Source: a bacterium
Lineage (GTDB): Bacteria; Muiribacteriota; UBA9980
DNA length: 49,210 nt
NCBI GenBank assembly: GCA_029571125.1
Contig: JAKPTH010000341.1
Span: 1-49,210, forward strand
Direction of reading: 5' to 3'
Each line of letters opens with the position of its first letter. Within the stretch, counting starts at the first letter, position 1. Shown here piece after piece: positions 1-49,210 of the stretch. The notes under the pieces were generated by a model, which worked only from the letters and a program-made list of their open reading frames with translations, was not told the DNA's origin and searched no databases. Made by a program: the position numbers and the translations under genes.

Positions 1-152
1 ATCGGCCATATATCCTCCATGAATATAACCTTTTTAGAAATAATTGCTTTCATCATAATAACATTTTTATTTTACATTGACAAGTCAAATTAAAAGTGTT
101 ATTATATTTTTTATTATATCGTGAAAAACTATGAATTCAGAATGATTTACCG

Positions 153-524
153 ATGCTCTACCCGATAAAAAAATATCTGCTGATTACGGCCGGATTAATA
201 TCGACCGCGCTCGCGGTTATAGGGATTTTTCTTCCGCTGCTGCCGACCACGCCATTTCTGCTTCTGGCGGCGGCCTGTTTCGTGCGCAGTTCGGATTCGC
301 TGTACCACAGGCTTATGACGCACAGGATATTCGGAGAATATATAAAAAACTATACCGAACGGCGCGCGATCGCATTAAAAACAAAAATCACGGCGCTGGC
401 TTTTTTATGGCTAACCATTAGCTATTCGGCTTTTTTTGTAATCAAGATATTTTACGTTAAGCTGGCGTTATTAGTCATAGCGGCGTGCGTCACATGGCAC
501 ATATTGAGCTTTAAAACCATTTGA
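153..524 (+). CDS. DUF454/YbaN-like inner membrane protein
   Basis: ORF 123 aa; GIFLPLLPTTPFLLLAAACFVRSS followed by two C-terminal hydrophobic helices, typical of the DUF454 family. Confidence 0.85.
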   Translation: MLYPIKKYLLITAGLISTALAVIGIFLPLLPTTPFLLLAAACFVRSSDSLYHRLMTHRIFGEYIKNYTERRAIALKTKITALAFLWLTISYSAFFVIKIFYVKLALLVIAACVTWHILSFKTI

Positions 525-559
525 TTGAAAAGCTGCGCCCCTCAACGCCAAACCAACCT

Positions 560-2296
560 TTACTTCGCTCTCTGACGGTTCTGATAATACCAGAGATAGT
601 CGTTATAAAGCTTTTTCGCCGATTCGCTTTCGATATTAGGAGAAAAATAATGGTTGAAATCGAAGCATATTATCTTTGAGACGTATTTGTACTCAGAATC
701 TATCTGCGCTTTCATCGTTTGAAAATCGGTGCCTTCGGCGCCGAACTCTTCGTTAAGCGGCGTGGTGCGGTGAAAAACTTCGGCATTGGCCCAGGCCGTA
801 ATTCCGATCTCGTTGCAGGCCGAAGCGATGGCGCCGAGATCTTCATCTATTTTTTTCAACTGGTCGGTCGTGCCTCCGACGCCGTCCTGCCATGCGCAAA
901 TGTCTATTTTAGCTCTTGAAAGCATCGTTTTATAATATTTTTTAAGAACCTCGCCCGGAAGCGATTTTGCGCGCCCCGGCCGTATGCAGGTGAAAGGCGA
1001 TATCATCGACAGAAGTTCGGGTTTTTCCGTTTTGGCGGCCTTGACTATCGCGGCGTAAAAATCGCCGAGGGCGCCCGGAAGGCTTAGAGTGTTATCTTCG
1101 TAGGGGATGTAAACGCCGACGAAAGACTTATGGCCTTTGAATTTTTTTACAAGCCGTGACGTATATTCGGCGACAGTCTTGCTTTCTTTTTCAAGCCATA
1201 ACGGATTGAATTTCGCTCCGACATACCACATCGTCGATTCGTCGAGCATCGTGCCTACAAAAACGTCCATTTCAAGGGCGTCGGCGGCCGTTAAAAATCT
1301 TTCGGTGGCCGGCGAAAGGTCCGTGCCGTCGGATTGATTGAATTGTATGATTGCGGTATCCATGCCGATTTTTTTCATCGCGGCTATTTCTTTTTTCCAG
1401 TATTCGACCGGATAATCTTTTTCATCGTTATGCCCGCCCGAAAATTGAAAAAAAGCGCCTGTTATTAAAGGAGCGCAGCCCGAATTAATGACGGGGCCGT
1501 CATTATCGGAACCGCCGGAAGCGGTTTCGAATAAAGAAGAGGCCGCAAGCCTTGCCCTGGCGAAGTTATATTCCGCCGACGCTTTCGCGCAGGCCAATTT
1601 AGCGGCTAATTTGGCGAATGGATTCGTCCAGGCGATACCGTCGTACTTGTTTTCCGCATGAATCATCGCCGCATAAGCCTTTGAATAAGCGTCATTCAAT
1701 TCGCATTTCTTTTTAAGCGCCGACGCTTTTTTTTGTATTCCGGCGCCGGAAGCGACCTGCGATTTAATTAAAATATCGAATACCGCGGCGGCTTTTGCAT
1801 ATTCTTTTCTGGCCATGTAAGCCTCACCCAGGGCAAGACGCGCCTCGCCGGCTTCGGCGCCCTCCGCGGAAGCGAGGGCCTCTTCGAGCCTGGCTATAGC
1901 CGAATCTTTCTGGGCGGGCGTTTCAGCCGAGCGCAGTTGCGATATTATGCTTTGAATATCAAGCCGGTTTTCAGGCTCCGCGACCTGAGCGCCGGAGTAA
2001 TCTTCGGGCTGCGCCGGCGATTTGACATCTTCGTATGAATTTTCGGGTTTAAGGCCGCCCGAGATCAGTTTGCGGTACGCTTCGAGATCTTTTAAATACC
2101 GGCTTGTGCATATTCTGAGCCGCTGTTCGTCGAGGCCGCGCGCGGCGGCGTCTTTAAACTCGGCATAACTTTTTATATAGCGTTCATAGGCCGCCCTCAC
2201 GTTTTGAGCGTCATTACAGAAACCAATAGAGGCAAGGTTTATAATAACCAACAGCAGCGAGCCGGAAAATATATTTATAATTTTGTGAATTTTCAT
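560..2296 (-). CDS. Exported protein with TPR-like N-terminal region and DUF4434-like (glycoside-hydrolase-like TIM barrel) C-terminal domain
   Basis: N-terminal signal-like hydrophobic segment; Ala-rich helical repeats; C-terminal ITGAFFQFSGGHNDEKDYPVEYWKKEIAAMKKIGMDTAIIQF and FDFNHYFSPN motifs. Confidence 0.6.
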   Translation of the reverse strand: MKIHKIINIFSGSLLLVIINLASIGFCNDAQNVRAAYERYIKSYAEFKDAAARGLDEQRLRICTSRYLKDLEAYRKLISGGLKPENSYEDVKSPAQPEDYSGAQVAEPENRLDIQSIISQLRSAETPAQKDSAIARLEEALASAEGAEAGEARLALGEAYMARKEYAKAAAVFDILIKSQVASGAGIQKKASALKKKCELNDAYSKAYAAMIHAENKYDGIAWTNPFAKLAAKLACAKASAEYNFARARLAASSLFETASGGSDNDGPVINSGCAPLITGAFFQFSGGHNDEKDYPVEYWKKEIAAMKKIGMDTAIIQFNQSDGTDLSPATERFLTAADALEMDVFVGTMLDESTMWYVGAKFNPLWLEKESKTVAEYTSRLVKKFKGHKSFVGVYIPYEDNTLSLPGALGDFYAAIVKAAKTEKPELLSMISPFTCIRPGRAKSLPGEVLKKYYKTMLSRAKIDICAWQDGVGGTTDQLKKIDEDLGAIASACNEIGITAWANAEVFHRTTPLNEEFGAEGTDFQTMKAQIDSEYKYVSKIICFDFNHYFSPNIESESAKKLYNDYLWYYQNRQRAK

Positions 2297-2421
2297 ATAG
2301 CTTCTCCAATCGTTAAATAAACGTTAATATCTATAAATTATACTACCAAAAAGAAATCCTGTCAATATTTCGGTTTCGGCCGAGCAATCCCGCATAATCG
2401 ATTACCTGCGCAGATTTGGCG

Positions 2422-2450
2422 TTGACAAGTCTTAAATAAAATGTTAAGAT
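2422..2450 (+). promoter_or_regulatory. sigma70-type promoter for the methyltransferase gene
   Basis: TTGACA (2422-2427), 17-nt spacer, TAAGAT (2445-2450). Confidence 0.7.
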
Positions 2451-2535
2451 AAAAAATGATAAATCTTAATTTTTGAATCGCGAATCGCCTGCAGGCGCTA
2501 ATAAAAATTTATTTTATAAAATAAAAGGACTCCTT

Positions 2536-3303
2536 ATGAAAACGCCAAAAGAGCTCTGGGAAGAAAAAGCGAAAACATTTCCGGTTTATGACGAAGACGA
2601 CGCCGAAGATATTAAATTCATAGAAAAAGTCATCGGCGCGGCGTGCGACCGGGGCCCCGACATAAAAGGCAAATATATCTTAGATATAGGCTGCGGCACC
2701 GGGCGCCACACGCTCAGCCTGGCGCGGAAAGCCGCCGGCGTTCACGGCGTGGACATTTCCGAAGACATGGTCCGCGTGCTTAAAAACACCCGCGACAAAT
2801 ACGGCTTCAAAAACGTAACGGCCGAAACGCTCGACTGGAAAGAAGCTTGCATAGAAAAAACCGGATGGCTGAAAAAATTCGATATCGCCTGGGCCGCCAT
2901 GACGGGCGCTATAAACACGGCGGAAGACGTCGCGAGAATGAATATGTGCGCCAGAGAATGGGCGGTCTGCATAGCCTGGGGCCGCAAACGAGAAAACATC
3001 GTATTGCAGGAAACGTTCGCCGCTCACGGCGCAGAATTAAAGCTTCCTCCGGGGCTCGGCGAGGTAAAAACCGCCCTGGACGAACTCGCTATAGATCACC
3101 GCATAGATTATATAGAAAATTCCTGGAGTTTCGAAGGAACCCGGGAAGAAGCCGCCGCCGATTTGATATGGCACCTTAAAATGAGCCGGATCGAGCCTGA
3201 CGAAAAAAAAGTTTACGCCATAGTGGATCAAAATAAGAAAAACGGAATATACGGCCATTCCACCACTATGGAAATGGCCGTTATAAGGTGGAAACTCAAG
3301 TAA
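2536..3303 (+). CDS. Class I SAM-dependent methyltransferase (start revised from 2473 to ATG 2536)
   Basis: ILDIGCGTGRHTLSLARKA motif I; ATG 2536 preceded by AAAAGGA; adjacent to a FecBCD/TBDR cluster. Confidence 0.85.
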   Translation: MKTPKELWEEKAKTFPVYDEDDAEDIKFIEKVIGAACDRGPDIKGKYILDIGCGTGRHTLSLARKAAGVHGVDISEDMVRVLKNTRDKYGFKNVTAETLDWKEACIEKTGWLKKFDIAWAAMTGAINTAEDVARMNMCAREWAVCIAWGRKRENIVLQETFAAHGAELKLPPGLGEVKTALDELAIDHRIDYIENSWSFEGTREEAAADLIWHLKMSRIEPDEKKVYAIVDQNKKNGIYGHSTTMEMAVIRWKLK

Positions 3304-3313
3304 TTTAAACCGG

Positions 3314-4063
3314 TTAATTTATCACCACGATTTTTCCGCCGTCGATATCGTATATTTTTGAGTCCACCGAATACAGCGAGTCTATATTTTCCTTGGTCAC
3401 GGCCGATATATTAGAATCCGCAAATATTTTCCCGTTTTTGATCATAACGAATTTCGCGGCGTACTTAACCGCCAGGTTCATATCATGAATGGCCGCTATC
3501 GTTATTATATTCAATTTTTCCGTTATATTTTTTATCAATTTCATCATCTCGACCTGATTTTTAAGGTCGAGATGGTTGGTGGGCTCGTCGAGCAGCAGCA
3601 CTTTCGGCTCCTGCGCGAGAGATCGAGCCAGAATCACCTTCTGCAGCTCTCCTCCGCTTAAATTGTCGCAGCGTTTCATGGCGATATCGGATATGCAAGC
3701 CAGATGAATCGCTTCCTCGGTCTTTTCGAGGTCTTTTTTACGGGCGCGAAAGTTCATGTGCCGCCTGCGGCCCAGGAGCACCGCATCGAAAACGCTGCAC
3801 GGCGGAGGCGCCTGAGCCTGAGGCATATATGCGGTAAAACCTTCGGCGTGCGGCCTGCATTTTACGCCGGATGCCGGGTCGTTATATTCGATGGCGCCGG
3901 CATGAGGCGCCAGCACGCCCGCGGCGCATTTTAAAAGAGTGGATTTTCCGCAGCCGTTAGGGCCGACAAGCGCGCATAACTTACCGGGCTGCGCGCTAAA
4001 AGTGATATTTTCAAGCACGTCGCGGCGCGAATATCTGAAGAACAAACCTTCGAAAACCAGCAT
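3314..4063 (-). CDS. FecE/FepC-type ABC transporter ATP-binding protein
   Basis: Walker A GPNGCGKSTLLK, signature LSGGELQKV, Walker B VLLLDEPTNHLD. Confidence 0.93.
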   Translation of the reverse strand: MLVFEGLFFRYSRRDVLENITFSAQPGKLCALVGPNGCGKSTLLKCAAGVLAPHAGAIEYNDPASGVKCRPHAEGFTAYMPQAQAPPPCSVFDAVLLGRRRHMNFRARKKDLEKTEEAIHLACISDIAMKRCDNLSGGELQKVILARSLAQEPKVLLLDEPTNHLDLKNQVEMMKLIKNITEKLNIITIAAIHDMNLAVKYAAKFVMIKNGKIFADSNISAVTKENIDSLYSVDSKIYDIDGGKIVVIN

Positions 4064-4064
4064 T

Positions 4065-5144
4065 TCAAATCCCCCTGTCGCCTTTTATGAGAATATATAA
4101 AAAGAGCGGCGCGCCCGCGAAAGCAGTTACGATCCCCACCGGCAGCACCTGCGGAGCGAGCGCGGAACGCGCTATAAGATCCGAAGCGAGAAGCGTGAAC
4201 GCGCCCAGCAAAGCCGAATAGGCAGTTAAATAGCGGTAGTCGCCGGCTACAAATATTCGTACCGTATGCGGCGCGATAAGCCCGACGAAACCGATAACGC
4301 CGACAAACGCTGTAACTGCTGCAGAAACCAGAGAAGCCAGAAGCATCGTCGTGATCCGCAGCCGCTTCACGTTCACTCCCAGCCCGGCGGCGGTTTCATC
4401 GCCCCATTCGAGGGCGTTGTAATCCCAGCTTTTAGATATAAAATAAGCGAACGCCAGTGAAAAAACCGTCACTATTACTGCCAATTCGCCGTAACCCGCC
4501 TTGCCGACGTCGCCGAAGGTCCAGAAAAGCGCCGAGGAAAGCTGTATATCGGTCGCGAAATACTGCATAAGCATGGTAAGCGCTCCGAACAATGAATTAA
4601 GCGCCACGCCGGCCAGAATCAGCCCGAGAGGGCCTACATTTTTAAAACCCGAAAGCGCAAGTATGAAAGCGGTAGATATAAGAGCGCCCGCGAACGCGCA
4701 AAAAGCTATCGAATACGGATGCATTTGCGCATAAGCCGCTGACGGCGAGGCGGAAGAATAATTTTTAAGAAATATTATGGCGAACGAAGCGCCGAACGCC
4801 GCGCCCTGCGATATTCCTATAGTAAAAGGCGTGGCCAGAGGGTTTTTCAAAACATTCTGAGTGACCGCTCCGGCCGAACCGAGCGCCGCGCCGCAGAAAG
4901 CGGCGGCGAGAGTCCGTGGCATCCTGAGGTTCCACAGCACGTAACCGGCGCCGGCCGTATCGTCAAAAGAGACGAGCGCCCTAAAAACATCTCCCGGGCC
5001 GCATTCGAACTGACCGTATAAAAACGAAGCCGCGGCGGCGCAGAAAAGCGCGAGGGCTATAAAAGCTCCGGTTATAAGTTTTGAAGCGCCTGCCGCGGCG
5101 TAACTTTCAATCACGCATCCTTCAAGGTTTTTCAATTTCAACAC
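4065..5144 (-). CDS. FecCD-family permease
   Basis: LRMPRTLAAAFCGAALGSAGAVTQNVLKNPLATPFTIGISQGAAFGA; GFVGLIAPHTVRIFV. Confidence 0.93.
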   Translation of the reverse strand: MLKLKNLEGCVIESYAAAGASKLITGAFIALALFCAAAASFLYGQFECGPGDVFRALVSFDDTAGAGYVLWNLRMPRTLAAAFCGAALGSAGAVTQNVLKNPLATPFTIGISQGAAFGASFAIIFLKNYSSASPSAAYAQMHPYSIAFCAFAGALISTAFILALSGFKNVGPLGLILAGVALNSLFGALTMLMQYFATDIQLSSALFWTFGDVGKAGYGELAVIVTVFSLAFAYFISKSWDYNALEWGDETAAGLGVNVKRLRITTMLLASLVSAAVTAFVGVIGFVGLIAPHTVRIFVAGDYRYLTAYSALLGAFTLLASDLIARSALAPQVLPVGIVTAFAGAPLFLYILIKGDRGI

Positions 5145-6261
5145 CGCCCGGCGTAAATTCGAGCCGCGAAAAAGCCCGGTATTCGGAATTCATAACGTCA
5201 TAGCATCTTTCGCCGCAAAATTTTTCAAATATTTCGCCGGCTTTTACCGCGGGATCGATATCTTTAAAAGCTTCAGGATTTATAATCTTTCCGACGAAGT
5301 AGGAATTGGCGTAAATAACTTCGACATTCAAATTATAAAAAACCGAAGGCAGGCACATATAAACTTTTTTATTTTTAACCGCTGAAAGTCTTGAAAAATA
5401 TTTCGGATTGGCGGCGTAATCTTCTCGAACCATTTCAAGGCCGGCCGCATCGATAAAAATATATTCGGGGTCATAAACGAGCAATTTCTCGCGGTCGAGA
5501 AAAATATGGCTGTTTTTAGATAACCCTGAAACCACGTTATGGGCTCCGGCCGAGGTAAAAGGGAGATACATCGAATCGGTGCTGGCGATCCCCTGCCGGC
5601 CGCGAAAGGAAACCGCGCCAATATAGCATCGGGGGCGGGCGTCTTTTTTAATCAGCCCGGCGCGCTTTTTAAGGTCTTCTCCGAGAGTTCTGGCGTAAGA
5701 GGCCAGTTCGACCGCGCGGGTTTCGCGGCCGATAGCACGTGCCGCGACGGTCAGCGCGTCGAAAAAATATTTTTCATCGAACCAGTTTTTATCGCCATAA
5801 CCGAGCGATATGACCTTGACGCCGCTCTGCCTTTCCAGCAGAGCCGCAGCGTCTTTATCGCAGAACGCCTCGAATATCAGTTCGGGCCCGAGCGATATTA
5901 TTTTTTCCACGTCGTGCGGCTTGTTCACCCCGCCTTCGCCTATAACGCCGAGCCCGGCGAAAGTTTCTTCGCAAGCTATGGTATAAGGGCGCGTTTTAAT
6001 GTAATTTTTATCTATATTCTCTATGCCGCAGAGCTTATCGGCGGCGCGAAGATATGCTATAAAACGAGAAGCGGAATTCACCGCGATCACTTTATCGGCG
6101 GTTTTTTTTAGAACGGCTTCACGGCCGGCCATATCGGTTATTTTTATTTCTTCGGCGGCCGGCGAAGGTGCGCAAAAGACGGCGCGCGTAGAAAAATCGA
6201 GCCATAATAAAGCAAATAAAGTTAACGCTAAAGAATAAAACCATTTTTTATAATTATTCAT
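5122..6261 (-). CDS. Periplasmic metal-chelate-binding protein (FecB/BtuF-type)
   Basis: Signal-like N-terminus; ITDMAGREAVLKKTADKVIAV ... YDPEYIFIDAAG; 23-nt overlap with the permease ORF. Confidence 0.88.
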   Translation of the reverse strand: MNNYKKWFYSLALTLFALLWLDFSTRAVFCAPSPAAEEIKITDMAGREAVLKKTADKVIAVNSASRFIAYLRAADKLCGIENIDKNYIKTRPYTIACEETFAGLGVIGEGGVNKPHDVEKIISLGPELIFEAFCDKDAAALLERQSGVKVISLGYGDKNWFDEKYFFDALTVAARAIGRETRAVELASYARTLGEDLKKRAGLIKKDARPRCYIGAVSFRGRQGIASTDSMYLPFTSAGAHNVVSGLSKNSHIFLDREKLLVYDPEYIFIDAAGLEMVREDYAANPKYFSRLSAVKNKKVYMCLPSVFYNLNVEVIYANSYFVGKIINPEAFKDIDPAVKAGEIFEKFCGERCYDVMNSEYRAFSRLEFTPGGVEIEKP

Positions 6262-6271
6262 AAGGCCTCCT

Positions 6272-8419
6272 TTAAAAATCAGCTTTCATAGAAACGCCGA
6301 GCGTACGGCCCATAAGAGGATAACCGTATTTTTCCTCGTATTTTTTATCAAAAATGTTATCGACGAATATCTCCGCCTGGCAGCCGCGTTCAAGCGGAAT
6401 TTTAACTCCGGCGTCGAATGTGGTGAATGAATCCACTTTTACGAGACGGTTGACGTTTTTACCGAACGTATAAATCTGGTCCTGGCTTCCGACGTAACGA
6501 GCTCCTATCGAAAGAACCGAGTCTCGAAAATTTTTAAGCTTGCGTTCATAAGATAAATTCAGCTTGAATTTCGGCATGGAATCCAGGCCGTTCAAGAGAT
6601 TATTTGTATCGAACAAGTCGCCCGTCTTAGAACTCCTTTGCCACGTAGCGTTAGCGTTAACATTCGACAGCGGGCCGAACGCCTTATTCGCTTCAATCGA
6701 AAAACCTTTGATCCCGACCGAATCTATATTATAAATTCCGCTCCAGTCGGTTTCGAAACGCGGCATAATATAGTCGCTTATCTTGTAAGAATAAGCCGTA
6801 GCGCGTACATTATCGGCTTTATTGAAGTTTTTGCGATAAGATATTTCGGCGGCCTTGTTTCGTTCGGTTTTCAATTCGGGAAGAACTATCGGAATTCTAA
6901 CGTTTCCAATGACCTTAACGGCGTTCTGCGCCCAGTATATTTCGGGAAGCCCCGGAGTGCGCTCGGCGTGGTAGGCCGAGACGGAAACGCTCTGGCCGCC
7001 GGAAAAATCGTATTGCGCGCTGAATTTAGGCACGGCCCCGGAGCCGCTCAATTCCCTCGTGGACGGGGTTAACGAACCGATTATATAATCGTAGCGGCGA
7101 AGGCCCGCGGTAACGCTAAACCTGTCGTTTATGCGCGATACATTCTGAATGTAATAATTCTGATTACATCCTTCGTTGTTCGGTGTTGTTCCGGTGTATA
7201 TTCTTCCGTTATAAACGTTATCTACATAGTTGACCGTTATATCGCCGTTGGCTATTATCTTCCGCTCGGCGCCGAAAGTCGTTTCATTTCTGCCGTCGAT
7301 TTTAACGATCTGCACCGAGCTTCCGCAACTCCTGTCGGATTCGACCGTTCTGTCTAAAACGAGATGGCCGTCGGCGGTAGAGAAGTTTTTTTCTTTGCGG
7401 TCTTCTCTATTCATGTAATGTTTAATTTCAAAATAGCCGTTATGGAAAGGATGGTTATAAGCAAGGTCGTACAGATATTTATCCTTGTCCCAGCGAGCGC
7501 CGGGGCCTATATTGGCGATATTATTGATTCCGCTTCCGCTAATCGTTTCACCCAGCGACAGAGGATAGTCTTCATTGATTTTACGGTTAAAAAGAGGATT
7601 ATCGCAATCGAGCGAACGGCGGTTATTTCTGATGAAGCCCCGGCGCGTGTTCGAATACTGGCCGCCAAAAGAAAGCTTCGCCCCACGCGGCATATCGTAA
7701 TAAAGAAAAATCGAGCCGTTTTTACCTGTAAAATCGTTGTTCCATAAAAATTCCGGAGTTTTGCGGCGGCTTGCGGAAAGAACGTATCCGAGCCGGTTAT
7801 TTTTTCCGCTATGGCTGATTTTGAAGTTATCGCTCGCGCCGGTTGCTTCATTTTTAGCTCCCATGGAGTAAAGCGTAGTTTCAGGCCGGCCGCTTTTCGG
7901 TTTTCTGGTTATTATATTCACGGCGCCGCCGATGGCGTTATTGCCGTAAAGCGCCGAACTTCCGCCTTTTATAATCTCTATTTTCTCGATATCGTCGAGC
8001 GGTATGCCGCTCCAGTCTATATAATATCCGCCCACTATCCCCGAAGCGGTAAGCGGCCTGCCGTTGACGTTAAGCATTATACGGTTACGCGAGAGCCCTC
8101 GAATCGATATGATATCTCCCGTGTCGCCGGCCGCCGCGGTACGTTTGATATCGACTTCGGGTCCGAATTTTAACACATCCGCGACATTTATATTTTTACC
8201 CCGTTCGATGATTTTTTTGCCTATATTATTTTTAGAAATCTCATCTGAAATGGGATCGCCTGTAATCACTATTTCATCCAGCGTCAGCTCTAACGGCTGA
8301 GAAGCCCAAACCAAACCCGGCCGTAACGCAATGGACAAAACCGACAAAATCATTAAAGCCGAATATACGAGAACCTTATTACTCGCTGAATATATTTTTT
8401 TTATTATATATCTTTTCAT
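6272..8419 (-). CDS. TonB-dependent outer-membrane receptor (start revised from 8494 to ATG 8419)
   Basis: Plug domain DIISIRGLSRNRIMLNVNGRPLTAS ... IEKIEIIKGGSSALYGNNAIGGAVNIITRK; C-terminal aromatic residue (MKADF). Confidence 0.93.
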   Translation of the reverse strand: MKRYIIKKIYSASNKVLVYSALMILSVLSIALRPGLVWASQPLELTLDEIVITGDPISDEISKNNIGKKIIERGKNINVADVLKFGPEVDIKRTAAAGDTGDIISIRGLSRNRIMLNVNGRPLTASGIVGGYYIDWSGIPLDDIEKIEIIKGGSSALYGNNAIGGAVNIITRKPKSGRPETTLYSMGAKNEATGASDNFKISHSGKNNRLGYVLSASRRKTPEFLWNNDFTGKNGSIFLYYDMPRGAKLSFGGQYSNTRRGFIRNNRRSLDCDNPLFNRKINEDYPLSLGETISGSGINNIANIGPGARWDKDKYLYDLAYNHPFHNGYFEIKHYMNREDRKEKNFSTADGHLVLDRTVESDRSCGSSVQIVKIDGRNETTFGAERKIIANGDITVNYVDNVYNGRIYTGTTPNNEGCNQNYYIQNVSRINDRFSVTAGLRRYDYIIGSLTPSTRELSGSGAVPKFSAQYDFSGGQSVSVSAYHAERTPGLPEIYWAQNAVKVIGNVRIPIVLPELKTERNKAAEISYRKNFNKADNVRATAYSYKISDYIMPRFETDWSGIYNIDSVGIKGFSIEANKAFGPLSNVNANATWQRSSKTGDLFDTNNLLNGLDSMPKFKLNLSYERKLKNFRDSVLSIGARYVGSQDQIYTFGKNVNRLVKVDSFTTFDAGVKIPLERGCQAEIFVDNIFDKKYEEKYGYPLMGRTLGVSMKADF

Positions 8420-8609
8420 TATACACCTCAAAATAAAATTATAGCGGCACCGAACACCGCCCTGAAACATTTTAATCAAAAGCTCCAGCGGCAATGAAAA
8501 CGCATTTTAAACGCGAATAGCAATGCGCTCGCAGCGCCTGATAAACCGCGTTTTAAAACGTAAAAATTATGAATTTGAATTTTGAATTTTCCGGCAGAGT
8601 ATAAACTGA

Positions 8610-8762
8610 TTATTTTGAAATGCAGTAGTTAAAAAGATTATAATGCATGATTTTAGAAAAAGTGTCGATATTGGGACGCGATTCGGTAGAATCGTCTATG
8701 GTGGCGGCAAGAGCGCAATGGGGGCAAACGGCCGCCCTTAAAAAGTGAGGTTCGGAGCACAT
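8610..8762 (-). CDS. Candidate 50-aa small protein at the head of the TBDR-FecBCD operon: MCSEPHFLRAAVCPHCALAATIDDSTESRPNIDTFSKIMHYNLFNYCISK
   Basis: ATG with AGGAGG 6 nt upstream; consensus-like promoter upstream; absent from the supplied ORF track (below its size cutoff). Confidence 0.6.
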   Translation of the reverse strand: MCSEPHFLRAAVCPHCALAATIDDSTESRPNIDTFSKIMHYNLFNYCISK

Positions 8763-8829
8763 AACGGCCCTCCTGAAAAAAATATCGCTGTTGTTACCGG
8801 CTTATTTCATCCGGATTATCGCAAAGCTA

Positions 8830-8858
8830 ATTTTATCAAAATGTTCTGCGTTTGTCAA
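8830..8858 (-). promoter_or_regulatory. sigma70-type promoter driving the sORF-TBDR-FecBCD operon
   Basis: Minus strand TTGACA (8858-8853), 17-nt spacer, TAAAAT (8835-8830). Confidence 0.7.
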
Positions 8859-8928
8859 TCGCCATTATTCATATTCGCTTTTAAATCTCCGGCCGTAAAA
8901 TAAAATGATTAAAAATTCCGGCCGGGGG

Positions 8929-8958
8929 TTGACAGCCGCGTATTGTTTATGATAAAAT
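8929..8958 (+). promoter_or_regulatory. sigma70-type promoter for the second methyltransferase
   Basis: TTGACA 8929-8934, 18-nt spacer, TAAAAT 8953-8958; followed immediately by an operator-like motif. Confidence 0.6.
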
Positions 8959-9072
8959 CGATAGTAGCGAATGGTAGTATAAATCCATATATAATCTATT
9001 ATTTGTTAAAGTTATAAAGTAATTTATACATCAATAACTCGGTTATAAACATTCCGAAAGGCGGTAACTTAT

Positions 9073-9753
9073 ATGAAATTTTTCGAGCCACACGAATCGA
9101 TGAAAGAATTCTGCAAAACATCGCGCGAATATTTTTTCGAAGGGTATCAGAACATAGCGCGCGAGGCGGCCGAATGGTTCGGATTGCCGGAACTCTCGCC
9201 CGAAGACAGAATACTCGAATTCGGCGGCGGCGAAGGATTCATAAGCGTTTTTCTTTCGAAGCTCTCGCCCGCCAGGTTCGTTTATATCGACAAAAATCCC
9301 CATGCCGCGGAGCTTGCGCGTAAAAATTACGAAGAAGCCGAGATGCTGGGCCGCTCCGACATAATGGTCTGCGAGGTCGAAAAGGCCGAAATTCCTGAAA
9401 ATTCAATTAAATTTATAGTATCGCGCGGCACCATACAATTCACCGAATATAAGAAAACCCTTTCAAACGTCGTGCGGTGGCTCGCCCCCGGCGGCATAGC
9501 TTTTATAGGCTGCGGGTTCGGTCTTAACCTGACCGACGAATACCGTAAAAAAGTAAATGAATTTCTGGCAAAAAAAGAAAAGGAAAACATCGATACTCAG
9601 TCCGATAAATTCGAGGAAGTGATGTTCGAAGGCTACCGGCATCTTATCGATAATTACTTCGACGACCGGCTCGAATACGTAAAGGCGCTGAATCTGAACG
9701 GGTTCTTCTTCGAGATCAAAAAAGCCGAAAGATTAAAAACCCATACGGCATAG
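9073..9753 (+). CDS. Class I SAM-dependent methyltransferase
   Basis: DRILEFGGGEGFISVFLSKLSPARFVYIDKNPHAAELARKN motif I/II; IPENSIKFIVSRGTIQF motif. Confidence 0.85.
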   Translation: MKFFEPHESMKEFCKTSREYFFEGYQNIAREAAEWFGLPELSPEDRILEFGGGEGFISVFLSKLSPARFVYIDKNPHAAELARKNYEEAEMLGRSDIMVCEVEKAEIPENSIKFIVSRGTIQFTEYKKTLSNVVRWLAPGGIAFIGCGFGLNLTDEYRKKVNEFLAKKEKENIDTQSDKFEEVMFEGYRHLIDNYFDDRLEYVKALNLNGFFFEIKKAERLKTHTA

Positions 9754-9800
9754 CATTTAGCCGTTGCGGTCAAAAAGCCTTAAGTCCATGAAAAATCTTT

Positions 9801-10436
9801 TTAAAAAAATCGCGTGATGCAGGTGCCGATGACCTCGGTCTTGAGCCTGCCCTTGACGCCGCCGTGTTCGGCGGGAATGTCGTAGATGCTCTTCGGCGTT
9901 TTAAGCGGCGTGAGCACCTTAAATTTCGTGATGGAATTCTTTCCTTTAATAGTCAAAAAATCTATATATTTTTCTTTTTTTAAGATGACGAGAACCTTGT
10001 GAAGGGTCTGCCTGGTGAGCCCGGTTATCTCGTGCAGCTCGTCGATACGGAAATCGAAAAACACGCCGGCTTTTTCGTTTTCAAGGCAGTCGAGTTCTAT
10101 AATTTTTTTCATGACCAGCCATGTCGCGACGCCGTATTTTGAGTTGAGATAGCCCGGCAGCCCGCTGTATTCGATCCAGCGCGGAAAACGGCTGCAGTTT
10201 TCGGATGTTTTGGTTTCGGCCACGGCGGAGTATTTAGCAAGATTATCGACGCGGTTGATATAATCGACCACGCTCGATTCTGGTATCTTCCACATCTTAG
10301 GAGTCAGCTTGATTCCGAAGACCAGTCCCGAACGAAGCTTTCGGCGAAGGACCTCGGAGTTCATCTGAAGCCTTTCGGCGGCCTCCTCAACAGTAAATAA
10401 CTTTTCTATGCTATCTTTTTTCTTCCCGTCAATCAT
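9801..10436 (-). CDS. DNA-binding regulator with N-terminal excisionase/MerR-like HTH (HTH_17 type) and C-terminal Crp-like winged helix
   Basis: LFTVEEAAERLQMNSEVLRRKLRSG ... WKIPESSVVDYI; later DELHEITGLTRQTLHKVLVILKKEKYIDF. Confidence 0.75.
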   Translation of the reverse strand: MIDGKKKDSIEKLFTVEEAAERLQMNSEVLRRKLRSGLVFGIKLTPKMWKIPESSVVDYINRVDNLAKYSAVAETKTSENCSRFPRWIEYSGLPGYLNSKYGVATWLVMKKIIELDCLENEKAGVFFDFRIDELHEITGLTRQTLHKVLVILKKEKYIDFLTIKGKNSITKFKVLTPLKTPKSIYDIPAEHGGVKGRLKTEVIGTCITRFF

Positions 10437-10689
10437 ATATCACCAGATTTTTATTTTTTTTATAGATAATACTACAAATAAATTAATTTATCAATAACTA
10501 ATTTAAGTTCTGCGCCCCGGCAAAGCCTGCCGCGAGAGCAACGAATCATCCGTAAAACTTCCATATATTCCGATTACAACAAAAGCCTTGTTTCATGTTA
10601 ATTTTACATTAACATTTAAAAATCTTTTTAAAAATCCAGTTAAAACAAGAGTTTTTTAAACACATGCAAAATTAACACTACTATTCGCG

Positions 10690-10718
10690 TTGACAAAGAA
10701 AGGTTTTTTTGATAAAAT
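10690..10718 (+). promoter_or_regulatory. sigma70-type promoter for the exbB-exbD-tonB-TBDR operon
   Basis: TTGACA 10690-10695, 17-nt spacer, TAAAAT 10713-10718; flanked on both sides by operator-like repeats. Confidence 0.7.
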
Positions 10719-10779
10719 TAAAAGTAGTAAATAGTAGCATTGTGTAGTGAATAGTATTAAATCTACAGAAAGGCCCTTT

Positions 10780-11391
10780 ATGTTTCAACTTAACGAGATC
10801 ATTAAATACATAAGCCCGGTGATAATTTTTCTGGCGGCACTATCCGTCGTCACGCTGTCGTTTTATCTTGAAAGGCTCTTTACCATAGCCGCTTTCAGCC
10901 GCAGGACGCGCGCGGGAGTATCGGATGTTGGCGAGTTAGTCAAAAATCACGCTGGCAGAGAACGCGATGAGATCGCCAAAAAAACCTTCGAGCGCCTCAT
11001 TTCAAAACCCGAATTCGCCGTCGGCGGCGCGGAAAGTTCGCTCCGGCATTACAGGGTCGAACTGGACGAGGCCGTCGAGAACCTTCGAATTTCAATCGTC
11101 AAGATAGGTTCTGTGGCCGCTCTTTCTCCGTATATCGGACTTTTCGGCACTGTAATAGGGATCATGAATTCGTTCTCGGAAATCTACAGGACCGGCACTT
11201 CGAATTTCGCTTATGTATCTAAGGGAATATCGGAGGCTCTGGTGGCGACGGCCGTCGGCCTTTTTCTGGCCATCACGGCGTCTTTCTGTTACAACCATCT
11301 GTCGGCGAGGCTGCGGGCGGTTAACAACGAAAAAAATTCGGCGCTCGAGCGGATCGGTATAATGATCGAAAGCAGGAGGCTCAATGACTGA
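10780..11391 (+). CDS. exbB: ExbB/TolQ/MotA-family proton channel (start revised from GTG 10747 to ATG 10780)
   Basis: SVAALSPYIGLFGTVIGIMNSF; GISEALVATAVGLFLAI; ATG 10780 preceded by AGAAAGG, whereas GTG 10747 lies inside an operator-like repeat. Confidence 0.92.
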   Translation: MFQLNEIIKYISPVIIFLAALSVVTLSFYLERLFTIAAFSRRTRAGVSDVGELVKNHAGRERDEIAKKTFERLISKPEFAVGGAESSLRHYRVELDEAVENLRISIVKIGSVAALSPYIGLFGTVIGIMNSFSEIYRTGTSNFAYVSKGISEALVATAVGLFLAITASFCYNHLSARLRAVNNEKNSALERIGIMIESRRLND

Positions 11392-11791
11392 TCACAGGGA
11401 TGATGACGAACTGACCGGCATAAATATAACCCCGTTCACCGACGTAGTGCTCGTGCTTTTGATAATATTCATGGTCGCGGCGCCGCAGATACAAAAAAAC
11501 GCTCTGGACGTGAAACTGCCGAAAGCGGCGGCGGGCGAAAGCTCAACTGCGGCGGATAATCGCAGGGTGCACGAGATAGCCGTAACGGGCGGCGATACGA
11601 TACGCTTCAACGACACGACGATGGAGATAGCGGTTTTTGAAAAAAAACTCATGGAAAAAGCTTTATACGGGCCCGACGATATTTTCGCCGTTTCAGCCGA
11701 CGCCGGTGCGCCTTACCAGAGGGTCGTGAGCGTGCTGGATATCATGCGGCGCTGCAAGGTGGAAAACGTGGCGTTAAGAACCGAATTATAG
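11384..11791 (+). CDS. exbD: ExbD/TolR-family biopolymer transport protein
   Basis: INITPFTDVVLVLLIIFMVAAP; overlaps the end of exbB. Confidence 0.93.
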   Translation: MTDHRDDDELTGINITPFTDVVLVLLIIFMVAAPQIQKNALDVKLPKAAAGESSTAADNRRVHEIAVTGGDTIRFNDTTMEIAVFEKKLMEKALYGPDDIFAVSADAGAPYQRVVSVLDIMRRCKVENVALRTEL

Positions 11792-11804
11792 AAAGAGGCC
11801 GCCG

Positions 11805-12725
11805 ATGAAAGACTGCTCGAAAACGGCCGGAACACGGCCGCACGAAATAAACGCGCCTTTATTCGCGTTATTGTTGATTTACTCGCTGGTTCTGCACGCT
11901 TCAGCCGTCGCGGCTTTCGCCGTATATTTCGAAAGGCGGCCGGAACGCCTCGAACTTGCCGGCAATATCAAAATACCGTATTCGCCGATCGTTTCGCTAA
12001 CCGGCAGAAAAGGCAACACATACGACCGGTCGAAAATAAGCGTGAAGATCGCAGCCGTATCGAAAACAGTCTTTGATCTGGAAGGCAAAATAAATTCAGC
12101 GCGCGCCGAAATAGAAATAATGATAGAAAAATTCAAGCGCAGGACGAAAGCCGAACCCCGAAAAGCCTCCCGGAAAAAGCCGCAGGCCGATAAAGACGGC
12201 ATTAAAAACTCCGGAAAACGAAAGCTAACAGTTAACGCTTACCGGGCCGTGGCTGAATCGAACGCGGTCGAAAGCGCCGGCGCGAAGACGGCGGAAAGCG
12301 GCGCGGCCTGCTCGTCAGGAGACCCTGAGAACGCTCACACGCCGGAAGTTTTCGGCAATATGTCCGGAAACGACGCCGTAGGCGAAAAACTCTCCGGCGC
12401 GCCGCACGGCGAGGCCGACGCTGCCATAAAAGCGTCGAAGATAGATGTTTTCAATTCCGTCGTAAGGGAAAAAATAATGAGTAACGTCAGATACCCCGAG
12501 CGCTGCCGCAGGCTCGAGGTCGAAGGCACGGTCAGGCTGAAGTTCGAAATAACTCCAGGCGGCGATATCGGATGTATTGAAATAGCCGATTCGTCCGGCT
12601 GCAGTGAGATAGATGAAGCCGCCGTCGAAGCGGTGAAGGCCGCGAGACCTTTCATCCCTTTCCCCGACGGTGTCAATAAGAATATATCATTTTCAATTCC
12701 GCTAAATTATAAATTAAGGAGATGA
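11805..12725 (+). CDS. tonB: TonB-family energy transducer
   Basis: Single N-terminal TM; C-terminal VRYPERCRRLEVEGTVRLKFEITPGGDIGCIEIADSSGCSEIDEAAVEAVKAARPF. Confidence 0.9.
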   Translation: MKDCSKTAGTRPHEINAPLFALLLIYSLVLHASAVAAFAVYFERRPERLELAGNIKIPYSPIVSLTGRKGNTYDRSKISVKIAAVSKTVFDLEGKINSARAEIEIMIEKFKRRTKAEPRKASRKKPQADKDGIKNSGKRKLTVNAYRAVAESNAVESAGAKTAESGAACSSGDPENAHTPEVFGNMSGNDAVGEKLSGAPHGEADAAIKASKIDVFNSVVREKIMSNVRYPERCRRLEVEGTVRLKFEITPGGDIGCIEIADSSGCSEIDEAAVEAVKAARPFIPFPDGVNKNISFSIPLNYKLRR

Positions 12726-12731
12726 TGCAGG

Positions 12732-14885
12732 TTGGAGTTCATCAAAAAGCTGGATACCACAAGCAGGTCGATTTTACTGAGGACGGCGGCGATAAAAATA
12801 GCCTCCGCGTTTTTGATCCTGGCTTTCGCCGCGGGCGAAGTTCCCGCCATGGCGGGCGAATGGAAAGAAGGAGCGATAAAAAACGGCAAAACCATAGAAC
12901 TCAATTCCATTTCGGTTTTAGGCGAAAAGATCTATGACCCCGTCGCCGAACCGACAGCCGTTCCGCTCAACAACTCGACATTCACCGAAACCATCGGCAG
13001 AAAGGCTATCGAGCTTCGCAACCCTTTCACCGCTACGGAACTCATATCGTTTATAAGCCCGTCGGTCCTCAGAAGCAATCAAAACCGAAAATACAAAAGT
13101 TTTTTCGATATAAGGGGCGGCAAGGCCTCGCTCATACTCGACGGTTTCGTCGTACAGGACGGCAGTTCCAACTCTGGAATACGCGGCGACGACAGGCTGC
13201 TCGAATTTTTAAACCCTGACGTCATAGAATCGGTCGAAGTCATGAAGGATTCGACGGCGCTCATATACGGCGGGGCGAAGGGCGGAGCTATTTATATCAG
13301 GACGAGAAAACCAGAAAAAAAGCATAACCGCTTGAAACTCGAACTCGGCACATTCGGCGAATTCACCACTAAGCTGAGCTTAACCGATATCATCGACAAA
13401 AAGTCCTCCTATTTCGCGGCGTTCAACAAAAGAAAATTCGACGGCCCTGACGGCAAGAACGCCTCATTTAACGATACCGGCGCATTCATTAAATATTTCT
13501 ACTCGCCGACCAGCCACGACGATTTCGTTTTCACCTATAACAGCGAGACCGGCATGTACCAGATCCCGATCGACGAGCCGGAGGCTTCGGGCCAGTTCAA
13601 GCTCGCGGCCGGCATCGATCCTAAAACATACTCCATCGTTATCGACCCGCGCTATGGCTGGAGCTACGAACCGTGGAAGAATAACTTCGCCGACCTCAAC
13701 TACACTAAAAAATGGAACTCGCGCCAGAGCACCAATTTCCAGCTGTCGCGGCTCGAGGTCACAAACGACTTCCACAACCCGCGCGGCTCGGGCGCGACCC
13801 CGCTCGGACATATCGACGGTCATCACGTTCTGGAGACCACCAACGCCATGGCGCTGCGTCATACAATCAAAACCGGCGGCGGCGTTATATACAGAATGGG
13901 CTACTCGCTCGACCACTGGTACAATCCGACCGGCAAGCTCTACTGGGAGAAAATGAGCAACGAAGATAAAAAGCACACTATGTACCTTCAGACCGAAGTC
14001 CCGCTTTCGGGCGACCGGCTCATGCTCGACGCCGGCTACAGGCGAGACCGCCGCTACATAATCAGGGAGCAAAAATCCAGGACCCCCGCCGGAAAGGCGC
14101 TCGCGCCCATAACCGACCGGTGGGAAGATCCCAGAAACAGCGTCTCGACCGGCCTCACCTGGAAAGCGACTAAAAACGACACGCTTTCATTCAGATACGC
14201 GTCGCTCGTGATGACGCCGGTGGACCGCACGGCGACCCAGAGCGGCGCCGGCCTCGCCGACGAAACGGACAAAATAATCAACTTCGGCGTGGAGCATAAA
14301 TTCAAAAACGCCTCCAGACCGACTTCGTTCGAATTGAATATCTTCAAAAACGACATGACAGACTCCATCGTCGACGACGGCACGAAGTTCATCGACGCGG
14401 CTAAAACCACCGTCATGAGGGTATTCAAAAATACCGACACTGTTTCACGCGGCGGCGAGCTCAAGTTGAATACGAAATTGAGCGACTTGTTCGATTTCTC
14501 CATCGGAGCGGGCCTGGCATCTTATTCGCCCGACCTCACGACCAGGCCGAAGAAAAATTACATCGCCGAATTGAAGTACGAAAACGGCCGGACCGGAGTT
14601 TCGGCAGGCCTCTACGGACGCTTCGTCGGTGCCTTCGACTCTTCCGCTTCCTACAACTTCAAGGACGCGGCGAATAAGACCGTAAACAGGACGCTTGCAA
14701 ACTATCGGCTCGGCAACTTCTGGGACCTCGGCTTCAGCATTTCGAAGAAGCTTACCCCCGGCGACGAACACTCGCCGAAAATATCACTTACAGTGCGCAA
14801 CCTCCTCGATAAAAATTACGAAACGATGCCGCTCGCGCCCGACTTCGGCAGGCGCGCAACGCTCGGCTACGAGATCGACTTTTAA
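12732..14885 (+). CDS. TonB-dependent outer-membrane receptor (probable TTG start)
   Basis: Plug SFFDIRGGKASLILDGFVVQDG ... ESVEVMKDSTALIYGGAKGGAIYIRTRK; C-terminal GYEIDF; AAGGAG upstream of TTG 12732. Confidence 0.9.
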   Translation: MEFIKKLDTTSRSILLRTAAIKIASAFLILAFAAGEVPAMAGEWKEGAIKNGKTIELNSISVLGEKIYDPVAEPTAVPLNNSTFTETIGRKAIELRNPFTATELISFISPSVLRSNQNRKYKSFFDIRGGKASLILDGFVVQDGSSNSGIRGDDRLLEFLNPDVIESVEVMKDSTALIYGGAKGGAIYIRTRKPEKKHNRLKLELGTFGEFTTKLSLTDIIDKKSSYFAAFNKRKFDGPDGKNASFNDTGAFIKYFYSPTSHDDFVFTYNSETGMYQIPIDEPEASGQFKLAAGIDPKTYSIVIDPRYGWSYEPWKNNFADLNYTKKWNSRQSTNFQLSRLEVTNDFHNPRGSGATPLGHIDGHHVLETTNAMALRHTIKTGGGVIYRMGYSLDHWYNPTGKLYWEKMSNEDKKHTMYLQTEVPLSGDRLMLDAGYRRDRRYIIREQKSRTPAGKALAPITDRWEDPRNSVSTGLTWKATKNDTLSFRYASLVMTPVDRTATQSGAGLADETDKIINFGVEHKFKNASRPTSFELNIFKNDMTDSIVDDGTKFIDAAKTTVMRVFKNTDTVSRGGELKLNTKLSDLFDFSIGAGLASYSPDLTTRPKKNYIAELKYENGRTGVSAGLYGRFVGAFDSSASYNFKDAANKTVNRTLANYRLGNFWDLGFSISKKLTPGDEHSPKISLTVRNLLDKNYETMPLAPDFGRRATLGYEIDF

Positions 14886-14899
14886 AGGACGGTAAAATT

Positions 14900-15451
14900 A
14901 TGTTAAAAAAAGCACCTGAAATAAAATCAGGCCGAAAAATCTCTTGCGGCAACGAAAATAAAGGTAAAACAAATACGGCTCAAAAAGACGCCGATATTCT
15001 CTACGCATTCAAGCCCGTCGGATTCGTGAGACGCGAGGGCGCCTCTGAACGCGTAGATTGGAGCGATCTTGGCTCGGTATCGCGGATCGAGATTCTCCCG
15101 CGTTACGCTCCCGCCCTCGACGGCCTGGAAGAATATTCGCATATAATAATATTTTTCGTCTTCCACAAAAGAAAGACGGTAAAACTAACCCAGCGCCCTG
15201 AAAACAAAAGGCGCAATCCCGAAGTCGGCATCTTCTGCACCAACTCGGAAAAAAGGCCGAACCCTCTAGGAATGACCGTTGTGCGGCTGTTTAAGGCAGA
15301 AGGCAATATCCTCACGGTGAGCGGCCTTGACGCGCTCGACGGCACGCCCGTAATAGACATCAAGCCTTACGCCGGTTTTGAAGAGGAGGCGCCAGAATAC
15401 CTTATTCCCGGCTGGCTGATGAACATATGGGAAAGGCAACATTCTTCGTAA
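14900..15451 (+). CDS. TrmO/TsaA-like SAM-binding protein
   Basis: KPVGFVRRE ... GLEEYSHIIIFFVFHK ... EKRPNPLGMTVVRL ... ALDGTPVIDIKPY. Confidence 0.85.
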   Translation: MLKKAPEIKSGRKISCGNENKGKTNTAQKDADILYAFKPVGFVRREGASERVDWSDLGSVSRIEILPRYAPALDGLEEYSHIIIFFVFHKRKTVKLTQRPENKRRNPEVGIFCTNSEKRPNPLGMTVVRLFKAEGNILTVSGLDALDGTPVIDIKPYAGFEEEAPEYLIPGWLMNIWERQHSS

Positions 15452-15588
15452 CGGCTCAAGCTCGAAGCCCGTTCGAGCGTTCGAAATAAAACTTTGTTTT
15501 TCGTTTTTGCGGGTCAATATCAAATAGCGCTATAGAGCGCCATATAAATTTTCAATTAATAAATGCCAAATAATTCAAGGAGTGTTTT

Positions 15589-16680
15589 ATGTCAAAAAGA
15601 ATCGTAACGGTGATTATCGCCCTGCTGTTGATGTTATTCGCGCCCGGCCCCGGAGCGGCCGAAACTAAAAACGCGGCGCCGGTCCCATATCAGGGACTCG
15701 ACTTCGCCTCCGAACTGAAAGGCGCGCCGGAGCGCATAATCCCCCTTTTTCCGCAATCGCTCGGCCTGATATATCTTTTCAGCGAGCAGAAAAACGTGGT
15801 CGGAATGCCGTTCACGAAAGTGAGGGTCTCCCTTCATAAAGGCGGGTTCTTCTCGCAGGCGGACCGCGCCGTAATGCTAAAAAAAGACATAGGATATCCC
15901 GGAATGCCAAACATAGAAAGCCTGATCGGGTTCAAGCCGGACCTCATAATAACGCCGTCGAACTTCCACATGAAGGCCAACCGGTTCCTCGACGATATGA
16001 AGATACCGCAGCTGCGCGTGCACGGAACTTTCTCGAAAACGCAGCACTGGCTTGAAGCGGTCGAAAACTTTGGAAAGATAGTCCATAAGGACGAACAGGC
16101 GAAAAAATATATCGACTATTTCGAATCGAAATTGGAGCTGGTCCGCGGGCGCGTCAAAAAGGCCGCGCCGGAACGCAGGATAAAAGTCGCGCACCTGGTA
16201 AAGACGGGAAACAAATATACAGCATACGGTCAGAAATCCAGCTTCGTAAAGAGCTTTTTGAACGATATCGGCTGCGAGGTCATGGGATTCGACGGCAAAG
16301 ACAACGCCGAAACGCCGCTTTCGCAGGAAGAGATCATAAAATTCGACCCGGACTTCATATTCATCGAATCGATAACGCACGCCGGTGGAAAGGTGAAAGC
16401 GGACCTTACAGAAGGTTTCTGGCCGAGGCTTTCCGCTTACAGGAACGGCCGCGTTTATTTCGTGCCCATCGACGACGAAAGCGCGTTCCTCACATGTTGG
16501 TATTTTAATCTGGCGGCGCCGCTCGGCATACTCTGGACGGCTAAAACTATATATCCGCAGCTGTTCGAAGATGTCGACATTGACGCCGAAGCCGACCGGT
16601 TTTATATGGAATTTTTGAAAATAGACCGCAGGCAGATGCTCCAGGCAAACGAAAGCGTTAAAAAGAGCGCGGGTAAATAA
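15589..16680 (+). CDS. Periplasmic metal-chelate-binding protein (FecB/BtuF-type)
   Basis: Signal peptide; PERIIPLFPQSLGLIYLF ... IGFKPDLIITPSNF ... FDPDFIFIESITH. Confidence 0.88.
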   Translation: MSKRIVTVIIALLLMLFAPGPGAAETKNAAPVPYQGLDFASELKGAPERIIPLFPQSLGLIYLFSEQKNVVGMPFTKVRVSLHKGGFFSQADRAVMLKKDIGYPGMPNIESLIGFKPDLIITPSNFHMKANRFLDDMKIPQLRVHGTFSKTQHWLEAVENFGKIVHKDEQAKKYIDYFESKLELVRGRVKKAAPERRIKVAHLVKTGNKYTAYGQKSSFVKSFLNDIGCEVMGFDGKDNAETPLSQEEIIKFDPDFIFIESITHAGGKVKADLTEGFWPRLSAYRNGRVYFVPIDDESAFLTCWYFNLAAPLGILWTAKTIYPQLFEDVDIDAEADRFYMEFLKIDRRQMLQANESVKKSAGK

Positions 16681-16696
16681 AGAAAGCGGAGCACGA

Positions 16697-17695
16697 ATGA
16701 GCGCTAAGGCAAAAGCATGGTTCATAGCCGCATCCATTGCGGCATTTATATCGATCGCGGCGGTTTCGTTCGTCGCCGGCAACTACGGCATCGAATCCGG
16801 TAAGATCGTTTCGTATCTGACCGGCCGCGGGGCGCTGAACGAAAACGAACGCTATATAATATTCGAAGTACGCCTGCCGCGCATAGTCATGGCCTCTCTC
16901 ACGGGAGCGGTCCTTGCGGCGGGCGGCGTCTCGATGCAGGCGATATTCCGCAACCCGCTGGTGAGCCCCTTCGTCATAGGCCTTTCGTCGGGAGCGGCGC
17001 TGGGCGCTGCCGTCGGCATAGTGTATTTGAACGCCTCCGCGGCGGCGATAGAGTCGCTTTCGTTCCTTTTCGGCATAGTAGCCGTTTTCGCGTCGTACCT
17101 GCTGTCCGGTTTCGGACGCGAAACAACGCTGCTGCTGCTCTTCGGCCTGGTAGCGACCTCCTTTTCGCACTCGGTGATAGGCCTGATGCAGTATTTCGCC
17201 GATCCGGAGCACCAGCTTCCTGCGCTCACGTTCTGGATGCTGGGCGGCTTCGACGGCATAACGCTTTCGTCTCTCAAATATTCGGTTCCGGTGATATTGG
17301 TCTGCATGGGCGTTCTGTACGCCTATTCTTATAAAATGAACCTGCTCACGCTCGGCGACGCGGAGGCCAGATCGCTCGGCGTGAACGTCGCGGCCGCGAA
17401 GTTCGCCATAATATTTTTCAGCACGCTCATGGTCTGCTCTTGCGTTTCAAAGGCGGGCGTCATAGGCTGGATAGGGCTTACCGTCCCGCACATCTCACGA
17501 ATAATCCTGGGCCCCGACAACCGTTTCGTTTTCGTTTCATCTTCAATCCTCGGGGCCGCGTTCCTTCTCGCATCGGACGATCTGGCAAGGACGCTCACTC
17601 CGGGCGAGATACCGGTCGGCATAATAACCTCGGCGTTCGGCGCGCCGGTCTTTGCCGCCATACTGTTGAAGTACAGAAAATCCGGATGGAATTGA
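16697..17695 (+). CDS. FecCD-family permease
   Basis: VRLPRIVMASLTGAVLAAGGVSMQAIFRNPLVSPFVIGLSSGAALGA; GWIGLTVPHISRIILG. Confidence 0.93.
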   Translation: MSAKAKAWFIAASIAAFISIAAVSFVAGNYGIESGKIVSYLTGRGALNENERYIIFEVRLPRIVMASLTGAVLAAGGVSMQAIFRNPLVSPFVIGLSSGAALGAAVGIVYLNASAAAIESLSFLFGIVAVFASYLLSGFGRETTLLLLFGLVATSFSHSVIGLMQYFADPEHQLPALTFWMLGGFDGITLSSLKYSVPVILVCMGVLYAYSYKMNLLTLGDAEARSLGVNVAAAKFAIIFFSTLMVCSCVSKAGVIGWIGLTVPHISRIILGPDNRFVFVSSSILGAAFLLASDDLARTLTPGEIPVGIITSAFGAPVFAAILLKYRKSGWN

Positions 17696-17706
17696 ACGGA
17701 GTTTAT

Positions 17707-18504
17707 ATGAAAGCCCGAATTCAGATAGAAAATTTATCGTTTAAATATCCTTCGCGGCCTGGACGCTCGCGCTCCTATATATTCAGGGGCCTTTCGGCGG
17801 CCTTCGAAGCCGGTTCGTCGGTGGCGCTTCTGGGCCCGAACGGCGCCGGAAAATCGACGCTGTTAAATCTAATCGCCGGGCATCTGAAGCCTGCGGAAGG
17901 AAGAGCGCTCATCTGCGGCGCCGATATATCCGAAACGCCCTCGGACGAGGCGGCGAAACTCATAAGCGTGGTACCGCAGGAGCACCATCCCGCCTTCAAC
18001 TTCACCGCGCGCGAGATGATACTGATGGGACGCTCGCCGCACAACGGCTTTTTCGGCATCGCTAACGAAAGCGACCATGAAATCGTCGGGGAAGTATCAA
18101 GAAAAACCGATCTGGAAGGGCTTCTCGACAACGAATACACTAAGCTTTCCGGCGGCGAGCGCAAGCGCGTGCTCCTGGCGCGCGCGATGGCGCAGCGAAC
18201 GCCGGTGATGCTATTCGACGAACCGGAGGCGCATCTCGACATCCGCCACCAGCACATGTTTTTTAAATCGATAAGCGGCCTGGCGCGCGATGAAAAAAAG
18301 CTCTGCGTATATTCGGTTCATAATCCCTCGCTTGCGCTAAGATATTCGACCGTCATAGTGCTCATGGACGCCTGCGGCGAAAATATAATCATCGGACCGA
18401 CGGCTGAGGTCATGACCTGCCGCAATCTCGAAACAGCTTACGGAATCAGGTTCGCGATGACGCGCGAAGGCGCATCGGGGCCGCTGCTTTATGTGGACGC
18501 ATAA
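17707..18504 (+). CDS. FecE/FepC-type ABC ATPase (start revised from 17440 to ATG 17707)
   Basis: GPNGAGKSTLLNLIAG, LSGGERKRVLLARA, VMLFDEPEAHLD; ATG 17707 just after the permease stop. Confidence 0.92.
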   Translation: MKARIQIENLSFKYPSRPGRSRSYIFRGLSAAFEAGSSVALLGPNGAGKSTLLNLIAGHLKPAEGRALICGADISETPSDEAAKLISVVPQEHHPAFNFTAREMILMGRSPHNGFFGIANESDHEIVGEVSRKTDLEGLLDNEYTKLSGGERKRVLLARAMAQRTPVMLFDEPEAHLDIRHQHMFFKSISGLARDEKKLCVYSVHNPSLALRYSTVIVLMDACGENIIIGPTAEVMTCRNLETAYGIRFAMTREGASGPLLYVDA

Positions 18505-18568
18505 ATTAATTATATTACAATTTAAGGCTGATAAAAACCAATTTTACAGGCTGTTCCGAGCCTTACTT

Positions 18569-18949
18569 TTAATGATGGCCGCCGCAGACGAAATCCGCCG
18601 ATATGGGCGAGACTTTTCCCTTTTCGTAATTAGCTCTTACATCTTTAACGTAATCGCCATCTGAGACGAAAACTTCTATGCCTACGCTTTTAAAACCGGC
18701 AAGCGGTCTGCCGCCGATGCCCCCTACCACTATCGCGTTCACTTTATTGGCGGCAAGCAAGTTTACCGGCGCGAGGCAACCGCCATCTACGTGGGGCGGG
18801 TTTTCAATAACTTTGCAATCCATGAACTTATTGTTTTCGTCGAATGAAAGGATGCTGAAGCAGTCACAGCGGCCAAAATGCGAAGATCTTTCGGCGTCGA
18901 GACCGCCTTTACCCATAGAGGGAACGGCAACGTTTATTGTTTTTGACAT
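18569..18949 (-). CDS. Orp/MTH1175-like (NifX/NifB-type dinitrogenase iron-molybdenum cofactor family) protein, start revised to ATG 18949
   Basis: SKTINVAVPSMGKGGLDAERSSHFGRCDCFSIL ... VVGGIGGRPLAGFKSVGIEVF; C-terminal CGGHH; AAGGAG upstream of ATG 18949. Confidence 0.85.
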   Translation of the reverse strand: MSKTINVAVPSMGKGGLDAERSSHFGRCDCFSILSFDENNKFMDCKVIENPPHVDGGCLAPVNLLAANKVNAIVVGGIGGRPLAGFKSVGIEVFVSDGDYVKDVRANYEKGKVSPISADFVCGGHH

Positions 18950-18989
18950 AAAAATTACTCCTTCTTTTTTTAGGTTATACAGGTTAATA

Positions 18990-19005
18990 AGCAAATTTTG
19001 TGCCC
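18990..19005 (-). promoter_or_regulatory. sigma54 (-24/-12) promoter for the Orp-like gene
   Basis: Minus strand GGGCACAAAATTTGCT, close match to TGGCACGNNNNTTGCW with exact GG-N10-GC spacing. Confidence 0.75.
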
Positions 19006-19030
19006 GATTTTATTATATCCGAAAAAATTA

Positions 19031-19046
19031 CGGTATGCTAATTGCT
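19031..19046 (+). promoter_or_regulatory. sigma54 (-24/-12) promoter for the 19106 gene
   Basis: CGGTATGCTAATTGCT: GG-N10-GC with perfect TTGCT -12 element. Confidence 0.65.
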
Positions 19047-19105
19047 TTATAAAAAAATAAGCGTGCGATATAAAATAAAAACCTTAATTCAAAAGGCGTT
19101 AAATT

Positions 19106-19561
19106 ATGAAAATAGGCTTTTTCACTGATGATTTCAAAAATGTTTCCAACCATCCGGGCAAATCGGCGGGGTTGTATATTTTTGAAATCGCAAACGGCGA
19201 AATTTTAGACGAAGAAATAAAAATCTTCGACGAAAACGATTTTTCCAACGCCTCGCTCGTTAATCCCGGAATTTCCGGCTGCGGCGCTTCAAAAGGCCGG
19301 GGCGGGCAAAACGGCCGGGGTTGTTTCAAATTCAGAAACGGATTCATCCGCATCGATGAAAACATTAAAAACCTCAACGTTGGGGCGTCTTTTTACGGTT
19401 GTAAAACGGTAGTATGCAGGGCGATAGGGTTCAATCTCGAAAACAAGCTCGCCGGGGCCGGAATAGAGCTTCTCATTACCTGCGAAACCGATATCAAAAA
19501 CGCCGTAAAGCTTTACGCGGAAGGAAAATTTGAAAACTTACACAAAACAGAGTTTTTATAA
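19106..19561 (+). CDS. NifX/NifB-type dinitrogenase iron-molybdenum cofactor-like protein
   Basis: MKIGFFTDDFKNVSNHPGKSAGLYIFEI ... GCKTVVCRAIGFNLENKLAGAGIELLITCE. Confidence 0.7.
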   Translation: MKIGFFTDDFKNVSNHPGKSAGLYIFEIANGEILDEEIKIFDENDFSNASLVNPGISGCGASKGRGGQNGRGCFKFRNGFIRIDENIKNLNVGASFYGCKTVVCRAIGFNLENKLAGAGIELLITCETDIKNAVKLYAEGKFENLHKTEFL

Positions 19562-19571
19562 AAACAAGTTT

Positions 19572-19609
19572 TTGCAATATTGCAAAATTGTAATATTGCA
19601 AAAATGCAA
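19572..19609. promoter_or_regulatory. Tandem TTGCAA palindromic operator array
   Basis: TTGCAATATTGCAA (19572-19585), TTGTAATATTGCAA (19588-19601), TTGCAAAAATGCAA (19596-19609). Confidence 0.7.
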
Positions 19610-19701
19610 TTTTATTTTTTTTATTGTCTCATATTTATTGTATTGCTAATAAAATATTAAATTAATTAAAGCGGCGGCAAAATTCAATAGTTTTATCATT
19701 C

Positions 19702-19717
19702 CGGAACGGATTATGCT
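19702..19717 (+). promoter_or_regulatory. sigma54 (-24/-12) promoter for the 19756-22894 operon
   Basis: CGGAACGGATTATGCT: GG-N10-GC; about 95-130 bp downstream of the TTGCAA array, a normal distance for an enhancer. Confidence 0.65.
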
Positions 19718-19755
19718 CTATAAATAATTTTTAAAAAAGGTGTTAAAGGAAATAT

Positions 19756-20154
19756 ATGCACAATAAAACATGCTGGGCATGCGGCCCGGATAACGAAGCC
19801 GGATTAAAAATCAAAGTCGATTGCGACCCTGTTTCGCACATAAGCGAGGCGTCTTTTTATGTAGACGATCGTTACGCCGGAAATGCAGGGGTGGCTCATG
19901 GCGGCGTAATTTGCTCGATCTTCGATTCGCTGATGACCCATTCCGCCATGGCCCATTCGCGCAAAAAAGTTTTTACCGCGAGCCTGGAAGTAAAGTTCAA
20001 GAAAAAAATACCGGCGGGAGAAACCATCAAAATAACTTGCTGGTATGAAAAAAAGCGATTCGGCTTTCTGGTCATGAAAGGACGTATAACCAATCAAAAA
20101 AACAAAGTTATGGCTTTCGCGAACGCCATGTTTTCCGAAAGCGAAACGATATAA
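19756..20154 (+). CDS. PaaI-like hotdog thioesterase
   Basis: CWACGPDNEAGLKIKV ... GVAHGGVICSIFDSLMTHSAM. Confidence 0.88.
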   Translation: MHNKTCWACGPDNEAGLKIKVDCDPVSHISEASFYVDDRYAGNAGVAHGGVICSIFDSLMTHSAMAHSRKKVFTASLEVKFKKKIPAGETIKITCWYEKKRFGFLVMKGRITNQKNKVMAFANAMFSESETI

Positions 20155-20218
20155 TTTTTTCAAGCGCCAGGCGGCAAAGCGATGAAATAAAGTAAAAACA
20201 AAATAACGGAGGTACATA

Positions 20219-20536
20219 ATGAAAATAGCGGTAACTTCAACGGGCCCTTCAATAGACAGCGCGGTAGACGAAAGGTTCGGAAGGGCAAGATATATAATAA
20301 TTTACGACACGCTGTCTAAAACTTTTGAAACGGTGGATAACGAAACTAATCTCAACATGGCTCAGGGAGCGGGTATCCAGACCGCGGGCAATATGGCCGA
20401 AAAAAAAGTGGAGCTCATATTGACCGGCCGCGTCGGGCCGAAAGCCTCGGAAGCGCTCAACAAAGCCGGAATAAAATACGTTGAAAACGCTTCCGGAACC
20501 TGCCGCAGCGCAATTGAAAAGCAGCAGGCCGCATAA
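20219..20536 (+). CDS. NifX/MTH1175-like cofactor family protein
   Basis: MKIAVTSTGPSIDSAVDERFGRARYIIIYD ... VELILTGRVGPKASEALNKAGIKYV. Confidence 0.9.
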   Translation: MKIAVTSTGPSIDSAVDERFGRARYIIIYDTLSKTFETVDNETNLNMAQGAGIQTAGNMAEKKVELILTGRVGPKASEALNKAGIKYVENASGTCRSAIEKQQAA

Positions 20537-20567
20537 AATCGGCAATAACTATATAAAGGAAGAATTT

Positions 20568-21467
20568 ATGCTAAATAAAATCACGACACCACTCAAAATC
20601 GCCGTAGCGTCGGGTAAAGGCGGCACGGGAAAGACCAGCGTGGCCGTCAACATGGCCGCCGCCGCGGCAACTGCGCTTTCATTTCTCGACTGTGACGCGG
20701 AAGCGCCCAACGCGCATTTATTTTTTCAAAAGCAGGCAGGTTTTAGGGCGGACAATCACGACGAATTTTTCGACGGCGTTGAAGAATTTTATGTAACGGT
20801 GCCCGAATTCAACGAAAATTTATGCAACGGCTGCGGTTTTTGTAAAACGGTGTGCAAGTTTAACGCCATTACCATGATACTCAACAAACCGCTTTTTTTC
20901 GCGGAACTCTGTCATTCTTGCGATGCGTGCCTTAAAGTATGCTCTATGGGGGCTATCAAAGCCGCAAAAAAAATGACCGGAAAGATAAGACATAAAAAAG
21001 CGGACCGCGATATAGCTTTAACGGACGCAATATTGAACGTCAGCGAGGCTAAGAGCCCGCCTTTGATAAAAAAAATAGTCAAAAGCGATTCGGGGCCTTC
21101 GCTAACCATAATAGACGCGCCTCCGGGCACGAGCTGCCCTCTGGTAGCGGCCGTCTATAACGCGGATTATATAATTCTGGTCACGGAGCCGACGCCGTTC
21201 GGCTTCAGCGATCTCAAGCTCGCCGTGGAAACGGCGCGGCAGTTAAAAGTCAAATTCGGAGTCGTTATAAACAAATATGACGGCGATTTCGGCGATATTA
21301 AAAAATACTGTGAAACCGAAAATATTAGAATAATAGGCATAATACCTTTCGATATCCAGATGGCCCGCGTATATTCCGGCGGCGGCATAATAGTCGATGA
21401 AATGCCGCATACGCGTGAACTGTTTTTGAAGATATTAGAAAACGCGGTCAGCGAGGCGGTAAAATGA
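20568..21467 (+). CDS. MinD/Mrp-type P-loop ATPase with inserted [4Fe-4S] ferredoxin domain (start revised to ATG 20568)
   Basis: VASGKGGTGKTSVAVNMA; NGCGFCKTVCKF and HSCDACLKVC; AAAGGAAG upstream of ATG 20568. Confidence 0.92.
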   Translation: MLNKITTPLKIAVASGKGGTGKTSVAVNMAAAAATALSFLDCDAEAPNAHLFFQKQAGFRADNHDEFFDGVEEFYVTVPEFNENLCNGCGFCKTVCKFNAITMILNKPLFFAELCHSCDACLKVCSMGAIKAAKKMTGKIRHKKADRDIALTDAILNVSEAKSPPLIKKIVKSDSGPSLTIIDAPPGTSCPLVAAVYNADYIILVTEPTPFGFSDLKLAVETARQLKVKFGVVINKYDGDFGDIKKYCETENIRIIGIIPFDIQMARVYSGGGIIVDEMPHTRELFLKILENAVSEAVK

Positions 21468-22348
21468 AACAGATAGCTGTAATTTCAGGCAAAGGGGGCA
21501 CGGGAAAAACGTCCATCACGGCCGCTTTTATACAATCGGCAAAATCAGTTACGGCGGCGGATTGCGACGTGGACGCCGCAAATCTGCATCTACTGATAGA
21601 GCCTATAAGCGGCAGAACCGCGCCGAAAGCTTTTATGAGCGGATACGACGCGATAGTGGACAAATCCAGGTGTATTAGCTGCGGCAAATGTATTCCCGTT
21701 TGCGTTTTCGAAGCGATAGTACGCGACGAAACCGACAACAAGGTAAAAACCAATCATCTTTTATGCGAAGGCTGCGGGGCATGCGTAACCATCTGCCGCG
21801 CCAACGCGATCAAGCTGGTAGAAAAACAGGCCGGCATAAGTTATATTTCTAACACGCGCTTCGGCCCGATGACGCATGCAAAGCTTTACGCCGGAGAAGG
21901 TTCGTCAGGAAAGCTCGTATCGGAAATAAAAAAACAGGCATGCGACATCGCCAGATCGGAAAGCAGCGATTTTATAATACTTGACGGCCCTCCTGGCACC
22001 GGATGCCCCGTGATCGCGACTCTTACGGGGGCAAACCGCGCCGTCGTCGTAATAGAACCGAGCGTTTCAGGCGTACACGACGCCAAACGCGCTATAGAAC
22101 TATGCAAACATTTTAAAGTACCGGTTTCTATAATAATAAACAAGTATGACATCAATCTCAAAATGAGCGAAAACATTGAAAATTTTGCCGGAGAAAATAA
22201 AATAAGCATTATCGGTAAAATCGCTTTCGATAAAATTTTTATCGAAGCGATGAAAAAGCGAATGACGGTAATCGAATACGACAAACATTCCGCGGCGGCG
22301 AAATCGCTTATCAACGCCTGGGATAACCTTAAAAAATCTATGGCATGA
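21464..22348 (+). CDS. MinD/Mrp-type P-loop ATPase with inserted [4Fe-4S] ferredoxin domain
   Basis: ISGKGGTGKTSITAAF; ISCGKCIPVC and EGCGACVTIC; overlaps upstream gene by 4 nt. Confidence 0.92.
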   Translation: MKQIAVISGKGGTGKTSITAAFIQSAKSVTAADCDVDAANLHLLIEPISGRTAPKAFMSGYDAIVDKSRCISCGKCIPVCVFEAIVRDETDNKVKTNHLLCEGCGACVTICRANAIKLVEKQAGISYISNTRFGPMTHAKLYAGEGSSGKLVSEIKKQACDIARSESSDFIILDGPPGTGCPVIATLTGANRAVVVIEPSVSGVHDAKRAIELCKHFKVPVSIIINKYDINLKMSENIENFAGENKISIIGKIAFDKIFIEAMKKRMTVIEYDKHSAAAKSLINAWDNLKKSMA

Positions 22349-22399
22349 GATAATTCATTAAAATTAAATTAAAAAAAATTCAAATTTGCAGGTGTAACA

Positions 22400-22894
22400 A
22401 TGATTTATTTTAAACCCATAGGATATATTTACACTCCTTTTCAAACCGTCGAAAATATGCCGGTACAAGCGGCGGCCGCAAAAGGAATCCGCGGCACCAT
22501 AATGATAAAAGACGAATTCGCAGCAGGATTGAAAGACATCGAAGAGTTTTCGCATCTTTACCTTGTATATCAATTTCACAAATGCGAAGGCCATTCTCTC
22601 GTCGTAACGCCGTTTTTAGACGATAAAACGCACGGCATATTCGCCACGCGTTCGCCAAAAAGGCCATGCGGTATAGGTATTTCAATAGTAAAACTCAACG
22701 GCGTTAACGGAGGCGAGTTAAGCGTAGAAAACGTCGATATGATAAACGAAACGCCGCTGCTCGATATCAAACCGTATATACCCGAATTCGACATAATCGA
22801 GGGCGAAGTAAAAACAGGCTGGTATGCACGCAAGTCGAAAAATCTCCATGAAACCAGATCCGATGGACGTTTTAAAAATAAAATATTTTTCTAA
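22400..22894 (+). CDS. TrmO/TsaA-like SAM-binding protein
   Basis: KPIGYIYTPFQTVENMPVQ ... LKDIEEFSHLYLVYQFHKCEG ... SPKRPCGIGISIVKL ... PLLDIKPY. Confidence 0.88.
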   Translation: MIYFKPIGYIYTPFQTVENMPVQAAAAKGIRGTIMIKDEFAAGLKDIEEFSHLYLVYQFHKCEGHSLVVTPFLDDKTHGIFATRSPKRPCGIGISIVKLNGVNGGELSVENVDMINETPLLDIKPYIPEFDIIEGEVKTGWYARKSKNLHETRSDGRFKNKIFF

Positions 22895-24273
22895 AATCGC
22901 GCCGAGCGCTTCAGCGAAATGACCGTTCCGGTTAATGCGGCGGCCGTGAATATCATATAGCATGTCCTGATAACCGAAAGCATCTGCGGATATTTTTCGG
23001 GCGGAATGCCCCTGGTTTCGCCGAACACCGTAAGAAAGGCAGCGCCGCATATTATAATGCTGCACTGCATCCCGAGATTTCTCATTATCGAGTTCGACGC
23101 CGAGGCGATTCCGCGCCGGTCGGCCGGAACGCTTTCCATTATAATGCTGGTGTTCGGAGTTGAAAACAAAGACACGCCGACGCCGGCAAGCCCGAGTGAT
23201 ATGTATATGAGCGGGTAAGAAGTCGATTCGGACAAAAACGCGAGCGAAGCCAGGGAAACCGATGTGACCGCCATTCCCGAAGACGCTATAAGCGAGGGAT
23301 GGAACCTGGAGCAGAAAGCGCCCGCCAGAGGAGCAAAGAATATTTGAACGAGCGGCGTGATAAGCGTTATCTTTCCGGCCTGAAGCGGCGTAAGGCCCCT
23401 GTTGCACTGAAGGTATAGCGATATAAGATACTGCGAGCCGTAGGTGGATATGAAATTCAAAAAGACCGACAGCACGGCCATGGCGAAAACCTTATTTCCC
23501 GTAAAAAGGCGCATGTCATAAATCGGACGCGGCGCTTCGAACTGACGCCTGATAAAAAACACGAACGACGACGCGCTGATTGCAAGAAGCGCGGCGCCAA
23601 AAAAATTATTTATCTGATTAGCTCCCGCCTGAAGGCAGATCAGCGTCAGGGCGTAATAAAATATCCCTTTATAATCTATTTTTTTATCCGATTTTTCATT
23701 AATTACGACTCTTTCGCCCGGAACGAGCGTCTGAATAAGCGCCATGGCGAGAGCGCATCCCGCGCCGGAAACTATGAATATGCTCTTCCAGCCGAAAGAC
23801 TGAGTAAGATATCCGCCTATGAAATTGCCGGTGGCGAAGCCCAGGTAAACAAGCGATGAAAGGAACCCCAGAGAAACGCTGCGGTATTTTTTTTCGATGA
23901 CGTTGGTTATTATCGGAATATTTGAAACCACCAGAAAAGCCGAGCCTATTCCCTGAAGTCCTCGCATGACGACCAGCGAGCTGAAGCCGTTTACGACCAG
24001 CGGCACCAGAAAATTGGAAGCCGTAAAAAAAGCGCAGCCGAAAACGAGAGTGCGTTTCGGGCCGTAAGCGTCTGAAAGATTGCCAAAAGGCACGATGCAC
24101 AGGCTTGAAAAAAGCAAAAACACCGAAGTGACCAGACTAAGATCGGCCGGATTTACGGCATATTCGGATGCGATACTCTTCAGCGCCAGATTGACGGACG
24201 AAGACAGGAAAGTAGATAAAAACGAGGTCAGCCCCGTCGCCAAAACGATTATCAGTATTCGTACGCGGCTCAT
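22891..24273 (-). CDS. MFS transporter (drug:H+ antiporter-like)
   Basis: Multiple TM helices; FGNLSDAYGPKRTLVFGC motif A; RGLQGIGSAFLVVSNIPII motif. Confidence 0.9.
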   Translation of the reverse strand: MSRVRILIIVLATGLTSFLSTFLSSSVNLALKSIASEYAVNPADLSLVTSVFLLFSSLCIVPFGNLSDAYGPKRTLVFGCAFFTASNFLVPLVVNGFSSLVVMRGLQGIGSAFLVVSNIPIITNVIEKKYRSVSLGFLSSLVYLGFATGNFIGGYLTQSFGWKSIFIVSGAGCALAMALIQTLVPGERVVINEKSDKKIDYKGIFYYALTLICLQAGANQINNFFGAALLAISASSFVFFIRRQFEAPRPIYDMRLFTGNKVFAMAVLSVFLNFISTYGSQYLISLYLQCNRGLTPLQAGKITLITPLVQIFFAPLAGAFCSRFHPSLIASSGMAVTSVSLASLAFLSESTSYPLIYISLGLAGVGVSLFSTPNTSIIMESVPADRRGIASASNSIMRNLGMQCSIIICGAAFLTVFGETRGIPPEKYPQMLSVIRTCYMIFTAAALTGTVISLKRSARF

Positions 24274-25769
24274 CGCGGCTCACCGTTTTTAAAAGCGTGA
24301 GGCGCTTCACGCATTATAAAATCCATGATTCGTTTCGCGGAGTCAGTGTAAAGGATCATTTTAGAAGCGTCGACCGTTTCTCCGTTGAGATATTGCATAT
24401 GAAGCGCGTCGCGCCCGCCTTTAAGGCATTCGGGCATTACGCCTGAGTAAAAAAAACCCAGGCCGGCGGCGCATTCGACTATTTGAGGCGCGTCGGGATT
24501 TTCAAGATCTACGGCCAGCACTATAGAAGCCATCTTCTGCTCGAGCGCGAGTTCGAAATAAGCCTGCAGCTTGCCCTGCGAGTTAGGACCGCCGTAAACT
24601 TCTATGGAAGAACGTTTCCATACGAAATCATTTTTGCACGATACGCCTTGCAAAACGGAGCCGGCCGGCTCTTCGCCCGCCAGGCCCTGCCTGATGTCCA
24701 CGCCGATATCGCCGTAGGCGGATAATACCATATCCTTGTATCGGCCCGGTATGTATATAGTCTTAATGGGCCGCCGTGAAAGCTGCCTGTAGTTTACCAC
24801 GCTCGTAACCCTCTCGCCGGGCTTCGCGCCTTCCACGAACACGGCCGGCGCGGAAGCCAGCCTGATGCCGGTCGTCTTTCTGCCCGTGCGTTCGCTGTGC
24901 TTTTGAGTGCTGGCGTGGCTCGTGACGGAAAGCGAAAAGACTCCGTCAAGGCCGAGCCCGTCAAAACTTTCGTGCATGGCGTCACACAGCTGCATGAAAA
25001 TATTGTGCTTTCTAAATTCCGGCCTTACGAACGCCGCGCCCAGCTCGCCGATCCGGTCCTGAGGAGCGTTTTTAACGAGCGCGTAATGGCCTATCACTTT
25101 ACCGGCTTCGTCTATAGCTATCATCGAAAGCATTTTGCCGCTGAGGTTATCTTCGAGCAGCTGCGCCGGATAGTAAACCACGTCTTTATATGCGTACTTG
25201 TAAACGTCATAGGCGCATATTGAAACCGCCAGCGCTTCCTTTTCGGTTTTAAGCCGCCTTATGGACAGCGCGCCGGAAAAATCCGCCGCGCTTTCGGGCC
25301 GGGCCGGGCCCTTCGGGCCGCGTTCACGGACGGCCGCGGGAAGCATTTTATGCATCGAAAGCTGCATTCCGGTTTTTTCAATATAACGCCACTGGACCGA
25401 ATCGAGTTTTTTAAACATTAAAAACGATCCCAGGCCCCTGGCTGAACTTTCAGCCTCATCCGCCGCGGCCGAGCCCGGATCGTACTGCGGAAGCGAGCCG
25501 TGATCGAACGGCCTGCAGGGAGAAAGCATGGTTATGGTTATAGAAGAATTGTCGAACTCCATTGAAATATCGATGGGCTGGCATGCGGCGTCGGTTCCGG
25601 AGGCCGCTTCCAAAAGGTACATGACGCCCTCTTCAATAGCCAGCTCCATGTCGAGTTTTTCACGGGCCGGAACCGCCAGGTCGCTGCATAAAGAATCGAA
25701 AAAGCGCTGCACCGCACGAAAGCTTATGGCGTCGTGCTCCACTTTGAGGTCCGCTTTATATAAAGGCAT
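24270..25769 (-). CDS. Fusion protein: N-terminal HATPase_c/anti-sigma-factor-like domain plus GNAT N-acyltransferase
   Basis: KLDMELAIEEGVMYLLEAA ... ARGLGSFLMFKKLDSVQW (degenerate GHKL-like); then IGHYALVKNAPQDRIGELGAAFVRPEFRKHNIFMQL (GNAT). Confidence 0.75.
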   Translation of the reverse strand: MPLYKADLKVEHDAISFRAVQRFFDSLCSDLAVPAREKLDMELAIEEGVMYLLEAASGTDAACQPIDISMEFDNSSITITMLSPCRPFDHGSLPQYDPGSAAADEAESSARGLGSFLMFKKLDSVQWRYIEKTGMQLSMHKMLPAAVRERGPKGPARPESAADFSGALSIRRLKTEKEALAVSICAYDVYKYAYKDVVYYPAQLLEDNLSGKMLSMIAIDEAGKVIGHYALVKNAPQDRIGELGAAFVRPEFRKHNIFMQLCDAMHESFDGLGLDGVFSLSVTSHASTQKHSERTGRKTTGIRLASAPAVFVEGAKPGERVTSVVNYRQLSRRPIKTIYIPGRYKDMVLSAYGDIGVDIRQGLAGEEPAGSVLQGVSCKNDFVWKRSSIEVYGGPNSQGKLQAYFELALEQKMASIVLAVDLENPDAPQIVECAAGLGFFYSGVMPECLKGGRDALHMQYLNGETVDASKMILYTDSAKRIMDFIMREAPHAFKNGEPR

Positions 25770-25811
25770 TGCCGGGTTCCTTTCGATATTTTTTTACGCT
25801 CGATTTATAGT

Positions 25812-28475
25812 TCATGCGATCCATCTTATTTTAAAACTGACCGGCGTCATTATGTCTTCGCGCCTGACAAGCCTTACTGCCGGAACCGCCGCGCAACGGT
25901 TATTCGCAAGAACTTTAGCGTAAATTCCGCCCTGGATTTCGCCAAGCTTGTCGGCGATCAATTCCGCCGCCTTCGCCAGGTCGATCTCTTCCGCGCCGGC
26001 TTTCGGCACGAGAGCGAGGGCCAGACGCGGATCGCCGTTTTCGGTTTCGTATCTGCTCATTTGGAATTCGCCGCTCAGCCTGTCGTTAAGATAATGCACC
26101 CTTTCGATAACGGTTTTAATCACGCCGACGGACAGCTTGCTGCCCATGAAGGTAAGGCCGTCTTTGCGGCCGCTGACTATCACGAAAGGTTTTTTATCCG
26201 CGCCGGCCGGATCGTAGCCGCGTTCAGACATCAATTTAAAAGGGTCAAGGCCGTTTTCTTTGACGAGCGCCATCATCTTATCGTAATCCATCACGAACCC
26301 GGCGTCGTTGGAACGGTATCTTATGAGCGGGACTATTCCAGGCCGCGTCATTACGAGCTCGCCGTCGACTTCTTCGATAAATATATCGGAAGGCGAATAT
26401 TGACATATAGTAGGCATGGTTTCATAGCCGAGTATTTTTTCCAGAAGGCCGTTTTCGTGAAGCAGCCGCTTTATGGCTATGCACAGCGGCGTTTCTTTTC
26501 CCACGCTGCGAAAATCCGTAGCGCCGTAGCCGGAGCTTATCGAAGTGAGGAACCCGTAAGGATATTCGAGCAGTTCGTTAATCCTGTCGCGGAAAGATTC
26601 GGAATAGCCTTCGCCTATAAGACGAAGCTTTATATTAAATTTTTGTATATCCACGCCTTCGGCCGCGAGCCTTTCAAGAATATTTTTAGCCGTCGGGCCG
26701 TATGAAAATAAAATAGTTTGTTTATAATACTTTGAAAATTCAGCTATAGCCTCCATGCATTCTTTTTCTTCACGGCCGGGCGTTATAAGCGTGATCGTTC
26801 CGGTCTCGATGCCGATCGCGCGAAGCACGTAGGCGAAAAGGGCACCGCTGAGGTTGCCGCCCATTAAAAGGCCCAGAACCACGAGCGTGGGAGTGGAGGA
26901 AATTTTATAGTTCCTGTCGAGTTCTTCGAACGTGCGCTTCCAGTAGCCTATTTCGGTTTCGCGCGAGCACGGCCAGTACACGTGTTTTCCAGAAGTCCCC
27001 GAGCTGTGCGCTATGAAGTGCGCTTTATCGAGCGCGCCGCCGGAGCACCTTTCGGTAATCGCGTAAGCGTTTATATACGACGGCTTGTCCATGAACGGAA
27101 GTTTTTTGAAATCGTCCGCGCTTTTTACCGCAGGCAGCCCGCCGCATGCGGTTTCAATAAATTTTTTATAAGCCGGCGTTTTTTCGACGGCCTGATTGTA
27201 AAACTCGACCGGGTCCACTTCTTTAGCGGCCGCAGCGGAGCATGAAGAGCCTATTTTAAGGTTCGTAAGCCCCCAGCCGGCGCCGGCGGGAACTTTTAGC
27301 GTGCCTTCGTGATATTCGGGCGAATCGGCTATATTTTCAACGAAATAAGGCGCCTGTGAAACATGGTCGCCCGGAAGGTCGATTTCTTCGCGCGCGCTGA
27401 AATGAACGTTGGCGGTCTTGCCCATGGCGGATTCGTGCATTCCGCCGCACCAGGCCGACACTTTATTTATACTGCACAGCCGGGCTATTTTGATGGCTTC
27501 CAGATAACCGCCGACGCGCGGCGGCTTAATATTTATTATGAGCTTCGAGACATCCGAATATTGCTTCCACAATTCGATCGCCTGTCTGGCGTGCGCCGCT
27601 GTCAAAATGCTTTCATCCATACAGATCGGCGTTTTGAGACCGGCCAGCGCCCTTGCGTGATCGTATATGTCGTCGTTCGGCCCCGGCTGTTCGATCATCA
27701 TAAGGTTGAATTCGTCGAGCCTTTTCAGCAGCCCGATATGCTCCGGATTGAATAAGTCGTAGGCGGCGTTAGCGTCAACCTGAAGCCTTATATGCGGATA
27801 ACGGGCCCTTATGGCGGCCACATATTCGATATCTTTTCCGGGTTTGATCTTCACCTTTATCCGGGCCGCTTTCATATGCTCGACGGCAGTTTCAATTTTT
27901 TTCATGAGCGCTTCTATGGTAGGTTCCAGCCCGACGCTGGTTCCGGCCTCCACCGTTTTTTTTACGCATCCCCATAACTCGGAAACTGAAACGCCGCGCA
28001 TCTTTGCCAGAGCGTCCCAGTATGCGCCTTCGACTCCCGCGCGGGCCATATTATGTCCGACCACCCATTTATAAAGCTTTATAAAAGAGCAGACGTCCGT
28101 AACGGCCGATTTCTTAGCGGCCGCTTCGTCGAGCGACGATATTATATAGCCCAGGGCGGTTTCTACGCTTTTATGGCATTCGTAATCGTACCAGGGCGCC
28201 GAAAGCGGCGAGCACTCGCCTATTCCGCAAATAACGCTTCCGTCGGCCCTGCGGAAAGTGATTTCCGGATACAGCCTCACCAGAGAGTCGAAGCGGCCGA
28301 AAGAAGTTTCAAAAGGTATGCAAAGTTTCATCTCACGCTTGTGGACCGTAACTTTTTGTATAAAAAGCGGTTCGGTATTTTCAAAAATGCCGAGCTCTTT
28401 CAGGCCAAGATTTTTCTCATTGACTTCACCTGCATAACCGCAGTTTCCGGCTTTATTAGTTTTATCGAAAGCCAT
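25812..28475 (-). CDS. Fusion protein: enolase-superfamily NSAR/OSBS (MenC-like) domain plus PaaK-like adenylate-forming ligase domain
   Basis: Residues ~50-420: PFETSFGRF, KVKIKPGKD, QVDANAAY, MIEQP, CMDES, IINIKPPRVGG, WCGGMHESAMGK; residues ~420-887: HSSGTSGKHVYWP, SSGYGATD, PLIRYRSND. Confidence 0.85.
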   Translation of the reverse strand: MAFDKTNKAGNCGYAGEVNEKNLGLKELGIFENTEPLFIQKVTVHKREMKLCIPFETSFGRFDSLVRLYPEITFRRADGSVICGIGECSPLSAPWYDYECHKSVETALGYIISSLDEAAAKKSAVTDVCSFIKLYKWVVGHNMARAGVEGAYWDALAKMRGVSVSELWGCVKKTVEAGTSVGLEPTIEALMKKIETAVEHMKAARIKVKIKPGKDIEYVAAIRARYPHIRLQVDANAAYDLFNPEHIGLLKRLDEFNLMMIEQPGPNDDIYDHARALAGLKTPICMDESILTAAHARQAIELWKQYSDVSKLIINIKPPRVGGYLEAIKIARLCSINKVSAWCGGMHESAMGKTANVHFSAREEIDLPGDHVSQAPYFVENIADSPEYHEGTLKVPAGAGWGLTNLKIGSSCSAAAAKEVDPVEFYNQAVEKTPAYKKFIETACGGLPAVKSADDFKKLPFMDKPSYINAYAITERCSGGALDKAHFIAHSSGTSGKHVYWPCSRETEIGYWKRTFEELDRNYKISSTPTLVVLGLLMGGNLSGALFAYVLRAIGIETGTITLITPGREEKECMEAIAEFSKYYKQTILFSYGPTAKNILERLAAEGVDIQKFNIKLRLIGEGYSESFRDRINELLEYPYGFLTSISSGYGATDFRSVGKETPLCIAIKRLLHENGLLEKILGYETMPTICQYSPSDIFIEEVDGELVMTRPGIVPLIRYRSNDAGFVMDYDKMMALVKENGLDPFKLMSERGYDPAGADKKPFVIVSGRKDGLTFMGSKLSVGVIKTVIERVHYLNDRLSGEFQMSRYETENGDPRLALALVPKAGAEEIDLAKAAELIADKLGEIQGGIYAKVLANNRCAAVPAVRLVRREDIMTPVSFKIRWIA

Positions 28476-28503
28476 TTAAAAACTCCTTGTATTATAATTT
28501 TTA

Positions 28504-29343
28504 TTAAGCGAAAAGCAGAAGGCTTCCCGACATTACAACCATGCCGGAAATAAGCCCGTATATGGCGATATGGTGCTCGCCGTATTTTTCGGCCGTAGGC
28601 AGAAGCTCGTCAAGCGATATATAAACCATTATGCCCGCCACGGCCGCGAACACATATCCGAACAGGGCATCGCTGAAAAAATTCAAGAGCAGAAAATATC
28701 CGATAATCGCTCCCAGCGGCTCTGAAAGGCCAGACATGAACGAATACATGAATGCTTTACGCCTGCTCTTGGTGGCGTAGTATATGGGAACGGAAACGGC
28801 GATTCCTTCGGGAATGTTATGGATCGCTATAGCCACGGCTATGCTTATGCCTATGCCCGGCTCCTGCAGGCCGCCTATAAAAGTGGCCAGGCCCTCGGGA
28901 AAGTTGTGTATCGCTATGGCAAGGGCAGAAAACATGCCCATTCTCAGAAGGTGTTTGCTTTTCGCCTCTTCTCTGGCGATCTTTAGTTGGTCTTCGCTGC
29001 ATTCAGCGCACATATCATCCATAAATTCGGTTTCGTGAGGGTTTTCGTAAGAAGGAACCAGTTTGTCTATAAGCGCTATAATAGCCATTCCGGCAAAAAA
29101 CGAAAGCACGGTAAGAGAATAGCCGGTTTTGGGGCCGTAAACCGATATAAGCGAAGTTTTCGCCTTTACGAAAATCTCCACGAACGATACATATATCATG
29201 ACCCCGGCGGAAAAGCCGAGCGAACCAGAAAGGAAGCGCGGATCGAATTTTTTGGCAAAAAACGCGATCGCGCTGCCAATGCCGGTTGAAAGGCCGGCGA
29301 AAATAGTTAGTCCTAAAGCGAATAAAACATTTTCTGTATTCAT
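28504..29343 (-). CDS. ZIP-family divalent metal transporter (ZupT-like)
   Basis: ALAIAIHNFPEGLATFIGGLQEPGIGISIAVAIAIHNIPEGIAVSVPIYYAT. Confidence 0.95.
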   Translation of the reverse strand: MNTENVLFALGLTIFAGLSTGIGSAIAFFAKKFDPRFLSGSLGFSAGVMIYVSFVEIFVKAKTSLISVYGPKTGYSLTVLSFFAGMAIIALIDKLVPSYENPHETEFMDDMCAECSEDQLKIAREEAKSKHLLRMGMFSALAIAIHNFPEGLATFIGGLQEPGIGISIAVAIAIHNIPEGIAVSVPIYYATKSRRKAFMYSFMSGLSEPLGAIIGYFLLLNFFSDALFGYVFAAVAGIMVYISLDELLPTAEKYGEHHIAIYGLISGMVVMSGSLLLFA

Positions 29344-29359
29344 TTGACTCTCTTTCAGG

Positions 29360-31201
29360 CTATTTTACTTTAAGCGGCAGATAAGGATCGCCTAAAAGGT
29401 TGAGCTCGAAAAATACCCAGCGCGTGGTGCCGTGGCCCATGAATTTTACGTTGGCTTCTTTTGAAGCCTGGTTTGCGTCGCCAAGGCGGTTTTTGCCGAG
29501 GGCGAACAGGGCGTTGGTGAACTGGCGGTGGAAATACTGCGACGCGCCGCGGCATGAAACGGATGCGTCCGGATCGGGATCTTCGGGTCCGAGGCCGTAA
29601 GAAGAGTTTCCGATAACGGCGTAAGAGCCGGCCGGCGAAGTCACATGAGCCGAAAGTATGCAGTTTCTATCGGTAAAGCGGCCGCAGTAGCAGCCCTGGG
29701 TGTAAAGAAGGTAATAACGGCTATTGGCCAGCCTGCTAAGGCCGCTTGAATAAAGGCGCATATTGCTGGTGACGCTCGAATGGCCTATGTGGTTGAGTAT
29801 GTATATTCCGCCGTTTATAGCGTTGATAATATCGGCAGATGACCACTTTTTATCCTGATCGAAAAGATAGGCGCGCGGGTAATCCGCCGGATATCCCGCG
29901 GTGGTAAAACCGTGAACCGTGGCGCCGTTTTCGATCTCTTTCATATACGTTTTGCCCCATATTCCGGGAAAGAGGCTTTCGCCGCAGAAAAACGCCTTTC
30001 CGGTTTCGCCTTCGTAATAGCCATAGGCGGCGATGTTTTTCTTTAAAAAGTTAGCGAGAGCGGCCGCGGTATCGGCGGGAACCCTTCCTACGGATAATTC
30101 CGAAAACATGTCTATATCTCCGCCGTTAAGGCCGTCGGCCGGATCGCCGTATATTCCGTCTTTATTTTCATCGAAAGTGCCGTCGAGGTTGCAATAGTAA
30201 ACGTCGCCCGGAAGCAGCTGGTCGAAATTATCTTTTTCCCACTTGAAAGCCGCATGAAGTTTTCTGACCGGAATCACGGGGTTAGCGTCCATGGAACCGC
30301 CCGCCAGCAGAACGTATTTGACGCCGCTTTCGTTATAACGCTTTCTGAGATAGTTTCTTAATTTATCGGCGCCGTCGCGGCCTTCCGATGACGAAAGGAT
30401 ATCTTCTATGAGAGCGATTTCGGTTTTAAGGCCTTTTTCATTCAGGAATTTAGAAAATTTCTGGAAATTGTATTCTTCGGCGGAAGCCGCGAGAGCCTTT
30501 GAAGTTACGATAAGATAATCAACCGGAGCCTTTTTAGAGATTTTTACGGCTTTATAACCGCTAATATCGCCCGGATTGTCCACGAGGGATTTAACGTATT
30601 CGCGGTCGCTTTCGATATCGCGCACCACGGCGGCCGTAGAGCTTTTTTTAGCCGGCTTAAGGCCGTATGAAAGCACCGTGCGGGTGTAGTAATAAACTTT
30701 CCCCGTTTCGGCCTGATACATAACGGGGTTGATGTTCAAAACGAGAATTTTATAACCGCGCGCGCTCTGGATAGACATATTCGCCATTACGCCGGCCGGA
30801 TAAATTCCGGAGTAACTGTATTTAAATGCAGGCGCTTTGCCGCCGTTCATCAAAGCGTCGGTTTTTCTTTTTTCGGCGGCCTGCTTTTCGAAGGAAAGCG
30901 GAATGTTATACGCTACGGGCCTCAGTAAGTATTCGCCTTTAATTTCAGTTAAGTTTAAGGGAGTCACCCTGACGTTTTCGGCTACGAATCCCTGCGGCAG
31001 AAGTATGGATACGGGCTTGAAAGGAAGCGCCGGCATGGCGGGTTCGATGGTAAGCGGAAGGCCGTCTAAAGATATGTCGTAGTAACTGCCGGACTTTACA
31101 AGTTTCGGAGCGTTGAAATCATAGACTACCTCTTCGGCGAATGCCGCGCCCGTACAAATAAACATCAAAATAAACGCGATTAGTAAAACCGTTTTTTTCA
31201 T
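29360..31201 (-). CDS. Peptidase family C25 (gingipain-like) secreted cysteine protease
   Basis: Signal peptide; gingipain-type propeptide; DYLIVTSKALA; YILNHIGHSS (His) and LLYTQGCYCGRF (Cys). Confidence 0.88.
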   Translation of the reverse strand: MKKTVLLIAFILMFICTGAAFAEEVVYDFNAPKLVKSGSYYDISLDGLPLTIEPAMPALPFKPVSILLPQGFVAENVRVTPLNLTEIKGEYLLRPVAYNIPLSFEKQAAEKRKTDALMNGGKAPAFKYSYSGIYPAGVMANMSIQSARGYKILVLNINPVMYQAETGKVYYYTRTVLSYGLKPAKKSSTAAVVRDIESDREYVKSLVDNPGDISGYKAVKISKKAPVDYLIVTSKALAASAEEYNFQKFSKFLNEKGLKTEIALIEDILSSSEGRDGADKLRNYLRKRYNESGVKYVLLAGGSMDANPVIPVRKLHAAFKWEKDNFDQLLPGDVYYCNLDGTFDENKDGIYGDPADGLNGGDIDMFSELSVGRVPADTAAALANFLKKNIAAYGYYEGETGKAFFCGESLFPGIWGKTYMKEIENGATVHGFTTAGYPADYPRAYLFDQDKKWSSADIINAINGGIYILNHIGHSSVTSNMRLYSSGLSRLANSRYYLLYTQGCYCGRFTDRNCILSAHVTSPAGSYAVIGNSSYGLGPEDPDPDASVSCRGASQYFHRQFTNALFALGKNRLGDANQASKEANVKFMGHGTTRWVFFELNLLGDPYLPLKVK

Positions 31202-31365
31202 ACTTCATACCCCTTTTCATATTATAAATCATAAATTTCAGATTTGCTTATTTAACTGAGTTTATTTTAATCCATTAAGCACATATTTTTATCTATTACA
31301 TTCTATATAATTTATAACTAAAAATCAACGATTATTAATATAAATTTTGTCGGTTTTCTCTTCTT

Positions 31366-31389
31366 TTTTATTTCGCGAGCGAAATAAAA
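31366..31389. promoter_or_regulatory. 24-bp inverted repeat upstream of the FIST gene
   Basis: TTTTATTTCGC-GA-GCGAAATAAAA, 11-bp perfect arms, upstream of TATAAT at 31413-31418. Confidence 0.6.
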
Positions 31390-31446
31390 TTCAATATTTT
31401 TTTTAAATATGTTATAATTGTAGGCGAATAGATTTTAATAAACAAC

Positions 31447-32610
31447 ATGAAAGGCGGAACTGTCATGCTTAAAGCAGCGGTAGGCCACAGCGAATACTTC
31501 GACGCGAAAGACGCGGCCGAAGAATTGATCGCGCAATGCGAAGAAGCGCTCGAAGGCGCGAAACCTTCGGCGGGAATGCTCTTCGCCGCGCCAAGCTGCG
31601 AATACGCCGATTTATTAAAACTCGTCAACGCCAGATACGAGGGCATCGAGCTTATCGGCGCGACTTCCGACGGAGAAATATCTTCCTGCGGCTCTTTCAA
31701 AGAAGACTCGTCGCTTCTGGTCCTTTTCGCGTCGGACGAAGTTGAAATAAAAGCCGGAATAGGGACGGGCGCGTCACTTGACACTACGGCCGCGGCCCAA
31801 AACGCGCTTCAGACGGCGCGAAAAAACCTGACGAAGCCGGCGGCGCTCTGCGTCGCTCTGCCGGACGTAACTTCCATGAACGGAGTGCACCTCGCCGACT
31901 GCCTCAACGACGCGGCGGGCGCAAGCGCCGTGGTTATAGGCGGCGGAGCTTCGGCGCAGGGCGGAGTTAAAAAAACCTTCCAGTTCCATAAAAACGATAT
32001 ATTTACGGATTCGATCGCGGTCCTGGTTTTCAGCGAACCTGTAAAGTTTTCGTTCGGCGCGGCCAGCGGCTGGAAGGCCGTCGGAAACAGAAAAACAGTC
32101 ACCAGATCGCAGCGAAATATAATCCATGAAATAGACGCAAAACCCGCGTCCGAATTTTATTCCAATTACTTCGACGGCGCCACCGGCGTTCTCGGCGGAG
32201 AATTTCCCATGATGATATTCGAAGAAGGCGAAAATATTCCTTATATCAGGGCCGTGATACAGGTGGACTGCGGCGGCGGAACCATAAAGGCCGCCGGCGA
32301 CGTAAAAGAAGGAACGAGCGTGCAGTTCGCCGAGGCCGGACGCGACGAAATAATAGACGGCGCCGGTGAGTCCATAGAAATGGCCGTTAAAAATTTTAAA
32401 GGCCGGCCTGAATTTTTATTAGTTTTTTCCTGCGCGGCCCGAAAAAATATACTGGGAACCAAAACCGGGCTCGAGTTCGAAGCGCTTAAAAACGCAGCGC
32501 CCCGGATCGCCGGATTTTATACTTACGGCGAAATTGGGCCGCTGGGGCCCGGAAAACCGGCGAAGTTCCACAATGCCACCATAATAACGCTTTTAATGGG
32601 AGTCGATTAA
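31447..32610 (+). CDS. FIST N/C-domain sensory protein
   Basis: GMLFAAPSCEYADLLKLVNARYEGIELIGATSDGEIS; VIGGGASAQGGVKKTFQF; FYTYGEIGPLGPGKPAKFHNATIITLLM. Confidence 0.9.
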   Translation: MKGGTVMLKAAVGHSEYFDAKDAAEELIAQCEEALEGAKPSAGMLFAAPSCEYADLLKLVNARYEGIELIGATSDGEISSCGSFKEDSSLLVLFASDEVEIKAGIGTGASLDTTAAAQNALQTARKNLTKPAALCVALPDVTSMNGVHLADCLNDAAGASAVVIGGGASAQGGVKKTFQFHKNDIFTDSIAVLVFSEPVKFSFGAASGWKAVGNRKTVTRSQRNIIHEIDAKPASEFYSNYFDGATGVLGGEFPMMIFEEGENIPYIRAVIQVDCGGGTIKAAGDVKEGTSVQFAEAGRDEIIDGAGESIEMAVKNFKGRPEFLLVFSCAARKNILGTKTGLEFEALKNAAPRIAGFYTYGEIGPLGPGKPAKFHNATIITLLMGVD

Positions 32611-32625
32611 CTCGCCGGAGCGCTT

Positions 32626-33492
32626 ATGAACGAAGAAACCGATATAAACATTATAAAATTGGAAAAACAAATAAAGGTCATACGTCAAAAGCTCGAGCGA
32701 AGCGAGACTAACCGCGCCATCCTTGAAGACGTAAAAGACGCCAACCAGAAACTGCTTAAAAAGGTCAACCTCGAAGTAGAAGAAGCGCGCGCCACCATAG
32801 AACGCCAGAACGAAGAATTAGTCAAACTTTACGCCGAACTGGAAATAGAAAAGCAAAAAGCGGAAAACCTCTTATTGAACATACTTCCTTTCAAAATCGC
32901 CGGCGAACTCAAGGCCGCCGGAAAAGTGACGGCCGTTTATTTCGAGTCCGCCACCGTACTTTTCACCGACATAGTCGGCTTCACTAAAATGTCGAAACTG
33001 CTCGACGAAAAAAGGCTCGTAGAAGCGCTCGACGACTGCTTCTGCGCGTTCGACGAAATAGTTAAAAAGCGCGGGCTGGAAAAGATCAAAACCATCGGCG
33101 ACAGCTATATGTGCGCGGGCGGCCTGCCGGAAACCAATTCCACCCATCCTTTCGACGCGGTTATGGCCGCGCTTGAAATGCAGGATGCGGTTTCCGAAAG
33201 AAAACGTAAAAAAGCCTCGGCGGGCGAATTTTATTGGGATATACGCCTCGGAATACACACGGGGCCTTTGATAGCCGGCGTGGTCGGCAAAAACAAGTTC
33301 GCTTACGACGTATGGGGCACGACGGTGAACACGGCCTCTAGAATGGAATCCAGCGGCGAAGCCGGCCGGATCAATATATCGGGCGCAACTTATGAGTTGG
33401 TGAAAGACCGCTTCACAACCGAGCCGCGAGGAAAAGTCCTGGCTAAAAATATGGGCGAAATAGAAATGTATTTCGTCAACGGCGTAAAATAA
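32626..33492 (+). CDS. Class III adenylate/guanylate cyclase with N-terminal coiled coil
   Basis: VLFTDIVGFTKMSKLL, EKIKTIGDSYMCAGG, IRLGIHTGPLIAGVVGKNKFAYDVWGTTVNTASRMES; 16 nt from the FIST gene. Confidence 0.93.
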   Translation: MNEETDINIIKLEKQIKVIRQKLERSETNRAILEDVKDANQKLLKKVNLEVEEARATIERQNEELVKLYAELEIEKQKAENLLLNILPFKIAGELKAAGKVTAVYFESATVLFTDIVGFTKMSKLLDEKRLVEALDDCFCAFDEIVKKRGLEKIKTIGDSYMCAGGLPETNSTHPFDAVMAALEMQDAVSERKRKKASAGEFYWDIRLGIHTGPLIAGVVGKNKFAYDVWGTTVNTASRMESSGEAGRINISGATYELVKDRFTTEPRGKVLAKNMGEIEMYFVNGVK

Positions 33493-33976
33493 ATGAGGCG
33501 CTTTCTCATTTCGTGTGAATAAACACGATTTTTATCATTAAATCCCTTTAAATATTGTATTTCCATTTTTCGATAAGGGAAGGCAAGTCGCCAACGGCCA
33601 CTTCCTTGCCTTGAAATCCCTTCCAACCCCGGATCGGCCTGACGCTTTATTTCTGCATATCGCCGGCTTTTTACAGCCGCTTTAATCCGGTCCGCTTTTT
33701 TAGTGAATCGCTAAAATTTATTTACGCCTTCATTCTTTATTCTTCTTACATCTTTGTCTTTTCATATCTTATATTTTGTTGTTTTTCTCCGCTCCGCTCT
33801 TTTTTGCAGACGCGCGGTTAAGCGCTCGTCAGCGCTGCGATAATGGCTTTCTGGCAGATCAAGACGGAGTTTTTTATTGGCTTTTTGTAATCGCTTAATT
33901 AAAAAGACTTTATTTGCTTTTTATTAAGATATAAATAATAAAAATAAATGCGCTGATAAAAAATCAAAAATTGTTA

Positions 33977-34005
33977 TTGACAATAGAAAAATTTAATGTT
34001 AAAAT
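33977..34005 (+). promoter_or_regulatory. sigma70-type promoter for peroxiredoxin
   Basis: TTGACA 33977-33982, 17-nt spacer, TAAAAT 34000-34005. Confidence 0.7.
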
Positions 34006-34006
34006 C

Positions 34007-34025
34007 AATAATAAGAATCATTACT
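34007..34025. promoter_or_regulatory. Fur/PerR-box-like operator
   Basis: AATAATAAGAATCATTACT matches GATAATGATAATCATTATC at 14/19 positions, just downstream of the -10. Confidence 0.5.
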
Positions 34026-34105
34026 AATAAGTTTTAAAAATAAAGGCTTAAAAAGTTCTAAAAGCGCTATGGTGCGCATAAAATCAATATAAAGGAGAAT
34101 TTTAA

Positions 34106-34834
34106 ATGACAAATGAAACATTAAAACAACCCGTAATCGAATCCATGCCGCGCATAGGCGACAAAGCGCCTTCATTCAAAGCCGTCACCACTCAGGGCGA
34201 GATCGTTTTTCCCGAACAGTATCAGGGCAGCTGGGTAATTTTATTCAGCCATCCCGCCGATTTCACGCCCGTATGCACGTCAGAATTCATGACGTTCGCG
34301 ACGCTGGAAAACCAGTTCGCCGAAGTCAACTGCAAGCTGGTGGGCCTTTCCGTTGACGGATTATACAGCCATATCGCGTGGCTGAGGACTATAAAAGAAA
34401 AAATCGAATATAAAGGCATGAAAAACGTGGAAGTTAAATTTCCGCTTATCGAAGATATAACAATGGAAGTCGCCAAAAAATACGGCATGATGCAGCCCGG
34501 CGAAAGCTCCACTAAAGCCGTCCGCGCGGTTTTCGTAATCGACCCCAGGGGAATAATCCGCGCGATAATTTACTATCCGCTCAGCCTCGGCAGGAATTTC
34601 GACGAACTTTACAGAGTGGTCGTCGCGCTCCAGACGGCCGACGAATTTAAAGTGGCCACCCCGGCCGACTGGCGTCCGGGCGACGATGTGATAGTCCCCC
34701 CGGCGGGCTCGTGCGGAGTGGCGAAAGAGCGCATGGAAGGCAAAGACGACATAAAATGCTACGACTGGTTCTTCTGCACTAAAAAAATCGATAAAACCAA
34801 AGTGATGGGCGCTATTAAAAAAGCGGGCAAATAA
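34106..34834 (+). CDS. Peroxiredoxin (AhpC/TSA family, Prx6-like)
   Basis: FSHPADFTPVCTSEF peroxidatic Cys motif; VRAVFVIDPRGIIRAIIYYP. Confidence 0.95.
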   Translation: MTNETLKQPVIESMPRIGDKAPSFKAVTTQGEIVFPEQYQGSWVILFSHPADFTPVCTSEFMTFATLENQFAEVNCKLVGLSVDGLYSHIAWLRTIKEKIEYKGMKNVEVKFPLIEDITMEVAKKYGMMQPGESSTKAVRAVFVIDPRGIIRAIIYYPLSLGRNFDELYRVVVALQTADEFKVATPADWRPGDDVIVPPAGSCGVAKERMEGKDDIKCYDWFFCTKKIDKTKVMGAIKKAGK

Positions 34835-34873
34835 CCGGCAGCTTACAGCCGTTAAGTCCGCCGATTAAATTTA

Positions 34874-34899
34874 AAGGCCGCAGCGATGCGGCCTTTTTT
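34874..34899 (+). terminator. Rho-independent terminator after peroxiredoxin
   Basis: AAGGCCGCA-gcga-TGCGGCCTT followed by T-run. Confidence 0.8.
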
Positions 34900-34917
34900 C
34901 AAAATCGCAATAATCGA

Positions 34918-34954
34918 TTGCAATTTTGCAATATTTTTTCATTTGTGATATAAT
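34918..34954 (+). promoter_or_regulatory. sigma70 promoter with overlapping TTGCAA palindrome upstream of the sigma54 activator
   Basis: TTGCAATTTTGCAA (34918-34931); its distal TTGCAA (34926-34931) acts as the -35, 17-nt spacer, TATAAT (34949-34954). Confidence 0.65.
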
Positions 34955-34960
34955 TTTATT

Positions 34961-36313
34961 ATGAAAAAAAATTACATGGCAATAGATCAGATACTCGATT
35001 TTCTCGACGACGGCATATTCACCGTCGACAGGGATTTTAAAATCACCTCGTTCAACCGCGCAGCCGAAAAAATCACCGGCGTTTCTGAAAAAGACGCTCT
35101 TGATAAAAACTGCGCGGCCGTTTTCAATACTCCTTTATGCAAGTCGGCCTGCCCTTTAAAAGAAGCCATAAAAAAAGAAAAGCAGACTGGCGGCGTAAAA
35201 ATACAGATCAACACCGGGGCCGGAAAAGCGCTTCCAATCTGCGTTACCGCAGGCCCCCTTTACGGAAGGGACGGTTCTGTGACCGGCGGCATCGAAATAT
35301 TCCGCGACATATCCGGCATTGAAAACCTAAAAAAAGAGCTCGACGAAAAATATTCTCATTACGATATCGTAGGCAAAAGCGAATATATGAAAACTCTTTT
35401 CAACATTCTTCCGGACATAGCCGAAAGCGACTGCAACGTCCTTATAGAAGGCCCGTCAGGCAGCGGAAAGAGCCTCGCCGCAAAAACCATACACAACCTT
35501 TCGGAGCGTTCTAAAAAGCCGTTCATAGTCATAAACTGCGGAGCGCTGCCCGAAACGCTCCTGGAATCGGAACTTTTCGGTTACGCCAGAGGCGCGTTCA
35601 CCGACGCGAAAAAAGACAAGCCCGGCAGGTTCGCCCTGGCCGAAGGCGGCACGATTTTTCTGGACGAGATAGCCGAAATGCCTTTTCATCTGCAGGTCAA
35701 GTTGCTGCGCGTCATAGAAGACAGGCGATACGAGCCGCTCGGCGGCGTGAAAACCAGGAACGCCGACGTGCGCATAATCGCGGCCACCAATAAAGATCTG
35801 GGTTCGATGGTGAAAAAGGAAAAATTCAGGGAAGACCTTTATTACCGCCTTAAAATAGTTAATTTAAGGATGCCGGCGCTGGCGGAACGCCGCGAAGACA
35901 TTGAAATGCTGGCCCGCCATTTCATAAAAAACTTCAACGCCAGAAAGAGCAATAAAATCACTGAAATATCGCCAAAAGTCCTTGAATTTTTCGCGGTGTA
36001 CGACTTTCCCGGCAACGTGCGCGAACTCGAAAATATACTCGAATACTGTTATATATTTTGTAAAGACGGAAAGCTTCTGCCGGATCATCTTCCGGCCGAC
36101 TGCCGCAGCTTCGTTTCAGGCATGGCGGCGCTTTCGCCGAAATCCTTAAAGCCATCGCCTCTGGCGCTGGAACGCGCCGTCGAAAACACCGAAAAAGTTT
36201 CGATAGTCAACGCTCTCGAACGTTTCGAAGGCGACAAAAAAAGCGCGGCGCGGTTCTTGAAAATAGATTATTCAACGCTGTGGCGCAAAATGAAAAAATA
36301 TTCGCTGAATTAA
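34961..36313 (+). CDS. PAS-domain sigma54-dependent transcriptional activator (candidate OrpR-like)
   Basis: PAS domain; Walker A GPSGSGKS; GAFTDA (variant of GAFTGA); GGTIFLDEIAEM; C-terminal Fis-type HTH. Confidence 0.92.
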   Translation: MKKNYMAIDQILDFLDDGIFTVDRDFKITSFNRAAEKITGVSEKDALDKNCAAVFNTPLCKSACPLKEAIKKEKQTGGVKIQINTGAGKALPICVTAGPLYGRDGSVTGGIEIFRDISGIENLKKELDEKYSHYDIVGKSEYMKTLFNILPDIAESDCNVLIEGPSGSGKSLAAKTIHNLSERSKKPFIVINCGALPETLLESELFGYARGAFTDAKKDKPGRFALAEGGTIFLDEIAEMPFHLQVKLLRVIEDRRYEPLGGVKTRNADVRIIAATNKDLGSMVKKEKFREDLYYRLKIVNLRMPALAERREDIEMLARHFIKNFNARKSNKITEISPKVLEFFAVYDFPGNVRELENILEYCYIFCKDGKLLPDHLPADCRSFVSGMAALSPKSLKPSPLALERAVENTEKVSIVNALERFEGDKKSAARFLKIDYSTLWRKMKKYSLN

Positions 36314-36324
36314 AACGCATTAAA

Positions 36325-36353
36325 TTGACAGTGATTTTGCGTTATGCTATAAT
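36325..36353 (+). promoter_or_regulatory. Consensus sigma70 promoter for the Fur-family gene
   Basis: TTGACA 36325-36330, 17-nt spacer, TATAAT 36348-36353. Confidence 0.8.
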
Positions 36354-36391
36354 TGTGAAGTTAAAAAGATTAAAGCAAAGGTAATTTAAAA

Positions 36392-36790
36392 ATGATCAAA
36401 CCCGTTTACAGAAAAAGCGTACAACGCCAGAAAATCTACGAATTCATAAAAGGGTCGTTCGACCATCCGAGCGCGATGTCCATTTATGAAACGCTGCGCG
36501 AGAAATTGCCGGCTTTAAGCCTGGGGACGGTTTACAGAAACCTCGCCATCCTCGTAGAGCAGGGGCTGGTCACAAGAATGCCCTTCAAAAACGGCTTCGA
36601 CCGTTTCGACGCCAACACGCTCGCGCATCATCATTTAATATGCGAAAAATGCGGAAATGTAGAAGATATAACTCTGCCGGCGCTCGCCGAAATAGATAAA
36701 ATCGCCGCCAGAAGCAATGAATTTAAAATTTTACGCCACAGAATAGAGTTTTACGGGATCTGCCGAAATTGCGGCAAACGCGGCGATTAA
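36392..36790 (+). CDS. Fur/PerR-family metalloregulator
   Basis: HPSAMSIYETLREKLPALSLGTVYRNLAIL; HHHLICEKCGNVEDI and ICRNCGK (two CxxC motifs). Confidence 0.93.
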   Translation: MIKPVYRKSVQRQKIYEFIKGSFDHPSAMSIYETLREKLPALSLGTVYRNLAILVEQGLVTRMPFKNGFDRFDANTLAHHHLICEKCGNVEDITLPALAEIDKIAARSNEFKILRHRIEFYGICRNCGKRGD

Positions 36791-36831
36791 CGCAAATAAC
36801 CAGCGGCGTACGATTAAAATTCGAAAGTTTC

Positions 36832-37950
36832 ATGGACATGAACGATAACAAAAATAAAATAATAATAATAACGCTCACTCTGCTGATTCTGGCTTCCGCG
36901 ATATTTTCGGCCGCCCGGTTCGCGCCGGCATTATACGGCCTGTTCACGGCCGGCGAAGGCCGCCTCGCATACGGCTTCATTTCGTTTTTCACGGTTTCAA
37001 AAAAGAGCCTGTCGGCGCTCGGATTATTTTACTTCACCGCGGCATGGTTCCTGTTTTCAAATAACCTGGCCCGAGCTTTCGCCATGACCGCTTATACGGC
37101 CCTGGCGCAGCTATCTTTCTTCGCCGTGTGTTTTATGACATTCGGATTTTTTTGCGGCCCGGGCGACGCCATGCCGCAGCTAATATTGGCGGCGCTTATA
37201 ATAGCGCTCGTCTCGCTTCCGCAATTCCGACGCGCGTTCGCTTCCGACGCGCCTATATTCAAAAAGCATTATAAACTTTCGCTGACAGCATTTTTATGCG
37301 TCATAGCCGCGCACTGCCTGTGCGTCGCGTATTTCGCGCTTAACTATCCGCACCTTTTCGCTGCGCCGGCGGGGCCTTATGATTTCAGCTCATCAGCTCA
37401 GGCCGCGCCGCAGCCGTCATTCGTGGCCGGCGCGCCGCTTTACGATACGGCAGAAGTTTTCGGTTTCAAACTCGCTCTGCCGGCCGGATTTAAATTGATC
37501 AAGAAGATAGGCGAAGCCGCGTCGAAACAAAACGGCGCATACGGCAAGGCTGTCTTCGCCAGCGGCAGCGACCAGATCATGCTCACTACTAAAAACGGCA
37601 TTCTTATCGAACAGCTTTTTTCCATGACGGCCGTATTTGAAATCCAGAGCAGCTACGATTTTTACACTAATTACATCAACGACCGCTTCGGCGCGGTGTG
37701 GCTGTATTCAAAATCTTACCCGCGCTACGACTATGCTTCTTTTACAGCCGGCCGCTGGCGCGGCTATATGGAATCCGGGCCGGTTCTTTCCGGCGGCGGT
37801 TATTTCGCAAAGTCGCTGAATATATGGAGCGCCGCTCCCTCGAACCCGGCGCGCCTCGAGATCACGTTTATTTTCAAAAACGGCGGGCCGCCCGACGCTC
37901 TCATAAAAGGCATCCTGGCCTCGCTCGAAGGCGGCGACTGGCCGTTTTAA
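36832..37950 (+). CDS. Polytopic membrane protein with C-terminal soluble domain, unknown function
   Basis: Several hydrophobic helices then an alpha/beta-like extracytoplasmic segment; ATG 36832 preferred over 36769. Confidence 0.6.
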   Translation: MDMNDNKNKIIIITLTLLILASAIFSAARFAPALYGLFTAGEGRLAYGFISFFTVSKKSLSALGLFYFTAAWFLFSNNLARAFAMTAYTALAQLSFFAVCFMTFGFFCGPGDAMPQLILAALIIALVSLPQFRRAFASDAPIFKKHYKLSLTAFLCVIAAHCLCVAYFALNYPHLFAAPAGPYDFSSSAQAAPQPSFVAGAPLYDTAEVFGFKLALPAGFKLIKKIGEAASKQNGAYGKAVFASGSDQIMLTTKNGILIEQLFSMTAVFEIQSSYDFYTNYINDRFGAVWLYSKSYPRYDYASFTAGRWRGYMESGPVLSGGGYFAKSLNIWSAAPSNPARLEITFIFKNGGPPDALIKGILASLEGGDWPF

Positions 37951-38078
37951 AGCGGCTGAGCGATAACGGCCGCCGGGGCTCGTTTTTTTTTATATTTACC
38001 GCATTGCATTTGCGATTGTATGCTATTAATTTATTATAAACAGTTTTTAAAAAATGTGATTATACCAGGGAGGATCTT

Positions 38079-38930
38079 ATGATGTTTTCAGTTCTAAGGC
38101 GCCGCGCCGCTTATGCGCTGATCGTCGCAGCGCTGGCGTTTTTTATGCAGATATCGCCGCGCACGCAGCCGCTTATGGCTGATGAAAACGGAGCAGCCGC
38201 AAAAAGTGCGAAATCGGAAACCAAACAGGAAATCTTGCAGGAAGCAGTATCTGAAACGGACGCGGTCATGCTTCAGGCATGCTGCGACGCCATGAACAAG
38301 CTGGTCCCCAAGCTTAAATTCAAAGATATGGCCGCGCACGAAAATTTTTCGGAAATCAGCCGGCGCATCAAAAGGATCGCTAACGCCTTAAAAAACGGCG
38401 GCGTTCTTTTTTCGCCCGACGGCACCGCCGAAAACGTTCCGATTGAAAAGCTCGACAAAATGCTGGCTGACGAAAACGAGCGCCTGGAAGAGGCAAAAAA
38501 AGCCATAAGCCGCACTCAGAAGGAGCTCGACGAAATGACGGCGGCGGCGCAATATATAGAAAGCGGATCGCCCGAAAAACCAGCCGTATGCCCCGCAAAA
38601 GGCGTTTATACGCTCACGCAGGACGAGAAGCTCCGCTACAGAATCAAATGCAGCATCCACGGCAGTTTCGAAGAAATCCGCGCGAAGCTCTATGAAAAGG
38701 CAATGAAAAGCACCGAACCCGCCAGGTTCTGCCGCGGCAACATGAGCGCGATAGTGGGCGCGTGCGAGCGCTACGCGATAGATTACGGCGTTCCGGCCGA
38801 ATGGCGCATCGAAGAGCTCGTCGAAGAATGCTATCTCGAAGACGAATACGTCTGTCCGTCCGGCGGAGTTTACGCCATAAAAGGCGGCAGCGCGAAAGAT
38901 TTTACATGTTCGTGCAGCGTCCATAAATGA
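38079..38930 (+). CDS. Exported protein with two Cys-rich CPxxGxY...CSxH repeats
   Basis: Signal-like N-terminus; CPAKGVYTLTQDEKLRYRIKCSIHG and CPSGGVYAIKGGSAKDFTCSCSVHK. Confidence 0.6.
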   Translation: MMFSVLRRRAAYALIVAALAFFMQISPRTQPLMADENGAAAKSAKSETKQEILQEAVSETDAVMLQACCDAMNKLVPKLKFKDMAAHENFSEISRRIKRIANALKNGGVLFSPDGTAENVPIEKLDKMLADENERLEEAKKAISRTQKELDEMTAAAQYIESGSPEKPAVCPAKGVYTLTQDEKLRYRIKCSIHGSFEEIRAKLYEKAMKSTEPARFCRGNMSAIVGACERYAIDYGVPAEWRIEELVEECYLEDEYVCPSGGVYAIKGGSAKDFTCSCSVHK

Positions 38931-39013
38931 TGCTTTTAAAAAATTTCGCGCCGCATGAAACAAATTAGACCTTTCGCCAGTATAATATAAAAAAGAGTAT
39001 CAGGAGGCCTGTC

Positions 39014-40252
39014 ATGATTTGCAAATATAAAAAGCTGATTTTATCGCTATTTTTATCCGCCGCCATACCTTTCGGCGCGGCGCTTCCGGTTTCGGCCGGC
39101 ATAGAGGCCCTTTCCGGGCAGATCAATTCCGGCGAGGTGTCCAAAGCTTTTGTTCCGCCCGAAAACGGGCCGGTGGTAGGGCGCGTCACGGCGCGCTATA
39201 TGCTCAACGTGCGCAAAAGCCCGTGGGGCGAAATCATCGACGGTTTTTATCCGGGCGTTAAAGTCGATATTTTCGGCTTCGAAGGCGAATGGTATCAAAT
39301 AAGATACGGCGGCGGCGTAGCGTATGTCCACACGTCGCTCATAACGATAGAATCTGGAAATCCAAGGTCGCTCGCGGCCGATGTGGAATTTCCGGTTAAG
39401 GGAACCACCACCGCCAGGTATTCGCTCAACGTTCGCAGAAGCCCCTGGGGCGAAATCATTGACGGCCTTCCGCTCGGCACCGAAGTAGACATAACCGGGC
39501 GCGACGGCGACTGGTATATAATCAGCCATGGCGGTGGATCCGCTTATGTTCATATATCGCTGGTAAGCGTCATCGGCGCGGGGTCAAAACCAGCGACGCC
39601 CGGCGCTCCCGAAAAGCCTTCGACGCCGCAGGTCGCCCAGCCCGCCGACACGGCAAAGCCGGCCACTCCCGCTCCTCAGCCAGCGCAGCAGGCCAAACCG
39701 GAAAACGGCGGTTCTTCAAACAAGCCGGGCGCATCGAACGGCATAAACGGCCCCGGCATACCGCCGGAGCTCATTCAAGGCATCGAGGCGGCCAAGCGCA
39801 CCCAATGGTACACCACTCCCAATAAATGCCTGCAATTCGCCGGAACGGTAGCCCACGAAGCTGGCGCGCCCGACGCCGGCAAGACATATACGCAGCCGCA
39901 GGCGATATGGCCTGCCGACAAGAGGCTGCGCGGCTATTACATCAACCAGCTCCCGAAGGCCGTAGAGGCCGGCACGCTGCTGCCCGGAATGCTCATACAT
40001 GTTAAGGTCCACTACGACTACGATCCGGCTTATAATCCCGTTAACGACGCGCACCACTGGTTCGTTTACGTCGGCAAAGACGCGCAGGGCGTTCCCCGCT
40101 TCACCGACAACGTCAAAAGCACCAACCTGCAGACCGCCGAACAGGTCTATAATTACATGAACGGCGGATCGGCCAAAAAATACGGCGACTCCAAATACGG
40201 CTATAACCGCCGCGTGCACGCCGTTTTTGATCCGTTCGCGTCGGTGAGATAA
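39014..40252 (+). CDS. Secreted protein with two bacterial SH3 domains, Pro/Ala linker and a probable Cys/His (CHAP/NlpC-like) C-terminal domain
   Basis: ARYMLNVRKSPWGEIIDGF and ARYSLNVRRSPWGEIIDGL SH3b repeats; TPNKCLQFAGTVAHEAG ... DAHHWFVYVG. Confidence 0.75.
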   Translation: MICKYKKLILSLFLSAAIPFGAALPVSAGIEALSGQINSGEVSKAFVPPENGPVVGRVTARYMLNVRKSPWGEIIDGFYPGVKVDIFGFEGEWYQIRYGGGVAYVHTSLITIESGNPRSLAADVEFPVKGTTTARYSLNVRRSPWGEIIDGLPLGTEVDITGRDGDWYIISHGGGSAYVHISLVSVIGAGSKPATPGAPEKPSTPQVAQPADTAKPATPAPQPAQQAKPENGGSSNKPGASNGINGPGIPPELIQGIEAAKRTQWYTTPNKCLQFAGTVAHEAGAPDAGKTYTQPQAIWPADKRLRGYYINQLPKAVEAGTLLPGMLIHVKVHYDYDPAYNPVNDAHHWFVYVGKDAQGVPRFTDNVKSTNLQTAEQVYNYMNGGSAKKYGDSKYGYNRRVHAVFDPFASVR

Positions 40253-40336
40253 CCAAATAACAATTAAAAACTCATGAATATATCCATACGCTTCGCCGCG
40301 GGCTATAAATTCAAAACGCCTGCGACGAAGCTGCGT

Positions 40337-41440
40337 TTAAAAAGCCTTAATCTCGTCGAGCGCTTTGAGCAGTTCTATTTTTTTTGCGGTTATTTTTGAA
40401 AGTTTCGTCAGAACGCCCGAAAGCGCCTCCAGTTCTTCCACGCTCGAAACATTTTCTATGTCCACAAGCAGCGATTTGATGCGTTCTATAAGCGGCCGTT
40501 CTTTCAAGCGAGGCTTTTCATAAGGCTCGCGGCCTAATTTCGCCGCCGCCTTTCGCTGAGCGCATTTCAGGATTAATTTTGCGGCGCTCTTTTGCGGCTC
40601 GGCCTGTGATTCTTCGAATATAATTTTATCTTCTTTTCCATCCCTTTTTTCCGGGGTTAGTTCCGCCTCCGGCGGAAGCGCCGCCGCCGCGGCCGGACCG
40701 GAATCGAATCCGTCTATATCTATGCCGAAAGTTTCGGCCAGGTCGCCTTCGCTGATTACCCGCCCGGAACGCGCGCCGGCTTTTTTAAGCATGTCCTCCG
40801 ATTTCCTGGCGACCGCGCCTGATATGATATCGGCGATATCGGCCTTTCTGAGCGTGAAAAACAGCGAAGGGTCATTATCGAGGCGCGCGCCCACGCCGTA
40901 AAGCACGGCCGCCACATGCTTGCACATATAAGCGAAATCGGGGCAGCTGCACTCAAAGTCTATTTCCCTCGGCGAGGGGAATATGCCCCTGTCGCGGGCG
41001 GTGAACAGCGTCGAAAGCTCTCCTGGAATGCGGCCTTCCAGAAGTTCGCCGAGCGAATGTATTTTTCCGGCGCACTCCGCCGCCATGGCCTTCCATGTTT
41101 CGCGCTTCACCGGTTTTATGGATATTTCAACTTCGTATGGGTCTTTATTGCTGCCCTGCACGAGCGCATCTATCCGGCCCGGAAGTATCTTCAGATCGAT
41201 CACTGCTCCGTTTCTAACATACGAGCGTCCGCGCTCGAGACGGTTATAAAAATCGGAATAGCTTTCGAGGTTCTGGCACCATTTGATCCCCCACCAGCTC
41301 GACGAAATTATTTTTCCCGCTATGACCACCGGAGCCGCGTCGCGCCCTTTTTTCCTGAGCTTTTCGAGCGCGCGCGCAGTGGCGTCTTTATCGGGTTTGT
41401 AAGATTTATATCCCCAGTAATAGCGGTCATAAAACGGCAT
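40337..41440 (-). CDS. SWIM zinc-finger protein (start revised from 41557 to ATG 41440)
   Basis: FECSCPDFAYMCKHVAAVLYGVGARLD; partner of the adjacent SNF2 helicase; AGGAGA upstream of ATG 41440. Confidence 0.9.
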   Translation of the reverse strand: MPFYDRYYWGYKSYKPDKDATARALEKLRKKGRDAAPVVIAGKIISSSWWGIKWCQNLESYSDFYNRLERGRSYVRNGAVIDLKILPGRIDALVQGSNKDPYEVEISIKPVKRETWKAMAAECAGKIHSLGELLEGRIPGELSTLFTARDRGIFPSPREIDFECSCPDFAYMCKHVAAVLYGVGARLDNDPSLFFTLRKADIADIISGAVARKSEDMLKKAGARSGRVISEGDLAETFGIDIDGFDSGPAAAAALPPEAELTPEKRDGKEDKIIFEESQAEPQKSAAKLILKCAQRKAAAKLGREPYEKPRLKERPLIERIKSLLVDIENVSSVEELEALSGVLTKLSKITAKKIELLKALDEIKAF

Positions 41441-41549
41441 CGTAATACTCTCCTTGTTTATACTCTTATAAATTAACGCATTACATCTTTCGGCGCCAAT
41501 CGCGAACGGCCCGTCATAAGCAATACAAAAGCGCGCCCGCGAATTCGGC

Positions 41550-44303
41550 TCAATCAAATTCAGTTCGGTCCGCCGATAGATCGAAAAGTTTCATGAGCTG
41601 TTCGTCGCTCATTTCGGTTATGAACGATTCGGAAATATCCGGTATGGCGTCTTTTGAAAGCCTTATCTTATCTTCTATCATCAAATCTATTTTTTCTTCG
41701 AGCGTGCCTTTCGTTATAAACTTATGCACGATTACATTTTTCGACTGTCCTATACGGAAGGCCCTGTCGGTCGCCTGATTTTCCACCGCCGGGTTCCACC
41801 ATCTGTCAAAATGTACGACATAGCTCGCCGCCGTGAGGTTGAGCCCCGTGCCGCCCGCCTTAAGCGAAAGCACCATGAACGGAATATAATCGGCGCCCTG
41901 AAAGCGCGCCACGATCTCTCCGCGCCGCCCGACCGGCGTTCCGCCGTGCAGCACCAGGCCGCCGCGGCCGAAAACTCCCGCCAGAAATCCGGCGAGCGGT
42001 TCCGTTATTTCCCGGAATTGAGTGAAAACCAATACGCGCTCGCGTTTTTCGCGTATGGTCTCGCATATTTCGCGAAGGCGACCGAATTTGCCGCTTTCGC
42101 TTTCGTCATAGCACTTCTGGCCCAGGTACTGATCTGGATGGTTGCATATCTGTTTGAACTTCATCAGCGACGAAAGTATTAGACCTCTTCTTTCGATCCC
42201 TTCATCAACGCTTTCGAGGGCTTCTTTAATCTCTTTGACGAGCGAGTCGTAAACAGCGGCCTGTTTTTTGCTCAGCGTAGAATATGATTTCATTTCTATC
42301 TTGTCCGGCAGGTCTGATATTATGGATTTGTCGGTTTTAAGGCGCCTTAATATGAACGGCCCCGCCGTCTTTTTAAGCCTGGAATAGCCTTCCACGGAGT
42401 CGCTCAACCGTCTGACGAACCCGGTGAATTCGGTCAGCGTGCCGAGAAGGCCGCGGTTGATGAAATCGAAGATAGACCACAGGTCGGACAGTCTGTTTTC
42501 CACCGGCGTACCGGTCAGGGCTATGCGGAAATCCGCTTTCAGGCGCTTTACCGCCCGCGTCTGTTTGGTGTCCGGGTTTTTTATATTCTGCGCCTCGTCG
42601 ATTATAAGCGTATCCCAATCGATATCGCATAATTTCTGGTAGCGGTGAAGCATGGAGTACGTGGTTATTATAAGATCGTTAGCGGCGGCGGCTTTTTCGA
42701 TTTCATTCGTGCCGCAGGTTTTTTCGGATTTCGCGGACGAGTGAAGCACCTGATATTTCAATTCAGGCGTGAAACGCTCGATCTCGTTCATCCAGTTGGC
42801 GATGAGCGAGGCGGGGACCACGAGCAGGTTCTTCGCATGCGCAGCCGCTTTGCCTGATTTGCCGGCGTTATCTCCTTTGCCGCGTACGCGGCGTCCGGCC
42901 GCGATGGAATTCAGCAGAGCGAGCACCTGCACGGTTTTTCCAAGACCCATATCGTCGGCCAGGCAAGCGCCCAGCCCCAGCGTTTTCATTAAATTAAGCC
43001 AGTTCAAACCTTTTTGCTGGTACGGCCGCAGCGCGCCCATAAAGTTTTTGCCACAGTCGGTGTTTTCGACGGTTTCCGGCCGGGTTAGTTTTTTTATAGT
43101 GGCCGCCAGCCATTCGCCGTTGCTTATTTCGATAACGGCCGAATTTTCGCCGTCAGCCGCGCCGGCTAATTTATCGGCGGTCATATTGAGCCGCAGTGCT
43201 TCAAAAAGAGTTATGCCTTCCCCGCCGCCGGCGGTCAGCGCGGCGCGTTCGAAAGCGGCCAGCGCCAGTTTGAGGCGTTGGGCGTCCGCCTCGACCCATT
43301 TTCCTTTTAATAACACCAGGCCGTCGCTTTCATGCGCCAGCCTTCTGAGTTCTTCGGGCGTTATACTCACGCCGCCGAGGGAAATTTCGGGTTTGAAATC
43401 GAGCAGAGTATTGAAACCGACGCGCGAAGGGGCGCTTTCGCCCACTTTTATCCTCACCGACGGAGGGCGTCTAGCTTCTTTCCACCAGTCGGGGATTCGG
43501 CAAAGAACTCCGGATTCCTCGTAAAGCGGGACTTCCTTTAAAAAAGCATGGGCCTCTTCCGTCGAAAGCGTTATCGGATGAAAAAGCTCGCCGGTTTCAA
43601 GCAGGCCGCCTATGAGCCGGCTTTTTTCGGCGGCGCGCGTTACGGCCGATATAAGCTCGAGCAGTTTTTTTCTGTCGCCGCCGAACTCGTTTATCGCGTT
43701 TTTAAGCGGCAGATGTTTAGTCCGTCCGTCTTCGCCGTGTTTTGAATAGGTGGCCATAAAAGCGAAAGGCTTCTGGCCTTTTTTGTTTTCTACCATATGG
43801 AAAAAGACGCGGCCGGCGGGATGTATCCGCGGGTTATATACGGCGAAAAAGCCGTCCGCTCTTCCGCGATACGCGCCCATAAGCCGTCTGAAAGCGCCTT
43901 CGAATATCATCGCGAAACTTTCGAGCCAGCTTTCGCCGAGGTGTTCCGAACCGTCCAGATACGGCGCGGCTTCTACAATCGCGGCGGCCTCGCCGCTTTC
44001 ATAATGCACCGGCGTTTTCTCACGGAGCGTTTCGAGATCGGGATTTTTAATCAGCCGCTCGCATAGAGGCGCGGCGGCGCTTAAAAGAAAAGCGAGCGAC
44101 GGCGAAACGAAAAAGCCGTTATGCCTGCCGCTAAATCCAAGCATCAGCAGGGCTTCGCCCGGGTCTTTCGAGTACAGCTCGAAAAGCCGCGCTTCAAAAG
44201 CGGCCCGCGCGGGGGTTATTTCTTCGCCGGCGGGCCGGCGCTCCAGGCAGAAACGGCCTTCGGGCTGTATTATGGCTATAAGTTCATTATTTTCTGAATT
44301 CAT
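41550..44303 (-). CDS. SNF2-family helicase (HepA-like)
   Basis: CLADDMGLGKTVQVLALL; LIIDEAQNIKN; LSLKAGGTGLNLTAASYVVHFDRWWNPAVENQATDRAFRIGQ. Confidence 0.96.
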   Translation of the reverse strand: MNSENNELIAIIQPEGRFCLERRPAGEEITPARAAFEARLFELYSKDPGEALLMLGFSGRHNGFFVSPSLAFLLSAAAPLCERLIKNPDLETLREKTPVHYESGEAAAIVEAAPYLDGSEHLGESWLESFAMIFEGAFRRLMGAYRGRADGFFAVYNPRIHPAGRVFFHMVENKKGQKPFAFMATYSKHGEDGRTKHLPLKNAINEFGGDRKKLLELISAVTRAAEKSRLIGGLLETGELFHPITLSTEEAHAFLKEVPLYEESGVLCRIPDWWKEARRPPSVRIKVGESAPSRVGFNTLLDFKPEISLGGVSITPEELRRLAHESDGLVLLKGKWVEADAQRLKLALAAFERAALTAGGGEGITLFEALRLNMTADKLAGAADGENSAVIEISNGEWLAATIKKLTRPETVENTDCGKNFMGALRPYQQKGLNWLNLMKTLGLGACLADDMGLGKTVQVLALLNSIAAGRRVRGKGDNAGKSGKAAAHAKNLLVVPASLIANWMNEIERFTPELKYQVLHSSAKSEKTCGTNEIEKAAAANDLIITTYSMLHRYQKLCDIDWDTLIIDEAQNIKNPDTKQTRAVKRLKADFRIALTGTPVENRLSDLWSIFDFINRGLLGTLTEFTGFVRRLSDSVEGYSRLKKTAGPFILRRLKTDKSIISDLPDKIEMKSYSTLSKKQAAVYDSLVKEIKEALESVDEGIERRGLILSSLMKFKQICNHPDQYLGQKCYDESESGKFGRLREICETIREKRERVLVFTQFREITEPLAGFLAGVFGRGGLVLHGGTPVGRRGEIVARFQGADYIPFMVLSLKAGGTGLNLTAASYVVHFDRWWNPAVENQATDRAFRIGQSKNVIVHKFITKGTLEEKIDLMIEDKIRLSKDAIPDISESFITEMSDEQLMKLFDLSADRTEFD

Positions 44304-44422
44304 GGCGCAACGTCCGCATTATATAGCGGGTAAACTTTAATTTTAAATGACGAATCGGTTAAATTATATTCGATTTACTTAATGAATGCAATAAAAATTT
44401 GGCGCTTTTTTATGCCGGTAAA

Positions 44423-44695
44423 ATGACTTTTAATCCTTCGATCACAAAACCCATAGCCGGCATGGAGATGTTCACCAAATCCCGCGCCGCGGGCCATTCC
44501 GGCCAGCCGTTCGAGACCAACGAAATGGGCTGGCTCGTTTATCCGGAAGGCATCTATCGCGCGGTAAAGGCTATCGGCCGTTACGGCGCCCATGATAAGG
44601 TCCGTATTTCACTGTCGATATATTGCATAATATCCTCAACCACCTCGGCACGCGAGTTCGTGAAAAACATTTTTTTAACATATTTCTTGATTTAA
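44423..44695 (+). pseudogene. Probable remnant of a glycoside hydrolase family 1 enzyme
   Basis: ETNEMGWLVYPEGIYRAVKAIGRYG resembles the GH1 segment TDxGWEVYPEGLYDLL; no intact flanking domain. Confidence 0.4.
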
Positions 44696-44715
44696 TATAA
44701 AATATTTGCTATAAT
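44687..44715 (+). promoter_or_regulatory. Promoter of the AbiE-like pair
   Basis: TTGATT 44687-44692, 17-nt spacer, TATAAT 44710-44715; followed by repeated TTGTTCAA sites. Confidence 0.6.
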
Positions 44716-44773
44716 AAAATTGTTCAACAATTATTTTTGTTCAATAAATATTAAATAATAAAAAGGTGAACAA

Positions 44774-45793
44774 ATGTTTAAAAATGATGTTATCGAAGAA
44801 ATTATAAGTAATTTCAAGAAAAAATTCTGTTTTTTAGAGATTATATTAAAACCAGGTAAGAAAGATGGCCTTTTTGATGGTATTTTAGAAATTGTTCACG
44901 AAAAGCGAAAAAGCAAATTTAACATAATAACCAGATATAATTTTAATATGGCGGACCGGATGTGTTTGGAATACATTCGCAATCAAAGTCATGAAAATAA
45001 TATAATACTTATAACGGGTCATGTATCAGCAAAAATGGCTAATATTTTAAGAAACGCAAATATATTTTTCATGGATGCTTCGGCAAACTCATACCTGAAA
45101 GCCGAAGGAATCTACATATATAATTACGATAAATCAAGTTTTAAATCTGTACCTTATAAAAAAGCCGGAAGCGTATTTTACTCTACCGGTCTCAAATTAA
45201 TATTTAATCTGCTGATTTCCAATGAATTGTTAAACGATAATTATAGAAAAATATCTGAAATTGCGGACATTTCACTTGGATCGATAGGCTGGATTGTTCA
45301 CAGATTAAAAGCTGAAGGATATATAATAAATACTGAGCATGATAAAATACTTGTTAATAAAAAAGAAATACTAAAAAAATGGATTGAAAATTATCCAGAA
45401 AAATTGAGGCACAAATTAATAAAAGGCAGATATAAATTTTTGAATTTCGAATCATATAAAAATTGGAAAAATATAGTCTTATCACACCCTCAATCATTAT
45501 GGGGCGGAGAAACTGCCGCAGAAAAAACGACAGGATATTTAAATGCCAAAATAATAACTATTTACTCAAAAGAAGATCATTTGGAACTAGTAAAAAAACT
45601 CCGGCTTGTCCCTGACAATAAAGGCAACGTTGAAATATTAGAAATGTTCTGGGACCCATATTATCTCAGCAAAAATGACGAAACTGTTCCGCCTTTATTG
45701 GCATACGCCGACTTAATGATATCAGAAAATGAAAGAAATATCGAAGGGGCCAAGATAATATATGACAAATACTTATCGCAAAGCTTTAAGTAA
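44774..45793 (+). CDS. AbiEi-like antitoxin/transcriptional regulator of a type IV TA system
   Basis: ~340 aa with central wHTH (YRKISEIADISLGSIGWIVHRLKAEGYI); followed by an overlapping nucleotidyltransferase gene. Confidence 0.65.
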   Translation: MFKNDVIEEIISNFKKKFCFLEIILKPGKKDGLFDGILEIVHEKRKSKFNIITRYNFNMADRMCLEYIRNQSHENNIILITGHVSAKMANILRNANIFFMDASANSYLKAEGIYIYNYDKSSFKSVPYKKAGSVFYSTGLKLIFNLLISNELLNDNYRKISEIADISLGSIGWIVHRLKAEGYIINTEHDKILVNKKEILKKWIENYPEKLRHKLIKGRYKFLNFESYKNWKNIVLSHPQSLWGGETAAEKTTGYLNAKIITIYSKEDHLELVKKLRLVPDNKGNVEILEMFWDPYYLSKNDETVPPLLAYADLMISENERNIEGAKIIYDKYLSQSFK

Positions 45794-46655
45794 ACTGCCG
45801 ATGAAAGGGTTAGACAATTTTTTTGAAATAATCTATGACAAATTCAAAGAATTGAAACTTGAATTCTATGTTGTTGGCGCTATAGCAAGAGATATATTGT
45901 TTTATGAAGTATTCGATGCGGAAATCCCTCTAAGAGGCACAAGCGATGTTGATCTGGCAATATGCGTCAAAAGCTGGCACGAATATGATATGATAATAAA
46001 AGAGCTCATAAAATCAGGGTATTTTGAAAAGGAAAGAGACCGCCAAAGGTTAAAATATAAAAAAAATATTGCCGTTGATATAGTACCTTATGGAAAAATA
46101 GCTAATGACAAAAAAATAATTGAATGGCCTCCGCCTGAATTGTCAAGTATAATGTCTGTTTCAGGATTTAAAGAAGCGTATGATAGCGCTATCAAACTTG
46201 AAATTAAAAAAGGCAAATTTATTAAAATCGCCTCATTAGAAGGGTTAACAATTTTAAAAATAATTGCCTGGCATGATAGAAAAAGCCAGAAAGACGCGCA
46301 GGATTTAAAAACCCTTTTAACGAGTTATTTTAAATTGTACATTAAGGAAATCGAAAAAATCTATGATGAGTATTCTGATTTGATTATTAAAGTTAAAGGA
46401 GACACCGAAAAAACCGGAATAAGAATCTTGGGCGAAAAAGTATCTTTAGTTTTACACGATGCAAAAGATGTTAAATCAAAACTAATTAAAATAATTGAAG
46501 ATGAACTAAAAAAGGACGGAGATAATCTGGCTCAATATATGGTTGAATTCAGATTCGAATTAGAAGAAGAATATGCTAAAAACATTGATAGAATCAAAGA
46601 CTTGCTTGAAGGCATAAAAAATAAACAAAGCAACTACTGCCGGACGATAAAATGA
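45762..46655 (+). CDS. Nucleotidyltransferase (AbiEii-like toxin candidate)
   Basis: FYVVGAIARDIL ... GTSDVDLAI NTase core, VDIVPYG third acidic site. Confidence 0.7.
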   Translation: MTNTYRKALSKLPMKGLDNFFEIIYDKFKELKLEFYVVGAIARDILFYEVFDAEIPLRGTSDVDLAICVKSWHEYDMIIKELIKSGYFEKERDRQRLKYKKNIAVDIVPYGKIANDKKIIEWPPPELSSIMSVSGFKEAYDSAIKLEIKKGKFIKIASLEGLTILKIIAWHDRKSQKDAQDLKTLLTSYFKLYIKEIEKIYDEYSDLIIKVKGDTEKTGIRILGEKVSLVLHDAKDVKSKLIKIIEDELKKDGDNLAQYMVEFRFELEEEYAKNIDRIKDLLEGIKNKQSNYCRTIK

Positions 46656-46681
46656 GTTCTGCTCTAAAAAACTGTTCGGCT

Positions 46682-47281
46682 TCACGCGCTTTTCTTTTTA
46701 TTACTTGTAGTGTAAAAAGTGCTTCTGCCAGAGCCATTCTTCACTAGAGCATCCTTTTTGACGAGCAGGCCGAGCAGCTCGCGGGCGCGGGATTCCTTGA
46801 CGCCAAGCAATTCCATGGCCTCTTTCAGATTTATTTGCTGGTTAGCCTCCACAAAATTGATTATCTTCCGTTCCTGACCGCATAAAACATTCTGTTTTTC
46901 GTTTGTTTCAACGACAATCCGCCGGCATTTGCTACTATCCGCCGGCCTGAACATAACAACCTGGGTGAACCCGGCGTTTTCTTTGATCTGCGGCGTTTTC
47001 AGACCGGCGGATTCGCAGGAATTTCTTATCTTAGCCATTCCGGTGCCCCACTGCTCGATATAATTTAGTTCTTTAAAAACGAGCGCTATGACGGTGTTGC
47101 GAATTTCAGACCGACCTTCGCTCAATATGTTCTCGACGCTTATCGAATTCGGAAGCACACCGGGCGAAGTTATCTCGACCGCGTTGTCAAAAACGGCTAT
47201 CTTTATGTCCGAGCCGCGCCTGGAATAGTCTCTGTGGACGAAAGCGTTTATCACGGTTTCTCTTAATGCGGCGAGCGGCAC
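46682..47281 (-). pseudogene. Truncated AlbA/RecG-like ATP-binding protein lacking its N-terminal DNA-binding domain
   Basis: ALRETVINAFVHRDYSRRGSDIKIAVFDNAVEITSPGVLPNSI ... WGTGMAKI; upstream in-frame LSGKIKGFVREDNFEV preceded closely by a stop. Confidence 0.7.
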
Positions 47282-47477
47282 CTCAAAATTGTCTTCTCTG
47301 ACGAACCCTTTGATCTTTCCGCTTAAATAATGCCATCAAAACATTCTTCCGCGGCGGCTCCGGTCGGAAATAACAACACGGCCGCAACCGCAATTAAGCA
47401 TATCAATAAGATCATCGAAGATACTTCCTTTAAAAAAAATCAATCTGCGAAAAAATTTCGTGATGACAGTTTAACGG

Positions 47478-47508
47478 TTTTTAAGGTCGAAAATTGCGAC
47501 CTTAAAAA
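47478..47508 (-). terminator. Perfect 12-bp hairpin, likely terminator of the 47665-48306 gene
   Basis: TTTTTAAGGTCG-aaaattg-CGACCTTAAAAA. Confidence 0.5.
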
Positions 47509-47664
47509 TCCATATCATCATCACAAAAATAATTTTTCTAAAATGCCAGAGCGAAAATGAACGAAAATACGTCTTGACGTATATATTAAGCCTCAATCTC
47601 CTTCAAACTACTCCAGAAAGGTATACTTGCTGATTCTCTTCGCGACTCGGAAACGCTTATCTTT

Positions 47665-48306
47665 TTAATCAATCCATTCGGTTTTTGTCAGACAGTGTAT
47701 TGATTCCATAACATCCCTCACAATATCGCCCGGCGATTTTTCGAAGTGGACGTCAAATACTACGTCTTGTTCTCCATCGTCGATGCCGTCCTGTTCATAC
47801 CAGCCATCGTCATCGAAATCACCATCGTTCATGACCTCTTCGGCACGCTGCTCGATTATGTCTATGATAATTTTATCTACCGCTTTTTCATCGATTTCGA
47901 TCTCTTCTTCCGCTATCTGCTCCGCCACCAACTTTTTGACCGATTCACAGAGCGATTTCAGGCGCGGGTCTAAATTAATAAAATGAGCGGGCTGGTAACT
48001 TTCACGCGCCATTTCTCTGGCGATCCGCGTTTCGTCATCCTCACCGTATTTTTTTCTCTGCCATTCTTTTTTTCGCGCGGCCACGGCTTTGCGTTTCGCA
48101 TTGCGCTCCGACGCTTCGGCCTGGCAAATTGTTTCGTATTCGGGACTGTGGGCCGGAGTCTCGTTTATATAAATATTTTTCGCCGCTTCCTGAATTTTTT
48201 TATAAGTATCGCGATTGACCCTAAAACTATCAGCCCATGATTTGATGGCTTTATCGAGTCCTTCGATTTTCTCTTCAGTGGTGTAGTTTGGAAATATTTT
48301 CATTTT
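47665..48306 (-). CDS. Hypothetical charged protein
   Basis: Long ORF (start probably ATG 48306), acidic C-terminus DDDGWYEQDGIDDGEQDVVFDVHFEKSPGDIV; no family recognised. Confidence 0.5.
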   Translation of the reverse strand, partial: KMKIFPNYTTEEKIEGLDKAIKSWADSFRVNRDTYKKIQEAAKNIYINETPAHSPEYETICQAEASERNAKRKAVAARKKEWQRKKYGEDDETRIAREMARESYQPAHFINLDPRLKSLCESVKKLVAEQIAEEEIEIDEKAVDKIIIDIIEQRAEEVMNDGDFDDDGWYEQDGIDDGEQDVVFDVHFEKSPGDIVRDVMESIHCLTKTEWID

Positions 48307-48474
48307 AGCATCTCCGCTTAAAGCTTTAGAATTCACGCTTATAATTAGCAAATCAGAGCAATAAAAAGACTACTACTTAATTGTCTCAGCGTTGATAAGA
48401 CTTTATATCGCATGTTATATATAAAGACCTCGTCATTTATCTTACCAATTCTTTGAATTCGGCCTTTGCGCTGT

Positions 48475-48654
48475 TCAAGACGCGTAGGATTCCTGGGCCG
48501 GCCCTTCCATTGATTCTATAGCTTCGCCAGCGACTTCGAGTATCGAAGAGCTGAAATAGCCTGCGATTCGGTCATAGGCTTTTGCGTTTTAAAGTTTTGC
48601 GGTTAAAAACATTTGATCGAGTTTACATAATCTGGAAGAGTATCTTTTAATCAT
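48475..48654 (-). pseudogene. N-terminal remnant of a PLD-domain helicase-like (defence-associated) gene with an in-frame stop
   Basis: Hand translation: MIKRYSSRLCKLDQMFLTAKL*NAKAYDRIAGYFSSSILEVAGEAIESMEGPAQESYAS*. Confidence 0.55.
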
Positions 48655-48790
48655 GCAACAATCCCTTATTGAATTATTGAAATTTCAATTAAATAGGACA
48701 TTTTAATAAAATATCAATAGTGTAAAAGTTTTTCAATGGGGTAAAAAACTCTCAAATATACCTCATTGAAAAATTATACCTCGTTAAAAT

Positions 48791-49078
48791 TCACCTGATT
48801 TTTCTCCATTTAGCATATCGGCCTTTATTCAATGGCTCTATTTTACCTTCCGAGCGAAGTTTTGCCAGCGATTTTCTTATCGTATCGTGGCCTACAATCG
48901 GGCAAACTTTTTCAATGTCTGAAAGACTGAAATCGGTGATAAAATTTTGGATTGCATTCAGTACCATTTCCGTTTTAGCGCCATGGCTTGACGAAACTTT
49001 CCCAACTCGGCTTTCAAACTCTCTATATGCGGCAAGGACAATGCCAAGAAAATATTCGACCCATGATAGCTTATAATA
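48791..49078 (-). pseudogene. C-terminal remnant of a Fic-family protein
   Basis: Hand translation: YYKLSWVEYFLGIVLAAYREFESRVGKVSSSHGAKTEMVLNAIQNFITDFSLSDIEKVCPIVGHDTIRKSLAKLRSEGKIEPLNKGRYAKWRKIR*; stops directly upstream in frame. Confidence 0.7.
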
Positions 49079-49210
49079 TTTTTTTTATTATTCGTCAGTT
49101 CGAGTCCGCTTCGCGGCCTCGAAACGGTCGCGTTCAGCCGCTGTAAGCAGCTTCGAAAACAAAGGCGCACTTCATCCCCCGGCCATCCGACTCGACCTCA
49201 AACACCTTAT

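Follow-up and report, generated by a model that had tools for sequence, protein, structure and literature searches.

TTGCAA palindromes as predicted operators of a PAS-type sigma54 activator at an ORP-like operon and at the activator's own promoter

The window (the whole 49,210-nucleotide stretch that was analysed) carries an ORP-like operon on its forward strand. Its first gene, at 19756-20154, encodes a hotdog thioesterase (PF03061), and is followed by an orange-protein-like gene with a Nitro_FeMo-Co domain (20219-20536, PF02579) and by two genes for MinD-type ATPases with 4Fe-4S domains. The first of these, at 20481-21467, is Orp3/Orp4-like, the 4Fe-4S domains being inserted into the ATPase (CbiA and Fer4 matches), and its true start is probably located downstream of 20481; the second lies at 21464-22348 (ParA/CbiA and Fer4 matches). 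The operon is preceded by a sigma54 promoter of the GG-N10-GC type, CGGAACGGATTATGCT, at 19702-19717 on the forward strand, which matches 9 of the 12 consensus positions. Further upstream, a forward-strand gene with a C-terminal Nitro_FeMo-Co domain (19106-19561, PF02579) and a gene on the reverse strand (18569-18994) diverge from each other, each with a sigma54 promoter of its own: CGGTATGCTAATTGCT at 19031-19046 on the forward strand for the former, and GGGCACAAAATTTGCT at 18990-19005 on the reverse strand for the latter (10 of 12 consensus positions). Two TrmO-like genes are also present in the window (14900-15451 and 22400-22894), one of them ending the ORP operon, and TrmO homologs were seen in several ORP loci elsewhere.

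Between the 19106-19561 gene and the 19702 promoter lies the array that we propose as an operator or enhancer, at 19572-19609. Three TTGCAA palindromes had been noted there, about 95-130 bp upstream of the promoter, and all three were found at exactly these coordinates: TTGCAATATTGCAA at 19572-19585, TTGTAATATTGCAA at 19588-19601 and TTGCAAAAATGCAA at 19596-19609, the measured distance being 93-130 bp. The array is nevertheless better read as five TTGCAA-like half-sites with a period of 8 bp, starting at 19572, 19580, 19588, 19596 and 19604. An additional overlapping dyad, TTGCAAAATTGTAA, is found at 19580-19593, so that TTGC-N6-GCAA-like dyads begin at each of the first four half-sites. With an 8-bp period, not all of these dyads can be filled simultaneously.

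Two other genomes of the same genus, designated G001 and G003, were compared with the window genome (G000, a 4.87-Mb assembly). The activator protein described below is 100% identical to that of G000 in G001, and 78% identical in G003 (UBP16_UBA6123). An array upstream of the hotdog gene is kept in both. The arrays of G000 and G003 were compared by eye; MAFFT set the short G003 array against the 19702 region. Those of G000 and G001 differ mainly by an inverted 10-bp loop between 13-bp inverted arms, and a 35-bp stretch matches at 100% in reverse orientation (window 19570-19604; L057:4982-5016). This is a template-switch-like change, and since the sites are retained on both sides of the difference, they have survived the inversion.

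Both promoters of the divergent pair are identical in G001, where the 19702 promoter is conserved as GGGAACGGATTATGCT. An exact IHF consensus is found between array and promoter in G001, and none with at least 8 of 9 positions in G000. In G003, where the 19106-19561 gene is conserved and the divergent gene has a counterpart (ORF L060:263-661, translations inspected), no sigma54 promoter was found between the array and the hotdog gene. The nearest ones, about 540 bp upstream of the array, form a divergent pair equivalent to 19005/19031. The array is therefore not simply a proximal enhancer of the 19702 promoter, and may also act on the divergent pair from about 540 bp. One could go further, and suppose that the array primarily serves the divergent pair as an enhancer, the 19702 promoter being secondary or a recent addition: G003 keeps the array at the same place without a 19702-type promoter, and no TTGCA dyad was seen beside the divergent pair (18990-19046) or nearer to it in G000. 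We regard this as unlikely, given the conservation of the 19702 promoter in G001 and the strong sigma54 promoters that follow the motif at close range in most other loci (see below).

The activator gene lies at 34961-36313 on the forward strand, between a peroxiredoxin gene (34106-34834) and a Fur-family gene (36392-36790), neighbours that suggest an oxidative-stress context. Its product combines a PAS domain, an AAA+ sigma54-interaction domain (PF00158, 228.7 bits for a cut-off of 20.2) and a Fis-type HTH of the HTH_8 class (PF02954, 47.7 bits) with the recognition helix IDYSTLWRK. The loop of the AAA+ domain reads GAFTDA in place of GAFTGA, a variant listed for DVU2106 of Desulfovibrio (PMC4641369). 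A single rpoN copy was found in the genome (PF04552, 207.8 bits), together with about 20 full EBPs; among those with readable C-termini, a helix of this class recurs only in L015 (IDRTTLWRK). The best NCBIfam match of the activator is PrdR (NF041552, aligned residues 4-447), with which it shares the PAS-AAA-HTH architecture; at 374.7 bits, well under the cut-off of 795, identity with PrdR is ruled out. The PAS domain contains three cysteines arranged as C-x8-C-x3-C, CAAVFNTPLCKSAC, an arrangement shared by 94 of 95 family members but by none of the other readable EBPs of this and related genomes. It is a candidate sensor of Fe-S clusters, metal or redox state. On the strength of a reported involvement of MrpORP in Fe-S biogenesis (PMC6345978), one may reasonably guess at an Fe-S or redox signal.

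A 13/14 match to the dyad had been noted over the -35 of the activator gene, and TTGCAATTTTGCAA is indeed located there, at 34918-34931. Its right half (34926-34931) coincides with the -35 hexamer, TTGCAA, which matches 4 of 6 consensus positions and is followed after 17 bp by the extended -10 element TGATATAAT on the forward strand (34946-34954). This element is perfect, with TATAAT at 34949-34954 preceded by the TG. A degenerate second dyad, TTTCAAAATCGCAA, is found 21 bp upstream of the first, at 34897-34910, and reads TTTCAATATTGCAA in G001. The first dyad lies in the same register in G001 and G003. The DNA upstream of the activator gene has diverged between G003 and G000, and little matches there beyond the dyad, the spacing of 17 bp and TGATATAAT: the G003 dyad, TTGCAGTATTGCAA, ends exactly 17 bp before a TATAAT with its extended TG, and has 12 of its 14 bases in common with that of G000. 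The start codon is further downstream in G003, leaving a long 5' leader, whereas in G000 the ATG (34961) comes almost directly after the -10, whose last base is 34954, and is not preceded by a Shine-Dalgarno sequence. The G000 activator mRNA may be leaderless, or translated from the Met at 34976.

An activator bound to this dyad would cover its own -35. A protein in this position normally blocks the sigma70 polymerase, and for this reason we favour repression over a neutral dyad. It could also be that the activator works from its sites elsewhere, the 34918 dyad being neutral for its own sigma70 promoter or even helping it. Since the dyad supplies the -35 hexamer too, its conservation could partly reflect what the promoter needs. 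Moreover, in loci outside the genus the upstream dyads are not in a -35 register with a good -10, so that occlusion of the -35 is seen in this genus only. The left half of the dyad, however, lies outside the -35 and is kept in G003 as well, and the DVU2106 site overlaps the sigma70 promoter of its own gene, for which a negative loop was proposed by the authors (PMC3897727). A dyad that does not repress thus seems to us quite improbable, and self-limitation by the activator remains the preferred reading.

The dyad is rare in the genome. A scan of the whole assembly found the exact dyad TTGCAANNTTGCAA at three places: the ORP-operon promoter, across the activator -35, and inside an unrelated DegT-type ORF. 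The mononucleotide estimate is 0.33, but the reversed-pattern control also gives 3, and taken by itself the number of genomic matches is thus not significant. In the window itself, 9 dyad matches with at most 3 mismatches were found for 3.75 expected. The looser pattern TTGCANNNNTGCAA has 5 matches in G000, of which 3 fall within the two promoters, one in the DegT-type ORF and one on contig C123, at a site with no ORF of at least 80 codons across it. No wider regulon was found in G000, as the other TTGCA-N4-TGCAA sites are coding, ORF-less on C123, or absent from G003. A literature search with the dyad string returned nothing relevant. Exact dyads in distant genomes of the same phylum (L050, L052, L061-L063) look like chance occurrences, neither ORP nor EBP genes being present around them in the stretches retrieved.

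The motif is accordingly not an abundant AT-rich repeat, as the genome-wide scan might have revealed. Chance, or simple repeats of AT-rich DNA, could be argued from the AT-rich flanks and from a genome count no higher than that of the reversed control. We reject this as practically negligible on the placement of the sites at two linked promoters, their persistence at both in G001 and G003, the recurrence across phyla beside the same EBP family, and the association with the recognition helix described below. The case for the predicted operators rests on placement, on conservation in the two other genomes and on this cross-phylum recurrence.

For the comparison across phyla, 80 loci encoding relatives of the EBP were selected on the similarity of their proteins, DNA motifs playing no part in the choice; outside the genus, these relatives are 46-51% identical to the window activator. 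All tetramer dyads were counted in flanks of 250 bp before and 300 bp after each EBP gene. At their own gap lengths, TTGC-N6-GCAA and TTGC-N5-GCAA ranked first over the 80 loci, and the leader at gap 4, TGCA-N4-TGCA, is the same motif shifted. TTGC-N5/6-GCAA was found beside the EBP gene in 27 of 79 non-genus loci, whereas 300 dinucleotide shuffles gave 2.4 on average and never more than 7. Several of the loci with the motif have pairs of it 31-32 bp apart. Among 27 testable loci, 19 have a sigma54 promoter matching 10 or more of the 12 consensus positions no further than 250 bp past the motif, mostly at 60-150 bp, a distance like that of the 19702 promoter; the number expected from shuffles is 0.1. 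Locus L098 has the exact window dyad and, about 100 bp past the last dyad, a 12/12 sigma54 promoter followed by a gene that is Nitro_FeMo-Co-like by inspection. ORP-cluster genes were present near the EBP in 40 of the 79 loci, many of which are short contigs, and a related EBP was found in most of 20 Desulfobacterota loci fetched for MrpORP. In two Desulfobulbaceae loci, L106 and L128, several TTGC-N6-GCAA pairs 32-33 bp apart are distributed along the locus, which suggests a larger local regulon.

Binding of the motif by the activator, as predicted from sequence, is supported by this independent comparative evidence. It may be asked whether another protein binds the palindromes instead, and two are at hand: the Fur-family regulator encoded just downstream of the activator, and another EBP such as L015, whose helix is of the same class. 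Of the 80 EBP loci, however, only 2 have a Fur homolog nearby, and the 20 Desulfobacterota loci have none; a Fur/PerR-type binder is disfavoured by this rare linkage. The dyad recurs beside EBP genes, and the remaining TTGCA-N4-TGCAA sites in G000 are not at other regulators. A different binder is therefore, in our view, very unlikely, and the 34961-36313 activator is retained as the predicted binder.

The motif was next related to the recognition helix of the EBPs. The motif accompanies helices of the form I[DNHE]x[ST]TL[WFY]R in 32 of 64 non-genus loci, and any other helix in 1 of 29. The Fisher p of 4e-6 is optimistic, given that the classes of helix were defined with the sequences in view and that the loci, being related, are not independent. 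Half of the loci with a matching helix thus have no motif in the flanks searched. The association does not come from the inheritance of one lineage alone, as the motif label must have changed no fewer than 10 times along the EBP tree. Loci with [SG]RTTLWR helices (L101, L103, L105, L107, L113, L117 and L118, and the IGRTTLWRK loci) have GTTTC-N6-GAAAC dyads instead, in 6 of 13 cases, which would seem to be a further operator used within this EBP family. In two Desulfovibrio-like loci, L213 and L225, which have the helix ITKDTLRRI and a divergent orp arrangement, the dyad is GRCGAA-N3-TTCGYC. The equivalent place is occupied by GACGAATTTTTCGTC and GACGAATTATTCGTC, separated by 31 bp, or else by a degenerate pair that keeps this spacing.

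NtrC-type EBPs have an AAA+ sigma54-interaction domain and an HTH_8, and bind dyads upstream of -24/-12 promoters. Many relatives of the window activator resemble them in having paired sites 31-32 bp apart, or about three helical turns, whereas the window genus packs its sites at 8-bp steps; the PAS domain with its C-x8-C-x3-C is a further difference. The closest system known to us by description is the DVU2106/orp1-orp2 circuit of Desulfovibrio vulgaris Hildenborough, reportedly described in Fievet 2011. DVU2106 binds palindromes at -88 and -131 of the sigma54 orp promoters, and its circuit needs IHF (PMC3897727). The window shares with it a GAFTDA sigma54 activator, dyads before an ORP sigma54 promoter and a dyad overlapping the regulator's own sigma70-type promoter. 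It differs in that the DVU2106 gene lies within the orp cluster, whereas 15 kb separate the window activator gene from the operon, and in having a dense TTGCAA array as operator; the operator sequence probably differs too, to judge by the GRCGAA-N3-TTCGYC dyads of the two Desulfovibrio-like loci taken as proxies. The closed type of circuit is thus already published for DVU2106; newly recognised here are the DNA word and its wide distribution.

From the placement of the sites, their conservation and recurrence, the association between motif and helix, the sigma54 promoters downstream and the conserved cysteines, we infer how the activator binds, activates the operon, represses its own gene and acts on the divergent pair, and what kind of signal it senses, in the following way. 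A dimer of the HTH_8 would read TTGC-N6-GCAA (TTGCA-N3/4-TGCAA in the wider family). Bound to the 19572-19609 array, the activator would act as on an enhancer, its AAA+ ring contacting the sigma54 RNA polymerase at 19702 through the GAFTDA loop and thereby driving the hotdog-ORP-MinD/ferredoxin operon; the same array may serve the divergent promoters 19005/19031. Bound to the single dyad at 34918-34931, it would limit its own synthesis. The signal, whether metal, Fe-S or redox, would probably be sensed by the Cys-rich PAS domain. That the TTGCAA palindromes are the operators of the 34961-36313 EBP, with activation of the ORP operon and limitation of its own synthesis, is in our judgement highly probable. 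The closed circuit of the original prediction is the best explanation, with the same dyad beside the genes of relatives and the -35 register kept in G003; its binding and repression steps are predicted from sequence.

A broader proposal would be a regulon spanning several phyla, in which a PAS-EBP with an invariant three-Cys sensor, of Fe-S or redox type, controls ORP/Fe-S-delivery operons via TTGCA-N3/4-TGCAA, with a readable helix code that shifted to other dyads in some lineages, the 8-bp array of the candidate phylum UBP16 serving three sigma54 promoters, one pair of them across a gene. This we put forward tentatively, as somewhat short of probable. The ORP complex has been described as specific to anaerobes, little is known of its role, and studies of its regulation have, to our knowledge, been confined to one Desulfovibrio. 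A cis-code common to EBPs of many phyla, together with the cysteine motif of the sensor, would make ORP regulons predictable in uncultured bacteria. With this cysteine motif conserved, a single purified protein would suffice to test whether the signal is Fe-S status or redox, and the association between helix and operator would offer a direct test of specificity change in HTH_8 regulators.

Follow-up and report, generated by a model that had tools for sequence, protein, structure and literature searches.

The closest described counterparts of the protein considered here are the NSAR/OSBS enzymes of the enolase superfamily and the PaaK ligases. In the NSAR/OSBS family, the catalytic and metal-binding roles of the KxK motif, the second catalytic Lys, and the Asp/Glu/Asp metal ligands are well established, and the residue equivalent to Arg266 is associated with racemase specificity. 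The catalytic lysine pair is used by NSAR and OSBS enzymes alike, and a member of this subfamily may be a racemase instead of, or besides, an o-succinylbenzoate synthase (PMC8142540).

An enolase of this type fused to a predicted PaaK-related adenylate-forming domain is encoded in a single open frame (P0001; 25812..28475, minus strand) of a 49,210-nucleotide stretch of contig JAKPTH010000341.1, referred to as the window, which comes from a 4.87-Mb metagenome-assembled genome (94% complete; the phylum was sampled with 40 genomes). The initial annotation had proposed an 887-aa fusion without giving the strand; the frame proved to be intact and to carry every motif that had been quoted (KVKIKPG, DAN, IEQP, CMDES, and NIKPPRVGG, followed by SSGTSG and PLIRYRSND), and its ATG lies 7 nt beyond an AAGGAG box resembling a Shine-Dalgarno sequence (28483..28488, minus strand). 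An 887-codon orthologue, 95% identical and colinear, was found in a genome of the same genus (bacterium ADurb.Bin243, MWBZ01000003.1; G001), where the flanking genes are identical in kind. Comparison of the two genes gave a dS of 0.41, a dN of 0.024, and a dN/dS of 0.059 overall (enolase half, 0.034; ligase half, 0.051), with the linker (aa 406-425; 27201..27260, minus strand) relaxed at a dN/dS of about 0.27 over the few sites of aa 405-428. Given the colinear orthologue and the low dN/dS, the fusion is genuine and both of its halves are under purifying selection.

A search for the same architecture in other proteins, which the initial annotation had called for, found it in ADurb.Bin243 alone among the sampled genomes, the orthologue being the sole full-length match in a scan of genome contigs. 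Further enolase-ligase fusions were absent from 57 genomes, from 382 genomes searched with the C-terminal half, from 25 genomes of another phylum, and from 288 relatives of the genome carrying the nearest unfused enolase (L010), in samples that overlap and by searches that can miss diverged fusions. Viral contigs yielded none, and members of the ligase family were found near 0 of 79 NSAR-type enolase loci. The objection that the architecture might already have been characterized found no backing in the open-access literature, which contains no description of such a fusion, although this is weak evidence, most subscription papers lying outside that literature. Since neither the other sampled genomes nor the open-access papers searched yielded the combination, it represents, as far as seen, a new domain architecture made of two known kinds of enzyme and confined so far to two species of one genus.

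The assignment of the N-terminal half (aa 39-405; 27261..28361, minus strand) to the NSAR/OSBS enolases was borne out by domain models and by residue mapping. It matches the Pfam domains MR_MLE_N and MR_MLE_C, both above cut-off, and the NCBIfam o-succinylbenzoate synthase model TIGR01928 with 216.9 bits (cut-off, 200.65). In the alignment, its K207/K209, D234, E262, D287, K317, and R320 correspond to K161/K163, D189, E214, D239, K263, and R266 of the Amycolatopsis enzyme (PDB entry 1sja), so that the domain retains the KxK motif, the second catalytic Lys, the three acidic metal ligands, and the Arg266 equivalent. In the AlphaFold2 model of the full-length protein, most of the enolase half has pLDDT values above 85, and the modeled domain matches N-acylamino acid racemases (TM score about 0.88): Foldseek returned 1wuf, 1sja, and 2zc8 with TM scores of 0.87 to 0.90 (by target length) at about 31 to 36% identity, and an R266Q structure is also present in the output. 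In the phylogenetic tree, this domain forms a clade (support, 99/96) with two unfused gammaproteobacterial enolases, L010 and L217, which is separated by a long stem from the other NSAR/OSBS sequences and is marked by a 6-residue insertion ahead of the strand bearing the second catalytic Lys; because of the long stem and the insertion, the specificity of these proteins may differ from that of other family members. The clade and the known NSAR/OSBS enzymes grouped apart from two of the three outgroup enolases, with a long-branch warning; the third fell inside, so the deeper branching of the clade is uncertain. No match to the ligase family was found in the L010 genome or in the 17 kb around L217.

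The C-terminal half (aa 426-887; 25815..27200, minus strand) is far more divergent. It has no match in Pfam, AMP-binding (PF00501) included, even at an E value of 10; a sequence search of PDB with this half alone returned nothing, and the fusion does not match the PaaK phenylacetate-CoA ligase equivalog model TIGR02155 (cut-off, 646), which is matched by single relatives of the C-terminal half (the best of them with 53.8 bits). These relatives, typically of about 450 to 510 aa and 24 to 30% identity, come from several bacterial groups. A profile built from the family does match PaaK structures (2y4o at 2.2e-24, 4r1l at 4.7e-23, and also 2y27), and the adenylation motifs can be traced along the sequence: the P-loop SSGTSG (residues 491 to 496), GYGATD (to D654), RYRSND (to D724), the hinge GR (769 and 770), and the C-terminal Lys882. 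The Ser and Gly of the P-loop, the Gly and Asp of the YG..D motif, the Tyr and Asp of RY..D, the hinge Gly, and Lys882 are invariant in an alignment of 11 family members. On the strength of the profile matches and these invariant residues, the C-terminal half is assigned, at the sequence level, to the PaaK branch of adenylate-forming (ANL) domains. The "PaaK-type" label of the initial annotation thus stands as far as it means a PaaK-related rather than a MenE-like enzyme, but it is loose for a divergent family that matches no Pfam model. Since alignment depth was lacking, the ligase half was modeled poorly and no meaningful fold search could be made with it. The same ligase family also occurs in a 978-aa protein (L101; L136:7646-10582) after an N-terminal part of roughly 480 aa, which has no Pfam match and by eye resembles an alpha/beta hydrolase; the next gene there encodes a 7TM histidine-kinase-like protein.

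Directly 3' of the fusion gene in both genomes are genes for a protein combining a HATPase_c_2 domain with a GNAT-type one (P0003; 24270..25769, minus strand, 42 nt downstream) and for an MFS transporter of the DHA2/EmrB drug-efflux type (P0004; 22891..24273, minus strand, overlapping the former by 4 nt), the three genes forming a putative operon headed by the fusion. The transporter matches Pfam MFS_1, and its best NCBIfam match, TIGR00711, is below cut-off. The HATPase-GNAT protein has a 92% identical orthologue at the same place in ADurb.Bin243; its GNAT part gives a weak Pfam match that is stronger in its paralogues. Unlike most paralogues in the alignment, it has lost the Asn of the HATPase N-box and a Gly of the GNAT RxxGxG motif and may not be an active transferase; the N-box Asn is also missing from three HATPase-GNAT proteins of the G135-type operons described below. 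Immediately upstream of the fusion, across a 28-nt gap, lies a gene for a ZupT-type zinc transporter (28504..29343, minus strand; NF003243, 383.7 bits), which may share its transcript but is probably unrelated. Upstream of this pair, on the same strand and again with short gaps, is a gene for a C25 (gingipain-family) peptidase (29360-31201). Elsewhere in the window are a tandem pair of MinD/ParA-type ATPases with 4Fe-4S ferredoxin motifs inserted in each (20481-22348) and a gene for a FIST-domain sensor followed by one for a class III adenylate/guanylate cyclase (31447-33492).

HATPase-GNAT proteins were detected in 19 of the 382 sampled genomes, some of the matches being weak. In three genomes of one phylum other than that of the window (G135, G386, and G397), their gene neighbors encode PaaK, LuxE, a LuxC-ligase fusion, and a member of the ligase family seen in the window; in G008, LuxE and an MFS transporter; in G000 and G001, an Aas-like enzyme and an MFS-PlsC protein; and in G003, an AMP-binding enzyme, an MFS transporter, and an M20 protein. 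Because many other HATPase-GNAT genes adjoin unrelated genes, the association with adenylating enzymes, usually accompanied by MFS, is a tendency and not a rule. The window proteins fall on long, unresolved branches in the ligase-family and HATPase-GNAT trees, and the closest operon type therefore cannot be read from these trees. Also observed were fusions of about 900 aa between a LuxC acyl reductase and a PaaK-type AMP-binding domain (L137:2095-4794, L206:1787-4486, and L207:7954-10647), located inside a conserved operon for HATPase-GNAT, MFS, PaaK-like, PaaK, LuxE, and LuxC-ligase proteins, and an Aas-like AMP-binding/PP-binding/acyltransferase protein encoded beside an MFS-PlsC-type acyltransferase fusion and then a HATPase-GNAT gene (L129:1520-6100).

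The intact fusion in two genomes, with both halves under purifying selection, the retention of the catalytic residues of both halves, the racemase-like structural match, and the profile match of the ligase family to PaaK point to a bifunctional enzyme that would act on the alpha-carbon of an acid resembling N-acylamino acids and activate an acid; the HATPase-GNAT and MFS genes directly downstream, which recur beside adenylating enzymes, suggest that activation would serve conjugation and export. This is the favored reading but, as a whole, a tentative one, possible without being probable, for which we infer the substrate, the order of the steps, the acceptor, co-transcription, and export. The N-terminal domain would use the Lys209/Lys317 pair to take the alpha-proton off a metal-bound carboxylate, in the manner of NSAR/OSBS enzymes; it would most likely act on an N-acylated amino acid or a closely similar compound, epimerizing the alpha-carbon, although dehydration could also occur. 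The C-terminal domain would convert the carboxylate to an acyl-adenylate and pass it to a nucleophile (CoA, a protein, or an amine), and the fusion would most likely couple the two steps, the second domain activating the acid that the first has reshaped. The HATPase-GNAT protein might then contribute to conjugation of the activated acyl group, and export of the product might fall to the MFS transporter. Counted against this bifunctional reading are the divergence of the enolase clade, the motif losses in the HATPase-GNAT protein, the absence of an M20 deacylase gene beside the fusion (such genes are present near many bacillary relatives), and the unrelated neighbors of HATPase-GNAT genes elsewhere.

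Alternatively, the two domains could have been joined for co-expression only, the enolase racemizing N-acyl amino acids in D-amino-acid salvage and the ligase acting as an acyl-protein or acyl-CoA synthetase that cooperates with an acyl reduction of the LuxE/LuxC type whose genes lie elsewhere. This explanation is somewhat unlikely: each half does have unfused relatives, the ligase family does share operons with LuxE and LuxC-ligase genes in G135, G386, and G397, and the window genome itself encodes LuxE (contigs C139 and C237) and a LuxC-like protein (C237), but the fusion has been kept intact with its neighbors in two species, no LuxC or LuxE gene is next to it in the window, and no amidohydrolase releasing D-amino acids is found among its neighbors. 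It is distinctly unlikely that the enolase is an OSBS-like syn-dehydratase that acts on a non-menaquinone substrate and supplies the ligase within a pathway that makes and exports a small molecule; the lysine pair common to NSAR and OSBS (PMC8142540), the divergent, insertion-bearing clade, and the adjoining genes of the efflux MFS and GNAT types would all fit, but the Arg266 equivalent, tied to racemase specificity, is kept and no recognizable secondary-metabolite tailoring genes are present among the annotated neighbors.

A role in menaquinone synthesis, with the first half making o-succinylbenzoate and the second activating it in the manner of MenC and MenE, is very improbable. This parallel, drawn in the initial annotation, has the above-cut-off TIGR01928 match and the fitting order of chemistry (OSBS, then acyl activation) in its favor but does not hold up as biology: with positive controls working, neither MenD nor MenB was found in the 94%-complete genome, MqnC was found above its model cut-off, the ligase half has no AMP-binding/MenE family match (as the earlier remark on its PaaK rather than MenE character implied), and membership in the enolase subfamily is compatible with racemase activity, either in place of OSBS activity or alongside it (PMC8142540). 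UbiA, MqnE, MqnA, UbiE, and UbiX were read by eye around MqnC, which alone was tested by a model, and the genome apparently relies on the futalosine (Mqn) route in place of Men, which was counted in favor of the bifunctional reading. The absence of MenD and MenB together with this MqnC cluster largely refutes a menaquinone role. An assembly or frameshift artifact has a negligible chance, since the frame, although known in the window genome from a single contig, recurs with its neighbors and under constraint in ADurb.Bin243, which rules out assembly error as the origin of the fusion.

It is unlikely that the locus specifies a pathway not described before, with a single polypeptide both inverting (or dehydrating) and adenylating an N-acyl amino acid ahead of HATPase-GNAT conjugation and MFS export; the exported conjugate of such a pathway would be D-configured or alpha,beta-unsaturated. 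The biological substrate is unclear for many NSAR/OSBS-type enzymes, and a fused ligase narrows the question, as the two domains may act on one and the same acid, and a single purified protein suffices to address it directly. The fusion also highlights an adenylating family without Pfam AMP-binding matches among the members scanned and to the recurring set of HATPase-GNAT, MFS, and ligase genes.

Compared with the NSAR/OSBS enzymes of Amycolatopsis (1sja) and Thermus (2zc8) and with lin2664 (1wuf), the N-terminal half shares the fold, the lysine pair, the metal ligands, and the Arg266 equivalent but belongs to a separate long-stem clade with the 6-residue insertion, is fused to a ligase, and is encoded without an adjoining M20 deacylase in a genome devoid of MenD and MenB. 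Its nearest relatives, L010 (71% identity) and L217 (52%), have the same insertion and belong to the same clade but are enolases of about 410 to 425 aa with no ligase attached. The C-terminal half has the P-loop, YG..D, RY..D, GR hinge, and C-terminal Lys of the PaaK ligases (2y4o, 4r1l, and 2y27), from which it differs in being joined to an enolase and in being too divergent for the Pfam and NCBIfam models. The operon represented by L137, L206, and L207 lacks the enolase, includes LuxE and a LuxC-ligase fusion, and has an MFS transporter of a different subfamily, but it shares three gene types with the window operon, among them the ligase family itself.
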